From Capsulimonadaceae bacterium (GTDB lineage Bacteria; Armatimonadota; Armatimonadia; Armatimonadales; Capsulimonadaceae), in NCBI GenBank assembly GCA_031292625.1, contig JARLGU010000007.1:1-64000 (forward strand): a stretch of DNA of 64,000 nucleotides, read 5' to 3'. How positions within the stretch are numbered: position 1 is the stretch's first letter; the number at the start of each line of letters is the position of its first letter. Below are positions 1 through 64,000 of this stretch, in pieces. A model generated the notes under the pieces. That model was not told the DNA's origin. It did no database searches and worked only from the letters and a program-made list of their open reading frames with translations. A program made the translations under genes and the position numbers.

Positions 1-195
1 ACGCCGGTGGTCATCGCTCCGCCCGCGCCGGACGCGCCTACGCCGGTGGTCGTCCCTCCGCCCGCGCCGGTTGCGCCTACGCCGGTGGTCGTCCCTCCGC
101 CCGCGCCGGTCGCGCCTACGCCGGTGGTCGTCCCTCCGCCCGCGCCGGTTGCGCCTACGCCGGTGGTCGTCCCTCCGCCCGCGCCGGTCGCGCCG
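1..195 (+). repeat. 39-bp coding minisatellite (proline-rich linker)
   Basis: Five head-to-tail 39-bp units (1-39, 40-78, 79-117, 118-156, 157-195) each encode 13 residues of the type TPVVVPPPAPVAP. The first unit is the most divergent. Because 39 is a multiple of three, copy-number change keeps the reading frame. The array probably continues left of the window. It forms a rigid linker in front of the Ig-like and caspase domains of the host gene. Confidence 0.9.
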
Positions 196-1392
196 GTCCG
201 GACGCCGCAGATGACGCCGCCGGTGGTCATGATCGTTTCGCCTGATTCCGGTTCGTCCGTGACGAGCGCGGATGTGGCAATCACGTACATGGTCCACACC
301 CTATCAGGCAACGTTCCGAAGGATGTCCACGTTTTCGTCGACGACGCGCCCGTTGCTTATACGAACATCCAGAACCGGCGGATTATCTTCGTGGGGCAGG
401 ATTCGTCCAAGGTTACGATCTCCGTCAAGGTCCCGCGGAAGGACTGTAAGGTAAGCATCGTTGCGACCGACGAAAACGGGCAATCCGAGCCTGCCGTGAT
501 TGCGCTGGTCTGGAAGGGCGAATCGCCTCAGCCGGCCATTGCCGAACAGCCGGCGAAACCAGGAGCGGGCGTTCAGGTCGCGCGGATGCTTCCCGTTACT
601 CCCCAACGGACGCACCCTCGCATGCCGGCTCAGCCGCCGCACGGCTCGCTTTACGTGCTCGCGATCGGAGTCGCCAACTACAAGGATGCCAACCTGGCGC
701 TTACGTACCCTGCGAAGGATGCCAGCGATTTCGCGAATGCGGCCACAAAACAGCAAGGGCTTCGATACGCAACGGTCACGACGAGAGTCTTGACGGACGA
801 GCAAGCATCAAAAGACAACGTCGAAGATGCGCTGGAGTGGATGAAAACCGTTGTTAAGCCAGACGATGTGGCAATGATTCTGATTTCGGGACACGGGTTC
901 AACGACCCGGATGGCGATTATCGCTACGCCCCGTGGAACATGGATACCGCCAATTACCGGCATACGTCGGTGAAATTTAGCGACATCCGCGACTCGCTCA
1001 GCAAGATTCAGGGGAAGGTCGTCCTGTTCCTCGATACGTGCCACTCCGGAAACCTGATGGAAAGCGGCAAGAATCGGGGTCGGATCGACATCAACCGCCT
1101 CGTCAACGAGTTTACGAGCGCGGAATACGGCATCGTCGTATTCGCGGCCTCGCAGGGCAACCAAACCGCCGAGGAAAACGATGACGTGCGCAACGGCGTG
1201 TTCACGAAAGCGGTCGTCGAAGGGCTTAGCGGCCAAGCCGATCCATATGGCAGCGGCGAGGTCAAAATCTTGGGCCTTGGCGCGTTCATCTCGGATGAGG
1301 TACAGCGTCTGACGCAGGGCCGTCAGAACCCGACGTTCACATTGCCAACGACGACGACAAACTTCGACATCGCTTACGTCGCACAGTCATAG
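1..1392 (+). CDS. Caspase (C14) protein with Pro-rich repeat and Ig-like domain, 5' truncated by window edge
   Basis: The frame is open from base 1, so the true start lies upstream; GTG at 7 lies inside the repeat and is unlikely to be the start. Order: Pro-rich repeat (to about residue 65, counting GTG 7 as residue 1), Ig-like domain (about 68-170), then a caspase-fold domain (about 213-461). The catalytic dyad is visible as His296 in SGHG and Cys345 in DTCHSGN. The Ig-like and caspase parts align well with those of the complete WD40-caspase gene at 18414, so the missing N-terminus may be a signal peptide plus WD40 propeller (inference). Bacterial C14 enzymes are usually Arg/Lys-specific proteases. 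No partner follows directly; repeat element A begins 26 bp after the stop. Confidence 0.85.
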   Translation, partial: TPVVIAPPAPDAPTPVVVPPPAPVAPTPVVVPPPAPVAPTPVVVPPPAPVAPTPVVVPPPAPVAPVRTPQMTPPVVMIVSPDSGSSVTSADVAITYMVHTLSGNVPKDVHVFVDDAPVAYTNIQNRRIIFVGQDSSKVTISVKVPRKDCKVSIVATDENGQSEPAVIALVWKGESPQPAIAEQPAKPGAGVQVARMLPVTPQRTHPRMPAQPPHGSLYVLAIGVANYKDANLALTYPAKDASDFANAATKQQGLRYATVTTRVLTDEQASKDNVEDALEWMKTVVKPDDVAMILISGHGFNDPDGDYRYAPWNMDTANYRHTSVKFSDIRDSLSKIQGKVVLFLDTCHSGNLMESGKNRGRIDINRLVNEFTSAEYGIVVFAASQGNQTAEENDDVRNGVFTKAVVEGLSGQADPYGSGEVKILGLGAFISDEVQRLTQGRQNPTFTLPTTTTNFDIAYVAQS

Positions 1393-1418
1393 CGTGCTAA
1401 GAGAGCGTGTGTAATAAG

Positions 1419-2090
1419 ATCGAAAGGTCTTTTAGGACGGCTCCCCGGCCGCCGTGGCCGTTTTTGAAAAAGGGCCGTCTCACCGGTTTCACTGCTTCAC
1501 GATGTGCGCCGGAATCGGACGCTGGCGGCAAAAGGCCGTACACGTGTTGACGAGGCAACGTAAATCACCGCAGTGAACGAAGCGCGGGCAAGACCGGTCC
1601 GTGACCGGCGGACGATGGCGGCAAAAGGCCGTACGCGTGTTGACGAAGCATCGTAAATTACCGCCGTTAACGAGGCGCGAGCAAGACCGGTCCGTGACCG
1701 GCGGACGATGGCGGAAAAAGGCCGTACGCGTGTTGACGAGGCAACGTAAATCACCGCCGTGAACGAGGCGCGGGCGAGACCGGTCCGTGACCGGCGGACG
1801 ATGGCGGCTAAAGGCCGTACGCGTGTTGACGAAGCATCGCAGTGAACGAGGCGCGAGCAAGACCGGTCCGTGACCGGCGGACGATGGCGGCTAAAGGCCG
1901 TACGCGTGTTGACGAAGCTTCGCAAATCACCGCAGTGAACGAGGCGCGGGCGAGACCGGTCCGTGACCGGCGGGCGATTGCGGAAAAAGGCCGTACGCGT
2001 GTTGACGCGGCAACGCAAATCGCCGCAGTGAACGAGGCGCGGGCAAAAAGATGCCCCGGCGGCACGAGTCGTCCTGAATCTTTCTCGCAA
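1419..2090 (+). repeat. Intergenic repeat element, copy A (six 93-bp units)
   Basis: A conserved head (1419 to about 1517), six tandem units and a conserved tail (about 2040-2090). Units start at 1518, 1611, 1704, 1797, 1880 and 1973; spacing is 93 bp except one 83-bp unit with a 10-bp deletion. The first five units carry the hairpin CCGGTCcgtGACCGG. The head has a GACGGC/GCCGTC inverted repeat (1436-1441/1474-1479), and the tail has GGGCA/TGCCC around an A-rich loop. The same head and tail with a single unit recur at 3390-3610. Several frames stay open because 93 is divisible by 3, but none has a ribosome site or recognisable domain, so I do not call a protein. It may be a non-autonomous mobile repeat or a structured RNA. 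Confidence 0.85.
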
Positions 2091-2445
2091 TACGCCAGTT
2101 TACTACACACGCTCTAAGACATTACTCGTACTGAATCGCATTAGCGGTTCGTTATCGCTTGAAAGCTCGCCACTTTTGTATACTCGCAAAAACTGTGAAA
2201 TATCGCACGCAATGGTGGACTTCGCATCCCTATGCGGTAAACTTTAATCGGTCTGGCGCAGCTAGCTTCTTGATCTCCATATGAAGCGGCTAGGCCGCAT
2301 GCATTTTGGCCGGCTGTTCCGAGACCGCCCGATACCGGGCATCTGGTAAGGCATCTGGTTCTTCGATCTCCTCCGTATCAGCGACAAGAACCCGATTCGT
2401 CCTAGCACGTAGATCTATTTTCCAGCAAAGGCAAGGAGAGACAAA
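2091..2445. other. Intergenic region upstream of the beta-barrel gene
   Basis: No gene is visible. A TATACT hexamer lies at 2179-2184, but no well-spaced -35 box was found. A small GCCCG/CGGGC hairpin lies around 2330. The 3' end carries the ribosome site of the next gene. Confidence 0.4.
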
Positions 2446-3300
2446 ATGAAGCGTATCGCACTAAGCGTCGCCATTCTGGCGCTCGCAGCGCCCACATGGG
2501 CACAGATATTTCATCCGATCGCGCTGGCGCCTGAGACCGTCGGATCGTCGACCGGCACGACTGCAAAGAAGGCCCATCTACCCATCGCAATCACTCTTCA
2601 GGGCGAGTATTTTCACTTCAACCAACCGCCTGGAAGCGTAATTGAAGGCCAACAAGTGGCAACTTACATTCCTTCGGGCGATATTGGCACTGGTTACATA
2701 CCTGTCAGCGCAGACTACAACCAGACTTCGCCCGATCAGATCAGCGGCCTGATCGCTGCCGATGTGCCTCTCACGACGAAACTGACGATCGGCGGCTGGT
2801 ACGCCAGCGACGTCCAGAAGATGAAGTTCGGATGGAATGACTGGTATTACAAAGCTCAAACCCAGACGAAACTGAAGTCGCAATGGGCTGAAGGCCATGC
2901 ATCGTACGCCCTGTACAACTCGCAGGATACGACGTTTGGAGTTATGGCCGGGTACCTGAAAGACTGGAACAAGACTGACAACGCGACATCGTCCAATGGC
3001 GCCAAGTATACCGGCGGATCGTTTCCCTATCAGTGGGCGGAACTCGCTGGTTTCGGATCGATCGGCGTCGGCAAGGCGAATGCTTATGGGATCCGCCCGA
3101 CGATTGGCGTGACGCTCGGTCGTGCGTTGAAGGCCGATAGCAAGACGGCGAACGCGACGACGTTCGGCGCGTCCTTTAGCTATCCCTGCGGCAAGTCGTG
3201 GTCGGTGGACGCTTCTGCTTGGCAGTTAGCGCCGGATAACACCAACAACTACGGCGTGTCGGTTCTTCGCGTCGGCCTCGGCGTCGGCTACAAGCTGTAG
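2446..3300 (+). CDS. Secreted outer-membrane beta-barrel-like protein
   Basis: This 284-residue protein begins with a typical signal peptide (MKRIALSVAILALAAPTWA, cleavage before QIF). The rest is rich in alternating polar/aromatic strands and Gly, and it ends in an aromatic-containing strand followed by GLGVGYKL, as expected for a small beta-barrel. No catalytic motif is visible. The start is fixed by AGGAGAG about 7 nt upstream. It stands alone: copies A and B of the intergenic repeat lie on either side, and a strong terminator follows. Family membership (possibly an OmpA/transporter-like barrel) is inferred from composition only. Confidence 0.7.
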   Translation: MKRIALSVAILALAAPTWAQIFHPIALAPETVGSSTGTTAKKAHLPIAITLQGEYFHFNQPPGSVIEGQQVATYIPSGDIGTGYIPVSADYNQTSPDQISGLIAADVPLTTKLTIGGWYASDVQKMKFGWNDWYYKAQTQTKLKSQWAEGHASYALYNSQDTTFGVMAGYLKDWNKTDNATSSNGAKYTGGSFPYQWAELAGFGSIGVGKANAYGIRPTIGVTLGRALKADSKTANATTFGASFSYPCGKSWSVDASAWQLAPDNTNNYGVSVLRVGLGVGYKL

Positions 3301-3320
3301 TCGTTCGCCTTCTTCACGAA

Positions 3321-3358
3321 TACGGGTCGCGGCGATGTCGCCGCGACCTGTATTTTTT
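3321..3358 (+). terminator. Rho-independent terminator after the beta-barrel gene
   Basis: Perfect 11-bp arms GGTCGCGGCGA (3325-3335) and TCGCCGCGACC (3338-3348), extended outward by further pairs including one G-U, are followed by six T residues (3353-3358). Confidence 0.9.
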
Positions 3359-3389
3359 GATCCTAATCGCGGCTATTTCCTCTCAGCTA

Positions 3390-3610
3390 ATCGAAGGGCC
3401 TTGTAAGACGGCTTCCCGTCCGCCGGGACCGTTTTTGGGAAAGGGCCGTCTCACCGGTTTCGCTGCTTCACGACGGGCGCCTTGATCTGTGCGGGGGGGG
3501 CGGCAAAAGGCTGTACGCGGGTTGACGAGACATCGTAAATCACCGCAGTGAACGAGGCGCGGGCAAAATATGCCCCTGCGGCACGAGCTGTCCTGAATCT
3601 TGTCCCGCAA
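3390..3610 (+). repeat. Intergenic repeat element, copy B (single unit)
   Basis: This repeats the head, one unit and the tail of copy A in the same orientation. The GACGGC/GCCGTC inverted repeat is kept (3407-3412/3445-3450), as is the GGGCA/TGCCC tail hairpin, whose loop sequence differs while the arms are intact. The internal CCGGTC hairpin is absent because there is only one unit. It sits between the beta-barrel terminator and the 3' end of the convergent hydrolase gene. Confidence 0.8.
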
Positions 3611-3632
3611 CACCGATTACCGAAACACCCTC

Positions 3633-4799
3633 TCAGTCTCGTTCGCGGATTACCAGTTCAGCGCTTACGCAGAGCGCTCGGGTGTCGAAGAGGTTCACAA
3701 AATACGCAGTAACCTCGGGCGGCAGCTTGGCGGACGCGATCCCGCCGGCAGCGTCGATCGCCGCCGGAGCGACGTTCCACTCGCGCTCTACCCAATCTGT
3801 TGCCGTGTCACACGTATAAGTCAGCTCGGCCGACGTGACCGGAAACGCTCCTGCGTCAAAGGCGCACCAGACGGTGCCCGCGTCCTCCCCCTGCACCGTG
3901 ACGCGTATGAGCGGAACTGCTTCTCGCACGAGATTGTCCGCAAACGCCCGAATCTCCGCGGGGTTTTCGCCTGGACCGTTGTGTCCATGCGGCATGCGGA
4001 CGCGGATGCAGAGCGATCGCGGCCCCGGCGCAAGACGGTATGAGCGCTGATGCAAGGGCAGCGGGAATGCGAAGTCGTTTGTCCCGTTTACCCAGAGCAT
4101 GTCTAGATTCGCTTCCGGTAGGTAGCGGCTAGGGTCCCATAACTCGGTCCATCGCGCCGATTTCTCTGGACCAAGCGCATCAAAATCCCTTTGCCAGTTC
4201 GGGCTCTGCGCCGAAAAACCGCAGCCGTACACTGGCGCCGCAAATCGGAATCGCTTGTCGAGACCAGCCACGATGCACGTCAGAAATCCGCCCCACGAGA
4301 TACCGGTTATGCCGATCCGCGCCGGATCGACATCGGGACGCGAGCGAAGCAACGAATGCGCGCGGATCACGGCAGCGACCGCGTGGTAGGTCCATTGGTC
4401 GCGCACCGGATAATCGATTTGCGCAAACGGCGTCGCGGCGCCGTTGACGATTCCGTCCGGCCCGCCGTCCTCCAATCGCTTCCAGCGATCTCCGGCCGCG
4501 ACTGGCAGGCATCCGTCCAGATCCATCGCGATGGCGGCATAGCCTCGCGCGTTCCAGAGGCGCACCCAGTCGGCGAACGCCGTGCCTCCGCCGCCGTGCA
4601 CGAGCACAATCCCCGGCACGGGACCAGGAGCCGCCGGGATCGACGGCGCGCCGTACCACGCGAATACGCGCGTCGCGCGACCGCACAACGGTTCGCCGTC
4701 GAAAAGCAGGGCCTCAAGCCCACGTTCGGTCGGCTCAGGCGTTTGCGTGTAGGCAGGAGTCTGAAACAGAGTGTCGAGATCGAAGGGATGGTTAGTCAT
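3633..4799 (-). CDS. Alpha/beta hydrolase, acetyl-xylan-esterase/dienelactone-hydrolase type
   Basis: A 388-residue cytoplasmic protein (no signal peptide) with an alpha/beta-hydrolase core. The oxyanion region is LVHGGGG near residue 86. The nucleophile elbow is GISWGG with Ser168, the acid is Asp242 in GTNDFAFP, and the His is in MPHGHN (271/273). A C-terminal domain of about 90 residues looks beta-rich. The family removes acyl groups from sugars or cleaves small esters; the substrate cannot be read here. It is convergent with repeat copy B and not clearly in an operon. No good ribosome site precedes the ATG; a TATTAA box lies 9 nt upstream. Confidence 0.75.
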   Translation of the reverse strand: MTNHPFDLDTLFQTPAYTQTPEPTERGLEALLFDGEPLCGRATRVFAWYGAPSIPAAPGPVPGIVLVHGGGGTAFADWVRLWNARGYAAIAMDLDGCLPVAAGDRWKRLEDGGPDGIVNGAATPFAQIDYPVRDQWTYHAVAAVIRAHSLLRSRPDVDPARIGITGISWGGFLTCIVAGLDKRFRFAAPVYGCGFSAQSPNWQRDFDALGPEKSARWTELWDPSRYLPEANLDMLWVNGTNDFAFPLPLHQRSYRLAPGPRSLCIRVRMPHGHNGPGENPAEIRAFADNLVREAVPLIRVTVQGEDAGTVWCAFDAGAFPVTSAELTYTCDTATDWVEREWNVAPAAIDAAGGIASAKLPPEVTAYFVNLFDTRALCVSAELVIRERD

Positions 4800-4970
4800 G
4801 AGGTAGGGTTAATACTTTCGTTTTCTTAACGTCAAGCTCAATCGAAGGCCACGCCGCCATCTTTCATTCTCCGCTCGATGAGAAATCGACAGGGTGAGCC
4901 CCTTTCTCCGGGGGCGAAGCGAAGTCCCAGAACGGCTTACGACGGTTCTAGAATTCTTAACGGCCATTCG

Positions 4971-6692
4971 CTACCCCTCGGTCGCGGTCAGGCGCTCGAT
5001 AATCTCCGGAGCGCGCGTTTCGAGCACGTTTGCGGCGATTAACATACAAGCGATAAAGACGCCGGTTGCATATAAAAGGGTCAGCGCGACCAGGGCCGCA
5101 GTCCACGGAAGCGCATCGAGCCAGACCGAAAGAACAAGCATACCGGCGGGAATAAGCAAAAGCACAAGCGCGACGCCAGCGGCAAGCAGGCGCAGGAATG
5201 CCGTGCCGCAGCCGATCTGCTGATAGGTAACGCCGCGAACCGCCTGCCTGCGGGGAAACGGAAAGAGCGCCGAGAGGACGCTGGCGACGCCCGTCGATAC
5301 CGCGACTTGCGTAAGCACCCAGACAACGCCAAGCCCGAGCATTTCCGGCACGCGGCACAGCAAAGACACGACGATCATCACGATTAAAAGAAAGGGCAAT
5401 AGAACCGCCGCGTAGGCGAGCGTTTTCCCGATGACGATCTCTCTCCGCGGAGTCGGAAAGGTCAGCAGCACCGTAATAGCAGCGCCTTCGCCGCCGAGCA
5501 TATTGTTTGCGTACATCGTGAAAGCCGTCGGACCGAATATCGTCATCGCGAACGGCGCCGCCTTGCGAAACAAGGCGAGGTTGGGATCCCATAGGTCTAC
5601 CCTGTGGCGGCTGGCGGACAAGCCGAGAAACGGCATGGCGATCACACAGATCATGTACAGGGCATTGACCAGCAACGCCTTGTAAATCGGCTCCCTCGCG
5701 AAATAGCAAAGATCCTTCCACAGAACCGCTGAAATGCCCGGGGAAAGGACCGCGCCGTTGGCGAGTGAACGTGCGGCGCTCGGCGCGCTCGCCGATTTTT
5801 CGACATGCTCGGCTTGACGCGGCGAAAGCGCGTCACGCTCACCGAGCGCCAGCCCACGCATGAGCCAACCGCCCAAGGTCGTCACGAGCGCGAGCAGGGC
5901 GATCAGCGAAGCCGTCCACAACAGCGCTTCGCCCATCCGGCCGCCGTCGATTGCGGACAGCGCGCGCGCGCTCCAGCCGCTCGGCAGATACGACGCCGCT
6001 GTCCAGAGCGGTCCCGTGCAGTAGTTCCCGACGAGATCGGAAAGGACAGCGTTCATCGAATGGGGATGGTAGCGCCGGATCAGCGAGTTTTGACCCACAT
6101 AGAACCCGATGCCCAGCAAGGGGCCGACGACCGCGACCACATCTTGCATTCGCCGGCTTGTCAAAACGCCAAGAAGCGCCAGGACGATCATGCACGATGT
6201 GGCCGAGGCCTGCGCCAGGAAAAGCACGAGCACCACTGCCGCAAGAAGGGCTCCGGCGATCCCGTGAGCGGCGGACGCGGCAATGACCGCAAGCAGAGGG
6301 AGCGTCATGATCACCGGCACGGCGACAAGCCCTCCGGCGGCGGTGCAGGCGAAGATCGTACGATAGGAAACAGGGTAGACGAAAAGGCGTTGCGGGTCGT
6401 AACTCTTCGTGGCGACCACGCCAAACAGGGGCGCGACGATCCATATCAGGTAGATGCCGCCGAGCACCGCGTTGAACACCGGCGGTCCTTGCGACGGCGC
6501 GTTGGACAGCAAATAATACAGACCGGCGGCATAGCCCACGCTGAGAACGCCGAAGACGACCCACGACAGGATGACGGCCGCGAACGCAATGCGATTCTTG
6601 GGACGAGCTTGCAAGGCAAGCCGCCACTTGAGCCAGATCAAAAGCCGCCAAGCCGGAACCGGCCGGTCGTTTGTCAGGCTTTCCCGCCTCAT
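4971..6692 (-). CDS. ABC-2 type exporter, permease subunit
   Basis: A 573-residue integral membrane protein with about 12 hydrophobic segments, arranged as two clusters with a hydrophilic middle stretch (about residues 285-330). Its start overlaps the stop of the upstream ATPase gene by 4 bp (6689-6692), so the two are translationally coupled and form one transporter. Size and layout match the large single-gene ABC-2 permeases that pair with one CcmA-like ATPase. Substrate unknown. Confidence 0.8.
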   Translation of the reverse strand: MRRESLTNDRPVPAWRLLIWLKWRLALQARPKNRIAFAAVILSWVVFGVLSVGYAAGLYYLLSNAPSQGPPVFNAVLGGIYLIWIVAPLFGVVATKSYDPQRLFVYPVSYRTIFACTAAGGLVAVPVIMTLPLLAVIAASAAHGIAGALLAAVVLVLFLAQASATSCMIVLALLGVLTSRRMQDVVAVVGPLLGIGFYVGQNSLIRRYHPHSMNAVLSDLVGNYCTGPLWTAASYLPSGWSARALSAIDGGRMGEALLWTASLIALLALVTTLGGWLMRGLALGERDALSPRQAEHVEKSASAPSAARSLANGAVLSPGISAVLWKDLCYFAREPIYKALLVNALYMICVIAMPFLGLSASRHRVDLWDPNLALFRKAAPFAMTIFGPTAFTMYANNMLGGEGAAITVLLTFPTPRREIVIGKTLAYAAVLLPFLLIVMIVVSLLCRVPEMLGLGVVWVLTQVAVSTGVASVLSALFPFPRRQAVRGVTYQQIGCGTAFLRLLAAGVALVLLLIPAGMLVLSVWLDALPWTAALVALTLLYATGVFIACMLIAANVLETRAPEIIERLTATEG

Positions 6693-7561
6693 GACGGCCC
6701 CAGCCAGTCCAGTTCGCCTGCGGTTGTGCCGAGCCCGCCCGAGACGACCTTCACGAAGATATCCTCAAGCGTCGCGTCTCCCCCGCCCGACTGGGCTCGC
6801 AGTTCATCGATCGTGCCTTCCGCGACAATCTTGCCCTTCGCGATAATCCCGACCCGGTCGCACAATCTTTCGACGACTTCGAGGACGTGTGAGCTGAAAA
6901 ATATCGTCGCGCCCGACTGCGTGATCCTGTGCAAAACATCGCGGATCGCACGCGCGGAAAGCGGATCGATGCCGTTGAACGGTTCGTCGAGGAACAGCAC
7001 CTTCGGAGCATGAATGAGCGCCCCCGCAAGCGCCGTCTTCTTCTTCGTGCCCATCGAGTAGTCGATAATAAGCCGATCGGCGTCGCCTGACAACTCCGTC
7101 AACTGCAGTAACTCGTCGGCGCGCCGGGCCGACTCGGCGACGCCAATACCCTGCATTCTTCCGGCAAATGTGACGAATTCGCGACCGGTCAGGCGTTCGT
7201 AGAGACTAAGCTCTTCGGGAAGAACGCCAATGACCCGGCGCACTGCTAGAGGATCGACGGCAGGATCTAGGTCCGCGATGGCGATGCGTCCGGACGTCGG
7301 GCGAAGCAGGCCGGACAGCATGCGGATCGTCGTCGATTTTCCAGCGCCGTTGGGGCCAAGGAAACCATAGAACTCGCCCGCTGCGACGCGAAGCGCGACG
7401 CCGTCTACGGCGGTGATGGACGTCCTTTTGGGACCGGGAAAGGTCTTCGTCAAACCCTCTGCCAGGATCGTGATCTCGCGAGCAAGATCCGTCGAATCGG
7501 CGGGTTGGGGTTTGTCGACGTTCAGCAAGGTGTCATCTCGAGCCGAAGACAAGTCGGTCAT
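6689..7561 (-). CDS. ABC-2 type exporter, ATP-binding subunit
   Basis: 290 residues. Walker A GPNGAGKST (69-77), a degenerate signature YSMGT (168-172) followed by the KKK typical of CcmA-like ATPases, Walker B VLFLDE (188-193) and H-loop His225. An N-terminal extension of about 30 residues precedes the fold. It powers the permease encoded directly downstream. There is no Shine-Dalgarno site; instead TATAAT ends exactly 6 nt before the ATG, so the mRNA is probably leaderless and the operon promoter is defined. Confidence 0.9.
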   Translation of the reverse strand: MTDLSSARDDTLLNVDKPQPADSTDLAREITILAEGLTKTFPGPKRTSITAVDGVALRVAAGEFYGFLGPNGAGKSTTIRMLSGLLRPTSGRIAIADLDPAVDPLAVRRVIGVLPEELSLYERLTGREFVTFAGRMQGIGVAESARRADELLQLTELSGDADRLIIDYSMGTKKKTALAGALIHAPKVLFLDEPFNGIDPLSARAIRDVLHRITQSGATIFFSSHVLEVVERLCDRVGIIAKGKIVAEGTIDELRAQSGGGDATLEDIFVKVVSGGLGTTAGELDWLGPS

Positions 7562-7567
7562 GCTGTC

Positions 7568-7573
7568 ATTATA
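7568..7573 (-). promoter_or_regulatory. -10 box of a probable leaderless promoter (ABC operon)
   Basis: On the minus strand TATAAT is separated by 6 nt (GACAGC) from the ATG at 7561. The expected transcription start falls on or next to the A of ATG. No convincing -35 box is seen. Confidence 0.6.
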
Positions 7574-7880
7574 GTCGAGCCGTGCGCGAAACGCGGCGAG
7601 CGTGTAAGAAGTTAACAGTTCACGATTGGGAACAGCGAATATGAGCTAATGCTGCAGATCCGTCGGCGTAGCCGCTTATGGGTCAAGCATCACGCGGGTT
7701 GGAGCCGAATAGGCTGCTTCTGCGGCGAACAGTCCTACCATCTTTCTTGAATATTATCGGAAACGTCAACAGTCAGGCAAGAAGTTGGAAGAATGGCCGC
7801 TCCTCGCGCGACACAGCGCAGGTTTCGCGGTAGCCTGGGCTCCTGCAGTTTCGCCGTAGCCCTCGCCAAGCCGGCGTGCG
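7574..7880. other. Intergenic region between fliP and the ABC operon
   Basis: No gene is visible. GGTAGC (7829-7834) and GCTACC (7880-7885, overlapping the fliP stop) form a widely spaced inverted repeat, possibly part of a fliP 3' structure. No fliQ-like frame is present here. Confidence 0.4.
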
Positions 7881-8654
7881 CTACCGGTAACTTTGTGCGA
7901 GCGAACCGATAATACTATGCCAACCGTCGGCAAGGATAAACACGAGAACCTTGGCGGGCAGCGATATCGTGGTCGGCGGAAGCATCATCATGCCCATGCT
8001 CATCAGCAACGACGAAACGACGAGATCGATGATAATGAACGGGATATAAATGATGAATCCAAAAATGAACCCCGTCTTCAATTCCGAGATCACGAACGCG
8101 GGCACCAGACAGCCAAACGGAAGCTGCTCCAGCGTCTGCGGACGAGGCGTATTCGAGAGACGCAAGAAAAGGTTAAGATCGTCTTTGTACGTTTGCCGAA
8201 TCATAAAGCGCGCAAGCGGCGCTTCCCCGCGTTCGAGAGCCGGTTGAAACTGCATCTTGCCGGAGAGGTACGGCTGAACGGCGTCCTCGTTGATGATCTT
8301 GAATGTGGGCGCCATGATGAAAAACGTCAGGAACAGCGCCAGACCGAGAAGCACCTGGTTTGGCGGGATATTCTGCGTTCCGAGCGCCGAGCGGATGAAC
8401 GACAAAACGATCACGATCCGGGTGAAGGCGGTCATCATTACCAGAATTGCAGGCGCAACCGACAGAACCGTCAGCATCACCAGAATCTGCAGCGTTAATG
8501 CCACTTGCTGGGGTTGCTTTGCCGGTGCAAAACCCGGTATCGACGGGATAGGCAGAGTTGCGCCGCCATTCTGAGCATGCGCGGCAAACGGGACGGCGAG
8601 GCACCCAATCGCGGCGGCAACGGCCAGCGCGACGAACACGGGACGACGCGTCAT
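7881..8654 (-). CDS. fliP: Flagellar type III export gate protein FliP
   Basis: 257 residues with a cleavable signal peptide (to about residue 27, ending AHA) and four membrane segments. Family motifs include the TAFTRIVIVLSF stretch, the NQVLLGLALFLTFF stretch and the C-terminal SSLLMSMGMMMLPP block. FliP forms the export-gate pore with FliQ and FliR. It is the last gene of the fliM-N-O-P run; its ATG overlaps the fliO stop by 4 bp. fliQ, fliR and flhB do not follow. Confidence 0.95.
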   Translation of the reverse strand: MTRRPVFVALAVAAAIGCLAVPFAAHAQNGGATLPIPSIPGFAPAKQPQQVALTLQILVMLTVLSVAPAILVMMTAFTRIVIVLSFIRSALGTQNIPPNQVLLGLALFLTFFIMAPTFKIINEDAVQPYLSGKMQFQPALERGEAPLARFMIRQTYKDDLNLFLRLSNTPRPQTLEQLPFGCLVPAFVISELKTGFIFGFIIYIPFIIIDLVVSSLLMSMGMMMLPPTTISLPAKVLVFILADGWHSIIGSLAQSYR

Positions 8655-9841
8655 TCGAGTTCCCCCGAATCGTGTCCGCCTCGATGCGCCAGGCGGCCCG
8701 TCGCCTCGTGCAGCCGAGAGCGCACCGCTCTGACTTCAGCTTCCGCGGAGGGCGTAGGAGCCTTGATGACACCCTGCGCTTCCAGGTAGGCATCGAAGGC
8801 GGCATCCTTGTCGATGGCCGATTGCGTTTCCTCGATGTCCCATTCGGCCAACGTCCGAACTCCGCCCTGATGCGATGCGCCAAGAAGCATCATCCTGTCA
8901 GCGGCCTTCACAAGATAGACGACCGAACCGCTGCCAGGAAGAGACTGCGAGTTGAGCACTTCGAGAGTCCCGGCTCCCAGGGCGTTCGCCACAAGCGCGC
9001 CGGCCGCGGTCTCGTCGTGTCCGCCGAGGAAATTGGCGATGCTTTTCGCGGATCGCCCCTTGCTGGGCGTTTTGGGCAGGGGAGACGAAGCTTGGGCCTT
9101 TCGGAACCCTTCAATGAAACCGCGATAGCGCCGGAGCAGATTGACGACCAGGACGACGACGATCAAGCCAATTGCAAGCGCGCCAGCGGTTTTGATCGCC
9201 TGTGTGATCGGGTTTAATCCGCCAGCCTCGGCAGTAGAGGCCGGATGGCTTCCGTCTCGTGTCATTGCATCCAGCGTGTCAGCCGGCGCAGGCGCGGGCG
9301 GCGCGGCAACTGGCGCGGAGCGCTCGTGAATCGGCGAGGGCGCGGCGGCTACTGGCGCGGGGCGCTCGTGAACCGGCGAGGGCGCGGCGGCAACTGGCTC
9401 GGGCCGCTCGTGAACCGGCGAGGGCGCGGCGGCAACTGGCGCGGGCCGCTCGTGAACCGGCGAGGGCGCGGCGGCTACAGAGGCGACGGGCTTGACGGCA
9501 TGATGGCGAGGCTGCGTAATACGACGCCAAAGCGATCGCAGAGTCGGCGTATTCTGCGAGTGTGCCGCGTGAACTTGCACCGGCTTGGAAGCCGCGGTAG
9601 AAGCAGTTGTTACGGGAGCCGCAGGTTGGGAGCTCGTCTGTTTGGTTGGAACGGAGAACGCGACGAACGGCGCGGGGCTGCCCGGTTTACGGAGCGGCTC
9701 AAGAGTGGGCGGCGGCGTCGCGGCCTCGGATATTGTGCTTTTGCCGGATTGATTGTCCTCTTGCGCCGATCCCGAAGGCGGACCCGCCAGCAGCATTGAG
9801 GCAAGCAGGGCAGCGACAAGCAAGCGGCGCCTATCAACCAT
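8651..9841 (-). CDS. fliO: FliO-like flagellar export assembly protein with repeat linker
   Basis: About 396 residues from ATG 9841 (ATG 9847 also possible); the frame is open further upstream but overlaps fliN. N-terminal signal-like segment, a long low-complexity Pro/Ala region, one membrane segment ([14 protein letters not shown]) and a C-terminal domain with the FliO pattern ([25 protein letters not shown]). Within the linker, four tandem 42-bp units (about 9300-9475) encode [14 protein letters not shown]-type repeats. FliO helps assemble the FliP ring. Identity rests on position between fliN and fliP, topology and the C-terminal pattern. Confidence 0.8.
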
Positions 9842-10367
9842 TTGCATTACGCTCCGCCTTAAAATGCTCGCTCCGATCGGCCGCGGTAATGATCTCGGTG
9901 ATGCGAACTCCAAAGTTGTCCTCGATAACAACGACTTCGCCTCGGGCGATCAGCAGTCCGTTCGCCAGCAAATCAACCGGTTCGCCGGCCATCTTCTCGA
10001 GTTCGATAATGGAACCGACGCCGAGTTCGAGGATATCGCGAATGAGCAGCTTGGTTCGTCCCAGTTCGACGGTAATTTCGAGCGGGATGTCCTGAACCCT
10101 ATCGAATCCGTCGATCGTGTCCTGACCGACATCGGGATCGTCAAACGAAACCAGGTTTAGCGGCGATTCGGCGGGGCGTGGGGCGTGGGGCGCCGGGGCC
10201 GCGGCAGCGACAGGCTGTTCTTGGCCTCCCGCGTCATCGACGAGCAAGCCCTGTCCAGCCTCTTCGGGTTCAGGCACTTCGGCCATGATCTGGGAGTCAT
10301 CGGCTTCGCCAAGCTCAGCGAGCAGGGCGTCCAGCGCTTCTTGGGATAATGTTTCGTCGTCACTCAT
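9834..10367 (-). CDS. fliN: Flagellar motor switch protein FliN
   Basis: 177 residues from ATG 10367 ([16 protein letters not shown]), chosen over an in-frame ATG at 10397 because the family begins with this Ser/Gln-rich helix. A Pro/Ala-rich spacer (about 45-80) leads to the SpoA domain (about 88-170) with the hallmark [29 protein letters not shown] and FGVRITEI stretches. FliN forms the lower C-ring of the rotor with FliM. It is preceded by fliM (97-bp gap) and overlaps the fliO start by 8 bp. Confidence 0.95.
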
Positions 10368-10464
10368 AGTTGATATCCATCGGCCATTCCGGCCCATACG
10401 GAGCGTTCGCGCCGCATCCTCCTAATCGGGGATCACGCGGCCATTTCGTCGGACTGCAGTCAGC

Positions 10465-11634
10465 TCAGTTGCCATCCTTAAATGAAACCAGTTCTTGGAC
10501 GGGCGGCATTACCTCGTCCACCATCACCGCAAGCCGTCGTTTCCCGCGCAAACCGATGCGGCCCTTAAACTTGACATGATTTCCTATAATGATCTCCGCC
10601 GTACCCAGCGTCGTCTGTCCTTCGGCCGCTTCATGCTCGCGGCTCTTGGCGGTCGCCGTCAAAGGAAGCATTTGCCCCACCTTGAGATTGGCGAGTGTGT
10701 CGACAGTGACACGGGAGACGCCAAGTCGTGCGACGCACGGCACCCTCGCGGTTTCCCGCAGTCGCGCGGCCAGACGCGGTCCCATGTCCGCGGATACTTT
10801 CTTCACTTTGCTGGTAAACCAGTGCTGCGCGTTCAACTTTGCTAGAACCGGCTTGAGCAGCAAATAGGGGATGCAAAAGCTCATCGACCCCTGGTGTTCG
10901 CCAACTCGCAGCTCCATCAGAACCAACACGACGGTGTCGTTGTTGGGGACGATCTGGACGAACTGCGCACTCGTATCGAGACTGACAACCGCATATTGCA
11001 GACGAACCACGTTCTCCCATGCGGTCGTAAGATCGGTTAGCGCAACCCGGACGGTGTTTGTCGACAGAACCTTCTCGATATCCGTCAACGCTTTACGCGT
11101 CTTTATGTTACCCTCGCCCGAGCCGCCGAGAAGGCGTTCCAACATCACGAACAGGATGTCGAGGTCAATGTCGAACAGCATCTGACCGTTGAGCGGCGAG
11201 ACGTTCAGCACGTTCACGAGCGACGACGTGAGCGATTTGATATATTCCTCATAGGCGATCTGTTCAACCGAAATGAGATCAACCTGAACCTGCGAACGCA
11301 GGTAGCCCGAAATCGAGGAGCTGAACATGCGCGCAAAGGATTCATGGATCATCTGTATCGTGCGCAGCTGATCCTTGGAAAGCTTGTCCGGTCTGCGGAA
11401 ATCGTAGGATTCGTACGTAAATGCTGATGGCCGGCGCCCTTGCGTTGCTTTTCGCCGATCGATCGACGAGATGATTTTACCGGCGGTTGAACCGACGCGC
11501 GGAAGGTTGACCGGATGCACCTGCCGGTTAATCTTCTTTGGCGCAGGAGCCGAAGGCTCGACAAGGCCGCTGTGCTCGTGCGTAATGTCTACGAGCAGTG
11601 CTTCTATTTCCGCTTGAGAGAGGACTTTACTCAT
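10465..11634 (-). CDS. fliM: Flagellar motor switch protein FliM
   Basis: 389 residues, slightly longer than the usual 330 or so because of a Pro/Lys spacer after the N-terminus. It starts MSKVLSQAEIEALL, the CheY-phosphate-binding helix of FliM. The middle CheC-like domain contains RTIQMIHESFARMFSSSISGYLR type sequence, and the C-terminal SpoA domain follows. FliM links chemotaxis signalling to the rotor. It is the first gene of this flagellar run; upstream on the minus strand no strong ribosome site is visible. Confidence 0.95.
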   Translation of the reverse strand: MSKVLSQAEIEALLVDITHEHSGLVEPSAPAPKKINRQVHPVNLPRVGSTAGKIISSIDRRKATQGRRPSAFTYESYDFRRPDKLSKDQLRTIQMIHESFARMFSSSISGYLRSQVQVDLISVEQIAYEEYIKSLTSSLVNVLNVSPLNGQMLFDIDLDILFVMLERLLGGSGEGNIKTRKALTDIEKVLSTNTVRVALTDLTTAWENVVRLQYAVVSLDTSAQFVQIVPNNDTVVLVLMELRVGEHQGSMSFCIPYLLLKPVLAKLNAQHWFTSKVKKVSADMGPRLAARLRETARVPCVARLGVSRVTVDTLANLKVGQMLPLTATAKSREHEAAEGQTTLGTAEIIIGNHVKFKGRIGLRGKRRLAVMVDEVMPPVQELVSFKDGN

Positions 11635-12348
11635 CGAAAATTCAACCGAATACTAGATAAGAGCCGCTTCAATCGGCAAGACGTGTCTTCGGTATTATTA
11701 CATAGACGTTTCGATTGTTTCCATCAAAAGATTGGCGATTCGCGTTGCTCGTGCGAAGCCCGATCTTCGAGAGCGCCACAAGGCCGCCGGCTGCGAGGTA
11801 AACGCGGACCGGAACATTCGGACGCAAGGCGGAAACAAGGCGATGCGCCGCCGTTGACAATACCGCGATCGACGCTTACAATATCGCCATAAAGAATCGT
11901 TTAGTCTCAATCGCCCTCGGTCGATATGCCGTTCTTTGCCCTCGCCGGTTATGGCGGCGTCTTTGCCGGTAATTTGAAATCCGAACTTCCGGCAGCGCCC
12001 GCGGCCAGGTAGGCATAGGCTGAGCCGGGACAGTGCGTGAACCTTCTCATGAAGTCGCTCGCGGCGGCGAGCATCGAAATATATGCGCAGTCGAGCAAGT
12101 ATAATGAACTGGGGTCGCCTTTGCCCAGCCTCGTCTCGATGAACGTAATGCGCTGTTCGTGTTCGGAAGCGGATCGGCATCGCGGTCAACCGGTCGCGTG
12201 AATTCTTTCACGGTCTCGATGTGAAAGAGTGACCGGGTGCAACGATGCATCTCGAATAGAATAATGCAGACAGGCTAGAGGTGTGCGTTCCTGACTGCCG
12301 TGGAGCCCGGCGACTTGTGCAGAGTCTGGCATCTGGAGAATACGTCCC
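11635..12348. other. Poorly coding region between fliM and the caspase cluster
   Basis: No intact gene is convincing here. The 163-residue minus-strand frame (11698-12189) is Arg-rich and looks like a shadow. A better-looking minus-strand frame ends at 11949 but lacks a start (listed separately). On the minus strand TTGCCG and TAGTAT about 18 bp apart lie upstream of fliM and could be its promoter; this is weak. Confidence 0.4.
11949..12250 (-). pseudogene. Possible broken short CDS, unknown
   Basis: Two overlapping minus-strand frames join into plausible protein: one gives HIETVKEFTRPVDRDADP (from ATG 12250), and after a shift near 12160-12175 another gives FIETRLGKGDPSSLYLLDC followed by an Ala-rich helix and a stop at 11949-11951. 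Codon choice in the second part resembles genes nearby, but its own frame has no start before an internal ATG. I recognise no family. Confidence 0.25.
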
Positions 12349-12579
12349 ATGTTGACGCGCTTACCCGGTTTCGTGTTCCTGGCCGCAGCCCTTATCCTCT
12401 TCGCCGCCGTCTCGCCGGCGGCCCTCGCGCAGGCGTCAAGCCGCACGATTGTCCTGACCAGCGCTGCATCGCCGGTGACCGGCAAATACCGCCTTGCACT
12501 CGTGATCGGCAACAGCCGTTACGACGGTGCGAATGAGTTGGTCAATCCCGGAAGCGCTCGCCCTCCCGCTTCGCCGTGA
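12349..12579 (+). pseudogene. Truncated secreted caspase-like gene
   Basis: A 76-residue frame with a good ribosome site (GGAG 8-9 nt upstream) and an intact signal peptide (to about ALAQA). It then reads RLALVIGNSRYDGANELVNPG, which is the first strand of the C14 caspase fold. The frame ends after ten unrelated residues. The His and Cys blocks are missing in all frames before the next gene. It is a remnant of another caspase gene directly upstream of the papain-caspase operon, or a short secreted peptide derived from one. Confidence 0.7.
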
Positions 12580-12691
12580 AGAACTTTACAGCGCGCGTAT
12601 GCACTCTTGTACTCTATATCCTGCAAGACCCGCGTACAATACTGATGTGTTCCGGCCCTTCGGATGGAATACAGTTGCAAAGGATGGAGCT

Positions 12692-13666
12692 ATGAAACAG
12701 TCAATGAAGCTAGTCTCGGTTTGGGCCGTTGTTCTTGCCGCCGCTTTCGTCGCCATGCCGGCGCAAGCCGATCCGCCGGGCGGGACGCACGCACATGGGC
12801 TAGGACTGACGTTCACTCCCAAGGAAGCCTTCGCAAAATATCCGAAGCTTCTCGTCAGCCGGGGCCTCGATTCCGACCGGCCTACCCGCCTGGTCTTGAC
12901 CGACTATCTGCCGAATGTGGTCGATCAGGGCGATACGGGCTCGTGCGTCGGCTGGAGCACGGCGTACTATTTCTACTCTTACACGGTCGCGCAGAACTAC
13001 GGATTGTCGCCGGCGCAGGTCAATTCGCCTCAGTTCCAGTTCAGCCCGAACTTCATCTGGGACCAATATAACAGCGGCGATGCGCAAAAGGGCATGCACA
13101 TTTACGAAGCGATGGATGTTCTTTCCAAGCAGGGCTGCTGCACGTTCCAGGAGATCCCCTGGGATCCAACCGGCAAGGCGCCGGTCGTCGACGCCGCAAA
13201 GACCCGCGCGCTCAAATACAAGGCCCGCCGGACGACCAGCCTGTTTGAAGGCGCGCCCAGCGATCCCGCGGATCCGGAAAAGCTCAAAACCGTCATTGCG
13301 GAAACCCATAGGCCGATCGTGCTTGGGATCGAGCTCTACAATGACTTTTACGAAGTTCCCCACGATACCGATTTCGTCTACTCGCCCGCCGCGAACGCGA
13401 TCCACATCGGTGCGCACGCCATTTGCATCATTGGTTACGACGATGCAAAACACGCGTTTCGCATGGTCAATTCGTGGGGCACGTACTGGGGCGACAACGG
13501 GTTCCTGTGGCTCTCCGAGGACTACGTGAAAAGGGACGCCAAGGAAGGCTGGACCCAGGATCCAGGCGGTCCGAAATCCCGCGATGCCTCGTCGGGCGTC
13601 GAGAAGCTGATCAAGTTCAAACATCTTTCGATACAGCCTGCCCGCCAAACCGCGACGGCGCGCTAG
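12692..13666 (+). CDS. Secreted papain-like (C1A) cysteine protease
   Basis: 324 residues from ATG 12692, preceded by AAGGA 7 nt upstream; a longer in-frame extension to 12527 has no such site. Signal peptide MKQSMKLVSVWAVVLAAAFVAMPAQA. The papain triad is complete: Gln79/Cys85 in QGDTGSCVGWS, His242 in IGAHAICIIGYDD, Asn260 in MVNSWGTYWGDNGFLWL. There is no long inhibitory propeptide, so activity may be controlled otherwise. It is the first gene of an operon with a secreted caspase (44-bp gap) and a DUF4384-like protein, pairing two cysteine protease families outside the cytoplasm. Confidence 0.92.
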   Translation: MKQSMKLVSVWAVVLAAAFVAMPAQADPPGGTHAHGLGLTFTPKEAFAKYPKLLVSRGLDSDRPTRLVLTDYLPNVVDQGDTGSCVGWSTAYYFYSYTVAQNYGLSPAQVNSPQFQFSPNFIWDQYNSGDAQKGMHIYEAMDVLSKQGCCTFQEIPWDPTGKAPVVDAAKTRALKYKARRTTSLFEGAPSDPADPEKLKTVIAETHRPIVLGIELYNDFYEVPHDTDFVYSPAANAIHIGAHAICIIGYDDAKHAFRMVNSWGTYWGDNGFLWLSEDYVKRDAKEGWTQDPGGPKSRDASSGVEKLIKFKHLSIQPARQTATAR

Positions 13667-13710
13667 GCCTTATCCCACGAGACGATTCTCGGGAACCCAG
13701 GAGAATGATC

Positions 13711-15078
13711 ATGAAAACATGCCGACACTATGCTTTTGCCGCCTCGCTCGCAATCTGCCTGACCAGCGCCGCGGCCAACGCGGATAAGGCATTGATCGTC
13801 GGGGTCAACCATTACCCGAACCTGCCTGTAGCCGCACAGCTCGATGGATCCGTCAACGACGCGAACTTGATGGCGAGCAAACTGAAGGCGGACAACTTCG
13901 ATGTATTGGTGCTCACCGATGCCGTTGCGACCAAGCAGGGAATTCTAAACGCCCTGCAGACCACAACCACGGTGATTAAACCGGAGGAGCGCTTCGTCTT
14001 CTACTTTGCCGGTCACGGCGCAAAGTTGCCGGACGGCAGCGGCGTACTCCTCGCATCGGATGCGTCTTCGGCGGATAAGTCCAACTACATTACCAAAGAT
14101 GAACTCGCCGGTGCGGTGGCCGCGATCAATGCGAAAGCGAAGACCGTCGTCCTCGACTCGTGCTTCTCAGGGGCAATGACGCGCGGCATTACCAAAGGCC
14201 GCCACCCTAAGGCGCGCTTCTACAACTTCTTTGGACTGCAAACGAAAAGAATCGTGCTGGCGGCCGCAAGCCACCAGGACAACCCTTCGCCGATCTCGGC
14301 TGGAAACGGCAAAGTCTGCTTTTTCGCGGCTTGCACGGACTCGCAGCGGGCCTATGAAGACGAGTTCGACGGCAAGGTTCACGGCGTATTTACGCATTAC
14401 CTGGTCAACCGCCTGAAGACGGACCCGGAACTCTGGTCGTCCGTGCAATCCGACGTTACCGCCGGGGTTACCGTGGAAACGGAACAAAACCAGAGCCCCG
14501 TGCTATCCGCGGAGTTCGCGGATGTACCGGTCTTTGATGGCAAGGGCGTGCCGAACTCCGCTCCCGTGCCGGAACGTCGTAAAGAGCAGTCGATCTGGCA
14601 GACGTTCAACGAAGACCACGCAAAGCAATCGATGCTTTCGTTGGACATCACGCCGGATTTCGAGACGCCGTTGCTCTCGAGCATCGCCGTTGGGCAGAAG
14701 TTCCACCTGCAGGTGACGACCGGGCGCACGACCGGCTATCTCGTCGTGATCGAACTCGACACGGACGGGGCGCTCAATCTCATTTCTCCGATGAGCGGCA
14801 ACGTGGAGGATGCCATGATGTCGCAAAACGGCAAGCTGATTTTCCCTTCCGATCCGAGCCAGACGTTCTCGGTCAACAAGGTGGGCAGCGAGCGCGTCCG
14901 CGCGATCTTGTTCAACAGCAAGGCCGACGCCCAAGCTCTGTTGCATGAGTTCCAAAACGGAACGATCGACTCCGTCTCGTCAGCGAAGCATCGCAGCATT
15001 TTCATGACAAGCGCTGATGTCGTCCCGTTCTACACGGCAAGCGCCGGCTTCGAGGTCGTTGCCGAGCTTCCGAAATAG
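13711..15078 (+). CDS. Secreted caspase (C14) with C-terminal DUF4384-like domain
   Basis: 455 residues from ATG 13711 (GGAG 7 nt upstream; ATG 13705 is too close to the site). Signal peptide to about ANA. Caspase fold from ALIVGVNHYP (about residue 27) with His102 in FAGHG and Cys151 in LDSCFSGAMTRG. The C-terminal part (about 305-410) fits DUF4384: HLQVTTGRTTGYLVVIELD, then dG.l.LisP and a strand with FPSDPSQTF. DUF4384 is known from other secreted caspase and kinase proteins. It lies between the papain-like gene and a second DUF4384-like gene (12-bp gap), clearly one operon. Confidence 0.9.
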   Translation: MKTCRHYAFAASLAICLTSAAANADKALIVGVNHYPNLPVAAQLDGSVNDANLMASKLKADNFDVLVLTDAVATKQGILNALQTTTTVIKPEERFVFYFAGHGAKLPDGSGVLLASDASSADKSNYITKDELAGAVAAINAKAKTVVLDSCFSGAMTRGITKGRHPKARFYNFFGLQTKRIVLAAASHQDNPSPISAGNGKVCFFAACTDSQRAYEDEFDGKVHGVFTHYLVNRLKTDPELWSSVQSDVTAGVTVETEQNQSPVLSAEFADVPVFDGKGVPNSAPVPERRKEQSIWQTFNEDHAKQSMLSLDITPDFETPLLSSIAVGQKFHLQVTTGRTTGYLVVIELDTDGALNLISPMSGNVEDAMMSQNGKLIFPSDPSQTFSVNKVGSERVRAILFNSKADAQALLHEFQNGTIDSVSSAKHRSIFMTSADVVPFYTASAGFEVVAELPK

Positions 15079-15090
15079 CAGGAGAAACTA

Positions 15091-16257
15091 ATGGCACGCT
15101 TCCAGCTCATGCTCGCCTTGACCCTGATGACCGCCGTCTGGTCAGTCGTACCGGCAGACGCAAGCGTGATCACTTCGTCGGTGAACGACGGCGCTTCGCC
15201 GATAATCTTGAAGATCGCCAATTTCAAGGACAGTGGAGGCTTGACCGGGACGCCATCCGCGGACCCGGTCAATCTCCAGCTTACGCGCGGCCTCGCAAAG
15301 TACATTCAGCGGGGACTGCCGAAAAATGCGCAGGTCGTGATTGCGGGCGCAAAGGATGCGCGCAAGGATCTCGACATTGTGGGCGCGGCCTACGACCTGG
15401 AGGGCGATGTCTCCCATGTGGCGTCGCCGTTGCGCGGCGGCGGTCCGTACCTTGTGGTTCTACGCCTTTTCAAAGAGGGCGCGCAGAGGGATCTTCTCGG
15501 GCAATGGGCCGGCGTGGCGCGCACGTATTTGGATCTGACAACCAACGTCGTTCGCGACAAACGCGTCGCTCCCGAGGGGCTCGTTGGCGGTTTGGGCAAC
15601 TGCGTCCTCATGGCTGTCACGGGCACGCCAGTCAACGTGCAGTCCACTGAGTTCGCGTTGGCGATGGAAAAAGCGATGGCCCCGGATTTGATTGCTGCCG
15701 ACATCGTCCCAGAGGCCACATCGCAGGTTACCCCCGATCCGACCACGCTGCGCAGCGGCGACCGCTACCGCGTCAAGATCAGTTCGAGGGAACACGGAAA
15801 CGTTTACCTGGTCGGCATCGACGCGAGCGGCAACCCGAGCGCGGTGGACATCGAGTATCCGGGAAATGAGATTCAGGTAGATGCGGATCATCCTGCCTTG
15901 CTTCCAGTCGAACCGGCCATACAGACCGGGAGCGTGCTCGTCCCGACGGACCGGCGCCTGGTCGTGCTGATCCGGCGAACACCTGCGCCAAGCGTTCCGG
16001 CCGTGCAGAAGATGTCGTTCGTCGTAGCCAATCCGCAGCCACAGCCGCAACAGAGCGACGATTCCGACCGGCCATCCACGCGGCCCGCAGTGGAGATTCT
16101 CGACTGCGGCGTCGCGGCAATTCCCTCGTCGACGCAGACGCGCGATGCCGATGTAGAGCGCATCCTCAAAATGGTTGCAACCGATCCTGCCGGAACGTGG
16201 ATTGGGAAAGAGATTGCCGTCCATATCCTTCCCGCCGTCGCAACGCCCAGCAACTAG
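15091..16257 (+). CDS. Secreted protein with DUF4384-like domain
   Basis: 388 residues, ribosome site AGGAG 7 nt before ATG, signal peptide ending ADA. The N-terminal part (about 35-200) resembles curli CsgG-like or Pal-associated periplasmic folds in composition (FKDSGG...LTRGLAKYIQRGL), but I cannot assign it. About 220-330 matches the DUF4384 pattern (GDRYRVKISSREHGNVYLVGID, later VPTDRRLVVLI). No protease motif. As third gene of the papain-caspase operon it may be a binding partner through a shared domain type (inference). Confidence 0.7.
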   Translation: MARFQLMLALTLMTAVWSVVPADASVITSSVNDGASPIILKIANFKDSGGLTGTPSADPVNLQLTRGLAKYIQRGLPKNAQVVIAGAKDARKDLDIVGAAYDLEGDVSHVASPLRGGGPYLVVLRLFKEGAQRDLLGQWAGVARTYLDLTTNVVRDKRVAPEGLVGGLGNCVLMAVTGTPVNVQSTEFALAMEKAMAPDLIAADIVPEATSQVTPDPTTLRSGDRYRVKISSREHGNVYLVGIDASGNPSAVDIEYPGNEIQVDADHPALLPVEPAIQTGSVLVPTDRRLVVLIRRTPAPSVPAVQKMSFVVANPQPQPQQSDDSDRPSTRPAVEILDCGVAAIPSSTQTRDADVERILKMVATDPAGTWIGKEIAVHILPAVATPSN

Positions 16258-16331
16258 CTTTCGGCTGCCCCCGATCGAGCCGTCAAATGCCTGCGCGACG
16301 GCTAGTTCACTGGCTGAATGCCAGTAAAACT

Positions 16332-16371
16332 CCGCAATTGTGCAATTTTCGCGAGCGACGCACAATTGCGG
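16332..16371. promoter_or_regulatory. 12-bp inverted repeat upstream of the crp-like gene
   Basis: Perfect arms CCGCAATTGTGC (16332-16343) and GCACAATTGCGG (16360-16371) with a 16-nt spacer, ending 24 nt before the ATG. No T-run follows, so an operator (perhaps autoregulatory) or mRNA stem upstream of the start is more likely than a terminator. Confidence 0.55.
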
Positions 16372-16383
16372 GGGCTTCTACGC

Positions 16384-16389
16384 CATAAT
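16384..16389 (+). promoter_or_regulatory. -10 box of a probable leaderless promoter (crp-like gene)
   Basis: CATAAT lies exactly 6 nt upstream of ATG 16396 with no Shine-Dalgarno sequence between them; transcription would begin at or near the start codon. Confidence 0.45.
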
Positions 16390-16395
16390 CCAGGT

Positions 16396-17106
16396 ATGGA
16401 ACCCTATGCACACCTGAGATCCGTCCCCCTTTTCGCAGGTTTGCCCGACAGCGATATCGTCGCGCTCGCCGCTCAGACTCGGCGTCGGGTGTATCGCGCC
16501 AAGCAGCAGATCCTGTGGCGAGGCGAACCGGGAGAGACGCTGTACGTTATCGCGAATGGCCGCGTAAAGATTCACAGCGCGACCGAAAACGGCACGGAAG
16601 TGACTCTGGCGGTGCTTGGTCCAGCAGGCTATTTCGGCGAGCTGAGCGTCCTCGACAATAGTCCCCGAAGCGCGGATGTGACGGCGTTGGTTGAGACGGA
16701 ATGCACGGTGCTTGACGGCGCGGCGCTGCACGAGACGATCCTCCAACATAGCGACATTGGATGGCGCTTGCTCCAACATCTAGCGACCCTCGTCCGCGCG
16801 CAAAATGCCAATATCGAATCCCTGGCGTCGCGGGACGTCGCGGGGCGGGTTGCCAAACTTCTCCTGCAGCTTTCGGAACAACATGGCGAGCCCTGGACGG
16901 AACTCGGAGTGCGCAGCCCGGCGCGCCAAGGCATACGAATTGCGGTTCCGTTGACGAAGATCGATATCGCAACATTCGTCGGCGCGACGCGCGAGCATGT
17001 GACGAATATTATGGGCGGCTTCACCCGGTCAGGATCGATTATGGCCGATCCCGACACCGGCCACATTGTCGTTCTTAAGCGCGATAATCTGGCGCGACGT
17101 GCTTGA
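16396..17106 (+). CDS. CRP/FNR-family transcriptional regulator
   Basis: 236 residues from ATG 16396 (an upstream in-frame ATG at 16318 lies before the inverted repeat and is unlikely). Cyclic-nucleotide-binding beta-roll (about 10-125) with GETLYVIANGRVKI and the phosphate-binding-cassette-like FGELSVLDNSPRSADVTA. A C-terminal winged helix (about 150-236) has the recognition helix GATREHVTNIMGGF. No FNR-type N-terminal cysteine cluster, so a nucleotide ligand is more likely than an Fe-S cluster. The next gene, a histidine kinase, starts 15 bp downstream. The inverted repeat in front is a candidate site for autoregulation. Confidence 0.9.
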   Translation: MEPYAHLRSVPLFAGLPDSDIVALAAQTRRRVYRAKQQILWRGEPGETLYVIANGRVKIHSATENGTEVTLAVLGPAGYFGELSVLDNSPRSADVTALVETECTVLDGAALHETILQHSDIGWRLLQHLATLVRAQNANIESLASRDVAGRVAKLLLQLSEQHGEPWTELGVRSPARQGIRIAVPLTKIDIATFVGATREHVTNIMGGFTRSGSIMADPDTGHIVVLKRDNLARRA

Positions 17107-17121
17107 AAGGGAATGGTTTCC

Positions 17122-18375
17122 ATGTCCACCGATGAGCCGGGAGCGTTTCTTTCCGCGGAACCCGCCATCGAGGCGGTTCAGCGCTTAACGCTCGCGCTTC
17201 ATCGCGTGAACGATCCCACTGTCATGAAATGCCTCGCTCTCGACACGGCGATTGCCGTGATCGGCGTCGAGGCTGGCTCGATCCTCACCTACAACTCCGT
17301 TGCGAAAACCCTCGTCTTCGATGCCGTCCGTGGTCCGATCGCGCACAAGCTTCAGGATACGAGCATCAGCGTCGAAAGCGGCCGCGGCGTCGTCGTTCAT
17401 GTTTGGCTGTCCGGGGATCCGCAGATTGTCGCCGATGCGGCCGCAACTCCAGAGCACAATCCGCAAATTGGCCGCGACCACTCCTTCGAGACGCGCTCCT
17501 TGCTGACGTCGCCGCTGCGCGCCCGCAATGCGCCTCCCTATGGCGTCATCCAACTTGTCAACAAGCAGCAGGGCGTATTCGATGAGCGCGACTTCGCGGT
17601 GCTGAACGTCATTGGCGGCCTGCTTGCAATGTGCCTTGAAAACGCCGCGCTTGCGCAGGAAGCAAGCCTTGCAGCGGTCGCGCGGTCGCTCGGCGAGCTC
17701 GGACACGATATCGGCAACATGCTTTCCGGCGTCCTGCCCTACGTGCAGATGCTGGGGGAGTTTATCCACGATGCTCGAAGCGGCGAAGGCGCGGCGGTTG
17801 CGGCGCTCGACTCGTTTTATGCCGAGTCTCTGACAGCGGTCACGGATAGCGTCGCCCAGATCCAGGCTTTGGCGCGGGAAGTGGCTGCGGCGGTCAAGGG
17901 CGAGATCGGCGGTCTAGACCTCGCGGACGGCAAGCCGCTTGACGTCGCCCGCCAGGTCGTGCGGGCGCTCTCGGAAAAGGCGCGGGCTCGGTCGGCAACC
18001 CTTACCGCCGATGGCGACGACTTCGACGCGATGTTCGATCGCCGGCGTCTCTACAACGCCATCTTCAACCTGGCCAACAACGCCCTCGACGAGGTCGACG
18101 CGAGCGGTCGCGTCGCCGTTGTCGTGACAGGCCGTGGAAGCGAATATGAGATCCGGGTGAGCGACAACGGCAGGGGTATGACTGATGACGTGCGCATGCG
18201 GCTCTTCACGGACGCCGCCGTTTCCACGAAAGCAGGCGGAACAGGTCTCGGCACGCGCATCGTTCGCCGCGTCGTCGAGCAACACGGCGGCCGGTTCGCC
18301 GTTCACAGCGCGCTTGGCGCGGGCACGACGATCACTCTGACGCTGCCTGTCGAGCCGGACGCCGCAGTTCGCTAG
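17122..18375 (+). CDS. GAF-domain sensor histidine kinase
   Basis: 417 residues from ATG 17122 (GAAAGGGA 9 nt upstream; ATG 17113 touches the site). GAF domain about 20-175; then a helical H-box with His195 in GELGHDIGNMLSG; HATPase_c with N-box NAIFNLANNALDEV, G1 DNGRGM and G2 GGTGLGT. No membrane segment, so it senses a cytoplasmic signal or redox state. No response-regulator gene is adjacent. It is co-directional with the crp-like gene before it and the WD40-caspase gene after it (38-bp gap to the next ATG). Confidence 0.88.
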   Translation: MSTDEPGAFLSAEPAIEAVQRLTLALHRVNDPTVMKCLALDTAIAVIGVEAGSILTYNSVAKTLVFDAVRGPIAHKLQDTSISVESGRGVVVHVWLSGDPQIVADAAATPEHNPQIGRDHSFETRSLLTSPLRARNAPPYGVIQLVNKQQGVFDERDFAVLNVIGGLLAMCLENAALAQEASLAAVARSLGELGHDIGNMLSGVLPYVQMLGEFIHDARSGEGAAVAALDSFYAESLTAVTDSVAQIQALAREVAAAVKGEIGGLDLADGKPLDVARQVVRALSEKARARSATLTADGDDFDAMFDRRRLYNAIFNLANNALDEVDASGRVAVVVTGRGSEYEIRVSDNGRGMTDDVRMRLFTDAAVSTKAGGTGLGTRIVRRVVEQHGGRFAVHSALGAGTTITLTLPVEPDAAVR

Positions 18376-18413
18376 GCTCGCATTTCCCAACATAGCCAGG
18401 AGGATTGATTCTC

Positions 18414-21281
18414 ATGCTGCTCCAACCGATCTTCCGTACGTTCGCGACGCTCTTCGCGGCGCTCGAGTGCCTCGCGTTTCTTTCGCAACGCGCGTTTGCC
18501 CAGAAACCGCCGACTGCGCCAATTTTGCGAATAGAGACCGGGATGCACACGGGGGGAGTACATGCGATTGCGGTAGACGCATCCGGGCGTTATATGGTAT
18601 CCGCCTCGGACGACAAGACCGTGCGTGTATGGGACTTGCGCTCAGGCTCGCTCGTAACATCGCTCCGGCCGCCTTCAGGCGGAGGTTGGCAAAATCAACT
18701 TTGCTCGGTTGCAATTTCGCCGGACAGTTCGACAGTTGCCTGCGGCGGCAACTGGCAGATCATATACGTCTTTGATCGCGCTTCCGGCAACTTGATACGA
18801 GAGATTCGCGGGGAACCTAGCGAAGTTGACAGCCTCGCATTCTCTCCCAATGGCAGTCTTCTCGCAGCTACTTTTTACAGGCATGGTCTTCGTGTCCATC
18901 GCCTATCGGATGGATCGATTGTCGGCTCCGATACCGCCTATGGGGCAGACAGCCGTTGCGTCGTATTTGATCCGGCATCGACATCCGAAGAGGCGCGGCT
19001 GGCGACATCATGCAACGACGGCTTTGTTCGAGCGTACAAACTGTCACCCTCCGGCTTGGTGTTGCGCGCGAAAGTCACGAACCCGTCGGGGGACTACCCG
19101 AGTCAAATCGCGTACTCACCCGACAGCTCAAGACTGGCTGTCGGCTACTTGGGAGGGAAACCTCGAGTGGATGTGCTGTCTGCATCCGATTTGTCGCTGC
19201 TTCTTTCCCCAACGGCGGCTGGATGGACGCAAGCCGTTTGCTGGTCTGCTGATGGCAATCAACTATTTTCAAGCGTCACCGGTGCAATTCGGCGTTGGAG
19301 CGAGGCCGGCAGGGGTAATTATATCGACTTGCCGACGCCAATAGGAGTAAATGATATTCACCCACTTGCTAACGGTGGGGTTGCCTTTGGCTCCTGGCAT
19401 CCGGCTGTCGGCGCAATCGACGCCAACGGTAAGCTAACTATGTTTCAAGCGCCGCCAATTGCCACTTACAAAGAGTGTGGCGACAGGTTCCGACTTACGC
19501 CAGACGGCACATCGGTTTCTTTTTGCTTCCAGCTAAACGGGAAGTTGCCGGCCTACTTCTCGATCCCCGACAGAGCCCTGCGATATAACCCGCCAACTAA
19601 TGCGATGGCTCCTCCTGTTGAGAAAGCGGATGGTATCGATGTGGAGGATTGGCTGTACGGAAAACACCCGTCGCTAAACGGCGCGCCTCTAAAAATGGAG
19701 GATAGCAGCGAATCCCCTAAATGTGTCGCCATTTCTCCCAACAAGCAGTGCATTGCACTTGGGACAAGCTGGTTTCTTCGTTGTTACAATCTGGATGGCT
19801 CGGAGCGCTGGAAAGCCGACGGTGACATCCAAGCGGTGAATATCTCGCAGGACGGACGTCTCGTTGTGGCGGCTCTCGGCGACGGCGCCATTCGTTGGTA
19901 CCGCATGACGGACGGCAAGGAACTGCTTGCACTCTTCCCGCACGCCGACCAGAAGCGCTGGGTGCTCTGGACGCCGTCGGGGTACTACGATTGTTCGCCT
20001 GGCGCGGAGGATTTGATCGGCTGGCAGGTGAATCGAGGCCCCGACCAGGCTGCCGACTTCTTCCCCGCGTCGCGCTTTCATGACCGGTTCTATCGGCCCG
20101 ATGTAATCTCTTGGATCATGACCACGCTCGACGAAAAGGTTGCGGTGCGTCTGGCGAATGTGGAGGCTGAGAAGACAAACCAGGTTGCCGACGTGCTCAC
20201 CACGCTGCCGCCTGTTGTCACCGTCGTCTCGCCGCAGACGGGCGATGCGATCACTAGCGACACAGTCGCCGTTCGTTACGTCGTACGCACGCCCTCCGGC
20301 GAACCGGCAACCGCGATCCGCTCGCTCGTAAACGGCCGCCCGGTCGAATCAGGCAGTAAGCGCATTCAACTCGTCTCGACGGACGGTCAGGCGGATACAC
20401 TCACCGTGACCGTGCCTCATGCCGACTGCACGGTGAGCGTCATCGCCGAAAACCGGTTCGCGGCGTCGGAGGCCGCGACGGTTACGCTACACTGGCTGGG
20501 AACGGCGCCTTCGCCAGTCTCCGCGTCCGAAAGGCCGACCCTTTACATCCTCGCCGCGGGAATCGGCAAGGCGTACCAGCCGCCGATCGATGCGCTGACC
20601 TATCCCGCCAAGGACGCCAGGGACTTCGTTGACGCCATGATGGCGCAGAAGGGCGTCCTGTACTCGGACGTCCGGGCGAAAGTAATCCTCGATCAGGATG
20701 CGACACGCGAGGCGATCCTTAAGGGCTTTGGGTGGATCGAGGAGCAGACGAAGGTGAACGACGTAGCGATGATCTTCCTGTCCGGGCATGGCGTGAACGA
20801 CAGGAAGGGAATATTCTACTTCGCGCCGGTGGACACGGATGTTGCCGACATTCGCGGAACGGGGGTCCGCTCCAGCGACATCCAGGAAACGATCCAGGCT
20901 CTCGCAGGCAAAACGCTCTTCTTTATCGACAGCTGCCATGCCGGCAACGCGGTCGGGACCGCGAAGCTCAAGGGCTTGTCAAATATCACGGGGGTCATCA
21001 ACGAACTGTCGAGCGCGGAAAACGGCGCGATCGTCTTCGCTGCATCGACGGGAAGGCAAGAGAGTGAAGAGGATGCCCAGTGGGCGAACGGCGCGTTCAC
21101 GAAGGCGCTCGTTGAGGGCTTGCGCGGCAAAGCTGCGGTAGACGCGTCAGGCCGGATTACGTGGACGTCGTTGAGCCGTTATGTCTCCGACCGCGTCAAG
21201 GAGCTTACGCACGGCGACCAGACGCCGACGACGACCACCCCGAACACGGTTCCGGACTTCCCGGTTGCCGTGGCGCACTAA
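18414..21281 (+). CDS. Secreted WD40 - Ig-like - caspase protein
   Basis: 955 residues from ATG 18414, with AGGAGG 10 nt upstream (TTG 18405 is too close to the site). Signal peptide to about AFA. WD40 propeller about 40-510 (first repeat ends DKTVRVWDL); then the conserved block KRWVLWTPSGYYDCSPG (about 516) found in WD40-caspase proteins, followed by GWQVN and FYRPD. Ig-like domain about 598-700; caspase about 705-955 with His792 in SGHGVND and Cys841 in IDSCHAGN. The propeller half is noticeably richer in A/T than the caspase half. The downstream gene is a paralogue without the protease. Likely a substrate-recognising, exported cysteine protease. Confidence 0.92.
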   Translation: MLLQPIFRTFATLFAALECLAFLSQRAFAQKPPTAPILRIETGMHTGGVHAIAVDASGRYMVSASDDKTVRVWDLRSGSLVTSLRPPSGGGWQNQLCSVAISPDSSTVACGGNWQIIYVFDRASGNLIREIRGEPSEVDSLAFSPNGSLLAATFYRHGLRVHRLSDGSIVGSDTAYGADSRCVVFDPASTSEEARLATSCNDGFVRAYKLSPSGLVLRAKVTNPSGDYPSQIAYSPDSSRLAVGYLGGKPRVDVLSASDLSLLLSPTAAGWTQAVCWSADGNQLFSSVTGAIRRWSEAGRGNYIDLPTPIGVNDIHPLANGGVAFGSWHPAVGAIDANGKLTMFQAPPIATYKECGDRFRLTPDGTSVSFCFQLNGKLPAYFSIPDRALRYNPPTNAMAPPVEKADGIDVEDWLYGKHPSLNGAPLKMEDSSESPKCVAISPNKQCIALGTSWFLRCYNLDGSERWKADGDIQAVNISQDGRLVVAALGDGAIRWYRMTDGKELLALFPHADQKRWVLWTPSGYYDCSPGAEDLIGWQVNRGPDQAADFFPASRFHDRFYRPDVISWIMTTLDEKVAVRLANVEAEKTNQVADVLTTLPPVVTVVSPQTGDAITSDTVAVRYVVRTPSGEPATAIRSLVNGRPVESGSKRIQLVSTDGQADTLTVTVPHADCTVSVIAENRFAASEAATVTLHWLGTAPSPVSASERPTLYILAAGIGKAYQPPIDALTYPAKDARDFVDAMMAQKGVLYSDVRAKVILDQDATREAILKGFGWIEEQTKVNDVAMIFLSGHGVNDRKGIFYFAPVDTDVADIRGTGVRSSDIQETIQALAGKTLFFIDSCHAGNAVGTAKLKGLSNITGVINELSSAENGAIVFAASTGRQESEEDAQWANGAFTKALVEGLRGKAAVDASGRITWTSLSRYVSDRVKELTHGDQTPTTTTPNTVPDFPVAVAH

Positions 21282-21329
21282 CGGGGATTGGCGGCAGGAG
21301 AGAATGCCTCTTTCGTGGAACTGACTTTC

Positions 21330-23570
21330 ATGGAGATCTCAAGCACATTCCGCGCAGGCGCGGCTGCAGTAGTCTCGATCGCGCTCTTTGGTTCCTTCAC
21401 GGCAATCGCATCGCCGGCACAACGGAACGTGTCCAGGGGCCCAATCCTTCGTATCGAAGCGGGGGCGCATATGGCAGCGGTAACGTCCGTTGCCGCCGAT
21501 GCGGCTGGACGCTATCTTGCGTCGGCATCGCTCGACAAGACCGTGCGCGTGTGGGATTTGCGTACCGGAACGCTGTCGCAAACTCTTCGGCCGCCGTCGA
21601 TCTACGGCGACGAAGGAAAGCTGTTTGCGGTGGCGATCTCGCCCGACGGCGCGGACATCGCCTGTGGAGGCCGCACCGGCGCATCGTGGAACGGCTCGTA
21701 CAGTCTTTATGTTTTCGATCGGGCAACAGGCGCGATGCTGCGTCGCGTTGCAGGCTTGCCGTCTCCCATCGCATCCCTCGCCTATTCACCCGGCGGCGTG
21801 TATTTGGCAGCTGGGTGCGTGACGGGCGGTTTGCGCGTTTATCGTACCGCCGACGGAAAGCTCATGGGGGAGGACGAGAAGTACGCGGGCCGGTGCAGAC
21901 CGGTTGTGTTTGATCCGAGCGCCCCGCCAAAGCATCCGCAACTCGCGTCCGCATCCGTCGACGGCTACGTGCGGGTCTACGCGCTGCGAGCGGATCGGCT
22001 GGCATTGCAACACAAGCGGTACACCGGGAAGCAGGCGATTGGCGGCCGTCAGCCCTACGGCATTTCCTATTCGCCCGACGGCACAAAACTGGCGGTCGGG
22101 TACGGCGATGCGTTGCGCGTGGATATCCTTTCGTCACGGGACCTTGCGCCGCTCTATTCAGCGAGCACTGCCGGACTAACCGGAGATTGCACATCGAGCG
22201 TTGCCTGGTCGTCGACCGGCGGCGCTTTATATGCCGGCGGTGCGAGCAAATCCGCTTCCAAGCGTTATGCGATTCGCTGCTGGCGTGGAGATGGGCGGGG
22301 CAAGTTAAGCGATCTGATTGCATCTGATGGCGCCATTCTCGACCTTGCGCCCGTCAGCGGCGGCGGGGTCGCGTTTGCATCGTGCGATCTCCGCGTCGGG
22401 CTCTTTGCCGCCGACGGAGCGCTGAAGATGTTGAAGACCGCGGCAATTGCGGATTTCCGGGACGGCGGCGCCGGATTTGCTCTTTCCGCGGACGGAGGCG
22501 AATTGTCGTTCGCGTATAAAGACGGCGGCGCATCGCCAGCCAGCTTCTCGATCCGGCAACGCGGCCTGTCGGCAGGCCCGCCGTCAGCGTCGTTGACGCC
22601 TGCGGTAACGAAGGTTGACGGCGTAGATATCGAAAACTGGTTCTCATCGCCGCATCCGGCGCTTAACGGCAAGCCGATCAAGATCGCTGGGTACGAAAAT
22701 TGCCAGAGCGTCGCCATTGCTCCCGACCGGAAGAGCTTCGTTCTCGGAAGCGATTGGAGCGTCTATTGTTTCCGCGTAGACGGCGCGAAAGCGTGGCAAG
22801 TACCGGCCTCGAGCGCAGCATGGAGCGTAAATGTGTCGCTTGACGGACGGTTGGCGACAGCAGCGATGGCAGACGGGACAATCCGTTGGTACCGGCTGAG
22901 CGACGGCCATGAGTTGCTCGCATTTTATCCGCATGCCGACGGCAAGCGCTGGTTGCTATGGACGCCGACGGGCTATTACGATTGTTCGCCGGGAGCCGAG
23001 TCGCTCCTTGGATGGCAAGTCAACAACGGGCGGGACAGAGCCGCGGATTTCTTCCCCGCGTCGTGCTTCCGCGAGCAGTTTTACCGCCCGGATATCATTT
23101 CCGAGATTCTCGACCTGATCGATGAGAAGGCGGCAGTCGCGGCGGCCAATGCCGAGGCAGGCAAGAGATCCGTCGCCGCGACCGATCTTCTGAGCCGCCT
23201 TCCGCCCGTCGTCACGATCCTCTCGCCTAAATCCGGCGATGCGCTTTCCGATGGCAAGGTGACCTTGCGCTACTTATTGCGAACTCCTTCTGGCGAACCG
23301 GCAACAATGATGCGCGCGCTGGTGGATGGCCGTCCTGCCGCATCGGGCGCGATGGCCATGCATGTCGTATCCTACGGCGGCCGCCAGGGAACGCTCACCG
23401 TTGACGTCCCCCGGCAGGATTGCTCTCTGAGCATAATCGCGGAGAATCGCTTTACGGCCTCCCAGCCCGCAATCGTCCATTTGCACTGGCAGGGAAAACT
23501 CCCCGCCCAACCGTCCATTGCGCCATCGACGCCGAACGCCACTGTTCCTCCTGTCGTCGCGGCGCAGTGA
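21330..23570 (+). CDS. Secreted WD40 - Ig-like protein, paralogue lacking the caspase
   Basis: About 746 residues from ATG 21330, which gives a clean signal peptide (MEISSTFRAGAAAVVSIALFG...); GTG 21315 and TTG 21288 are alternatives. The ribosome site is unclear. It aligns with the gene at 18414 through the propeller, the LLWTPTGYYDCSPG block (about 541) and the Ig-like domain (about 624-720). It then ends in a Pro-rich tail (PSIAPSTPNATVPPVVAAQ) where the paralogue continues into the caspase. The sequence after the stop shows no caspase remnant in any frame, so this is a settled domain loss or a form that never had it. It could be a non-catalytic partner or competitor. Confidence 0.88.
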   Translation: MEISSTFRAGAAAVVSIALFGSFTAIASPAQRNVSRGPILRIEAGAHMAAVTSVAADAAGRYLASASLDKTVRVWDLRTGTLSQTLRPPSIYGDEGKLFAVAISPDGADIACGGRTGASWNGSYSLYVFDRATGAMLRRVAGLPSPIASLAYSPGGVYLAAGCVTGGLRVYRTADGKLMGEDEKYAGRCRPVVFDPSAPPKHPQLASASVDGYVRVYALRADRLALQHKRYTGKQAIGGRQPYGISYSPDGTKLAVGYGDALRVDILSSRDLAPLYSASTAGLTGDCTSSVAWSSTGGALYAGGASKSASKRYAIRCWRGDGRGKLSDLIASDGAILDLAPVSGGGVAFASCDLRVGLFAADGALKMLKTAAIADFRDGGAGFALSADGGELSFAYKDGGASPASFSIRQRGLSAGPPSASLTPAVTKVDGVDIENWFSSPHPALNGKPIKIAGYENCQSVAIAPDRKSFVLGSDWSVYCFRVDGAKAWQVPASSAAWSVNVSLDGRLATAAMADGTIRWYRLSDGHELLAFYPHADGKRWLLWTPTGYYDCSPGAESLLGWQVNNGRDRAADFFPASCFREQFYRPDIISEILDLIDEKAAVAAANAEAGKRSVAATDLLSRLPPVVTILSPKSGDALSDGKVTLRYLLRTPSGEPATMMRALVDGRPAASGAMAMHVVSYGGRQGTLTVDVPRQDCSLSIIAENRFTASQPAIVHLHWQGKLPAQPSIAPSTPNATVPPVVAAQ

Positions 23571-23688
23571 AGTGACCGGGATGGTCTGGCCGTATCTATT
23601 ACGCGCTCAAAACCCGAAATGTTAACTCCCTCGACAACCGTAGCCAAGAGCGTGGGCGCACGCTCGTACGGCGCAGCACAGGACACGA

Positions 23689-26600
23689 TTACCTGCGCAA
23701 TTCCTTATGTAGTAGCAGCCATTTGTCTGGCAAAAGGGAGTCAGACGATTCGACTGAGAACAGTTCAATCGAGGGCTCCTCTGCCTTTACACCGCGATCA
23801 ATGGCCTGTGCAACATACCGTCCATCCGCCGACATCGAAAACGCCCCGCCATCGCGGAATGGACCGATTGTTCCAAATTCATTGAATGATGTCGAATCCA
23901 AAAGTCTTATCGTAGTGCAGGAAAGCGCTGGGCCGTCCGTAACGTCTGGCGGCGCCGTCCGGTTTTCCCCGCCAACAAACCACTTGCCACTCGACGCAAA
24001 TGCAAACCGTCCGCTCTCTCCCTGGCCATCAATCAGAACCGGATGGAGGTCTGGTAGTGCGAAGAGTTGGTACCGTCGATCGCCAAAAGCAGCGAACACC
24101 CTGTTCAAGACAGGCTGAAACTGCAGAGTGTTCACTATGGCGTCAAGCGTTCGCGCCCCAACGATCTTGCCCGTGGAAACATCCACGGAGAACAGGCGCT
24201 TACCGCGGGCGACAACGAGGAAGCGGCCATCGTTCGAAAACGCAGCAGACGGAAGGAAGTCCGTCTCGTCCCTCGGCTGAGACATTAGGCTCGATTTGAT
24301 TTCCTCGGATAGCGGCTCGGGCTTCCCTGTCTTAAGGTCGCAAATAACCGGGATGCCGTTTGCTGCAGAATAAGCGACGATGGCAATGCCGTTCGGCGCG
24401 ATGACCATCCCGCATCTCGACCAAGTATCGTGCTCCCAACTAGAGATTAAGCGCCAATCTGGAACGCTCCACACCGACACGCATACTCGCAAGGACAGCC
24501 CTTTCGCCGGGTCGGGTTCGCGAAAGCTCGATATTGCCACCTCGTCCTTACCAGAGACCCATGCCACGTTTCCAGGTGATAATTCGTGAAAACTGTCCGA
24601 CGTATTGGCCCGGATCGACTTCCAGTCGCCCACGCGCCAACATGCAGCGCGGCTCGACGTTGAGTGGGATCGAGAAACGGGCCCCGTCGCGACAAGCCAT
24701 TTGCCGTTTGGCGAAAATGAAATATCGGCGACTGGTCCCCAAGATATTCGATGATTCGGCTCGAGTAAATCAATCGCAGCATCACGATGTAAGCCAGTGA
24801 GAGCCGCATAGTTCCCTTCCAATATCGTCGAGCCCTGAAGGCGAACGTTGCCAATCGTCGCCACACACGTTACCGCCGCCATGTAGTACATGTCGTCGAA
24901 AAATCTCACCGCAAGTATCGGGCTACAAGTGCCAGGACGCACCACGCTGTGCCCGTATGCGTCCGCCCAAGCGGCGTCGTAGGATCTGTGCGGAGCGATG
25001 CCAACACACTGCCAGCTCGAGTCGGTTGCATACCACACAGGGCCAATTGACCACTCGTACCTAACGTCTTTTCGAGCCGGCTTCACTGTAGCGGTCACTA
25101 TGCAAGTCACTTTCTCGCCAAAATTGGGAGAGCGAGGCTCGTACGCTCCGCAAACTACGGAGATTGTTGGCGATCCTACCGGGTTGACGTTTACCACGAA
25201 CGAGGCACTCGACGAACATGCCCCTCCTTTGCCTGTCAACGCCACACGGTATCTCCCAGGCCTGGTCGTAGCATCTGCCACCACGGCAACCGCAAAGCGT
25301 CTGTCGCCAAGAAGATAACTGACCGTGTCCCTGCTTTGCACGATGCAAACTTTCAATCCTTTAGCCGGACGTCCGTGCGCATCGGTTATGCTGGTTGCCG
25401 TCAGATTTACAATTCCCTGGAATTCTCTGATCGGCTTGACTGTCGCAAGCAAGTTCTGACCAGCATGATCGCCTGCCGCGACGCAGACCTGATTCCGGTC
25501 GGTCGTAAGCGAAATCGCCGGTGCTCCTACGAAAACGCTTATCGAGCACTGAGCGCTCCTCCCCGCGAGATCCTTGCCGAAAATAACCAATTCATACCGA
25601 GCGCCGGTGGGTGCGTTCGGCATGATGCAAATTTTTGCAACGGAGATCTCCCCGTCAATCTGAACAGACGTTGGAAAGAAAGTCACCTTGGCGAAGCGAG
25701 ACACATTCGTAGAGATCCGCCCATTGTCGATCATCACCCAATCGAGGGCCACCAACCCTTTCTGCGTCCCGAGCGCTTTGACGCTCACCGCAAGATTCTT
25801 GCTGACGCCTGGTTTTAGCGCCACCTCACCGGGAGTACATTCTATCGCGTAGCCGGCCTCCAGGCGAACGTCCATTGCTACGTCGCTTTTGTTCCCGAGG
25901 TCGTCCGTGCCTGTTACCACGAGTTTGCAGTCGCCATTCGTTGGCTTGACGCTTGGCGACACGGTAATGCGCAATGCATCTTTGATGGTATTTGGAACAG
26001 AGAGAGCAACTGACGTTGGTTTTCCGGAAGAGACAAATGCGCCCGATATCCACGGCGTCATGTCAGAACCGTCGATATCGGTAACCGACGTAACAGCGAG
26101 GGTTACGGTTCCAGAGAAGTTTCCAATTGGAGCAACGGTAATATCCCTTGTCGTAAAGTGGGTCATGCCTGCTTCCGCGGTGTCCCAACCCGGATCGGCC
26201 CGGAGCGTAAAGTGCCCGCTTTGAATATGACCTTCAAGATCACAAATGGCTGGATCCCCATACTGATCTGTGCAAATCACCGAGACGTGATACGCTGCAG
26301 AGACAGCCTTCGTGTTCGCGATTACAGTGAGCTGAATAGATTGCGGTTGTCCATCTACCAGATTTACGGTATCCGGACTAACGACAGCTGTTACGTCGGG
26401 AGAATCGATCCGCGGCATGAGCGGCTTCAGGTCGTTCCACATAACCAGGCTCGTATTGAACGTCGCCAAACCCGTATAACCGCTTCTTGGCGTGACCGAG
26501 ATTGTTGCGCTTGCGGAGCTACCTGTAGGAACTGTCATGTTCTGAGTTGACGCAACCAGATCTATCGGCGCCTGAACGCGAATGGTCAACCAGGTCTCAA

Positions 26601-27036
26601 TCTTCTCACCATCCGCTCCTTTGACCGTAATCGCGACTACGTATAGCCCCATAACCGTATTGGCGGCGCCTTCCCGAGCAAAAACGGTGAGCGTGCTTAT
26701 ACGAGAGCGACAGCTCGGTCCAACCGTCAGAGCTTCAGGCGCCAACAAGACCTTAAGCGCGTCCGTCGGCTTACGGTCGATCCCCATTGCAAGAGCCGAT
26801 AGCGCTACCGCTTCGTCGTGCACGCCTGCGTTCAAGATGGTCACGGCTATCAAGCAATTTCCGCCCGCGTCGACCGTTGTAGATTGGTTCTGAATCGTAA
26901 GCCTTAGACTGCCGGACGATTCTTGGACAGCCGGATCAGCGAATAGGCAACCGCCGGAGAAAGCTCCAATAATGAATATAGCCAAGGCCGCGTTCCATCG
27001 GGCAACAATACTACGATAGCGATCGCCAAATTCCAT
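23689..27036 (-). CDS. Large lipoprotein with Ig-like domains and C-terminal beta-propeller
   Basis: 1,115 residues from ATG 27036, where GGAGG lies 6 nt upstream (ATG 27048 overlaps that site). The signal has a lipobox-like SGGC. About five Ig/CARDB-like beta-sandwich repeats follow (about 30-640; recurrent GxYxVxVxGxD endings), a spacer, then a propeller (about 760-1115) with ISFSPNGKWLVATG-type blades. No enzymatic motif. It faces the WD40-caspase pair convergently and shares the Ig/propeller theme, so it may be a surface binding protein of the same system (inference). GC content is lower than in neighbouring housekeeping genes. Confidence 0.75.
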   Translation of the reverse strand: MEFGDRYRSIVARWNAALAIFIIGAFSGGCLFADPAVQESSGSLRLTIQNQSTTVDAGGNCLIAVTILNAGVHDEAVALSALAMGIDRKPTDALKVLLAPEALTVGPSCRSRISTLTVFAREGAANTVMGLYVVAITVKGADGEKIETWLTIRVQAPIDLVASTQNMTVPTGSSASATISVTPRSGYTGLATFNTSLVMWNDLKPLMPRIDSPDVTAVVSPDTVNLVDGQPQSIQLTVIANTKAVSAAYHVSVICTDQYGDPAICDLEGHIQSGHFTLRADPGWDTAEAGMTHFTTRDITVAPIGNFSGTVTLAVTSVTDIDGSDMTPWISGAFVSSGKPTSVALSVPNTIKDALRITVSPSVKPTNGDCKLVVTGTDDLGNKSDVAMDVRLEAGYAIECTPGEVALKPGVSKNLAVSVKALGTQKGLVALDWVMIDNGRISTNVSRFAKVTFFPTSVQIDGEISVAKICIMPNAPTGARYELVIFGKDLAGRSAQCSISVFVGAPAISLTTDRNQVCVAAGDHAGQNLLATVKPIREFQGIVNLTATSITDAHGRPAKGLKVCIVQSRDTVSYLLGDRRFAVAVVADATTRPGRYRVALTGKGGACSSSASFVVNVNPVGSPTISVVCGAYEPRSPNFGEKVTCIVTATVKPARKDVRYEWSIGPVWYATDSSWQCVGIAPHRSYDAAWADAYGHSVVRPGTCSPILAVRFFDDMYYMAAVTCVATIGNVRLQGSTILEGNYAALTGLHRDAAIDLLEPNHRISWGPVADISFSPNGKWLVATGPVSRSHSTSSRAACWRVGDWKSIRANTSDSFHELSPGNVAWVSGKDEVAISSFREPDPAKGLSLRVCVSVWSVPDWRLISSWEHDTWSRCGMVIAPNGIAIVAYSAANGIPVICDLKTGKPEPLSEEIKSSLMSQPRDETDFLPSAAFSNDGRFLVVARGKRLFSVDVSTGKIVGARTLDAIVNTLQFQPVLNRVFAAFGDRRYQLFALPDLHPVLIDGQGESGRFAFASSGKWFVGGENRTAPPDVTDGPALSCTTIRLLDSTSFNEFGTIGPFRDGGAFSMSADGRYVAQAIDRGVKAEEPSIELFSVESSDSLLPDKWLLLHKELRR

Positions 27037-27274
27037 TCGATCCTCCATTAAATCCGCGGCAAAGTCTTTCCACCTTTACTCCTCCGAAGGCGATCTTCCT
27101 GCACAAGGCGCATTCTTCCGCGTAATGGAAATAACGCTGAAAACACTTACTGGCCGCTGAGCGCGTCCACTATTCAGCACTCGCAAAGGGCGCAGGCTCT
27201 CAACGCGGTCGCGGCAGCCGAACAGTTACACTGTGCGGCCGCGACCGCGCATCCGCCCGACTGCCTCGAAAAGG

Positions 27275-27280
27275 TATACT
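27275..27280 (+). promoter_or_regulatory. -10 box of a probable leaderless promoter (purL)
   Basis: TATACT ends 6 nt before ATG 27287 (spacer AGTACA). There is no ribosome site at usual distance (an AAGG lies within or upstream of the box) and no clear -35 hexamer. Confidence 0.55.
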
Positions 27281-27286
27281 AGTACA

Positions 27287-29533
27287 ATGATTGATCCCAA
27301 AGTTTATCGCGATATGGGCCTGATCGATTCCGAATTTCAGGTCATCCTCGACACCCTCGGCCGCGAACCCACCATCACCGAAATCGGCATGTATGCCGTG
27401 ATGTGGTCGGAGCACTGCGGCTACAAGTACTCGCGGCCAGTTCTGCGGCTTTTCAAGAAGTACCGCGAGGCGGCGGACGCAGGCGAAGTCGAGAATGCAG
27501 GCGTCGTGGACCTCGGCGATGGCATCGGCGCGGTGATGAAGATGGAGTCCCACAACCATCCCAGCGCCGTCGAACCGTTCCAGGGCGCGGCCACCGGAGT
27601 CGGCGGCATCCTGCGCGACATTTTCACGATGGGCGCGCGGCCGATCGCGTCGTTGAACTCATTGCGCTTCGGCACGCTTGACGATGCGCACACGCGTTAT
27701 CTCTTCGAGCGCGTCGTCGAAGGAATTGCCCACTACGGAAACTGCGTCGGCGTCCCGACGGTCGGCGGCGAAATCTACTTCCACCCCAGCTACCAGGGCA
27801 ACCCATTGGTGAACGCAATGGCGGTCGGCATTGTCGATACGGACAAAGTCGCATCGGCTGCGGCGAAGGGAATCGGCAACCCGGTGATCTACGTCGGCTC
27901 GTCCACCGGACGCGATGGCATCCATGGCGCGACATTCGCCAGCGTCGAGCTCGGACCGGACTCGGAAAGCAAGCGTCCAAACGTCCAGATGGGCGACCCC
28001 TTTCAGGAAAAACTGCTTATCGAAGCGACCCTTGAAGCCCTCGCGACCGGCTACGTGGTCGGCATCCAGGATATGGGCGCGGCTGGACTCACCTGCTCAA
28101 CGTGCGAGACCGCCGCAAAGGCCGGCAACGGCATGACGATCGATGTGCGAAAGGTCCCCGCTCGCGAGCCCGGTATGTCGCCCTATGAGATTATGCTGTC
28201 CGAGTCCCAGGAGCGAATGCTCGCGATCGCGGAGAAGGGCAAGGAGAGCGCCATTATCGACGTCTTCCACAAGTGGGGCCTGAGCGCCGAAGTGGTCGGC
28301 GAAGTCACCGATACCGGACGCGTCGTCGTCCTTGACAACGGCGTCGTCGTCGCCGATGTCCCCGCGCGCCACTTGACCGACGAGTGCCCGACTTACTTCC
28401 TCGATGCCGCCGAACCTGCGTCGATCAAGCAGAACCAGTCCCACGACCTCTCGTTCGTCACGGAGCCGTCGGATTACAATGCAGCGCTGCTCACCCTGCT
28501 CGGCCAGCCGTCGATCGCATCAAAGCGATACGTCTATCAGCAGTACGACCACATGGTGCAGACGCAAACCACGGCGTTTCCGGGAGCGGCCGACGCGGCC
28601 GTCCTCAAGCTGCGCGGCACTCACAAGGCCATCGCGCTCACCACGGACTGCAACCCGCGCTACTGCTACCTCGACCCGTTCCTTGGCGCGCAAATCGCCG
28701 TCGCCGAGGCCGCCCGCAATTTGAGTTGCGTCGGCGCTACCCCCCTTGCGGTAACGGATTGTCTGAACTTCCCGAATCCGGAGAAGCCCGATAACTTCTG
28801 GGTCTTCCGGCGAAGCGTCGAGGGCCTTGCCGACGCCTGCGAGGCATTCAACACGCCGGTTATCAGCGGCAACGTCTCGTTCTACAACGAAACCCCTGAC
28901 CACGCAATTTATCCGACGCCGACCATCGGCATGATCGGGTTGATCGAGGACGCGACGAAAACCGTGGGCAGCGGCTTCGTCAACGAGGGCGACGACATCT
29001 TCCTGATTGGCAACGGCGAGCCCGTCTGGGGCGCGAGCGAGTACCTGCACGCCATCCACGGCCACGATGCGGGAGCGCCGCCGCCGCTTAGCATCGAGGA
29101 TGAGAAGGCGCTGCAAAAAGCGCTCCGCAAAGGGATTGCATCGGGATTGATTAAGTCCGCGCACGACTCCGCCGAAGGCGGCATCGCCGTCGCATTGGCC
29201 GAGAGCGCCATGTCGTCAGGCCTGGGGGCATCTCTGACGCTGACATTGGAGCCGCTCGTCACTCCGCCGTCGCTAGGCGTCTTCGAACCATCCGCCGCGC
29301 TCGCGTTGTTCGGTGAACGAACCGCAACCGCGCTCATCACATCGTCTCCGGCAAACCGCGCGGCAATCGGCGCGCTCGCCACTGGCGCGGGCCTGAACTT
29401 AGTCCGCCTGGGATCGGTGGGAGGCGATGCTCTCAAGGTGCGCTGTGCCGGCGATGACATCATCGACGCGCCGCTCGCCGTGCTCACGGATGTCTACGAA
29501 TCCGCGATCCCGAAGGCGCTACACGGAAAGTAG
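27287..29533 (+). CDS. purL: Phosphoribosylformylglycinamidine synthase subunit PurL
   Basis: 748 residues, the size of the small-type PurL that works with separate PurS and PurQ. It converts FGAR to FGAM in purine synthesis using ATP and ammonia from PurQ. Family motifs: MWSEHCGYKYSRPVL near 35, KMESHNHPSAVEPFQGAATG with GGILRDIFTMGARP, and the two AIRS-type ATP-binding halves. purS and purQ are not adjacent. The ATG is chosen by alignment to the family start and the -10 box 6 nt upstream; frame extension to 27233 is not supported. Confidence 0.97.
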   Translation: MIDPKVYRDMGLIDSEFQVILDTLGREPTITEIGMYAVMWSEHCGYKYSRPVLRLFKKYREAADAGEVENAGVVDLGDGIGAVMKMESHNHPSAVEPFQGAATGVGGILRDIFTMGARPIASLNSLRFGTLDDAHTRYLFERVVEGIAHYGNCVGVPTVGGEIYFHPSYQGNPLVNAMAVGIVDTDKVASAAAKGIGNPVIYVGSSTGRDGIHGATFASVELGPDSESKRPNVQMGDPFQEKLLIEATLEALATGYVVGIQDMGAAGLTCSTCETAAKAGNGMTIDVRKVPAREPGMSPYEIMLSESQERMLAIAEKGKESAIIDVFHKWGLSAEVVGEVTDTGRVVVLDNGVVVADVPARHLTDECPTYFLDAAEPASIKQNQSHDLSFVTEPSDYNAALLTLLGQPSIASKRYVYQQYDHMVQTQTTAFPGAADAAVLKLRGTHKAIALTTDCNPRYCYLDPFLGAQIAVAEAARNLSCVGATPLAVTDCLNFPNPEKPDNFWVFRRSVEGLADACEAFNTPVISGNVSFYNETPDHAIYPTPTIGMIGLIEDATKTVGSGFVNEGDDIFLIGNGEPVWGASEYLHAIHGHDAGAPPPLSIEDEKALQKALRKGIASGLIKSAHDSAEGGIAVALAESAMSSGLGASLTLTLEPLVTPPSLGVFEPSAALALFGERTATALITSSPANRAAIGALATGAGLNLVRLGSVGGDALKVRCAGDDIIDAPLAVLTDVYESAIPKALHGK

Positions 29534-29578
29534 AGATGTAACGCCGAGGGATAGAGCTTTATTGGCGTGAGGATATAA

Positions 29579-30625
29579 TTGGCATTCAAAGATGAGGTAA
29601 CGCGAGCGTTAGTTCCGGATTTCAGCCCTATTTGCGATGACTGCCTCGCAAAGCAACTCCGAGTCGTTCGGCAACGGGTGTTTTCGGCAGGCCGGGATCT
29701 CGCAGCAGAGAATAAGATATACAGAGCGAAGGGTGCGTGCTCGACTTGCGGCAAATCCTATAAGTGGGTTAGCTCGAACGCCTCAAACCTTCAGGTCGAG
29801 TGCAGCCCTGCGATGCAAACTGCAACGGCGCAACAATTGCCGCCGCACACACGCGTCACTCCTTCGGCATGGCCCCAGTGGGATATCCCAAAGGAACGGG
29901 ATCTTCTACGACTCGCAAGAATAACAATTCCGTACGTTCGCTTTCTGCATCCAGACATTGTCAAGGCAGTCGCAGACGACAACGAGCAACAACGTGACAA
30001 GTGGGAAGCTGGCTTGCGACAGCACGGCGTTGATCCGGCCACGTATATATGGGAGCGCTCCGCATGCGCGTTTCCCGGCGTGCGTCGACACGCAGGAAGC
30101 AATGAGATAGCATTGCACAGTGGTCGAATGGTTACGGAGCAAAGGCCGGCAAACGCTCTTATACTAGATGATAATCATTATCCTAAAATCGTTTGGAGTT
30201 TTGTGTTTCGCGGCAGGACATTTCAAAACCGAGGCCCTGAAGGCTATTCGCTTGCTCATCTTGCCGACCATAAACATTACAAGAATCGTGGATATGAGGA
30301 ATTCGACAATCGAGGAGAAGCGACAGGCATACCCGCTCTTTTCGGACTCTTTACAAGCGTCGCCAATACGGTGTACTTGCCCACTGGCTTGATACGGCCG
30401 ACTGACTTTGATTTCGCGCTTCGGAATGTTCTCCAGCGCAGAGCTGAGGAGCTTTACAAAGACTGTTGTAACGTCCTTCCGCCCCGCCTGTCTATTCGCG
30501 CAGCCCAATCCGAGGATTGGGCTCTCGACGACTTCGAATGGAGTGAGCCGGTGGGAACGTTGGAGCACGTCTCAGCGTTCCTTAGCCATCGAAACGCTGA
30601 AATGAATAAGCTGCTCTCTTCCTAA
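29579..30625 (+). CDS. Unknown protein with N-terminal zinc-ribbon-like cysteines
   Basis: 348 residues. The first codon is probably TTG 29579, with GTGAGG 6 nt upstream. Two CxxC pairs (Cys19/22 and Cys54/57) suggest a zinc ribbon. The C-terminal half contains HYPKIVWSFVFRGRTFQNRG and YSLAHLADHKHYKNRG, His-rich and vaguely HNH-like, but I cannot assign a nuclease. Codon use is more A/T-rich than in purL, as in the next two small genes, which suggests a transferred module. It stands 45 bp after purL and 31 bp before the DUF6883 gene, in the same direction. Confidence 0.6.
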   Translation: MAFKDEVTRALVPDFSPICDDCLAKQLRVVRQRVFSAGRDLAAENKIYRAKGACSTCGKSYKWVSSNASNLQVECSPAMQTATAQQLPPHTRVTPSAWPQWDIPKERDLLRLARITIPYVRFLHPDIVKAVADDNEQQRDKWEAGLRQHGVDPATYIWERSACAFPGVRRHAGSNEIALHSGRMVTEQRPANALILDDNHYPKIVWSFVFRGRTFQNRGPEGYSLAHLADHKHYKNRGYEEFDNRGEATGIPALFGLFTSVANTVYLPTGLIRPTDFDFALRNVLQRRAEELYKDCCNVLPPRLSIRAAQSEDWALDDFEWSEPVGTLEHVSAFLSHRNAEMNKLLSS

Positions 30626-30656
30626 ACGCCGATGATCTGGAAGGTAGCTACAGTTT

Positions 30657-31007
30657 ATGTTGATGCCTAAAGCTCACAAATACGTCGTTCCGCACAACAA
30701 GATCACCGACTACTTGCTTTCCTCCCAACACCCGGACGGCCGTGGCAAGGCGTTGTTCTTTGTTCGAACGGGTTTCGCCGCAGAGCGCTGGGAGGAGCTT
30801 GCCGACGCACTAAAAGGACATGCCCGCACCTGCCACTACTCAAGTACGGTACAATCCGAGTACGGTACGAAGTACATTATTGACGGACCGATGATTACGC
30901 CAAACGCGAGGTCCGTCTCGATCAGGTCGATATGGATCGTAGAACGCAACGATCCGCTCGGCATTCCAAAGTTGATCACGGCCTACCCATTCTTGGAGAA
31001 GACATGA
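30657..31007 (+). CDS. DUF6883 family protein
   Basis: 116 residues (114 if ATG 30663 is used). Matches the DUF6883 pattern: KITDYLLSSQHPDGRGKALFF, GFAAERWEELADALKGHA, YGTKYIIDGPM, SIWIVERNDPLGIPKLITAYPF. The family is small, of unproven function, and is also seen as a terminal domain of putative toxins. Its stop overlaps the ATG of the DUF4926 gene (ATGA), so the two are translated together; that pairing recurs in many genomes. A toxin/antidote or toxin/immunity role is possible but not shown. Confidence 0.75.
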   Translation: MLMPKAHKYVVPHNKITDYLLSSQHPDGRGKALFFVRTGFAAERWEELADALKGHARTCHYSSTVQSEYGTKYIIDGPMITPNARSVSIRSIWIVERNDPLGIPKLITAYPFLEKT

Positions 31008-31240
31008 AGGTTACCGAACACGAAAGAGTAGTCCTTACTGCCGATCTGTCAGAACTAGCCCTCAGAGCAGGCGATGTCGGAACGGTCGTCTTTGTCTACG
31101 ACGACGGCAAAGCCTACGAAGTCGAATTCATGCTGCTCGATGGCACAACAGCAGCTGTAACAACCGTGCGCGCCGACCAACTGCGCCCAATTTCGCACGG
31201 CGACATCACGCACGCGCGACCGCTGGCTGAAGCCGCATAA
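31004..31240 (+). CDS. DUF4926 family protein
   Basis: 78 residues, start fixed by the ATGA overlap with the DUF6883 gene. Pattern of DUF4926: HERVVLTADLSELALRAGDVGTVVFVYDDGKAYEVEFMLLDGTTAAVTTV, an SH3-like small barrel. Acidic and without enzymatic motifs. Likely functional partner of the DUF6883 protein. Confidence 0.8.
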   Translation: MKVTEHERVVLTADLSELALRAGDVGTVVFVYDDGKAYEVEFMLLDGTTAAVTTVRADQLRPISHGDITHARPLAEAA

Positions 31241-31287
31241 CCGGAACGCCGGAAAGATCACAAGAAAGTATCGCAAGAAAACACGAT

Positions 31288-31959
31288 ATGGGAAGTAAGC
31301 TCGACCGGCCGGAGGCCATTATCTTCGATTTCGACGGGACGCTCACGGACACGATGCCGTTGCACATCGAGGCTTGGATCGCCTTGCTGCACGACAATGG
31401 CCTCGATATCACCGTCGACGATTACTGGGCAAGCGGCGTCGCGGGTCGCGCGGACGACGCGGTGATGCACTTTCTGGGCAAGGGAATGGGACGCGAACAA
31501 GCAGCCATTCTCGCCGATCAAAAGGAGTTCCTTTACAGAGTGATCGCGCGGGGCCGTCTCACTCCGGTGAAGAGCGCTATCGAGTTCCTCACCCGCCTGC
31601 GCGAGCAGGGCTACCGCCTCGGCATGGCGACATCGAGCGGGGCGCGCAATGTGGCGTTTCAGCTCGCGGAACTGGACATGGCGCGATTCTTCGAAGTCGT
31701 GGTTACCGCTGACGAAGTAAAACACGGAAAACCGGCTCCGGATATTTTTCTCCTAACCGCCCAAAAACTTGGCGTCGATCCCGCCCGATGCGTTGCGTTC
31801 GAGGACTCCCGCCCGGGCATCGCATCCGCGCACCGGGCCGGCATGCCGGTTATCGCGGTCTCGACCGCTCATCCTGCCAGCGAGCTTGCGGACCGCCCCG
31901 GCGTCGAGTTTGTCATCGAAGATTTCGACGACGAGCGCTTGGGGCTGTTCCAGCCGTAA
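31288..31959 (+). CDS. HAD-superfamily hydrolase, beta-phosphoglucomutase-like
   Basis: 223 residues. HAD motif I DFDGTLTDT (nucleophile and acid/base Asp), motif II ATSS, motif III Lys in HGKPAPDIF, motif IV FEDSRPGIASA. A helical cap follows motif I (C1 type), as in phosphoglycolate phosphatase and beta-phosphoglucomutase. The substrate, a small sugar phosphate, cannot be narrowed. It lies 47 bp after DUF4926 but has host-like GC content. Confidence 0.88.
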   Translation: MGSKLDRPEAIIFDFDGTLTDTMPLHIEAWIALLHDNGLDITVDDYWASGVAGRADDAVMHFLGKGMGREQAAILADQKEFLYRVIARGRLTPVKSAIEFLTRLREQGYRLGMATSSGARNVAFQLAELDMARFFEVVVTADEVKHGKPAPDIFLLTAQKLGVDPARCVAFEDSRPGIASAHRAGMPVIAVSTAHPASELADRPGVEFVIEDFDDERLGLFQP

Positions 31960-32278
31960 AGTGAACGAAGCGCTCTGTTTTATAATTTGGACTTTCGCTT
32001 GCTATGCGTTAAGCGAGTGGTTATGCTAAATAGGTCAGGACTTAGAAACGCTCTATCGCCGCTGGGCCATTTTTCAAGCGCTTCGCGTGCGGCTTGCCAA
32101 CAGGCTGCGTGTTAAGCGGCTAAAGAAAAATGGCCAGCCCGGCCAGAGAGGGCATCCTAATCCTCATCGTCTCTTACAAAGCGAAGATCCTAATGATACT
32201 CTTCGTGTTTCAGATGCGCGCGCCTTCGACGCCTGCGCCTGAATAGAAAAGTGCGTCTCTGAATCGAAAGGTTTCTTC
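31960..32278. other. Intergenic region with a long imperfect stem-loop
   Basis: No gene. GGCCATTTTTC (32065-32075) and GAAAAATGGCC (32125-32135) are perfect 11-bp arms, and the 49 bp between them shows partial further pairing (GCGGCTT-like segments), giving a stem-loop of about 70 nt. No T-run follows at the right distance for a simple terminator on the plus strand. Confidence 0.55.
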
Positions 32279-33514
32279 ATGCCTCGATCAGCCGTCCGCC
32301 TCTTTCTACTGCTAATCGCGCTCGTCGTCTGCGCCGCGCAGGTGTTCGCCGCCCCGTTCCCCGTCGATCCGCACGACAACGTGATGATCGAATGGTGGTA
32401 CCTGAACGCACACGTCACGACGGACCACGCGCGGCATTTGGCGGTTATCGGCTCGTTCTTTCGTATCAACGCAGGCGCGGACCCGGACAAGCCATCGCGC
32501 GGCCACTATCTGATATGGGCGGTGACGGACGAGGACCAGGGCTCGCATCAAACCTATTCGCTCGGCGACCGCGGCGCCCTCAGGCTGCTCCAGCAGTACG
32601 CGACGCTCAAAATGCTGCAAAATCCCGACGATATCGAAGCCGGAAAGCTGTTCGATGCGGTCAGTCGAGGCAAGTTTCCAGGACCGACGCAAATCCTGCC
32701 GGGAACATCGAGCGTAACGGGAAATCCGTTTTCGATTCATTTCGGCCCTGACGATTCTCTGCTGCCGTCAGTCCCCGCATACGACGGCCCCGTGGAACAA
32801 GCGCCATCGGCCTTCAGCCTGAAGCTCGCGGCGCCATCCGGTCCCGAGCCAAAGGTTGATCTCGTTTTTCAATCCGCCAAGCCTCCCATGCTGGTCGGCG
32901 GCAACGGCAACACGGGCCTCTTCCGCCCGGAGGACATGAAATACGTGTCGCTTACGCGTTGCAACGTGGTTGGAACGATCGACGACGGAAACGGCCCCGA
33001 GAAAATAGCCTCTGGCCAGGGATGGATCGACCACCAATGGGGCGACACATGGACGACGCAAAGCAACGGCTGGGACTGGTGGGGCATTCAGCTGGCCGAT
33101 GGCCGCGATCTTCTCATCTTTCGACACCGTGACCTGGCGACCGGCCGGATATTCTTTCCGCTCGCGACCATTATGGACGCATCGGGGCAGTTGACCGTCG
33201 AGCGCAATCTGGTGTTTACCGAGAACCGCGCGACGCTGTGGACCAGTCCCCGCACGAAAATCACGTATCCGCTCGACTGGACGATTGGCATGCCGGATCA
33301 AAACCTGACCCTTTCGATCACCACGAGCGTACGGGATCAAGAGATGGCGGTGATCACCGGCGGTACGGCGATCTGGGAAGGGACTTGCCAGGCCACAGCC
33401 CAAACTTCCGGTCAAGCAAGCGTGCCGGGCGTGGCATACATGGAGCTTGTTGGGTATAATTCGCAAGCGGTCCGGAAAATGCTTATGAACGGCGAAAAGC
33501 CGGAAACTCGATAG
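32279..33514 (+). CDS. Secreted CrtC/AttH-type lipocalin-like protein (carotenoid 1,2-hydratase superfamily)
   Basis: 411 residues with signal peptide (to about VFA). The double lipocalin-like fold of the AttH/CrtC group is marked by DNVMIEWWYLNAHV near the N-terminus, GQGWIDHQWGD in the middle and WDWWGIQLADGRDLLIF. Members act on hydrophobic ligands such as carotenoids, or are uncharacterised secreted proteins. No carotenoid genes are nearby, so the hydratase function is not supported. Ribosome site GAAAGG about 8 nt upstream of ATG. Confidence 0.8.
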   Translation: MPRSAVRLFLLLIALVVCAAQVFAAPFPVDPHDNVMIEWWYLNAHVTTDHARHLAVIGSFFRINAGADPDKPSRGHYLIWAVTDEDQGSHQTYSLGDRGALRLLQQYATLKMLQNPDDIEAGKLFDAVSRGKFPGPTQILPGTSSVTGNPFSIHFGPDDSLLPSVPAYDGPVEQAPSAFSLKLAAPSGPEPKVDLVFQSAKPPMLVGGNGNTGLFRPEDMKYVSLTRCNVVGTIDDGNGPEKIASGQGWIDHQWGDTWTTQSNGWDWWGIQLADGRDLLIFRHRDLATGRIFFPLATIMDASGQLTVERNLVFTENRATLWTSPRTKITYPLDWTIGMPDQNLTLSITTSVRDQEMAVITGGTAIWEGTCQATAQTSGQASVPGVAYMELVGYNSQAVRKMLMNGEKPETR

Positions 33515-33567
33515 GAAAGACACATCCGGAGGAGATAAAGACGATTGCACGACCTGCTACGGCGGCG

Positions 33568-34518
33568 TTGACGCGCAGCCCGGAAGTCCGAAAACGGCAA
33601 GCGGCGACTTGGTCAGTGCTCAGCAACACCGTCCTGATCGTCGGGAAATTGTGTGTCTGGTTCGTCACCGGTTCCGTCAGCGTGCTCGCCGAGGCATGCC
33701 ACTCATGCTCCGACCTGGTCGGCTCAGCCCTGGCCTTAATCTCCGTTCGCCTCGCCGACACCCCGCCGGACAAGGACCACGCGTACGGCCACGGCAAATA
33801 CGAGAACGTTAGCGGCCTCATGATTGCCCTGCTGGTCTTCGGCGTGGGCGTCGTGACCGTCTACGAAGCCGTACAGCGCTTAAGCGTCCACAAGCCCGTC
33901 GTCTCAGCCTGGCTCGCATTGATAATGATGGGCATCTCGTCGCTCTGCAACGCCGCCGTGTCGAGCAACCTGCTCAAAGTCGGCAAGAAGACAGACTCGC
34001 CCGCGCTCCTCGCGGACGGGCATCACCTACAGACAGACGTCGTCGCATCGGCCAGCGTCTTTATTGGTCTACTGCTCATGCAACTCACCGGGTTCACATG
34101 GATCGACCCGGTGGCCGCTCTTGTCGTAGCCTGTTTCATCTTCTGGATCTCGCTGCAGATTGGACGCGAATCGCTGAGCACGCTTTCAGACGCTGCATTG
34201 CCCGCGGATGAGGTCGCACTTCTCACCAAGGCTCTCGTCGCGGATCCGCGCGTCCTTAGCTTTCACAAGCTGCGTACGCGTAAGGCGGGATCACACCGCC
34301 ATATCGATGTTCACATCCAGATCTCGGACACGCTCTCGTTTGTCACCGCCCACCAGATCAGCGAAGAAGTAGAGGATAGGCTTCGCGCAACGCTGACCAA
34401 CGTCCATCCGATCGTCCACATGGAGCCATACGAGGACGAAGTCCACCATCAAGCCACGGATCACGCCGCGAGCGGCGAGGACAAATTGCCGCCGGAGCTG
34501 CCCGGAGATCAGTCTTGA
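33568..34518 (+). CDS. Cation diffusion facilitator (CDF) metal exporter
   Basis: 316 residues counted from TTG 33568. Six membrane segments and the two family metal sites: His45/Asp49 in the first pair (ACHSCSD) and His153/Asp157 in GHHLQTD. A C-terminal cytoplasmic ferredoxin-like domain (about 215-295) follows. HxxxD in both helices suits Zn/Fe/Co/Mn export. A very strong GGAGGAG (33528-33534) sits 9 nt before an in-frame ATT at 33544, whereas TTG 33568 has no site, so the true start may be ATT. The stop overlaps the next gene (TTGA). Confidence 0.88.
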   Translation: MTRSPEVRKRQAATWSVLSNTVLIVGKLCVWFVTGSVSVLAEACHSCSDLVGSALALISVRLADTPPDKDHAYGHGKYENVSGLMIALLVFGVGVVTVYEAVQRLSVHKPVVSAWLALIMMGISSLCNAAVSSNLLKVGKKTDSPALLADGHHLQTDVVASASVFIGLLLMQLTGFTWIDPVAALVVACFIFWISLQIGRESLSTLSDAALPADEVALLTKALVADPRVLSFHKLRTRKAGSHRHIDVHIQISDTLSFVTAHQISEEVEDRLRATLTNVHPIVHMEPYEDEVHHQATDHAASGEDKLPPELPGDQS

Positions 34519-35360
34519 TCCATTTCCACCACTGGCTCACTAGCTTGAACTCCCCGGAGAAATGGACGCAGCGCCTGGATCACTTTAGCGATGTCTCCAT
34601 CAGCGTGATCGGCGTTGTCGTCGTTTACCTGATCGTTCGCTTTGCGATAGCCGTAATCGCGGAACGCATCGCCAAGCCGTTTCTCAAGGGTCAGTCCCAC
34701 ATCGTTCCAGATGACCGGGGACGCCTGCGAACGCTCAGCGGCCTCATACGAAGCGTGAGCACGTACATGCTCAACTTCGTTTTCGCGGTGGCCCTTCTGC
34801 GGGCGCTCAACTTCGACGCAATTTCAGTTGTTTCCACCGCCAGCTTCGCGGGATTGGCCTTCGGCTTCGGCGCGCAAAAGCTGGTGAAGGACGTGATCAA
34901 CGGCTTCTTCCTGATCATGGAAAACCAGTACGATGTGGGCGACTACGTGACAATCAATACCATCACGGGAACCGTAGAGGAGATCGGCATGCGCATCATG
35001 AAGATCCGCGACGACTCCGGGAAGCTCTACATCCTTTCAAACGGCGACATTACCCAGGTCTGCAACATGTCGCGCGGCGCGTTGGTGGGAACGATCGAGA
35101 TTGGAATCGCAAGCGGCGAGGATCCGGCGGAAGCCGCCAAGCATATCAACGCCGTCGGGCAGGATCTTCTAGCCGCCCGGCCCGATCTTGGCCTCGTCGA
35201 TGCTCCCAAATCGGTCGGCATCGGCTCGGTGGACGCTACGCACGTCGTGATTAAAGTCGCCGTCAAGGTTGCCCTCGCCCCCCAGCTCGCAGTCGCCCAA
35301 ACCGCCCTTCGCGGCCTGATCCGCGACCGCCTCCACGAAAACGGCATCTACATCGGGTAA
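34515..35360 (+). CDS. Small-conductance mechanosensitive channel, MscS family
   Basis: 281 residues starting at TTG 34515, which overlaps the CDF stop TGA by 3 bases. Three membrane segments; the pore helix is recognisable as FAGLAFGFGAQKLVKDVING, then the beta domain (YDVGDYVTIN, GTVEEIGMRIMKIRD) and the alpha/beta C-terminal domain. It opens under membrane tension to release solutes. Translational coupling to a metal exporter is unusual. Confidence 0.92.
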   Translation: MIHFHHWLTSLNSPEKWTQRLDHFSDVSISVIGVVVVYLIVRFAIAVIAERIAKPFLKGQSHIVPDDRGRLRTLSGLIRSVSTYMLNFVFAVALLRALNFDAISVVSTASFAGLAFGFGAQKLVKDVINGFFLIMENQYDVGDYVTINTITGTVEEIGMRIMKIRDDSGKLYILSNGDITQVCNMSRGALVGTIEIGIASGEDPAEAAKHINAVGQDLLAARPDLGLVDAPKSVGIGSVDATHVVIKVAVKVALAPQLAVAQTALRGLIRDRLHENGIYIG

Positions 35361-35548
35361 ACCGGCGCTGCTGCTTTCCCGAGCCTGCCTCATGGCTCAC
35401 AGCCCTAGGTTCAGCAGCTCGTGTAGCGAAAGGGTGGCCTGAATAGCGAGATCCAGCGCCATACGGCGTGGTGGCGTGCGCTGATTTGCGCCCCCAAAAG
35501 CATTCAAGCCCACCGGCATCAATTGCGCGGCGGGCTTGAATCGACGAG

Positions 35549-35800
35549 TCACACTGAGCGATGGCGTGGAGCCGGTCGTTGCGGACCGCTCGGCGCGGCA
35601 TCGGTTCCTGAACGGCGGCGCGTGCCAAGCTGCTTCGGAACGATGACAACGTCATCATCGACGATTGCCTTGCGAAGCCGCTTGGGGGTCGCGGCCGATA
35701 TTCCGAGAGAGACTCCGCCGCCCCGAGTTTCGACGACGGTGATCTCAAAGCGATCACCGGTTTGAAGCTTCAAGTTTAATTGGCGGGTCAGGAACAACAC
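35549..35800 (-). CDS. csrA: Divergent CsrA-like RNA-binding regulator
   Basis: 83 residues from GTG 35800, with AGAGGAG 9 nt upstream. The N-terminal half follows CsrA (MLFLTRQ, TGDRFEITVVE, GGVSLGISA). The key RNA-binding stretch near residue 44 (VxRxE) is not clear: it reads AATPKRLRKAIVDD. A basic 25-residue tail (TRRRSGTDAAPSGPQRPAPRHRS) replaces the usual short helix. CsrA controls translation of flagellin and carbon genes. No fliW is adjacent and the flagellar genes are 24 kb away. The altered site means RNA specificity may differ. Confidence 0.75.
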   Translation of the reverse strand: MLFLTRQLNLKLQTGDRFEITVVETRGGGVSLGISAATPKRLRKAIVDDDVVIVPKQLGTRRRSGTDAAPSGPQRPAPRHRSV

Positions 35801-35999
35801 TCAGATCAACTCCTCTGCGACAGAGTATCGGCCATTTCATACCCGATACACATGTTGTTTTGCACAATCCTTGCATAAACAAGCACAAATACCTGCAATC
35901 GCAATCGTTCGCTATTCTCACGCTCCACACAAGCACGAAGCGCCCTGATTGCAACGGTTGCCTCCAGAGCGCTCCGGGGAGCGAACGGGCCCCAGCGTA

Positions 36000-37022
36000 T
36001 CAGTAAGCGTGCCCGGTCTGAGCCAGATCGACGCGGCCTTTGAAGACCTTGTGCACGTAGATGCCATAGAGCACCACGGCAACGACGCCGATCAAGTTGA
36101 GAATAGCGGCAATCGTCAGGTCCGCTTGCGGCGCCGCCGTATTGTAGATCGTCAAGCCATTGCTTGCCTGCCCCAGGTTCGGCAGAAGATTGGGCCAAAG
36201 ACTTGCCCCCGCCGATCCCATCAGAGCGGCCAGCGTGATCGCGCTCGAAACCAGAGCACGGTTGTCGTTGCCGGCTTTGAGAGAGACTCCGATCCCGACG
36301 GCTCCCGCAATCGTCAGCAACGGGAGAATAACGAGCGCCGGGAAGCGGTGGAAGTTGTCCAGGAGGCCCGGACGCGCCAGCGGACTGACCGCCGTCGTGA
36401 GCAGCATAAGAACCACCGCGGCCGCGTACAGCCATCCGCCAACTTTGTGCGCCCGCTCTCGATGCTCATCGATGCCGCTCTTGACGGCGACGAAGAGGCT
36501 GCCATGCATTGCGAGGTAGACGAGGCTTAACACGCCGACCAGGATGGCGTACGGGTTGAGCGCAAGGCCCAGCGAACCCGTGAAGTTAAGATGCTCGTCG
36601 AACGGGACGCCCCGGATTACGTTGCCGACCGCCGCGCCGAATAGGATCGCAAGCAACGCGCTCGATATGCAATACCAAACGTCCCAGAACCCGCGCCAGA
36701 GATCGTTGTCCACCTGGTGGCGAAACTCGATCGATGTGCCGCGGATAATGAGCAGCCACAGGACGAGGTTTAGGACGATATAGAAGCCGCTGAAGCTCTT
36801 GGCGTACAACGTCGGGAAGGCAGAAACCATCGAGCCGCCCGCAGCCAGTAGCCAAACCTCGTAACCGAACCAGACGGGACCGACCGCGCCGAGTTGTACC
36901 CGGCGCTCATTGTTGTTCTTGCCAAGAAGCAGGTGCATGGCGCCGGTGCCCAGATTGAGACCGTCGAAGACCGCGAACGCGATCAGCATGCCGCCGAGAA
37001 TGAGGTACCAGAGTGTCGTCAT
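36000..37022 (-). CDS. cydB: Cytochrome bd ubiquinol oxidase subunit II
   Basis: 340 residues with about eight membrane helices. The N-terminal motif WYLILGGMLIAFAVFDGLNLGTGAMHLLLG and the GPVWFGYEVWLLAAGG block are diagnostic of CydB. It forms the high-affinity terminal oxidase with CydA, whose gene lies 2 bp upstream. The tail ends HKVFKGRVDLAQTGHAY; no CydX-type small ORF was recognised after it. Confidence 0.95.
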   Translation of the reverse strand: MTTLWYLILGGMLIAFAVFDGLNLGTGAMHLLLGKNNNERRVQLGAVGPVWFGYEVWLLAAGGSMVSAFPTLYAKSFSGFYIVLNLVLWLLIIRGTSIEFRHQVDNDLWRGFWDVWYCISSALLAILFGAAVGNVIRGVPFDEHLNFTGSLGLALNPYAILVGVLSLVYLAMHGSLFVAVKSGIDEHRERAHKVGGWLYAAAVVLMLLTTAVSPLARPGLLDNFHRFPALVILPLLTIAGAVGIGVSLKAGNDNRALVSSAITLAALMGSAGASLWPNLLPNLGQASNGLTIYNTAAPQADLTIAAILNLIGVVAVVLYGIYVHKVFKGRVDLAQTGHAY

Positions 37023-37024
37023 CT

Positions 37025-38395
37025 TTAGGCCTCCTCGCCGGATAGGGCGGGCGCATCTCCCGTCGCGTCGTGTGCCGCATCGGGTCCCTGCGCGATGATC
37101 TTTCCGACCAGGATCAGGAACGTGATGCCGAGCACGATGTACAGGCCGACGAAGCCGATGAGCGTAAAGAGCACCTCACCGGTCGAGACGTTGGCCGAGT
37201 AGCCCTGCGTCGTCCGCATCGCGCCGTAGATGAGCCACGGCTGGCGGCCCACTTCCGCGACGCACCATCCCGCTTCGTTGGCGATGTACGGGAAGGGGAA
37301 GGCCAGCATTAGCAGCCACAAAAACCAGCGGCTGGTCTGCAGCTTGCCCAAGATCAGCAGAAGCGTTCCGATGCCAAGGATCGCGACGAAGGCCATCCCT
37401 AAGCCGATCATGATATGATAGGCGTAGTAGGTCACTTCGATCGGCGGTTGGTCTGCCTTGGGAATGTCGTCTAGCCCTCTGACCGGTGCGGTCGGGCTGC
37501 CGTACGCGAGGTAGCTGAGCAACTCGGGGACGTAGATCGGGTCGAGCAGTTCGCCCTTCGTGACATCCGGCATGCCGATCAGCGCGAGAGGAGCGCCCGG
37601 TTCCGTCCGGAACTGGCCTTCCATCGCGGCCAGCTTGGCGGGGTTGGTTGCGACGACCTGCTCGCCGTTCTTTGCGCCGGTCGGGAAGAGCGTGAGCACG
37701 GAGAAGATCAAGCCCGCAATGACGCCCGCTTTTAGACAGATCCGCGCAAACTCGTCATGCTTTCGCGAAAGCGCGTAAAATGCTCCGAGCGCCGCCACGA
37801 CCATCGCGCCGGTAATCAAAGAACCGGAGATCGTGTGCAGGTACATCCAGAGCTCGTACGGGTTAGTCAGGTACGCGCCCAAATTGGTCAGCACATACTT
37901 GCCGTTCGGCGCAACAGCAAATGCCCCGGCGACAGGGTGCTGCATAAACGAATCGGTGACTGTGATAAAGTACCCGGACAACAGGGTGCCGAACGCCAGC
38001 AACACGGCGGACAGCCAATGCACGAACGGAGACACCTTCTTTTCACCGAAAATGAATACGCCCAGAAAGGCCGATTCAAGGAAGAAGGCGTAAACGCCCT
38101 CCATCATCAATCCTGGACCGATCACGCCGCCAGAGGCATCCGCGAAGCGCGCCCAGTTCGTGCCGAACTGGAACTCCATCGGAACGCCTGACGCCACGCC
38201 GGCGCCGAAGTTGAGCAGGAAGATACGAGCCCAAAAACGAGCCGCCCTCCCATACCGTTCATCCTTGCGGAAATAATGAAAGCTCTTCAAAACCGCGATC
38301 ATCACCGAAAGACCCATCGTCAGTGCTGGGAAAATGTAATGGAACATTATCAGCACGGCAAAGTGCGTACGGTTCGCGATTACAGCGCCATCCAT
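37025..38395 (-). CDS. cydA: Cytochrome bd ubiquinol oxidase subunit I
   Basis: 456 residues. His19 (heme b595 ligand in the E. coli enzyme) is at the expected place, and His187 in YLHTISGSLITG matches the heme b558 ligand. VPMEFQFGTNW and GRQPW are family signatures. The quinol loop is of the short type. It reduces O2 with electrons from quinol and allows respiration at low oxygen. Ribosome site AAAGGACGG just upstream of ATG 38395. Together with cydB it is one transcription unit, divergent from the cyclase gene. Confidence 0.96.
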   Translation of the reverse strand: MDGAVIANRTHFAVLIMFHYIFPALTMGLSVMIAVLKSFHYFRKDERYGRAARFWARIFLLNFGAGVASGVPMEFQFGTNWARFADASGGVIGPGLMMEGVYAFFLESAFLGVFIFGEKKVSPFVHWLSAVLLAFGTLLSGYFITVTDSFMQHPVAGAFAVAPNGKYVLTNLGAYLTNPYELWMYLHTISGSLITGAMVVAALGAFYALSRKHDEFARICLKAGVIAGLIFSVLTLFPTGAKNGEQVVATNPAKLAAMEGQFRTEPGAPLALIGMPDVTKGELLDPIYVPELLSYLAYGSPTAPVRGLDDIPKADQPPIEVTYYAYHIMIGLGMAFVAILGIGTLLLILGKLQTSRWFLWLLMLAFPFPYIANEAGWCVAEVGRQPWLIYGAMRTTQGYSANVSTGEVLFTLIGFVGLYIVLGITFLILVGKIIAQGPDAAHDATGDAPALSGEEA

Positions 38396-38476
38396 GCGTC
38401 CGTCCTTTCTGAGCCAACGCGAGGCGCCTTGCCTCGGCGGTTCGGAACACGTCCCCTACTTGTTGTCCGCAGCGCG

Positions 38477-38505
38477 GCTTGACACGAATGACCTCAATCG
38501 GTATT
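38477..38505 (+). promoter_or_regulatory. Sigma-70-type promoter of the cyclase gene
   Basis: TTGACA (38477-38482), a 17-bp spacer and TATTAT (38500-38505) on the plus strand give a near-consensus promoter with a leader of about 38 nt before ATG 38550. Confidence 0.85.
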
Positions 38506-38549
38506 ATAACGCAGCATTCAGATCGTCGCGTTCTGGTCATCCTACACCC

Positions 38550-39209
38550 ATGTCTCTGATCGATATCAGCCTCGACATCACCGATAAGCTTCCTACATGG
38601 GAAAACCATGAGCCTGGTCCTAAGGTCGAGTGGCTCATTAAGTTTAGCAAGAACACGGATTGCTGCGTGTCAAAGGTCCAGTATGGGAGCCATCTTGGCA
38701 CACACCTGGACGCACCGCTGCATTTCGTTGAAGGCGGCGAGACCGTTGACCGGATTGCTCCTGATCTTCTTGTCGGCCCGGTCTTCGTTGCGGAAATCCC
38801 CGATCTTGAAGGAACGGAAATCCCAGCAAGTTTGCTGGCTCGGCTTAATATTCCCGCCCATACCGTCCGTCTCCTTCTTCGGACATCTAATACACGTAAA
38901 GAACTACTCTCGGATCCCGCCTTTCACCCTGAGTTCGCCGCCCTCGCGCCAGATGCCGCGCGCTGGCTAATTGAACAGGGCATTCAGCTGGTCGGCATTG
39001 ACTACCTCTCGATCGGCTCGGCGGTCACCGGAAACGGCGGCGAAGTGCACCGGATCTTACTGAGCGCCGGCGTCGTGGTCGTCGAGGGCCTCGATCTGAC
39101 GGACGCCCCGGCAGGCGATTATACGCTGATCTGCCTTCCGCTCAAAGTTGTTGGCGTCGAAGGCGCGCCGGTTCGCGCGCTGCTTGCAACGCCGGGGCAC
39201 TTTGCGTAA
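38550..39209 (+). CDS. Cyclase/kynurenine-formamidase-like metal-dependent hydrolase
   Basis: 219 residues from ATG 38550 (the frame is open to 38394, but the promoter sits in that part). The metal-binding signature HxGTHxDxPxH is complete: His48, His52, Asp54 and His58 in GSHLGTHLDAPLHF. Family members hydrolyse N-formylkynurenine or related amides/cyclic compounds with Zn or Mn. No tryptophan catabolism genes are nearby, so the substrate is open. The next gene begins 4 bp downstream and is probably co-transcribed. Confidence 0.9.
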   Translation: MSLIDISLDITDKLPTWENHEPGPKVEWLIKFSKNTDCCVSKVQYGSHLGTHLDAPLHFVEGGETVDRIAPDLLVGPVFVAEIPDLEGTEIPASLLARLNIPAHTVRLLLRTSNTRKELLSDPAFHPEFAALAPDAARWLIEQGIQLVGIDYLSIGSAVTGNGGEVHRILLSAGVVVVEGLDLTDAPAGDYTLICLPLKVVGVEGAPVRALLATPGHFA

Positions 39210-39213
39210 CGTG

Positions 39214-40377
39214 ATGAACCCCCTCGGTCCAACTGAATATGCTCACGGCCCGCTTCGCATTGAGATCGACCCGCCGACCGGCGCCTGGACCGGCCTATCG
39301 TTTCGCGGAGACAACTTGATGCAGCGCGGGGCAAGATCCACGTTTAGCATCCTAACGGACGGCGTCGATGTTGACGAGTGGTCGCTGCGCACTCAATGGT
39401 CGATGAAGATTCCATCCGGCGTCGAAGTCATCCTCGAATACAATTGCGAGACCCTGCCCGGCCTGCGTGTATGGCAGCTTTTCGACCTTTACGGTGACGC
39501 GGGACGCATTGAGCGGTGGTTGCACGTTGCGTCCGCGCCCGGTAAAACGGTCAGCATTCAAAAGGCGACGCTCTCGATCGATGGCTTGACGGCCGGCGCG
39601 CCAGAAACCGCCCTCGCGTCGATTCCCGGCGCGCCCATGCACCCCGCGCTGCCGCTGGATTCGCCCGAACTGGCGAGAGAAAGCATCCTGCAGCCCATCC
39701 TGGCAATCTCGCGCATCGATCCGCCGCTGCACATTGCCGTAATCCCCGCCGCCGATCCAAACCAGGCCCGACTGAGCGTTGTCCGCCTAGCCGGCTCGGC
39801 TCCAACGCGCTTCGTCGCGCGGCACGAATTTATGCTAAACGCGGGAGTTGACGGCGATCAGACGCTTTCGGCGGCGGAGCAGGTGATTCGCATTCAGAAC
39901 AAGGATTGGCGAAGCGCGCTCACCGCCGCGGGAAAACTGGTCGCCCAGCGCGAGATCCCTCCGCTATTTTGGGACGGAAGCTCGGTTGAACCCTGGTTGG
40001 CCGAGGGTCTCGCAACCGGAAAATTGGACGGCGCCGATGTTCAGCGGTTCTTCGCAGAGTACGTCCTCGCGCGGCCGCCGCAGACGGCTCTCGACTTCGA
40101 GAAGCAGATCGTTCCAATCGCGGAATCGCCCGCCGGCGCGATCGGCGTGCTTCTGTCGGAGTTATCGCGGACAAACGGCACGCAGTTGCGCTTTCCGGAG
40201 AGCGCCATTCGCAGTCTGTGCGTGATCGAACGGCGAACGGATCCCCCAGTCGTCATCGTGGCGAACCTATCAGACGCGGAGCAGGTTATCGATAGCGCGC
40301 TCGGCGGCGGCGGCGCATCTTTGCCGGGTAGAATAAGGCCGTGGGAAACGATCGTCGCGCCGCTCAGCGTGGATTGA
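39214..40377 (+). CDS. Unknown protein, beta-sandwich-like
   Basis: 387 residues from ATG 39214. The first 270 residues are strand-rich with features seen in carbohydrate-related sandwich domains (YAHGPLRIEIDPPTGAWTGLSF, later LPGLRVWQLFDLYGDAGRIERWLHV). The rest is helical and then ends with a short strand pair (VIVANLSDAEQVID). No catalytic motif or signal peptide. It is probably co-transcribed with the cyclase gene 4 bp upstream. The N-terminus resembles glycosidase accessory domains, but I do not assign a function. Confidence 0.55.
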   Translation: MNPLGPTEYAHGPLRIEIDPPTGAWTGLSFRGDNLMQRGARSTFSILTDGVDVDEWSLRTQWSMKIPSGVEVILEYNCETLPGLRVWQLFDLYGDAGRIERWLHVASAPGKTVSIQKATLSIDGLTAGAPETALASIPGAPMHPALPLDSPELARESILQPILAISRIDPPLHIAVIPAADPNQARLSVVRLAGSAPTRFVARHEFMLNAGVDGDQTLSAAEQVIRIQNKDWRSALTAAGKLVAQREIPPLFWDGSSVEPWLAEGLATGKLDGADVQRFFAEYVLARPPQTALDFEKQIVPIAESPAGAIGVLLSELSRTNGTQLRFPESAIRSLCVIERRTDPPVVIVANLSDAEQVIDSALGGGGASLPGRIRPWETIVAPLSVD

Positions 40378-40431
40378 TAACGAAATCGTTGAAACCACTC
40401 GACGCGGAAGTTGTCTGAAGAGGAAAGAGAT

Positions 40432-40516
<85 letters not shown>

Positions 40517-40533
40517 AGTACGTGAACCGCAAC

Positions 40534-40563
40534 ATTATAACCGTTCGTCGTTCCTATTGTCAA
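40534..40563 (-). promoter_or_regulatory. Promoter of tRNA-Leu
   Basis: On the minus strand TTGACA (40563-40558), an 18-bp spacer and TATAAT (40539-40534) form a consensus promoter; transcription would start about 10 nt before the tRNA 5' end. Confidence 0.88.
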
Positions 40564-40647
40564 CGACGTTTAGGCGGCATTCTCCCGTCACGCATTAGGC
40601 GGTTCCCCAATCGCACGTTTTTTTGATACGATGTGAAAGGACACATG

Positions 40648-41367
40648 ATGATCGATCACCTTAAGCGAGCGCGATTGTTCGCCCTCGCGATGCCGTTGCT
40701 GCTCATTGGCCTCGTTTCCATCAGCGGATGCGGAGGGAGCAGTTCGAACTCCGGGACCAAGGCGCGATTCGTTAACGCAATCTATTCGTCGGCCGCGACT
40801 CTCACCTACAGCGGCGGGACGATCGCGCTCAACAACAATCCGCTCCTGCAGTACGGATCCGCAACTTATTACATCCCGATCCCCTCTGCAACGGATGTCT
40901 TCACGCTAACATTGCAGTCGTTTCCGACGTACTCAACGTCCCTATCGGAATCCATCAACGCCAACGGCTATTACTCGTTCACGGCCTGCGGGAGGACCGA
41001 TGTCGCGGCAACCGACCCGCGATACCCCGAAATGATATTTGTTGGCGACGACAGAACTCTGCCGGGAACCGGCAACACGCGCCTCCGCGTCATCAACGCT
41101 GCGTGCGACTCTGGAAACGTGGACGTGTTCCGCAACAGCAACACGGTCGTTTTGGCCCAAACCTACGGAACTGGCAGCAGCTACCAGGAGTTCGGCGGCG
41201 GCAACTACACGATCACGGTGAACACGGCGGGCACGTCAAAGCAGCTTGTAAGCACATCAGTAACGCTTAACACGGGACAGCTCTATACGCTAACGCTTAT
41301 CGAGAACCCAACGACGACCCCCCCGACATACTCCGCGCTCGTCACGAATGACTCCAACGCCGATTGA
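40648..41367 (+). CDS. DUF4397-type lipoprotein
   Basis: 239 residues from ATG 40648, 6 nt after GAAAGGA (ATG 40645 also possible). Lipoprotein signal with lipobox ISGC. Two repeats of the DUF4397 pattern: KARFVNAIYSSAATLTYSGG...YIPIPSATDVFTLTL, and TRLRVINAACDSGNVDVFRN...YQEFGGGNYTITV. The family is extracytoplasmic, of unknown role. It is monocistronic and divergent from the tRNA. Confidence 0.85.
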   Translation: MIDHLKRARLFALAMPLLLIGLVSISGCGGSSSNSGTKARFVNAIYSSAATLTYSGGTIALNNNPLLQYGSATYYIPIPSATDVFTLTLQSFPTYSTSLSESINANGYYSFTACGRTDVAATDPRYPEMIFVGDDRTLPGTGNTRLRVINAACDSGNVDVFRNSNTVVLAQTYGTGSSYQEFGGGNYTITVNTAGTSKQLVSTSVTLNTGQLYTLTLIENPTTTPPTYSALVTNDSNAD

Positions 41368-41477
41368 CGTGTCGCTTCCGCTGACGGCCCACCCCGTCAG
41401 CGGAACCCAATCTCATTTCTTACGGTTACTAGGGCGTTGAGGTTCCACGTCGACGGAACCCAAGCGGAGTAACCTAT

Positions 41478-42179
41478 ATGCTCACGATTAGACGGTCTGA
41501 CGAACGCGGTCATGCCGACCGCGGTTGGCTGAACAGCTGGTTCAGCTTCTCCTTCGCGGAATACGAAGATCCCAGACACATGGGATTTGGCAGCCTGCGA
41601 GTCATCAACGAGGACTGGGTCGCCCCTGGAGGCGGCTTTCCGACGCACCCCCACCGCAACATGGAGATCATAACGTACGTGCTCGAGGGCGCGGTCGAAC
41701 ACCGCGACAGCGCGGGGCACGGCGCGGTACTTTACCCTGGCGAAGTGCAGTACATGCGCGCCGGACGCGGTATTCAGCATAGCGAGTTCAATCCGTCAAC
41801 GACCGACGTTCTGCACCTGCTGCAAATCTGGATCCTGCCTAGACAGGCTGGCGGCGATCCCGGCTACGATCAACGCCCCTTTCCGGCCGAATTGCGCAAG
41901 GGCCGGTTGTGCCCGGTTGCGTCGCCGGATGGTCGTGAAGGCTCCATCGAGATCGGCCAGGATGCCGTCGTGTACGCGTCCCTGCTGGCGGATGGGGAGA
42001 CGGTCAAGCTGACGCCGGAGGCCGGACGCACGCGCATCTGGGTGCAGGTCGCCCGAGGCTCGGTCACGGTAAACGATACGTCGCTCTCCACCGGCGACGC
42101 GGCGGCGCTGACCGGCGAATCCGCGACGATCACGGGAACCGGCGAGACGGCCGAGCTGCTCGTATTCGAGTTGGCCTAA
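41478..42179 (+). CDS. Pirin family protein (YhhW-like bicupin)
   Basis: 233 residues; GGAG 8 nt before ATG. Bicupin with the pirin signatures WFSFSFAEYEDPRHMGFGSLRVINED and FPTHPHRNMEIITYVLEG, and a second half RAGRGIQHSEFNP. The metal ligands (His-x-His...Glu, His) are conserved in the first cupin. Some members oxidise quercetin; the role here is unknown. Confidence 0.92.
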   Translation: MLTIRRSDERGHADRGWLNSWFSFSFAEYEDPRHMGFGSLRVINEDWVAPGGGFPTHPHRNMEIITYVLEGAVEHRDSAGHGAVLYPGEVQYMRAGRGIQHSEFNPSTTDVLHLLQIWILPRQAGGDPGYDQRPFPAELRKGRLCPVASPDGREGSIEIGQDAVVYASLLADGETVKLTPEAGRTRIWVQVARGSVTVNDTSLSTGDAAALTGESATITGTGETAELLVFELA

Positions 42180-42236
42180 GGAAGAAAATAGGCGGGGACG
42201 CCAGGCAATATGGCGTCCCCGCGCGAAGTTGTCAAT

Positions 42237-43916
42237 TTAGCCGGCCGCGCCGCTCGCGACGCCTCCGAGCGTATCGCCCACCTGGCGGCGGAAACGCTCA
42301 AGTTCCGCGCCGTCCCGTTCGTAAAGCCGCAGGGAACCGGCAAGCTGCCCGGAAAGCCGTTCGAGCAGCAGATCGACCGCGGGACTCGTTCCCGCTTGCG
42401 AAGCCAACAGCGTAAGAAGAGCGTGGTCCTGGAGACCAATACGCATCATCTCGTGGCGAACCGAATCGTGGATAAGCGGATCATCCGGCAGATATTGCCC
42501 TTCGGTGCGCGGGTAAACAATGAAACCGTCGCCAGCAGGGAAATTGCCCGTATGAGTTTGCGAAAACGGATCCGAGCGCGCGCCTGAGTACGGATCGTGC
42601 CAGTAGTTGTAACCCCAATGCAATAGGCCGGTTATGTGATGCGTAAAGCACTGCCAGTAGCCCATTCGCAGTACCGGGAGGGGCGTGTCGATAAAGCGAT
42701 TCGTGAACGCCCCCACCGGCTGATAGGAATAGAACGTCCACAGCGGCCCGTTGCCCACCTCCATCTTGGCGCGCACGAGCACGTCAATGCGCGGGATCGG
42801 AACGTCCAGCAGGCGAGCGAACGGCAAGTCCGAAATCGTGTCGGCCCAGATGAGCCTCGGCGCGAGCGTACGCATCCATTCCAGTAACCGGCTGTAATGA
42901 TCGAAGCTCGACATCGTCGGTTCATCCGAAACGTATTGATAGATGCGTCCGCCAAGCTTGCGATTGTCCACCCACGACTGCAGCGCCGGAAGCCACTGCC
43001 GCACAAGATCCTGATATCGATGGCTGTCCACGGGTTCCGGCGGGTAGTATTCCCCATCGATCCATATCCCGTTCGACTGCAACGCGCCCCATGGAGATGC
43101 CATGTGCGAGAGGTGAAGTTTGGTGACTCCGTGACGGCGGAACAAGTCAACCCAACGATCGAGTTGCCGGAAGTCGAACCTGAATCGGCCATCCGCATCA
43201 GCCGAAATACGAACGAGTTGGGTTTGTTCCAACTGCCCCGGCGACGCGGGCGGAGTCAGAGCGGGCGTATAGACGCCATCATGCAGGTGCTCGCCCATGT
43301 TGCGCGCGACATCCTCCACTGCCGACCACCAGGCTTCGCTCAGGTGCCGCAGGCCGTGATGGCGCGCAAGCTGATTGGCGTACAGCCAGTTGACGCTCGA
43401 CAGCGTCGGCTCTTGCGGAAGATCGAAGTCCCAAACGCGCAATGCGATCGTAATCGTGTGCCTGGACTTGCCAACCTGAATATTCAGGCTGCCAGAGTAG
43501 TCTCCCGCGCGGCAATCGCGGCTGATTCGCGCATTCACCCATAGGCTGTATGTGGCATTCGCGGAAAGGTGCTCCGCAAATGCAAGCGGGAGAAGCGGAT
43601 CGGGCAGGCAGCACGGATAGTCCAGCTCGCGCTGGGTCGGGTCAACGGTCCCATCCGCGCCGACAGCGTCCGGAGTCGGATAGCGCACCGGCACAGGCGC
43701 GGCAAAGCTGATGCGAACGGAATCGAACGCGGACATACCCGATATGTCCGCCAGGATCCCAAGCGCCCCGCGCGCCGCCGATTCCAGGCGGATTGCGACA
43801 ACGCCAGTAACCATTTCGCCGCGGCCGCCCGCCAACGAAAGGTAGGGGACGGTGTCCGCGGGCGAGACTTCATCAAATAGAACGCGGCGAGGGTTAAAAA
43901 GTGGAAAAACTTGCAT
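42237..43916 (-). CDS. DUF4091 domain protein (GH123-like)
   Basis: 559 residues from ATG 43916, where GGAG lies 6 nt upstream; the frame extends to 44003 without a site. An N-terminal beta-sandwich (about 1-155), then a TIM-barrel-like domain with the VSDEPT motif near 330, whose Asp-Glu pair corresponds to the catalytic pair of GH123-like enzymes, then the DUF4091 region (HWGYNYWHDPYSGARSDPF, FPAGDGFIVYP). No signal peptide. Likely a glycosidase for amino sugars or a relative; substrate unproven. Confidence 0.75.
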   Translation of the reverse strand: MQVFPLFNPRRVLFDEVSPADTVPYLSLAGGRGEMVTGVVAIRLESAARGALGILADISGMSAFDSVRISFAAPVPVRYPTPDAVGADGTVDPTQRELDYPCCLPDPLLPLAFAEHLSANATYSLWVNARISRDCRAGDYSGSLNIQVGKSRHTITIALRVWDFDLPQEPTLSSVNWLYANQLARHHGLRHLSEAWWSAVEDVARNMGEHLHDGVYTPALTPPASPGQLEQTQLVRISADADGRFRFDFRQLDRWVDLFRRHGVTKLHLSHMASPWGALQSNGIWIDGEYYPPEPVDSHRYQDLVRQWLPALQSWVDNRKLGGRIYQYVSDEPTMSSFDHYSRLLEWMRTLAPRLIWADTISDLPFARLLDVPIPRIDVLVRAKMEVGNGPLWTFYSYQPVGAFTNRFIDTPLPVLRMGYWQCFTHHITGLLHWGYNYWHDPYSGARSDPFSQTHTGNFPAGDGFIVYPRTEGQYLPDDPLIHDSVRHEMMRIGLQDHALLTLLASQAGTSPAVDLLLERLSGQLAGSLRLYERDGAELERFRRQVGDTLGGVASGAAG

Positions 43917-44120
43917 ATCAATCTCCACAGGTAGTTTTCCACACATCGCCGCCTGGCTACCAAGCAAGTTGCACAGGAACGTATATCGAATTGCAAGCAG
44001 CAAGCGAACGCGACAGCGGGGATTCGCCGGCGCGATGTCCGTTCCACGCCGGCAACCCGAAATGCAAATCGCCCAGGCCTAAGCTGGTCTGGGCGATTTG
44101 AGGGGACTTCGCAGGCGCGG

Positions 44121-45254
44121 CTATTCGGTCCGGAACTTGAAGACCGTCGTCGACCGGTAGATCTTGCCGGGTTTCAGCTCGGTGCTCGGGAAGTTTGGAT
44201 GGTTAGGCGAATCCGGAAAGTGCTGGGTTTCCAACGCGAGCGCACTCCGGTGCTTATAGACATTGCCATCCTTGCCGGTAATCGTTCCATCGAGGAAGTT
44301 GCCGGTGTAAAACTGAAGGCCCGGCTCGGTTGTCCACACATCGAGGATCCGGCCGCTCGTCTTCTCCGAAATGCGCGCCGCGAGTTCCAGATCGCCCGCC
44401 TTCTTGCGATCGAGCACCCAGTTGTGATCGTAGCCGATGCCGTAAATGAGCTGCTGGTTCTTCTCTTCGATGCGGGAGCCAATTGCGACCGGGACGCGGA
44501 AGTCCAGCGGCGTTCCCGCCACGGGCGCGATTTCGCCGGTCGGTATAAGAGTCTTGTCTACCGGCGTATAGTGCGATGCGTGGATCTGTACAACGTGGTC
44601 GAGGATCGTATTGCCGGGCCCCGCGAGGTTCCAGTACGAATGGTTCGTTAGATTGGCGACGGTGTCCTTATCGGTGCTCGATGCGTAGTCGATACGGAGC
44701 GCGTTGTCGTTGGTCAGCGTATAGATCACCGTTACGCTCAAGTTGCCCGGATACCCTTCCTCGCCATCCTTGCTCACGTAAGTCAGGGTAAGCGACGCTT
44801 CCTTACCGGACTTGCCTGGCGCCGCGGTCCAGATCACCTTGTCGAAGCCAACCTTGCCGCCGTGCAGCGAGTTGGGACCATCGTTCGTCGCCAGCGTATA
44901 TGTCTTGCCATCCAGTGCAAAATGCCCCTTGGCGATTCTGTTGCCATAGCGTCCAACAATCGCGCCGAAGTACGGGCTGTTCTTGATGTAGCCTTCGACG
45001 TTGTCGTAGCCCAGGACGACATCGCTCAGTTTGCCGTGCTTATCTGGGATGACAAGCGACGTGATTATCCCGCCGTAGTTCGTGATTGTCGCCTTGATGC
45101 CGTGGTTGTTTACCAACGTGTAAAGCGTGACCGGCTTGCCGTCGGCGGTCGAGCCCCAGGGTTTGGACGTAATTGACGACGCGGCAGCCATGCCGCACGC
45201 TAAAACTGCAACGCTTGCGACCATGACAAGCTGAGTAACAAGATTATGGTTCAT
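44121..45254 (-). CDS. Secreted aldose 1-epimerase (galactose mutarotase)
   Basis: 377 residues from ATG 45254, ribosome site GAGGA about 9 nt upstream (the open frame to 45365 lacks one). Signal peptide ending MAAAS. Catalytic residues of GalM are present: base Glu342 in LETQHFPDSPNHP and acid His205 in NLTNHSYWNL, plus His131 in NSLHGG and Asp276 in GYDHN. It interconverts alpha and beta anomers of sugars, here outside the cytoplasm, suiting a lifestyle that degrades external carbohydrate. Neighbour genes do not form a sugar operon. Confidence 0.92.
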   Translation of the reverse strand: MNHNLVTQLVMVASVAVLACGMAAASSITSKPWGSTADGKPVTLYTLVNNHGIKATITNYGGIITSLVIPDKHGKLSDVVLGYDNVEGYIKNSPYFGAIVGRYGNRIAKGHFALDGKTYTLATNDGPNSLHGGKVGFDKVIWTAAPGKSGKEASLTLTYVSKDGEEGYPGNLSVTVIYTLTNDNALRIDYASSTDKDTVANLTNHSYWNLAGPGNTILDHVVQIHASHYTPVDKTLIPTGEIAPVAGTPLDFRVPVAIGSRIEEKNQQLIYGIGYDHNWVLDRKKAGDLELAARISEKTSGRILDVWTTEPGLQFYTGNFLDGTITGKDGNVYKHRSALALETQHFPDSPNHPNFPSTELKPGKIYRSTTVFKFRTE

Positions 45255-45418
45255 TGGGTATTTGTCCTCGGCGCCCAACACAAGGCGCGCATTCTCCATC
45301 GATTCTAACAAATGCCGACGTGCGCGTCCATCAGCGGAACGCACCAAAGCATTTGCGAAACGCACATAGGGTAGAGAAGAAGGGGCCGGCTGCCTGCCAT
45401 CCCTCGACCGGCAGGATT

Positions 45419-46378
45419 TTACCCTGCGTCCTCGGTGATGGTAACGGACACTTCGAGCTTATGAGCCTGCGGCCCCGCGTACACGCCGCGGGTCGGGGGG
45501 ACGTCGCCATAGTCGCGGCCGTAATGGACGCGCACGTAAGCGTCGTTGACCACGATGCAGTTCGTGGGGTCGAAGCCGTGCCAGCGCCCATCGGGAAGCA
45601 GACACTCAACCCATGCGTGCATGGCATCGCCGTCTACCAGCTCGTGCGGCGTGTTCATCTCCAGTCCCTCGCTCGCCGGACGAATGAGGCCGAGCTGCTT
45701 GAGTTCGCTTTCCGCATCGCCTCCGAGATGATCGAGGCCCTGGCGCGTGGACCCCGCCGTATGCAGATACCCGCTCATGTAGCGCGCCGGGATGCCCAGA
45801 CGACGGCAGATCGCAAGCATCAGGTGCGCAAAATCCTGGCAGACGCCTTCGCGGGTATCGATCACCTCGTTCAGCGGCGTATCGACGTCCGTCGCTCCCT
45901 TGCGATAACTCAAGATCCGGTGCAGAACGCGGTTCAGCGAAAGAACAAAGCTCGGCGTGTCCTCTCCCTCCACGGCGGCTCGCGCGATGCGGATAATCTC
46001 ATCGAGAGGCAAGCCTTCCGGCACGCGTGCGGTCGGCATCAGATACTCGGCGAAATCCTCGCGGATAATATCCGAATCGTAGAACGTCAGGCCGGGCGAT
46101 CCAAACGGCAGATCCGCAATGGGGTCGCCTGGCTGCGTGATGACGCGCGAGGTCGCGGTTATCGAGAGCTGAGTGTGCTCGGGCCGAACGTTAAAGTGAT
46201 GGACGCGGCCGGTCGGCAGGTTATAGAAAAAGACGTGCGCGAGCGGCGATGTCGCCAGCCAGAAGTCGGTGCACGTCTGCCGCTCGTCGTTGATCGGCAT
46301 CAGGCGCACTTCGTTGTGGTTGTCATGAACCGCCGCGGGATAGGTAAAGCGCGTGACATGTTGCAGCTTAAGACGCAT
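45419..46378 (-). CDS. Transglutaminase-like protein (last gene of the ATP-grasp/alpha-E trio)
   Basis: 319 residues from ATG 46378 (MRLKLQHVTRFTYPAAV). N-terminal bacterial transglutaminase-like domain, then the transglut_core triad Cys180 (TREGVCQDFAHL), His254 (MHAWVECL) and Asp270 (GFDPTN). In many bacteria this gene follows an alpha-E gene and a circularly permuted ATP-grasp gene, as here; the set is thought to build and cleave amide bonds of a peptide-like product. It is 69 bp downstream of alpha-E. Confidence 0.9.
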   Translation of the reverse strand: MRLKLQHVTRFTYPAAVHDNHNEVRLMPINDERQTCTDFWLATSPLAHVFFYNLPTGRVHHFNVRPEHTQLSITATSRVITQPGDPIADLPFGSPGLTFYDSDIIREDFAEYLMPTARVPEGLPLDEIIRIARAAVEGEDTPSFVLSLNRVLHRILSYRKGATDVDTPLNEVIDTREGVCQDFAHLMLAICRRLGIPARYMSGYLHTAGSTRQGLDHLGGDAESELKQLGLIRPASEGLEMNTPHELVDGDAMHAWVECLLPDGRWHGFDPTNCIVVNDAYVRVHYGRDYGDVPPTRGVYAGPQAHKLEVSVTITEDAG

Positions 46379-46447
46379 ATTCGACGGATCCGTTCTCCAA
46401 AAACACGGGGCAAGACGGGCAAACACGCGGCCTGACGCGGTCCACGG

Positions 46448-47473
46448 TCACGAAAGATAAGCGCGACTGATGGCCCCGCCAATCGTATTGCACTGTGCAA
46501 GCACCCGAACGAGAAACTGATGCAGCCCGTGTTCGATAATCTCGCGCGAGCTGTTGTACATGAGCTCTGCCTGAAGCCGGCCGACTTGCCGCTCAGGATC
46601 GCTCACCGGCGCTCCCTGAGCGGTTACCGCGATATTACGAAGGCTCGCCTCGACACGATCGACGCCGTGGCGGACAGAGGCCGGAAATTGGGCGTTCAGC
46701 AGAAGGAAATCGACGACATTCGTCGGGTTGATCCCGTTGCGATGCGTTTTGCAGAACATCTCGAACGCACTGACCGATTTAAGCACCGCCGTCCAACCGT
46801 GCGTATCGAGCGGACCGCCAACCCCATAGGGATCGTCGACGCCCACGAGGTCGCTCGGCTCCTCGGAATGATACAGGGTGCCCGGCAGAAGGTCATGGTA
46901 TTTGACGTCCAGCAAGCGCGCCGTTTGGAAGGCCCGTTCGAGGAACGTCCCGATATCCAACCAGTCGCGCGCCTCGCCGAGCATCATGGTCCGCCCCAAA
47001 ATACCCTGAAACAAGTGAGCCGCATTTTTGACGCGATAGAAAAACTCGTGCGGAGAGCGCTTCAGCACCTGATCGACATCCCAGCTTCTCAGCTCGATAT
47101 ACGAGATGTTGATCGCTTCCCACATCTCGGACGAAATCAGCTCGCGAATCGACCGGGAGTTTTCGCGCGCCTTGGTCCACGTGCTGATGATCGAATCCGG
47201 GTTGTCGTAGTCGAACGCGAAGAAATGCAAAACATCCCGGTCGTTTTCCTTGTCGTAGCGTTTGGCATAATCGGCGGCGTTTCCGGATATCGCCAGGATC
47301 GGTTGCCAACCCAGCGTATTCAGCTCTTCGCTTCCAACCGGTCCCTCGGCGGCATAGGGCAGGAACGTCTCGAGGGCCGTATGGTAGTGAACGTCGACCA
47401 TTCGCGCCGTCGCCTCGGCGCGTTCGACGTACCGGCCGATCCAATAGCAGGCTTCCGCATCACGGCTAAGCAT
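46448..47473 (-). CDS. Alpha-E domain protein
   Basis: 341 residues from ATG 47473, whose A overlaps the TGA of the upstream ATP-grasp gene; the longer frame to 47632 runs inside that gene. All-helical alpha-E family: starts [27 protein letters not shown], with EMWEAINISYIELR and LGEARDWLDIGTFLERA. It is a companion of the permuted ATP-grasp enzyme in many genomes, with no known reaction. Confidence 0.92.
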   Translation of the reverse strand: MLSRDAEACYWIGRYVERAEATARMVDVHYHTALETFLPYAAEGPVGSEELNTLGWQPILAISGNAADYAKRYDKENDRDVLHFFAFDYDNPDSIISTWTKARENSRSIRELISSEMWEAINISYIELRSWDVDQVLKRSPHEFFYRVKNAAHLFQGILGRTMMLGEARDWLDIGTFLERAFQTARLLDVKYHDLLPGTLYHSEEPSDLVGVDDPYGVGGPLDTHGWTAVLKSVSAFEMFCKTHRNGINPTNVVDFLLLNAQFPASVRHGVDRVEASLRNIAVTAQGAPVSDPERQVGRLQAELMYNSSREIIEHGLHQFLVRVLAQCNTIGGAISRAYLS

Positions 47474-49056
47474 CACTGCTGCTGCGCTCCTTCCTCCGCG
47501 GCGTTCGCATCTCCCTTGCCTTCCGGCATTTGGGGTTGCCGCCACTGCCGCAGCGACTGCCTGAGCAGCCCGCCGTAGTGGCTCTGCGCGGCCGAGGGGG
47601 GACGAGCGGAGCCATCGGGCGCAAGGACCCACGTATCCTTGCTCCCGCCGCCCTGCGATGAGTTCACGACATAGGAGCCCTTGCGCAGCGCAACCCGCGT
47701 TAGCGCCCCAGGGATCAGCGTAATTCCGTCGAGGCCGCAGAGGAGATACGGCCGCATGTCGATGTGACGCCCCTCGAAATGGTCGTCGACGAAGGCGGGA
47801 GCCCTGGAAAGCGAGATGAGCGGCTGAGCGATATAGTTGCGCGGGTTGGCCTTAATCAGGTCTGCAAACTTTGCGCGCTCCTCGGAGCTCGCCTGCGGGC
47901 CCATGAGCATGCCGTACCCCCCCGATTCGTTGGTCGCCTTGACAACCAGCTTGTCCAGGTTCGCGAGGATGTACGACAAGTCCGATGGGCGCCACGCGAG
48001 AAAGGTTTGGACATTAGGCAGAATCGCATCCTCGCCCAGGTAGTACTTGATCATGTCCGGCACATAGGCATAGACAGCCTTGTCGTCGGCGACCCCCGTT
48101 CCGATCGAGTTGGCGAGTGCGACGTTGCCGGCGCGGTACGCGTTGACAAGACCGGGCACCCCCAGGCGCGAGTCGGGGCGAAACACGAGGGGGTCGATAA
48201 AGTCGTCGTCGATCCGCCGGTAAATGACGTGAACACGCTCCGGCCCCTTGGTCGTCTTCATGTAGACCATGTTGTTGTCGACGAAAAGATCCCGCCCCTC
48301 GACCAACTCGATGCCGATCTGCTGTGCGAGAAACGCGTGCTCGAAATAGGCGCTGTTGTAAACGCCAGGCGTCAAGAGCACGACGTTGGGTTCGCCGTCA
48401 ACGCCGTCAGGAGCGAGTTGCCTGAGGTTGCGCAGAAGCTGGCGGGTGTAATGATCGACCGGGCGCACCGCAAGGTCGCGGAAGAGCTTGGGCAGGATCC
48501 GCATGAGGATCGTCCGGTTCTCGAGGACGTATGAAACTCCGGACGGACAGCGGAGGTTATCCTCAAGAACATAATAGCCCCCGTCGGCATCGCGGATGAG
48601 ATCGCTCCCGCAGATGTGGACGTAGAGTCCTCCGGGCGGGTCCGCGCCGACGAACTCGGGGCGAAAATGCGCGGCGCCGACCACCAGGTCGCGCGGCACG
48701 ACGCGGTCACGCAAAATCTTCTGATCGTGGTACACATCGTGGAGAAACAGATTGAGAGCCGTCAAGCGCTGCTTGAGGCCGCGCTCGACAATATCCCATT
48801 CGTCCGCCGGTACGATGCGAGGCACGAGATCAAACGGCCACGGTTTCTCAGCGCCGCGCTGATCCCCGTAAACGTTAAACGTAATCCCCTGACCGACGAG
48901 CGTCAGATCGACGAGTTGGACGCGACTTCGATAGTCCTCCAGACTCATCTCGCAAAGGCGCTGATACAAGCGGCGGTAATGGGGCCGGGGTTCCCCCTCC
49001 GCATCGAACATCTCGTCGTAAAACCCGTCCGTGGCGTATCGGTCGAGCAAAGACAT
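47473..49056 (-). CDS. Circularly permuted ATP-grasp protein
   Basis: 527 residues, first gene of the trio. Family hallmarks: [58 protein letters not shown] and [19 protein letters not shown]-terminal Gln/Ala tail (about 495-527) is extra. ATP-grasp ligases join a carboxylate to an amine via acyl phosphate; the permuted group is linked to peptide-type metabolites. GGTGA-like ribosome site upstream of ATG. Confidence 0.93.
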
Positions 49057-49260
49057 GCACGTTCACCAAACTGAAGGTTGCCGTGGGCTCGGCAAAAGAC
49101 CAAGCTCAAGTCACGCATCGGATGATCGGCTCCGCCAAAAGCGAGCGGCGAGAACCGGAGAAGTCGCGAGCCGGCTGTTCCAGTTGCCGCCGGCTCAGAC
49201 ATGGACGCGCACCGTAAGGAAGCGAACCGCCCAAGCGGCGCTTCCGGACGAGCAGTGAGC

Positions 49261-49617
<357 letters not shown>

Positions 49618-49796
49618 TCAGCACGAACACCTGACAGCGCGCCGGAGACGATATTTCCGCGCGCCTCCCGCATTCCAAGATTATGCGGGGGCAAGTGAGC
49701 GCTCAGCCAAACGCATGTCACCCGATTCCGGTCGTGCGCGGCGTTGCGCCGGACCAAAACGGAGCGTAGTCGACAACCCTGGCGACATCAAAAGAA

Positions 49797-49871
49797 CAAA
49801 AACTTTATGAAGAGATCCCGGGTGCGGGATGCTGACCTCCGTCGCCGCAAGGCGTGGCCGTTGCGGCGACG
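49797..49871 (-). terminator. Hairpins and T-run downstream of the porin gene
   Basis: Reading the minus strand, an 11-bp perfect stem (CGTCGCCGCAA/TTGCGGCGACG, arms 49840-49850 and 49861-49871) is followed by a smaller stem ATCCCG/CGGGAT (49815-49820/49825-49830) and then a T-run (A-run 49797-49802 on plus). This would end the porin mRNA before glnB. Confidence 0.6.
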
Positions 49872-49934
49872 AAGATCGAACGTGTCGCGGATCCGGTTCG
49901 CGCTCGGACGCGCCGTGGATCCAGCGGCTTTAGG

Positions 49935-51257
49935 CTAGAACGTGAAGACCTCGGACGCGATCAACTCGCTCTGGTTCTTCTTTGTGACGTTGCCGTCGCT
50001 GTCGGTGTAAACCGCGACGTTCGCGCCATCATAGCGATACTCCAAGCGAGTCAGCCACTGGGTGCTCGACTTGATCTCGTAGGTCGCGGTGATATCGTAC
50101 GGCTTGTACTGCGCGGAGCTAAGGCCATTCCCCGCATCCGTCTTCGCCTGATAACCATCGTAGCGCAGGGCAATGGCGTTGATCGGGTTAAGCTGCTTCT
50201 TGAAGTAAATGCCATAGCCGCTCGTGACTGTCTTCTCGCTGGCCAGACCGGCTGCACCTGGCAGGCTCGGCTTCTGGTTGAGGTACGTGTAGTTCAGTCC
50301 GAGGGTATCGGCCGTGCTCAGGTTGAACGTCAGGTCGGTGTCGCTGAGCGTGCTCTTCACGTCGTAGCCGTAGGGCCTGTCGGTGCCGCCGCCGATCGTC
50401 TCCACCAGGTTGTACTTGTTGGCCGGATCGGCATAGGCAATCTGACCGATAACGGCAGGGCTGCTGTTTTCGCTGCTGACGCCTTCGTACGCGGAGTTGT
50501 AGAGCGCGTTGACGAGGTAGCCAGCGACGGTGAAGCCCTTCTCGCTCGGCAGGGTCAAACGGAAGCCCGTGTGGTACGCCGGAAGAAGCTGGTAGGTCGT
50601 GGAGCGGGTGTAGTTGAAGTTCGCATTCGATTCGGTAACTTCATAGCCAAACGGCGTGTAGAACTTACCAAAATCGAGGGCGCCTCCGGCAGTGCCGGCA
50701 AACGCGTACGTGCCGTACAACTGGAGGAAGTTCTTATAGCGCTGTTCGCTGCCGCCGGGGACAACGTTGCCAAAGTCGGCCGTGTCGCCAGCGCCAAGCG
50801 TCGCCTTCCAACCAAAGCCGCCGGGCGCTGCCAGGACGGTCAAGTTGGCCTCCGCAAGGGAGAGAGTCGGAGTGGCCTGGTTAACGGTGTAAAGCGCGCC
50901 AGCGCCATATCCGCCGCCAAAAACGCCGCCCGACTTCACGTAGGCGTATGCGAGCGGAACATTGCCAAAGCTCGACGCACTCGGCGACGAAGCCAATGAT
51001 GCCGCATCAGCACCTGCGGCTGCGCTCTTCTGCTTGCTGAACGCGACCTGATAGTAGCCATCGAACAACCCGGTTACGGTCAACTTGCCGTAAGCGGGAG
51101 GCGGGGTGGCGGGAGCGGCGGCCGGAGCCGCCGGAGCGGTCGTGGCCGGAGTGGCTGGCGCGGGCGTAGTGTCCGCGTACGCGGCCGTTGCGATAATAAG
51201 CGCAGCGCCGCATAGGGATGTGACGTCCATTAGACGTCGAGTTGCTTTCGTATTCAA
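49935..51257 (-). CDS. Outer-membrane beta-barrel porin (BBP2/OmpL-like)
   Basis: 440 residues from TTG 51257; AGGAGG sits about 11 nt upstream and no ATG is equally placed. Signal peptide (to about AYAD), an Ala/Pro/Thr-rich spacer (about 36-58), then a Gly/aromatic strand-rich barrel starting YGKLTVTGLFDGYYQVAF and ending in a strand with terminal Phe (SELIASEVFTF). The FGKFYTPFGYEVTES block is typical of BBP2 porins. Its gene lies upstream of glnB, suggesting a role in uptake of a nitrogen compound (inference). A promoter lies about 270 nt upstream, leaving a long leader. Confidence 0.88.
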   Translation of the reverse strand: MNTKATRRLMDVTSLCGAALIIATAAYADTTPAPATPATTAPAAPAAAPATPPPAYGKLTVTGLFDGYYQVAFSKQKSAAAGADAASLASSPSASSFGNVPLAYAYVKSGGVFGGGYGAGALYTVNQATPTLSLAEANLTVLAAPGGFGWKATLGAGDTADFGNVVPGGSEQRYKNFLQLYGTYAFAGTAGGALDFGKFYTPFGYEVTESNANFNYTRSTTYQLLPAYHTGFRLTLPSEKGFTVAGYLVNALYNSAYEGVSSENSSPAVIGQIAYADPANKYNLVETIGGGTDRPYGYDVKSTLSDTDLTFNLSTADTLGLNYTYLNQKPSLPGAAGLASEKTVTSGYGIYFKKQLNPINAIALRYDGYQAKTDAGNGLSSAQYKPYDITATYEIKSSTQWLTRLEYRYDGANVAVYTDSDGNVTKKNQSELIASEVFTF

Positions 51258-51524
51258 AGCTTGCGATCCTCCTGTCGTGGTGTGCTTGCGAGCGCCCCCA
51301 TGGGCTGTCCCCGCAACTCTGCATCGCTCATCCATACGTCACGCTGGCGCAGCGTGCGTGGTGAGACAAAAAATCAAAAAAACCCAACTCTGTACCACTT
51401 CGCTAAAAAGTGACGGCAGTGTCGGGCCTTCCTATTCTGTCCTGAGTCTTTTCCATTTTGAGATTCGACATGACAATTGTCAGTCCCAGCGCCGGGGCCA
51501 ACCGCCGATCCCATGGTAGTGAAT

Positions 51525-51554
51525 AATATACTCAATAGCCAATTGCTTTGTCAA
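51525..51554 (-). promoter_or_regulatory. Sigma-70-type promoter of the porin gene
   Basis: On the minus strand TTGACA (51554-51549), 18 bp, TATATT (51530-51525). The predicted leader is about 260 nt and contains a T-rich stretch (51360-51390 region) and the hairpin CACGCTG/CAGCGTG near 51335-51350. Confidence 0.8.
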
Positions 51555-52062
51555 GCGCCCTGCAAAGACAGACGCGGAACCGCCTGAACGACCACCGCTT
51601 TTATCGCCGCGCGGAGACGATCAGACTCACGCCGCTTGCCGAAACGCCTTCTCGCCCGCCAAGCATCCGGGCCCTGCGTCAGTCCGGGCGAGCACACGAA
51701 CTGAACCCGCCGAGCTGGAACATTTTGATCTTTCTTGTGCAAAGCGCCCATACAATTACCTGTTTTTGGCCGAATCCTGGTAATTCTACCACAAGTCATT
51801 GTAATGGAGTTTTGGCCGCTGCCCATAATCACTTGTGAGGGGCAGCCATCAAGGCGAACGGTCCCAAATGGCGAGAAGCGAGACAACAATTTTAACAATT
51901 GCCGTCCTCCACGTATCGCATTCTCACCCTCAAGCATTTGGGCCGGTCTCGGACCGGCCCACCCAGTTCCTGTAGGCGCGGTGCAAGTTGCGCCGCGCGG
52001 AACACGACGAACATGGCGCGCCCTGAGCGCGCCAATCCAACGGGTAATCGAACGAGCGCAAG
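51555..52062. other. Intergenic region upstream of the HD-GYP gene
   Basis: No gene is convincing; the long minus-strand frame 51551-52234 overlaps the HD-GYP gene and shows no domain. A perfect hairpin GGGCCGGTC/GACCGGCCC with a 3-nt loop (51940-51960) lies about 100 nt before the HD-GYP start, without a T-run. Confidence 0.5.
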
Positions 52063-53082
52063 ATGAATACGAACGAAGAAATGGACGCGTCCGCAGAGAG
52101 ACTGACCCGGCACCGGATATTGATCGTCGACGACGAGGCGATGAACCGCGCGCTGCTGGAAGCGATCCTGCTTTCGCAAGGCAAATACCAGCTTGCGTTT
52201 GCATCCCTCGCCGAAGAAGCGTACAGGCTCGCAAGGAACCATGAGGTCGACCTGATCCTCCTGGACACCACGCTACCCGGCGTCGACGGTTACACGGCGT
52301 GCAGGCAACTTAAGCTTAACCGGCTAACCGAACGAGTGCCGATCATCCTGCTCGCAGACCACGCCAACTCGGCGGATCGAAGCAAAGGCCTGCAGGCCGG
52401 AGCGGAAGACGTTCTCGGCAAGCCCTTTCACCGCACCGAGCTGATCTTGCGAGTTAGCTCGCTCCTGCGAATCAAATCGCTGCACGACCAGCTCGACGAA
52501 GTCGAAAATGTCATCCTGGCGCTCAGCCGCGTCATGGAAGCGCGCGATCAGTATACGCAGGCGCACACGGAGCGCGTCGCCGGCTACGCCGTGGCTCTCG
52601 GCGAAGAAATCGGGCTGTCCGAAGAAGACCGCCGCCTGCTCTACCGTGCGGCTCTTCTGCACGACATCGGCAAGGTCGGCATCTCGGAGCTCATCCTTAA
52701 TAAGCCGGGCGCGCTGACTCCGGAAGAGACCCGCATCGTTCGCGAACAGAGCGTCTTGAGCGCCGAGATCTGCGCGCCGATGCGTTCGACGCCGCAGATC
52801 CTGCCGATCATCCGGCATATTCACGAACACATTGACGGCAGCGGCTATCCGGACCACCTGGTCGGAGACCAAATCCCGCTGGGCGCGCGGATATTGGGCA
52901 TCGCGGACGCATACGACGCAATGACGTCGCAGCGACCTTACCGCCCCGCGCTCACTCCGGCAAAGGCGCGAGCGCTGCTGTCCGGCGGCGCTGGGCAGCA
53001 ATGGGACAAGAAGCTGGTCGACCGGTTCTTGGCCGTCCTCAATAAACAGGCCGAATACAGCCGTCCCGCCATGGTGGCATAA
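52063..53082 (+). CDS. Response regulator with HD-GYP c-di-GMP phosphodiesterase domain
   Basis: 339 residues. Receiver domain about 18-135 with phosphoacceptor Asp68 (LILLDTTLPGVDGY) and Lys120. HD-GYP about 145-335: His168 in AHTERVAGYA, His200-Asp201 in LLHDIGKVGI, and GYP at 261-263. In the HHExxDGxGYP motif the first His is Ile253 (IHEHIDGSGYP), so one metal ligand may be missing. The domain hydrolyses c-di-GMP, often affecting motility and biofilm. No partner kinase is adjacent. A terminator follows. Confidence 0.9.
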   Translation: MNTNEEMDASAERLTRHRILIVDDEAMNRALLEAILLSQGKYQLAFASLAEEAYRLARNHEVDLILLDTTLPGVDGYTACRQLKLNRLTERVPIILLADHANSADRSKGLQAGAEDVLGKPFHRTELILRVSSLLRIKSLHDQLDEVENVILALSRVMEARDQYTQAHTERVAGYAVALGEEIGLSEEDRRLLYRAALLHDIGKVGISELILNKPGALTPEETRIVREQSVLSAEICAPMRSTPQILPIIRHIHEHIDGSGYPDHLVGDQIPLGARILGIADAYDAMTSQRPYRPALTPAKARALLSGGAGQQWDKKLVDRFLAVLNKQAEYSRPAMVA

Positions 53083-53092
53083 TCGAAGAATC

Positions 53093-53133
53093 CGGCTCAG
53101 CCGCTGCCATTCCTGGCCGGCTGGGCCCTTTTT
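53093..53133 (+). terminator. Rho-independent terminator after the HD-GYP gene
   Basis: GGCTCAGCCG (53094-53103) pairs with CGGCTGGGCC (53118-53127), one G-U pair included, followed by a run of five T residues. Confidence 0.82.
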
Positions 53134-53243
53134 CTATGAATTGAGCCCCATTGGCCGTTCTCATAGACCGCCTGCGGCATGGGTCGCCAGGCGACATGCC
53201 GCCGGCGCCCCGATCAATGACACACGCTCATACGAAAAGAATC

Positions 53244-53272
53244 TTGATACTTTTATATAAATGTAGTGTATA
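53244..53272 (+). promoter_or_regulatory. Candidate promoter of the sigma factor gene
   Basis: TTGATA (53244-53249), 17-bp spacer, TGTATA (53267-53272) in an A/T-rich stretch. It would give a leader of about 340 nt before ATG 53617; the rest of 53134-53616 holds no gene. Confidence 0.5.
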
Positions 53273-53470
53273 TTACAGAAAGTTGCCGAGTAATCTGATA
53301 CTAGTAAATAAAGAGGACCGGTAAATCGCGCACGCGGCGCCTCCAGCGGGAGTTAGGCGGCCAATTTAGGCGTGTGATGCGAGTTACCCTAACGGATTGC
53401 GCGGCTGTTTCCAACGATTAGTGTCGACAGATTGTTTCGCCGCGCCCCAATATTTCCTTTGAAGATACAG

Positions 53471-53488
53471 GAGGGAACTTCTTCCCTC
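53471..53488 (+). promoter_or_regulatory. Leader hairpin upstream of the sigma factor gene
   Basis: GAGGGAA-CTTC-TTCCCTC is a perfect 7-bp stem with a 4-nt loop followed by TTGTTTAATGTTTAAT, resembling a weak terminator or attenuator inside the predicted leader, 128 nt before the start codon. Confidence 0.45.
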
Positions 53489-53616
53489 TTGTTTAATGTT
53501 TAATATAAAGTGATCGGCGAAAGCGACCGACGTTTCGCGTCGCCTGGAATATGGGGTTTGCCGGCGGTAGGCAGTTTGATTCGAGAGTTATCCCAATTAT
53601 GTGAGGGTGGTATAAG

Positions 53617-54756
53617 ATGACCAGTGTATTGGTGAATGATCGACCAAGAACGAAGAAGCGCGTGGTGAGAGAGTTCACGGTGGAATCTCCAATGAGCGGA
53701 GCAATGGCGGAAGAGCGACAATCGGACGGCGAGGACGGCAAGGTCGATCTCGCTGAGCACCTAGACGATCCCGATACGGTTCGTATGCTGGCGCTCGGAA
53801 CGTCCGACGACGACGATTTGCATGCCGACGAGTTGCATGCCGCGGTCACGGACGAGGGTCACGAAGACTCCGATGAGCAATTGGCTCTCGGAGAGACGCC
53901 GGCCCCCGGTTTGACGCGTGTTGTCGAGGAAGAGCCTGCCAAGGACGAGACGCTCCAGATGTGGATGCGTAAGACTCGCAGCACCCGCCTGTTGACGGCC
54001 GATGAAGAGATCGAGCTGGCTAAGCGCGTCGGCGTAGGCGACCAGAAAGCCAAGGACGTGCTTACCGAGGCCAATCTCAGGCTTGTCGTGAGCATTGCGC
54101 GCCGCTATAGCGTGCCCGGGATCTCACTGGCCGACCTGATACAGGAAGGCAACATCGGCTTGATCCGCGCCGTCGAAAAATTCGACTATACGAAGGGCTA
54201 CCGGTTCAGCACATACGCCACCTGGTGGATCCGCCGGGCAATCGCCCGCGCGGTGATCAACCAGGGCCGTACGATCCGGATCCCCGTATACGTCGCCGAA
54301 ACGATCCATAAGCTGGTTCGGACATCGGGGATGCTGCGCCAGCAGCTTAGCCGCGAGCCGACCCAGGAAGAACTGGCCGCCGAGATGGGCGTCGGCGTGG
54401 AGCGCGTCAACGAAATCATGCGGATCGCCAGCGAACCGCTGAGCCTTGAGACGCCGGTCGGCGAAAAGGATTCCGCACAGCTCGCGGACTTTATCCAGGC
54501 CGCCAACAACACGCATTCGCCTGGCGATGCGGCCGTGAACCTGATCCGGCGCGAACAGCTCGACCAGGTGCTCGAAAAGCTGACCCCGCGAGAGCGCGAT
54601 GTGGTGCGCCTGCGCTTCGGTCTCGAAGATGGATACGCGCATACGCTCGAAGAAGTCGGGCAGCGTTTCCAAGTAACCAGGGAGCGTGTCCGGCAGATCG
54701 AGTTGCGCGCCTTGAAAAAACTGCGCCGTATGGGCCCGGTCGACATTAGGGCTTAA
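53617..54756 (+). CDS. sigA: Primary-type RNA polymerase sigma-70 factor
   Basis: 379 residues. An acidic N-terminal region without clear homology (1-105), region 1.2/2 about 112-215 with [40 protein letters not shown] and the -10-recognition helix [17 protein letters not shown], region 3 about 225-300 and region 4 about 310-375 with the -35 helix [21 protein letters not shown]. The structure suits a housekeeping or closely related group 2 factor; the short N-terminus leaves that choice open. Monocistronic, with its own terminator. Confidence 0.9.
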
Positions 54757-54780
54757 CGACGATTGTTAGTTTGGGCACTG

Positions 54781-54815
54781 ACGGCCCCCAGGGAGCGATC
54801 CCCGGGGGCCGTTTG
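54781..54815 (+). terminator. Terminator after the sigma factor gene
   Basis: ACGGCCCCC (54781-54789) pairs with GGGGGCCGT (54804-54812); inside, GGGA/TCCC closes a GCGA tetraloop (54795-54798). A short T tract follows (GTTTGCCATTT). Confidence 0.82.
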
Positions 54816-54881
54816 CCATTTAATCCAGCTGTCATTCTCCTTCGATTCCCGAAGTATAATGACTCAAAAAAGGACTATCGA

Positions 54882-55661
54882 ATGAAAGCAATTCTCCGCT
54901 TGCTCTTGGGGTTTACGATTCTTGCAACGTTGACCCTGCGCGCCGATGCCGCCGATATTCGGGTCTTTGCGGCAGCGTCGCTTACCGAGGCCTTCAAGGC
55001 GATCGGAACGGCCTACGAACGCGTGGATCCTTTCGACCACGTCGACTATAGCTTTGGCGGCAGCCCAACGCTCCGCACGCAGATTCAGCAAGGAGCGCAA
55101 GTCGATATCTTTGCTTCCGCCGACCGTCCCAATATGGACGTTCTCACGGCGGCGCACCTCGCCGGCTCGCCGGTAATCTTCGCTCGTAACACGCTTGTCG
55201 TTATCGCGCCATCCTCCAGCACGACGGTCAATAGAATCAGCGATCTCGCGGGAAACGGAGTTCGGGTCGTTTTGGCGGGACCAAAGGTGCCCGCCGGGCG
55301 ATACGCAGAGGAAATCCTTGCGAAGATGACGCCCGGGATCGCCAGCAACTTCAACAAGAGCGTGATGGCCAATGTCGTCAGCCGCGAGATCGATGTCAAG
55401 GCCGTGGTCGCCAAGGTCCAACTCGGCGAAGCGGATGCCGGCATCGTGTTTGCAACCGACGCCATTGCGGCGGGGTCCAAGGTAAGGACGATCCCGATCC
55501 CGGCGAAATACAATGTCACGGCCGAATATCCGATCGCCGTGCTGTCCAGCAGCACGATCCCGGTGATTGCGTCGAAGTTCATCGCTTTCATCAACAGCCC
55601 GGCCGGCCAGAGCATTTTGCGCGCGCATGGCTTTCTGAGCGGGCAGGCGGCACAGCCATAA
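54882..55661 (+). CDS. modA: Molybdate ABC transporter substrate-binding protein
   Basis: 259 residues from ATG 54882, AGGA 8 nt upstream. Signal peptide ending ADA. Type 2 periplasmic binding protein with the ModA patterns IRVFAAASLTEAFKAIGTAYE, SFGGSPTLRTQIQQGAQVDIFASAD and VVAKVQLGEADAGIVFATDA. It captures molybdate or tungstate. A TATAAT box at 54855-54860 precedes it. The stop overlaps the modB start. Confidence 0.93.
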   Translation: MKAILRLLLGFTILATLTLRADAADIRVFAAASLTEAFKAIGTAYERVDPFDHVDYSFGGSPTLRTQIQQGAQVDIFASADRPNMDVLTAAHLAGSPVIFARNTLVVIAPSSSTTVNRISDLAGNGVRVVLAGPKVPAGRYAEEILAKMTPGIASNFNKSVMANVVSREIDVKAVVAKVQLGEADAGIVFATDAIAAGSKVRTIPIPAKYNVTAEYPIAVLSSSTIPVIASKFIAFINSPAGQSILRAHGFLSGQAAQP

Positions 55662-56479
55662 TGTATCTGCAAACGGCAGAAAGACGCGGAAGATCCCCTA
55701 GCGAGTTCGGCGGCCTGCTCGTCACGTCCGCGCCGCTCATCGTCTTTCTGCTGCTGCCATTCGTCGCTCTTTGCGCTGCCATCCATCCCTCGGAATGGTT
55801 GTCGGCGGTCTGTTCCCCGGCCGCGATCCAAGCGCTCCTTCTATCGATCGAGACCACCCTGGCCGCAACCGGCATCTGCTTGGTCGGCGGATTGCCAATT
55901 GCCCTTCTTCTCGCCCGCCACTCGTTTCCTGGACGCCGCCTCCTCAGCACGCTCATTGACCTGCCGATCTCCGTGCCGCCTGTTGTCGCCGGAGTCTGTC
56001 TTCTCCTGGCGTTCGGCCGCACGGGCCTGGTCGGAAAGCACCTTCACGCGCTCGGGATCGACATCGGCTTCACGACAATCGCCGTTGTCCTCGCCCAGAT
56101 CATGATCGCCTCGCCGTTTCTCATCAAGACCGCGGCAGCCGGGTTTGAGGCGATCGACCCGGATATCGAAGACTACGCACGCGTCTCCGGCGCGGGAACG
56201 CTGCGCGTCTTCTGGGCGATCACTCTTCCTCTGGCAGCGCCGTCAGTGGTTGCCGGTACGCTGCTCGCATGGGCGCGCGCGCTGTCGGAGTTTGGCGCGA
56301 CGATGATGTTCGCGGGTAATTTTCCGGGACGTACGCAAACGCTTCCCCTTGCGGTCATGTCGGCGTTTGAAACCGACCTCGATACCGCGATCGCCATCTC
56401 AACCATCGCGCTGATCCTCTCGATCTCCGCCCTAATCGCCGCGCGAACCCTCGCCCAGCGATGGAAAGTCACCTGGTAG
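55661..56479 (+). CDS. modB: Molybdate ABC transporter permease
   Basis: 272 residues; ATG overlaps the last base of the modA stop. About six membrane helices and the EAA loop FEAIDPDIEDYARVSGAGTLRVFWAITLPLA that docks the ATPase. The ATPase gene modC does not follow: the next feature is a broken DUF1559 gene on the other strand. The transporter must borrow an ATPase encoded elsewhere. Confidence 0.93.
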   Translation: MYLQTAERRGRSPSEFGGLLVTSAPLIVFLLLPFVALCAAIHPSEWLSAVCSPAAIQALLLSIETTLAATGICLVGGLPIALLLARHSFPGRRLLSTLIDLPISVPPVVAGVCLLLAFGRTGLVGKHLHALGIDIGFTTIAVVLAQIMIASPFLIKTAAAGFEAIDPDIEDYARVSGAGTLRVFWAITLPLAAPSVVAGTLLAWARALSEFGATMMFAGNFPGRTQTLPLAVMSAFETDLDTAIAISTIALILSISALIAARTLAQRWKVTW

Positions 56480-56525
56480 GGTTAGTCGCCGCAGACAACA
56501 CAAACCGATAGCACGGCGCGTTAGG

Positions 56526-57157
56526 TTACTCGTGAAAGAGCGTAGGCGACTGACCGAACGGACGAATGGGGGCGAAAGTGTATTCCTTACCCGCCTGTAC
56601 TCGAATGTAGGAGCCGACGAGCCATTTTACGTGGCAGTCGGCGTACAGGCAATTTCCGCCGAAATTATGGCCGCGTTTGGTCGCCTCCGTTGTGGCCATC
56701 GGCGAGCCCTCGATTCGGCAGAATGTACTGGCATTGTCGAGAATCCAGCTATTGTTGCCTGCGTCCCAGTCCCCAAAGAACATGCCGTCCGCTGCCGGAG
56801 TTTGAATTTCGCTCGTTTGCAAGGGCACTGGCGCAGCTATCGCCGCTTCCGCGGCAAGAGTTGGCCGGCAGGTTTCAAAAAAATAACCTCCAGCGCCATC
56901 GACTTGCGCGAGCGAGGCGACGCCTATATGGCCGAAGGCAGAAAACGGACCCTATTCATTCGATCCCGCAGAGCTATGTCGAGCCCCCCATCATGAATGC
57001 TGTCGTAGCCAGCCGGACGCTCACACATAGAAGCCAAAAGCATGCGTTGCTTGAATAGTGCGTCACTCTCAAATCCCGTGCCTGTTCGCCATCGACCGGC
57101 CGAATCGGCGCTCGCCTCAACGGTTCTAACGCGAGCCCTAAAAGCATCGTCGCACAC
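56526..57157 (-). pseudogene. Broken DUF1559 prepilin-like gene
   Basis: The frame ending at 56526 encodes the C-terminal DUF1559 block (GDWDAGNNSWILDN, RGHNFGGNCLYADCHVKWL). Upstream it reads GPFSAFGHIGVASLAQVDG but meets an in-frame TAG just before it, while the adjacent frame (57157-56924) supplies RPAGYDSIHDGGLDIALRDR, which belongs to the same protein. A frameshift near 56940-56970 joins them. The N-terminal prepilin helix is absent. DUF1559 proteins are abundant in Planctomycetes and Armatimonadota. Confidence 0.7.
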
Positions 57158-57270
57158 GCATATATTGGCTGTCCAGCGCCCTATCCATCCTCCCTATCGG
57201 CATTAAGCTGCACGGAAAAGCCAATACATGGCCCAACGAATGTAGTTGTCAATAGGTGTATACAAATGCT

Positions 57271-58365
57271 TTAGACTTCCCCCACAATGATGTCGCGTAG
57301 TCTCTCGCTCAATATCCTTCTCTCGTCATCATCGACGAGGCTGAATCGGTTTCCATCGTTAGGCGTGCTGAGGTAATTCCAGACGCAATATGGAATATCG
57401 TGCTCAATCAACAAGCTAATTACATCGGCCATATAGTTTTCACGGCTGCGAAGATCCGTGTGCCGAATGGTCCCAAATTCTCCGCAATAAAGGATCTTGT
57501 CGGGATGAGCCTCTACGAAGGCGAATGCGCCTTTCATACACGCTTCAAGAAACGATTTATCCATCCTCTCGAACGATATAAAGTACTTCGCGCTTGAACC
57601 TAGGCAATATTCATGTTCGATATAAGGTTTAATGTCGGACGGATAATACATTTGGCGATTATAAAAATGCTCACTCTGGTTTAGAACACCGCGTTGATGC
57701 GTAAACGCCATCGGTTCATAAAAATGGAAAGTGTAGATAATCCTCGGATCGTCATACACCATTAACCTGTCTAGAGTTCTAGGGCTATTCCATTCTGGAC
57801 TTCCAACAATGATAGATCGATCTTCATTTCTGCGTCTGATTTCGTCAATTGTTCTGTTTGCAAGTCGGTTCCAAGATTCGCCATCTGTCGATGTGACTTC
57901 ATTTAGCAGTTCAAATGCGACATTGGATTCATTGCTGTACCGATCCTCCAAATAGGCCCAGAGCGACACGAACCTATCTTGAAGGCGAGAGGATGTCAAC
58001 AAATCTTCTTCGGAAGGACATTCGCAATAGTTGCCAATAGCTTTGTGAAGATTGAGAACAACATTTAAATCACACTTGTGACACCACATAAGAAAATCGT
58101 CTATATGCTGGAAGCCGCGTTCGCGATATTCATAAGGATTATCATAAGCCTCAACGACCATCTGATCGAATCCTAGTCGAATATGATCGACGCCAAGGGA
58201 GCGAATATATTTGACATCATCTTCAGTAATATAGTCATCAAAATGCTCTTCATCGCCAATCGTTATGATACGACGCATCTCAGGAGACAGCTGTCCCATT
58301 CTCTTATAGTTCGTCAGCCATCCTCCAAGTCCAATTCCCTTTTCAAACCCGACAAAACGTTGCAT
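57271..58365 (-). CDS. Glycoside hydrolase family 5 (cellulase-type) protein
   Basis: 364 residues, no signal peptide. TIM-barrel GH5 with the acid/base Glu156 in FELLNEV and the nucleophile Glu296 in ILYCGEFGTI; also HIRLGFD and NVVLNLHKA strands. A cytoplasmic GH5 would cleave imported oligosaccharides. Codon use is markedly A/T-rich (AAT, ATA, GAT frequent) against the host background. Ribosome site AAAGGA about 11 nt upstream. 52 bp after the EamA transporter gene on the same strand, so probably one operon. Confidence 0.9.
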   Translation of the reverse strand: MQRFVGFEKGIGLGGWLTNYKRMGQLSPEMRRIITIGDEEHFDDYITEDDVKYIRSLGVDHIRLGFDQMVVEAYDNPYEYRERGFQHIDDFLMWCHKCDLNVVLNLHKAIGNYCECPSEEDLLTSSRLQDRFVSLWAYLEDRYSNESNVAFELLNEVTSTDGESWNRLANRTIDEIRRRNEDRSIIVGSPEWNSPRTLDRLMVYDDPRIIYTFHFYEPMAFTHQRGVLNQSEHFYNRQMYYPSDIKPYIEHEYCLGSSAKYFISFERMDKSFLEACMKGAFAFVEAHPDKILYCGEFGTIRHTDLRSRENYMADVISLLIEHDIPYCVWNYLSTPNDGNRFSLVDDDERRILSERLRDIIVGEV

Positions 58366-58417
58366 ATAAACTCAATTTCCTTTGCAAAAAAACATCAACA
58401 ATATGGCACAATGCAGG

Positions 58418-59287
58418 CTACATGCTAAACATCGCAATACCGAGGACTCCAGCGCCTAAGCCCACCATCTGCTGACCATTCAGTATTTCGTTCAAGAAGA
58501 TGCGTCCAAGAAGCGCAGCGCCAATAATCGTTCCTCCATTGACGACTGGAAACAGGATTATGCCATCAACGCTTCTGGAAAGAAACGTGTTGAGAAAGTT
58601 TGCTCCTCCCATGCATATGCCTATTAGCGCCGAACCAGCCAGAGCGCCTTTTGACCAAGCAAACGGCACGAAAGGCTTTTGGTTAGAGAGGTGACGTTTC
58701 GTTAAGAGTCCACTGGCGAGTGTCGCAATTACAAACGAAACCGCTACCAATATCGTCGCTTCTTGCCTGAAATCAGATTTTTGGTCAACCTTTTGAAGTA
58801 TGCCAAGAAACCCCGAGCACACCATGGCCGCCAACGCAGGGCTGATCCAGTTCTCTTGCACCCGCCGCGAGTGACGCTCATTCTTCGAGTTAAGGCAAAA
58901 GAACATGGACGAGACGACGATTAGGACTGTCCCTCCAATCCTAAATCCTGATACAGGCTCACCATAGGTTGCGACACTAAATACGGTAGGGATTATGAAC
59001 CCACAGCTATAGATGAACGTGCAAACGGAGGAAATGCCGGTCATCAAAGCCTTCATGAAAAAATACTGCGATCCAATCAATGCCGTTGAATAAGCGATCG
59101 CAAGGACAATTGTAAATCGCGAGACTTGGCTCCCGTGAAACACAAATATGGTTAACACGGTGATTGCGCCTGCGAAATAGATAAGGCTGTCCGTAATGTG
59201 CGCTCTGTCTACATGCGCCACGGACTTTGAGAGCGCAGACCGAAGTGATGATAGTATAACGGACAGTAGCAAGAGATTAGCATTCAT
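58418..59287 (-). CDS. EamA/DMT-family transporter
   Basis: 289 residues with about ten membrane helices in two five-helix repeats, the EamA pattern. A/T-rich like the GH5 gene. It is first in the proposed operon and divergent from an AraC regulator, so it could import or export a product related to the GH5 substrate (inference). Start ATG 59287 is plausible; no strong ribosome site is visible. Confidence 0.85.
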   Translation of the reverse strand: MNANLLLLSVILSSLRSALSKSVAHVDRAHITDSLIYFAGAITVLTIFVFHGSQVSRFTIVLAIAYSTALIGSQYFFMKALMTGISSVCTFIYSCGFIIPTVFSVATYGEPVSGFRIGGTVLIVVSSMFFCLNSKNERHSRRVQENWISPALAAMVCSGFLGILQKVDQKSDFRQEATILVAVSFVIATLASGLLTKRHLSNQKPFVPFAWSKGALAGSALIGICMGGANFLNTFLSRSVDGIILFPVVNGGTIIGAALLGRIFLNEILNGQQMVGLGAGVLGIAMFSM

Positions 59288-59708
59288 CGGCGCACATTTT
59301 TACACCAGCCTCGAGTACGTTCCGCCTTACGGCTCGAATACATTGGCTTATAATAACACTTCTCCGGCAAAACATCTATACAGAAAACAAGCGAAGAAGT
59401 ACATAAAGTTTGCATTCCACGCAGGTTGACGGAGAAGCCCAGGTGCCGCGCAGGCGAACAGACGAAGGTGTCGTGGTCCGATCGCAAGAGGGATCGCCCG
59501 ATATTTGGCGGAAGGGGCAGGATAATCAAGAGGTGAAAGCGTATCGAGGAGTAAGCCGATGGCAATATCCGAGCGACCGCAGACTGTCTTAGCATGTTTC
59601 CGCGAGTTGCATTTGACTTATTTCCAAGGAACATCTAGCTTTTGAGCGCGACGCCGCGACACGGATCATTTCGGGTTATCGGCTATTTAGCGGCGATCAG
59701 ACAAGAGT
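59288..59708. other. Divergent regulatory region between EamA and AraC genes
   Basis: 421 bp without a convincing gene; the frames on both strands are short and domain-free. It should hold the promoters of both divergent units and AraC binding sites. A TATTAT hexamer on the minus strand lies near 59348-59353. I could not define an operator. Confidence 0.45.
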
Positions 59709-60638
59709 ATGCCTGGCGATCACCCAACTTCAATCGGCCGAGAGGATTTTCTCGTGTTCTATAATATCAAGGGTGAGAAAATTTACTTTATTAAGCAGTT
59801 TTCTAACGATAGCTTCCTCAATGTATATCTAGCAGGTCAAACCTGCCGAGACCCTCGTTACCGGTCTGCACACAATATGGTTGAGGACTCGATATTTGAT
59901 CGCTACCAGTTCGAATACGTTCTCAGCGGAACGGGATATATCGAAACAGTGGGTGCAAAGCATCGTGTAAATGCGGGAGATTTCTTCTTTCTCAACAAGT
60001 CAAGACCCCACTATTATTATTCGGATCCGAGCGACCCATTTGAGAAGGTATTTGTAACGGTAAACGGGCGGTTAATAGATCATCTCACCGCCGCCTATGG
60101 CTTGCTTGATAGCGTCGTCATCAAGCACGTAGACGTAGGCGCAATCATGTTGAACATCTTGCGCGTGCTTGATGATGCATATCCGAATACACCGACCGAA
60201 AAGACCGCCCTTTTGCTGCATGAGGTGATTCAGTGTGTTCAGAAGGATGAGGTTTTCGACTTAGCCAACACTTCAAATAGAATGGACATCGGAAATCAGT
60301 TGTGTCAATACGTACACGATAACATCGAAGGCCAGTTATCTTTGAAGATTCTTGCTGAGAATTTTTGTCTTAGCGAGTCTCAGATTATTCGAACATTTAA
60401 ATCCAATACGGGAAAGACGCCGAAGCAATACATCATAGATCTGAAAATCGATATTGCGAAAGACTATCTGTCGTATACGAACTTGTCAATCGAGGAAATC
60501 GCTGATCGTCTGCTCTTTTCGAGCCATCACCATTTCTCACAGTTGTTTACCAATCGGGTTCGGGTTACGCCATTATCCTATCGAAAAATGTACCCATACA
60601 AGGTACGGACAATCAGCGACCAATCTCCTCGCGCGTAG
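59709..60638 (+). CDS. AraC-family transcriptional regulator
   Basis: 309 residues. N-terminal cupin-like sensing domain (about 20-165; FEYVLSGTGYIETVGAKHRVNAGDFFFLNKSRPHYYYSD) and a C-terminal pair of helix-turn-helix motifs (about 205-300) with LSLKILAENFCLSESQIIRTFKSNTGKTPKQYIIDLKI and IADRLLFSSHHHFSQLF. A/T-rich. Divergent from the EamA-GH5 operon, which it probably activates in response to a sugar. Confidence 0.92.
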   Translation: MPGDHPTSIGREDFLVFYNIKGEKIYFIKQFSNDSFLNVYLAGQTCRDPRYRSAHNMVEDSIFDRYQFEYVLSGTGYIETVGAKHRVNAGDFFFLNKSRPHYYYSDPSDPFEKVFVTVNGRLIDHLTAAYGLLDSVVIKHVDVGAIMLNILRVLDDAYPNTPTEKTALLLHEVIQCVQKDEVFDLANTSNRMDIGNQLCQYVHDNIEGQLSLKILAENFCLSESQIIRTFKSNTGKTPKQYIIDLKIDIAKDYLSYTNLSIEEIADRLLFSSHHHFSQLFTNRVRVTPLSYRKMYPYKVRTISDQSPRA

Positions 60639-60716
60639 GCTGTGGTTATGAGCTACCCTGGGTTCGCTGCATCAGGCTCAATCCCACGTAGCGATCACAG
60701 GAACATCCCATGCGAT

Positions 60717-63110
60717 CTAAGAACCAACGCGCATCGCCCCATCCACCACCCTGATCGCGTCCTCGGGACAGCCCTCCCGGCAGGCATCGCAACGCGTGCA
60801 CAGAGCGTCATCGATCACGTGGCGAACATGCGCGGCGATTGGGATCGCGTTCACCGGACACGTCTGGGCGCACAGCGTGCAGCCCGTGCACGAGTCGCTT
60901 ACCACGTACCGAATCAGCGGGCGGCAGACCTTCGCGGGACATCGGCCGTGCAGATGCGCTTCGTATTCGTCGCGAAAGTGCCGAAGCGTGCTCAGTACGG
61001 GGTTCGGAGCCGTTTGGCCGAGTCCGCACAAACTCGTCTGGCTCACCTGCTTGGCGAGCAATTCTAGGGTCTCCAAATCGTCCTTGCGACCATTCCCGCT
61101 GCACAGGCGTTCGAGAATGTCCAGCATGCGCTTCGTCCCGATCCTGCACGGCGCGCATTGTCCGCACGATTCGCGCTGCGTGAACGCCACAAAGTAGCGT
61201 GCGAGATCCACCATGCAATCCCGGTCATCGAGCACAACCAGCCCGCCGCTGCCCATGATCGCGCCCGCCGCGGTCAGCGCCTCATAATCGACGGGCGTGT
61301 CCGCAAGCGATGCAGGCACGCAGCCGCCCGACGGTCCGCCGATCTGCACGGCCTTCAGCGTTCGTCCAGGAGCCACGCCGCCGCCGATTTGCTCGACGAT
61401 TTGCCGGATGGTCGCGCCCATCGGCACTTCGATCAGCCCTCCGCGTTGAACCCTGCCCGCGAGCGAAAAAACCTTTGTTCCCTTGCTTTGCGGCGTCCCG
61501 ATCGCGGCGAAAGCATCCGCACCGTTGGAGATGATCCACGGGAGAAGAGAGAACGTCTCCACATTGTTGATCAGCGTCGGCCGATCGCGCAAGCCGCGCT
61601 CGGATGGATACGGCGGCTTCTGCCGGGGCGAACCGCGACGGCCCTCAATCGCGGCGATCAGCGCCGTCTCCTCGCCGCAGACGAACGCCCCCGCGCCCTG
61701 CACGACGCGCAACAGCGGCGCATCGGCGGCGAGCAAACCGCTCGCCTTGAGACGTTCAATCGCTCCCAGCACGCTCGTAACTGCCCGGCGATACTCTGCG
61801 CGAATGTAGACGATCGCCTCGACGCACGCCAATGCATGGGCGGCGATCAGCATACCTTCCAGCACGCGGTAGGGAAACGACTCAAGCAGCATCCGGTCCA
61901 TGAACGCCCCCGGATCGCCCTCGTCGCCGTTGCAGATGACGTACTTTGGCGAACCCGCCGCATCGCGCACGGCCGCCCATTTCGCCCCGGTCGAAAACCC
62001 CGCGCCGCCGCGGCCGCGCAGCCCCGAAGCCGACACCCCGGCGATCAGGTCGTCGCCGCTCATGTCGACGGCGCGCTTGTACGCCTCGAAGCCGCCGCGG
62101 GCGCAATACTGCTCCAGCGAATCCGGCGTATCCTCGCCCGCATGCGCCATCGCGATACGCATCTGCGGTCCAGTGAATTCGCAGATCGTTCCATCGGCGT
62201 CTCGCCCAGCGAACGCAGCCCCCTCGATCTCGCCGGGTTCCGCAAGCGTCCGGTCAAGCAGGCGCGTCCATAAGTTTCGCGCGCGACCGCCTAGACCGCG
62301 GGCTGGTAAATGGCGGCCAACGATGCGCTCGGCATCGTCAGGCGTAACGCGCGTGTAAATCGTCGGCGCGCCATTAGCCGTAACCGCCTCGACCATCGGA
62401 GCTTGATGGCAAAGCCCCGAGCAAGTCACCGGAACAACCACGGCATGCGCATGCGCATCGGCGATCGCCGTCTCCAGCGCGCTTCGTACGCCGCCAGAAC
62501 CGATTGCCTGGCAGCATGTGTCCAGGGTAACGCGGAACTCGACGGCCGGGTTTGCGCCTGTCCGAAAGGAGACGGCTCCATCCTTGCGCTTGCATCGAGC
62601 GCCTTCAAGGAAGTGGTCGATCGCACGGTTAACCTTCTCGGGCGTGAGCGGACCATAAGTCGCCCCGTCCACCTGCATCACCGGCGCGAGCGTGCAACAG
62701 CCCAGGCAGGCAACGCGCTCGATCGTAAAGCGCCGCTCGGAATCCGTGTCCTCATTCAGCCCGATCCCCAGACAGCGGCGCAGGCTTTCGTCAATCAGCG
62801 TCGCGCCCTTGACGTGGCAGGCCGTGCCATGACAGACCCGGATCAGGTGCCGGCCAGCCGGACGCAGGCGGAATTGAGCGTAGAACGTGCTAACGCCAGC
62901 GACATCGGCAGGGTCCGCATCGGTTACCTTGCTGATTTGCGCAAGCGCTTCCGGCGGAAGATAGCGGTAGCGCTCCTGAACAGCCTGCAAGATGCCGATC
63001 AGGTTCTCCCGCGACGGCCCGAGCAGGCCAACGAGACCGCTGACGAATGCAACGGGATCATCGGAGTTATCCCCGCCGGGAACGGTTACTGCATGCCGTC
63101 CATGGATCAA
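60717..63110 (-). CDS. NuoE-NuoF-ferredoxin fusion (NADH-oxidising electron-transfer subunit)
   Basis: 797 residues from TTG 63110, with GGAGG 7 nt upstream and a 4-bp overlap with the stop of the upstream gene. Order: NuoE thioredoxin-like [2Fe-2S] domain (about 20-170; Cys93, 98, 135 and 138/139), a second thioredoxin-like [2Fe-2S] module (about 190-265; CC and TCSGLC), the NuoF FMN/NADH domain (RGRGGAGFSTG, GDEGDPGAFMDR), the N3-type cluster CGQCAPCRIGTKRM, and a C-terminal two-[4Fe-4S] ferredoxin (CTGCTLCAQTC, CTRCDACREGC). This is the layout of bifurcating hydrogenase or NAD-formate dehydrogenase flavin subunits with the E subunit fused. No catalytic partner gene is seen, so the final substrate is unknown. 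Confidence 0.92.
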   Translation of the reverse strand: MIHGRHAVTVPGGDNSDDPVAFVSGLVGLLGPSRENLIGILQAVQERYRYLPPEALAQISKVTDADPADVAGVSTFYAQFRLRPAGRHLIRVCHGTACHVKGATLIDESLRRCLGIGLNEDTDSERRFTIERVACLGCCTLAPVMQVDGATYGPLTPEKVNRAIDHFLEGARCKRKDGAVSFRTGANPAVEFRVTLDTCCQAIGSGGVRSALETAIADAHAHAVVVPVTCSGLCHQAPMVEAVTANGAPTIYTRVTPDDAERIVGRHLPARGLGGRARNLWTRLLDRTLAEPGEIEGAAFAGRDADGTICEFTGPQMRIAMAHAGEDTPDSLEQYCARGGFEAYKRAVDMSGDDLIAGVSASGLRGRGGAGFSTGAKWAAVRDAAGSPKYVICNGDEGDPGAFMDRMLLESFPYRVLEGMLIAAHALACVEAIVYIRAEYRRAVTSVLGAIERLKASGLLAADAPLLRVVQGAGAFVCGEETALIAAIEGRRGSPRQKPPYPSERGLRDRPTLINNVETFSLLPWIISNGADAFAAIGTPQSKGTKVFSLAGRVQRGGLIEVPMGATIRQIVEQIGGGVAPGRTLKAVQIGGPSGGCVPASLADTPVDYEALTAAGAIMGSGGLVVLDDRDCMVDLARYFVAFTQRESCGQCAPCRIGTKRMLDILERLCSGNGRKDDLETLELLAKQVSQTSLCGLGQTAPNPVLSTLRHFRDEYEAHLHGRCPAKVCRPLIRYVVSDSCTGCTLCAQTCPVNAIPIAAHVRHVIDDALCTRCDACREGCPEDAIRVVDGAMRVGS

Positions 63111-64000
63111 GGCGCGCCTCCGGCACAGACGAGACCGCTCCTGGTGCGCACGAAAATCCGGCCGCCCGCAACCGCCGGAGTTGCGCGCGTCTCCTCGCCC
63201 AGATCCAGCTTCCCGACCGAGTCGCCGGAGCGTCCAGGCGCAATTGCATTCAGCACCCCTTTTCGATCGATCACGAACACCGTCTTGCCAACCGCGACCG
63301 GCGACGCGCAAAGTCCGGCATCAAAGACGCGATCCCAGCGTTTCTTGCCCGTCGCCGCATCGATACAGGTCAGGTCTCCCTCAGACGATGCCATCAACGC
63401 GACGCCATCCACAACCAACGGACTGGCGATGTCAGGAACGCCGTCGTCGTATGTCCATACTACGCCGGTCTTCGTAATATCCCCTCCGCCCGACGGCCGG
63501 ATCGCGGCGGCCGGTGCGCCCTCGTTGCATGCGACAACGACGCCGTCCCCGGCCGCGAGCGACGGAGCAACATCGCCGGAGAGGACGTTCGCACGCCACA
63601 ATTCGGTTCCGTTGAGCGGATTGTAGGCGATGACCCAGGGGTTCGCCGCGGTGAGGAGCTCGTCCTTACCGCCGATACGCGCGATGACCGGGGTGGTCCA
63701 TGAGTTGGGCACGGGCCGTTTCACTTGCCAAACCGTCTTGCCGGTGGAAAAATCGAGCGCATACAAAACGCTTTTGCCATCGGACGCATCGCTGCCCTGA
63801 TCGAATTGGACGATCAGTCCGCTGCCATAGACCGCGAGCGACGAAGCGTGTCCATAATGGCTAACCGGCACGCCGAAGTGACGCGTCCAAAGCAGCTTGC
63901 CCGCATAGTCGTAACAGAACAGATCGCCATCGACAAAAATCGCCGCGACACGGAAGCCATCGGTCGCAAGCGTCGACGGCGCATAGCCGGTGTCGTCGCT
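63107..64000 (-). CDS. PQQ-like beta-propeller repeat protein (5' end beyond window)
   Basis: The frame is open to base 64000, so the gene is partial at its N-terminus. The visible 297 residues contain repeated blades: GKLLWTRHFG, TGKTVWQVKRPV, NGTELWRANVLSG, TGKKRWDRVFDA, each ending with the Trp typical of PQQ/BamB-like propellers. No catalytic residues for a quinoprotein dehydrogenase can be judged. It is translationally coupled to the NuoEF fusion (TTGA), so it belongs to the same operon. Confidence 0.85.
   Translation of the reverse strand, partial: SDDTGYAPSTLATDGFRVAAIFVDGDLFCYDYAGKLLWTRHFGVPVSHYGHASSLAVYGSGLIVQFDQGSDASDGKSVLYALDFSTGKTVWQVKRPVPNSWTTPVIARIGGKDELLTAANPWVIAYNPLNGTELWRANVLSGDVAPSLAAGDGVVVACNEGAPAAAIRPSGGGDITKTGVVWTYDDGVPDIASPLVVDGVALMASSEGDLTCIDAATGKKRWDRVFDAGLCASPVAVGKTVFVIDRKGVLNAIAPGRSGDSVGKLDLGEETRATPAVAGGRIFVRTRSGLVCAGGAP

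Follow-up and report, generated by a model that had tools for sequence, protein, structure and literature searches.

A recurring gene set pairing papain-like and caspase-like proteases in Armatimonadota points to an envelope proteolytic system

Bacterial relatives of caspases have mostly been discussed as intracellular enzymes of cell death or defence, and a locus in which such enzymes carry export-type N-termini and lie beside a papain-like protease and WD40 proteins raises the question of whether its genes form one unit outside the cytoplasm or are chance neighbours. We addressed this question in a Capsulimonadaceae genome of 5.8 Mb, where the window analysed spans the opening 64 kb of the 135.5-kb contig C25. 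The first-pass annotation had seen in this cluster a possible exported proteolytic cascade under shared control, and Pfam matches bear out the gene set that it listed (C1, C14-DUF4384-like, CRP, GAF kinase, WD40-caspase and WD40-only; Table 1). Seven genes follow one another on the forward strand from 12692 to 23570, with intergenic gaps mostly of 6–60 bp and one of approximately 140 bp before the CRP gene if the latter starts at 16396; from gene spacing only, we infer that they are co-transcribed. Clear Shine–Dalgarno sequences stand upstream of several cluster genes, and a scan for promoters and terminators returned counts near or modestly above those of shuffled sequence. Flagellar FliP, FliN and FliM genes running in the opposite direction flank the cluster on the left, and on the right come a convergent gene, whose 1119-aa product has a signal-like N-terminus and matches a propeller weakly, and then a purL-type gene.

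Table 1. Features of the cluster and the related contig-edge gene; the starts at 12692, 13711, 18414 and 21330 are corrected likely starts (the frames given to Pfam began at 12527, 13711, 18405 and 21288).
Feature	Coordinates	Strand	Basis
C-terminal part of third WD40-caspase, very probably (Pro-rich repeats, Ig-like, caspase), outside the operon	7..1392	+	PF00656
Truncated caspase gene (signal peptide and first beta-strand region of C14 domain, then stop)	12349..12573	+	50% identity to own caspase C28:36846-37511
Papain-like (C1) cysteine protease, predicted exported, 324 aa	12692..13666	+	PF00112, 5e-11
Caspase (C14) with C-terminal DUF4384-like region, predicted exported, 455 aa	13711..15078	+	PF00656, 1.5e-21
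Third gene, predicted exported, 388 aa: TolB-N-like domain (approximately 35-185) and DUF4384-like tail	15091..16257	+	Third-position homologues in G160, G156 and G158
CRP/FNR-type regulator	16318..17106	+	PF00027 (cNMP_binding), PF13545 (HTH_Crp_2)
GAF sensor histidine kinase	17113..18375	+	PF13185 (GAF_2), PF02518 (HATPase_c)
WD40-Ig-like-caspase protein, predicted exported, 955 aa	18414..21281	+	PF00400, PF00656
Caspase-less paralogue of the WD40-Ig-caspase, predicted exported	21330..23570	+	WD40 match only

The active sites of the proteases are intact. The two caspases of the cluster score 77.6 and 56.2 bits against Peptidase_C14 (cut-off 21.4) and retain His–Cys dyads that are conserved in relatives (AGHG / LDSCFSG and SGHG / IDSCHAG); both keep the Asp two residues ahead of the catalytic Cys (D-x-C), and H102, D149 and C151 are invariant in the alignment of the caspase-DUF4384 protein. 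PF14326 (DUF4384) reaches 22.9 bits in that protein, below its cut-off of 27, for which reason we call the region ‘DUF4384-like’, and gives no match in the third gene. The closest solved chain to the caspase is plant Metacaspase-4 (6w8s, E 0.001). With metacaspases and orthocaspases (PF00656; MEROPS C14B) these enzymes share the p20 domain, the His–Cys dyad and the D-x-C motif, but they differ in their exported-type N-termini and in their DUF4384-like or WD40-Ig partners. Orthocaspases are described in PMC6426788 as cleaving after basic residues, and the cluster caspases are expected to cut after Arg or Lys.

The papain-like protein matches Peptidase_C1 (PF00112) at 43.4 bits against a cut-off of 20.7, and its catalytic Cys, His and Asn are in place, within the motifs QGDTGSC, AHA and NSWG that are conserved in the module alignment. 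Its nearest solved structure is the cysteine protease 3ois (E 4e-12), which we take to be xylellain, whose N-terminal segment presumably covers the active site. Approximately 45 residues lie between the signal peptide and the papain domain here and, because of that segment in the nearest solved relative, an inhibitory N-terminal segment in the module papain is plausible but unproven. The protein thus resembles bacterial C1A cysteine proteases, among which 3ois is nearest, in its C1 domain and in the stretch of residues ahead of the catalytic domain, but differs in its conserved pairing with a caspase gene product.

Among the remaining exported-type products, the third protein has no Pfam match and a weak structural model (pLDDT 45 overall), in which only the N-terminal domain (approximately residues 35–185) is usable, with moderate confidence. 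On this weak model the domain aligns with the N-terminal domain of TolB (VIA Z 10.0, with an rmsd of 2.8 across 108 residues) and, less well, with CsgG, PelC and PqiC (Z 8–9); all four reside in the periplasm or outer membrane, in keeping with the signal peptide of the third protein, weak as the model is. The AlphaFold model of the WD40-Ig-caspase is firmer (pLDDT 77): residues 45–346 form a seven-bladed propeller (VIA Z 39 to 7bie, 1.7 Å), beyond which lie a second propeller-like strand region, Ig-like strands and the caspase region. Its paralogue has no C14 match and is 49.7% identical to it over 700 residues. Identity between the pair at codon positions 1, 2 and 3 is 60, 70 and 37%, which argues for protein-level constraint; to judge from this pattern, the caspase-less copy is under purifying selection rather than decaying. 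This paralogue, a putative adaptor in the first-pass annotation, was seen in the source genome only.

Two further caspase sequences lie in the window. The frame at 12349–12573, annotated earlier as a caspase remnant, gives no Pfam match, and its 75-aa product shares 50% of 64 aligned aa (E 2e-17) with the N-terminus of a caspase encoded on contig C28 of the same genome, with 74% DNA identity over 91 bp before the similarity breaks off. Its order of signal peptide, first caspase-domain strand and end, together with these alignments, identifies it from sequence as a real, truncated caspase duplicate. The other sequence, described at first as another caspase gene at 1–1392, does carry PF00656 but is a partial gene: it begins at the edge of contig C25 inside Pro-rich repeats, and the edge of contig C22 (L040 1–2478, minus strand) encodes WD40 and Ig regions followed by the same kind of repeats (PVVxPPAPVAPT). 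An assembly break thus very probably divides a third WD40-caspase, with its N-terminal half on C22 and its C-terminal part here, across an inferred C22/C25 junction.

Export of these proteins was predicted with a home-made rule for Sec-type signal peptides in place of SignalP; the rule looks for a positive n-region, a hydrophobic stretch and small residues at −3/−1, and 30% of all called ORFs satisfy it. Against this background, signal-like starts were found in all 20 module proteins whose N-terminus is present, over five loci and including proteases, third proteins and WD40 proteins, as well as in 8 of 8 caspases of the source genome with a known N-terminus. The cytosolic controls did not score (CRP, kinase, FliM, PurL, ECF sigma, anti-sigma, TIR and the second WD40 protein of G022). 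The signal peptides that the first-pass annotation had predicted for the protease and WD40 genes are therefore upheld by this rule and conserved across families. An Omp85 protein in the genome indicates an outer membrane and thus a diderm cell. The accompanying generalization of an intracellular site of action for bacterial C14 enzymes does not hold throughout, since PMC3501461 and PMC3355149 already record exported metacaspases; among them is one secreted caspase with YARHG domains (PMC3355149).

Whether the genes belong together was judged from their recurrence in related genomes, which the first-pass annotation had proposed as a check. Searches with the caspase-DUF4384 protein and with the C1 family covered all 291 genomes for the phylum, and those with the WD40-caspase and the papain covered 151 genomes (the source genome and 150 relatives). 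A papain and a caspase-DUF4384 gene are adjacent in 5 of the 291 genomes, from three families, and the linkage is borne out with the same order and strand, against the unlinked scattering that the first-pass annotation had named as its refutation. In G022, a member of a different family, papain and WD40-caspase lie 3.3 kb apart on contig C32, and the order on one strand is papain, caspase-DUF4384-like, a 466-aa secreted-type protein not recognisably the same as the third protein of our locus, and WD40-caspase. The papain gene is immediately upstream of the caspase-DUF4384 gene at three more loci (G156:C51, G158:C480 and G160:C707), where the third proteins are 25–28% identical to ours. In G158 and G160 the third gene is followed by a WD40 gene at which the contigs end; in G156 it is followed by an ECF sigma factor, a zf-HC2 anti-sigma factor and a second exported-type caspase. 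In three of the four other module genomes (families f6 and f9), the pair is thus followed by a gene for a secreted-type third protein and, after it, by one for a WD40 or WD40-caspase protein. A phylogeny of 26 papains unites those of the five module loci in one clade with support 1.0, and the matching module caspases form one clade with support 0.74. A sixth genome, G085, holds a separate papain–caspase pair approximately 1.4 kb apart, both proteins with signal-like starts and the caspase outside the module clade. Overall, C1 matches number 111, spread over 74 genomes, and at least 6 of them adjoin a C14 gene.

Outside this lineage the components occur apart. Among 396 Acidobacterial genomes, 10 carry papain relatives, at 12 loci, none of which shows a caspase in the flanking DNA covered, and C1 matches in plasmids of Leptospira, Persicobacter and Deinococcus have none among their annotated neighbours; caspase matches in the plasmid collection are only 24–31% identical. 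The closest WD40-caspase relatives outside the phylum reach 46–49% identity, and relatives in Acidobacteria, Nitrospirae and Delta- and Betaproteobacteria have signal-like starts but lack a papain, a caspase-DUF4384 or a third gene in their neighbourhood. These unlinked relatives place the pairing in one papain lineage rather than in the domain families as such. In six same-family relatives, papain and WD40-caspase were absent at the thresholds used, and this absence, with the rarity of the module, implies loss or transfer.

The regulators are a different matter. A relative of the GAF kinase is found in 49 of the 81 genomes searched, the source genome included, which makes it a widespread orphan kinase of the phylum, and in seven relatives the 1.5 kb to either side of it contain neither a CRP gene nor any gene of the module. 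Both CRP and kinase are absent from the other four module loci. We therefore reject them as a conserved feature of the module, and the proposed shared control by linked regulators is not supported; control varies by lineage, with CRP and kinase here and an ECF sigma/anti-sigma pair in one relative. The CRP and histidine kinase genes are likely chance neighbours, and may share the module transcript here by position only.

The recurring gene set points to an undescribed envelope proteolytic system rather than a chance cluster. Our preferred reading, to which we assign a probability of roughly 0.6, is that these genes make up a conserved, operon-like module for proteolysis in the envelope, periplasmic or secreted. 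It draws on the conserved order and strand, the conserved signal-like N-termini, the intact active-site residues and the single clade of module papains. Two unrelated cysteine proteases, one papain-like (C1) and one metacaspase-like (C14-DUF4384), would be paired in the envelope, and their partners would be a TolB-N-like/DUF4384-like protein of periplasmic type and a large WD40-Ig-caspase. The WD40 and Ig parts may recognise a target or surface, the third protein may hold the complex at the envelope as anchor or scaffold, and cleavage by the caspases would be after basic residues. The caspase-less WD40 paralogue could be a recognition subunit peculiar to the source genome, acting as competitor or partner. 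The papain may activate the caspases, the caspases may activate the papain, or both may work on substrates in parallel.

Chance proximity is what one might suspect in a genome with eight C14 matches, the more so as the module is missing from the closest relatives, but for the papain, caspase-DUF4384, third and WD40 genes it is refuted by recurrence of the same order and strand in three families and by linkage of 5 of 5 members of the module papain clade, and we regard it as highly improbable. Plain extracellular nutrition or envelope turnover would make the cluster an island for protein degradation, comparable to the glycoside hydrolases near it, and GH123 and cellulase genes do lie in the same window; exported-type C1 proteases are, moreover, widespread and mostly unlinked elsewhere. 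Metacaspase-type enzymes, however, are normally narrow-specificity processing proteases, digestion does not need WD40 or TolB-like partners, and the cluster holds no transporter or peptide-uptake gene, so that this account seems doubtful to us. A sharper version of the envelope-module explanation is an ordered zymogen cascade outside the cytoplasm, in which a triggered papain with an N-terminal inhibitory segment switches the caspases on by cleavage, or the reverse, and the WD40 proteins act as its sensor and its brake. The tight, conserved papain–caspase pairing, the second and apparently separate pairing in G085 and the residues ahead of the papain domain with 3ois as nearest solved relative all fit it, but the 12 of 12 Acidobacterial loci and the Leptospira, Persicobacter and Deinococcus plasmids without an adjoining caspase indicate that this papain type does not need one, and caspase-DUF4384 proteins occur without papain in family f14; such a cascade is possible but, in our view, considerably less likely than not.

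Exported proteases might instead attack neighbouring cells, in interbacterial conflict or fratricide, or act in envelope-side defence. Surface or fratricidal roles of exported metacaspases were already raised in PMC3501461, and the f14 caspase-DUF4384 relatives adjoin contractile-tail baseplate genes and a LysM-SH3-NlpC/P60 hydrolase. Baseplate_J is nevertheless present in 0 of 6 genomes with a papain–caspase pair, against 6 of 8 family f14 genomes, and a role as contractile-injection accessory is rejected for the papain-bearing genomes. Genes for immunity, for an NTPase or for toxin delivery are not recognisable in the module, and at the locus PADLOC yields nothing beyond a match to a generic caspase model and some weak, partial ones. 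NTP-dependent conflict systems with caspase effectors (PMC7159879, PMC8195603; NF047832) are similar in using a caspase as a possible effector and in their beta-propeller partners, but here there is no NTPase and no EACC1 component, the proteins are predicted to be exported, and NF047832 (EACC1-associated caspase) scores 63–82 bits, under its curated cut-off of 140. We consider a role in conflict or defence unlikely.

The envelope module is best compared with the prokaryotic metacaspase operons of PMC3501461, which describes multi-metacaspase, protease-containing and sigma-70-containing operons, the multi-caspase ones from Alphaproteobacteria, Bacteroidetes, Cyanobacteria and Deltaproteobacteria. 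The likeness extends to operons that join C14 with other proteolysis domains and sigma factors, and to N-terminal helices interpreted there as likely signal peptides; the text of that paper yields no mention of papain, and the sections of it considered here contain no arrangement of C1, C14-DUF4384, TolB-like and WD40-C14 genes. We found no description of the papain–caspase gene pair, or of the whole set, in the literature within our scope, which excluded most subscription papers.

As a conserved unit in which all proteases look exported and a C1 enzyme is paired with a caspase, the module offers a small, defined system for the targets and switching of caspases outside the cytoplasm. It is improbable, though conceivable, that the papain-like and caspase-like enzymes act in one switch-like extracytoplasmic relay, with the WD40-Ig proteins, one active and one caspase-less, as its recognition subunits; if true, this would be a caspase pathway acting outside the cytoplasm.

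A PVVxPPAPVAPT repeat is common to two contig edges of the source genome, and the sequences at these edges look like the two halves of one WD40-Ig-caspase gene, whose separation likewise has the appearance of an assembly break inside the repeat. Elsewhere in this genome lies the caspase most similar to the truncated caspase gene at 12349; by eye, it ends in a cyclophilin-like peptidyl-prolyl isomerase sequence C-terminal to the caspase domain. To the right of the cluster, a convergent gene encodes an exported-type protein of 1119 aa with repeated Ig-like stretches (seen by eye) and a weak C-terminal propeller match; no relative of it was seen in the other module loci.

Further genes accompany the module in two relatives of the same phylum. 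In G022, a gene 3′ of the conserved module encodes a WD40 protein lacking an export-type start and overlaps a TIR-domain gene. In G156 the module's third gene is followed by an ECF sigma factor, a zf-HC2 anti-sigma factor and a second exported-type caspase, in frames that abut or overlap. A third relative, G085, encodes an exported-type papain and an exported-type caspase paired on the same strand; this pair falls outside the module clade and is apparently a second pairing, independent of that in the module.

Within family f14, the caspase-DUF4384 relative lies immediately 3′ of contractile-tail baseplate genes at three loci, its upstream neighbours there encoding Baseplate_J, Tail_P2_I, a DUF4159 protein and a YARHG protein. 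The same loci also encode a LysM-SH3-NlpC/P60 hydrolase and additional exported-type caspases. Baseplate_J is present in six of the eight f14 genomes bearing the caspase-DUF4384 relative.

Locations of the genes and loci described
Feature	Contig	Position	Strand
1119-aa protein	window	23689-27048	-
Apparent WD40-Ig-caspase gene, one half	window	1-1392	
Apparent WD40-Ig-caspase gene, other half	C22 (edge)	L040 1-2478	
Caspase closest to remnant	C28	36846-37511 region (L049)	
WD40 and TIR genes	G022:C32	L039 14651-16020	
ECF sigma, anti-sigma and second caspase	G156:C51	L085 7349-9873	
Papain-caspase pair	G085:C449	L047 4173-8177	
f14 baseplate locus	G218:C29	L091 1-16656	
f14 baseplate locus	G118:C1	L090	
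f14 baseplate locus	G102:C1	L089
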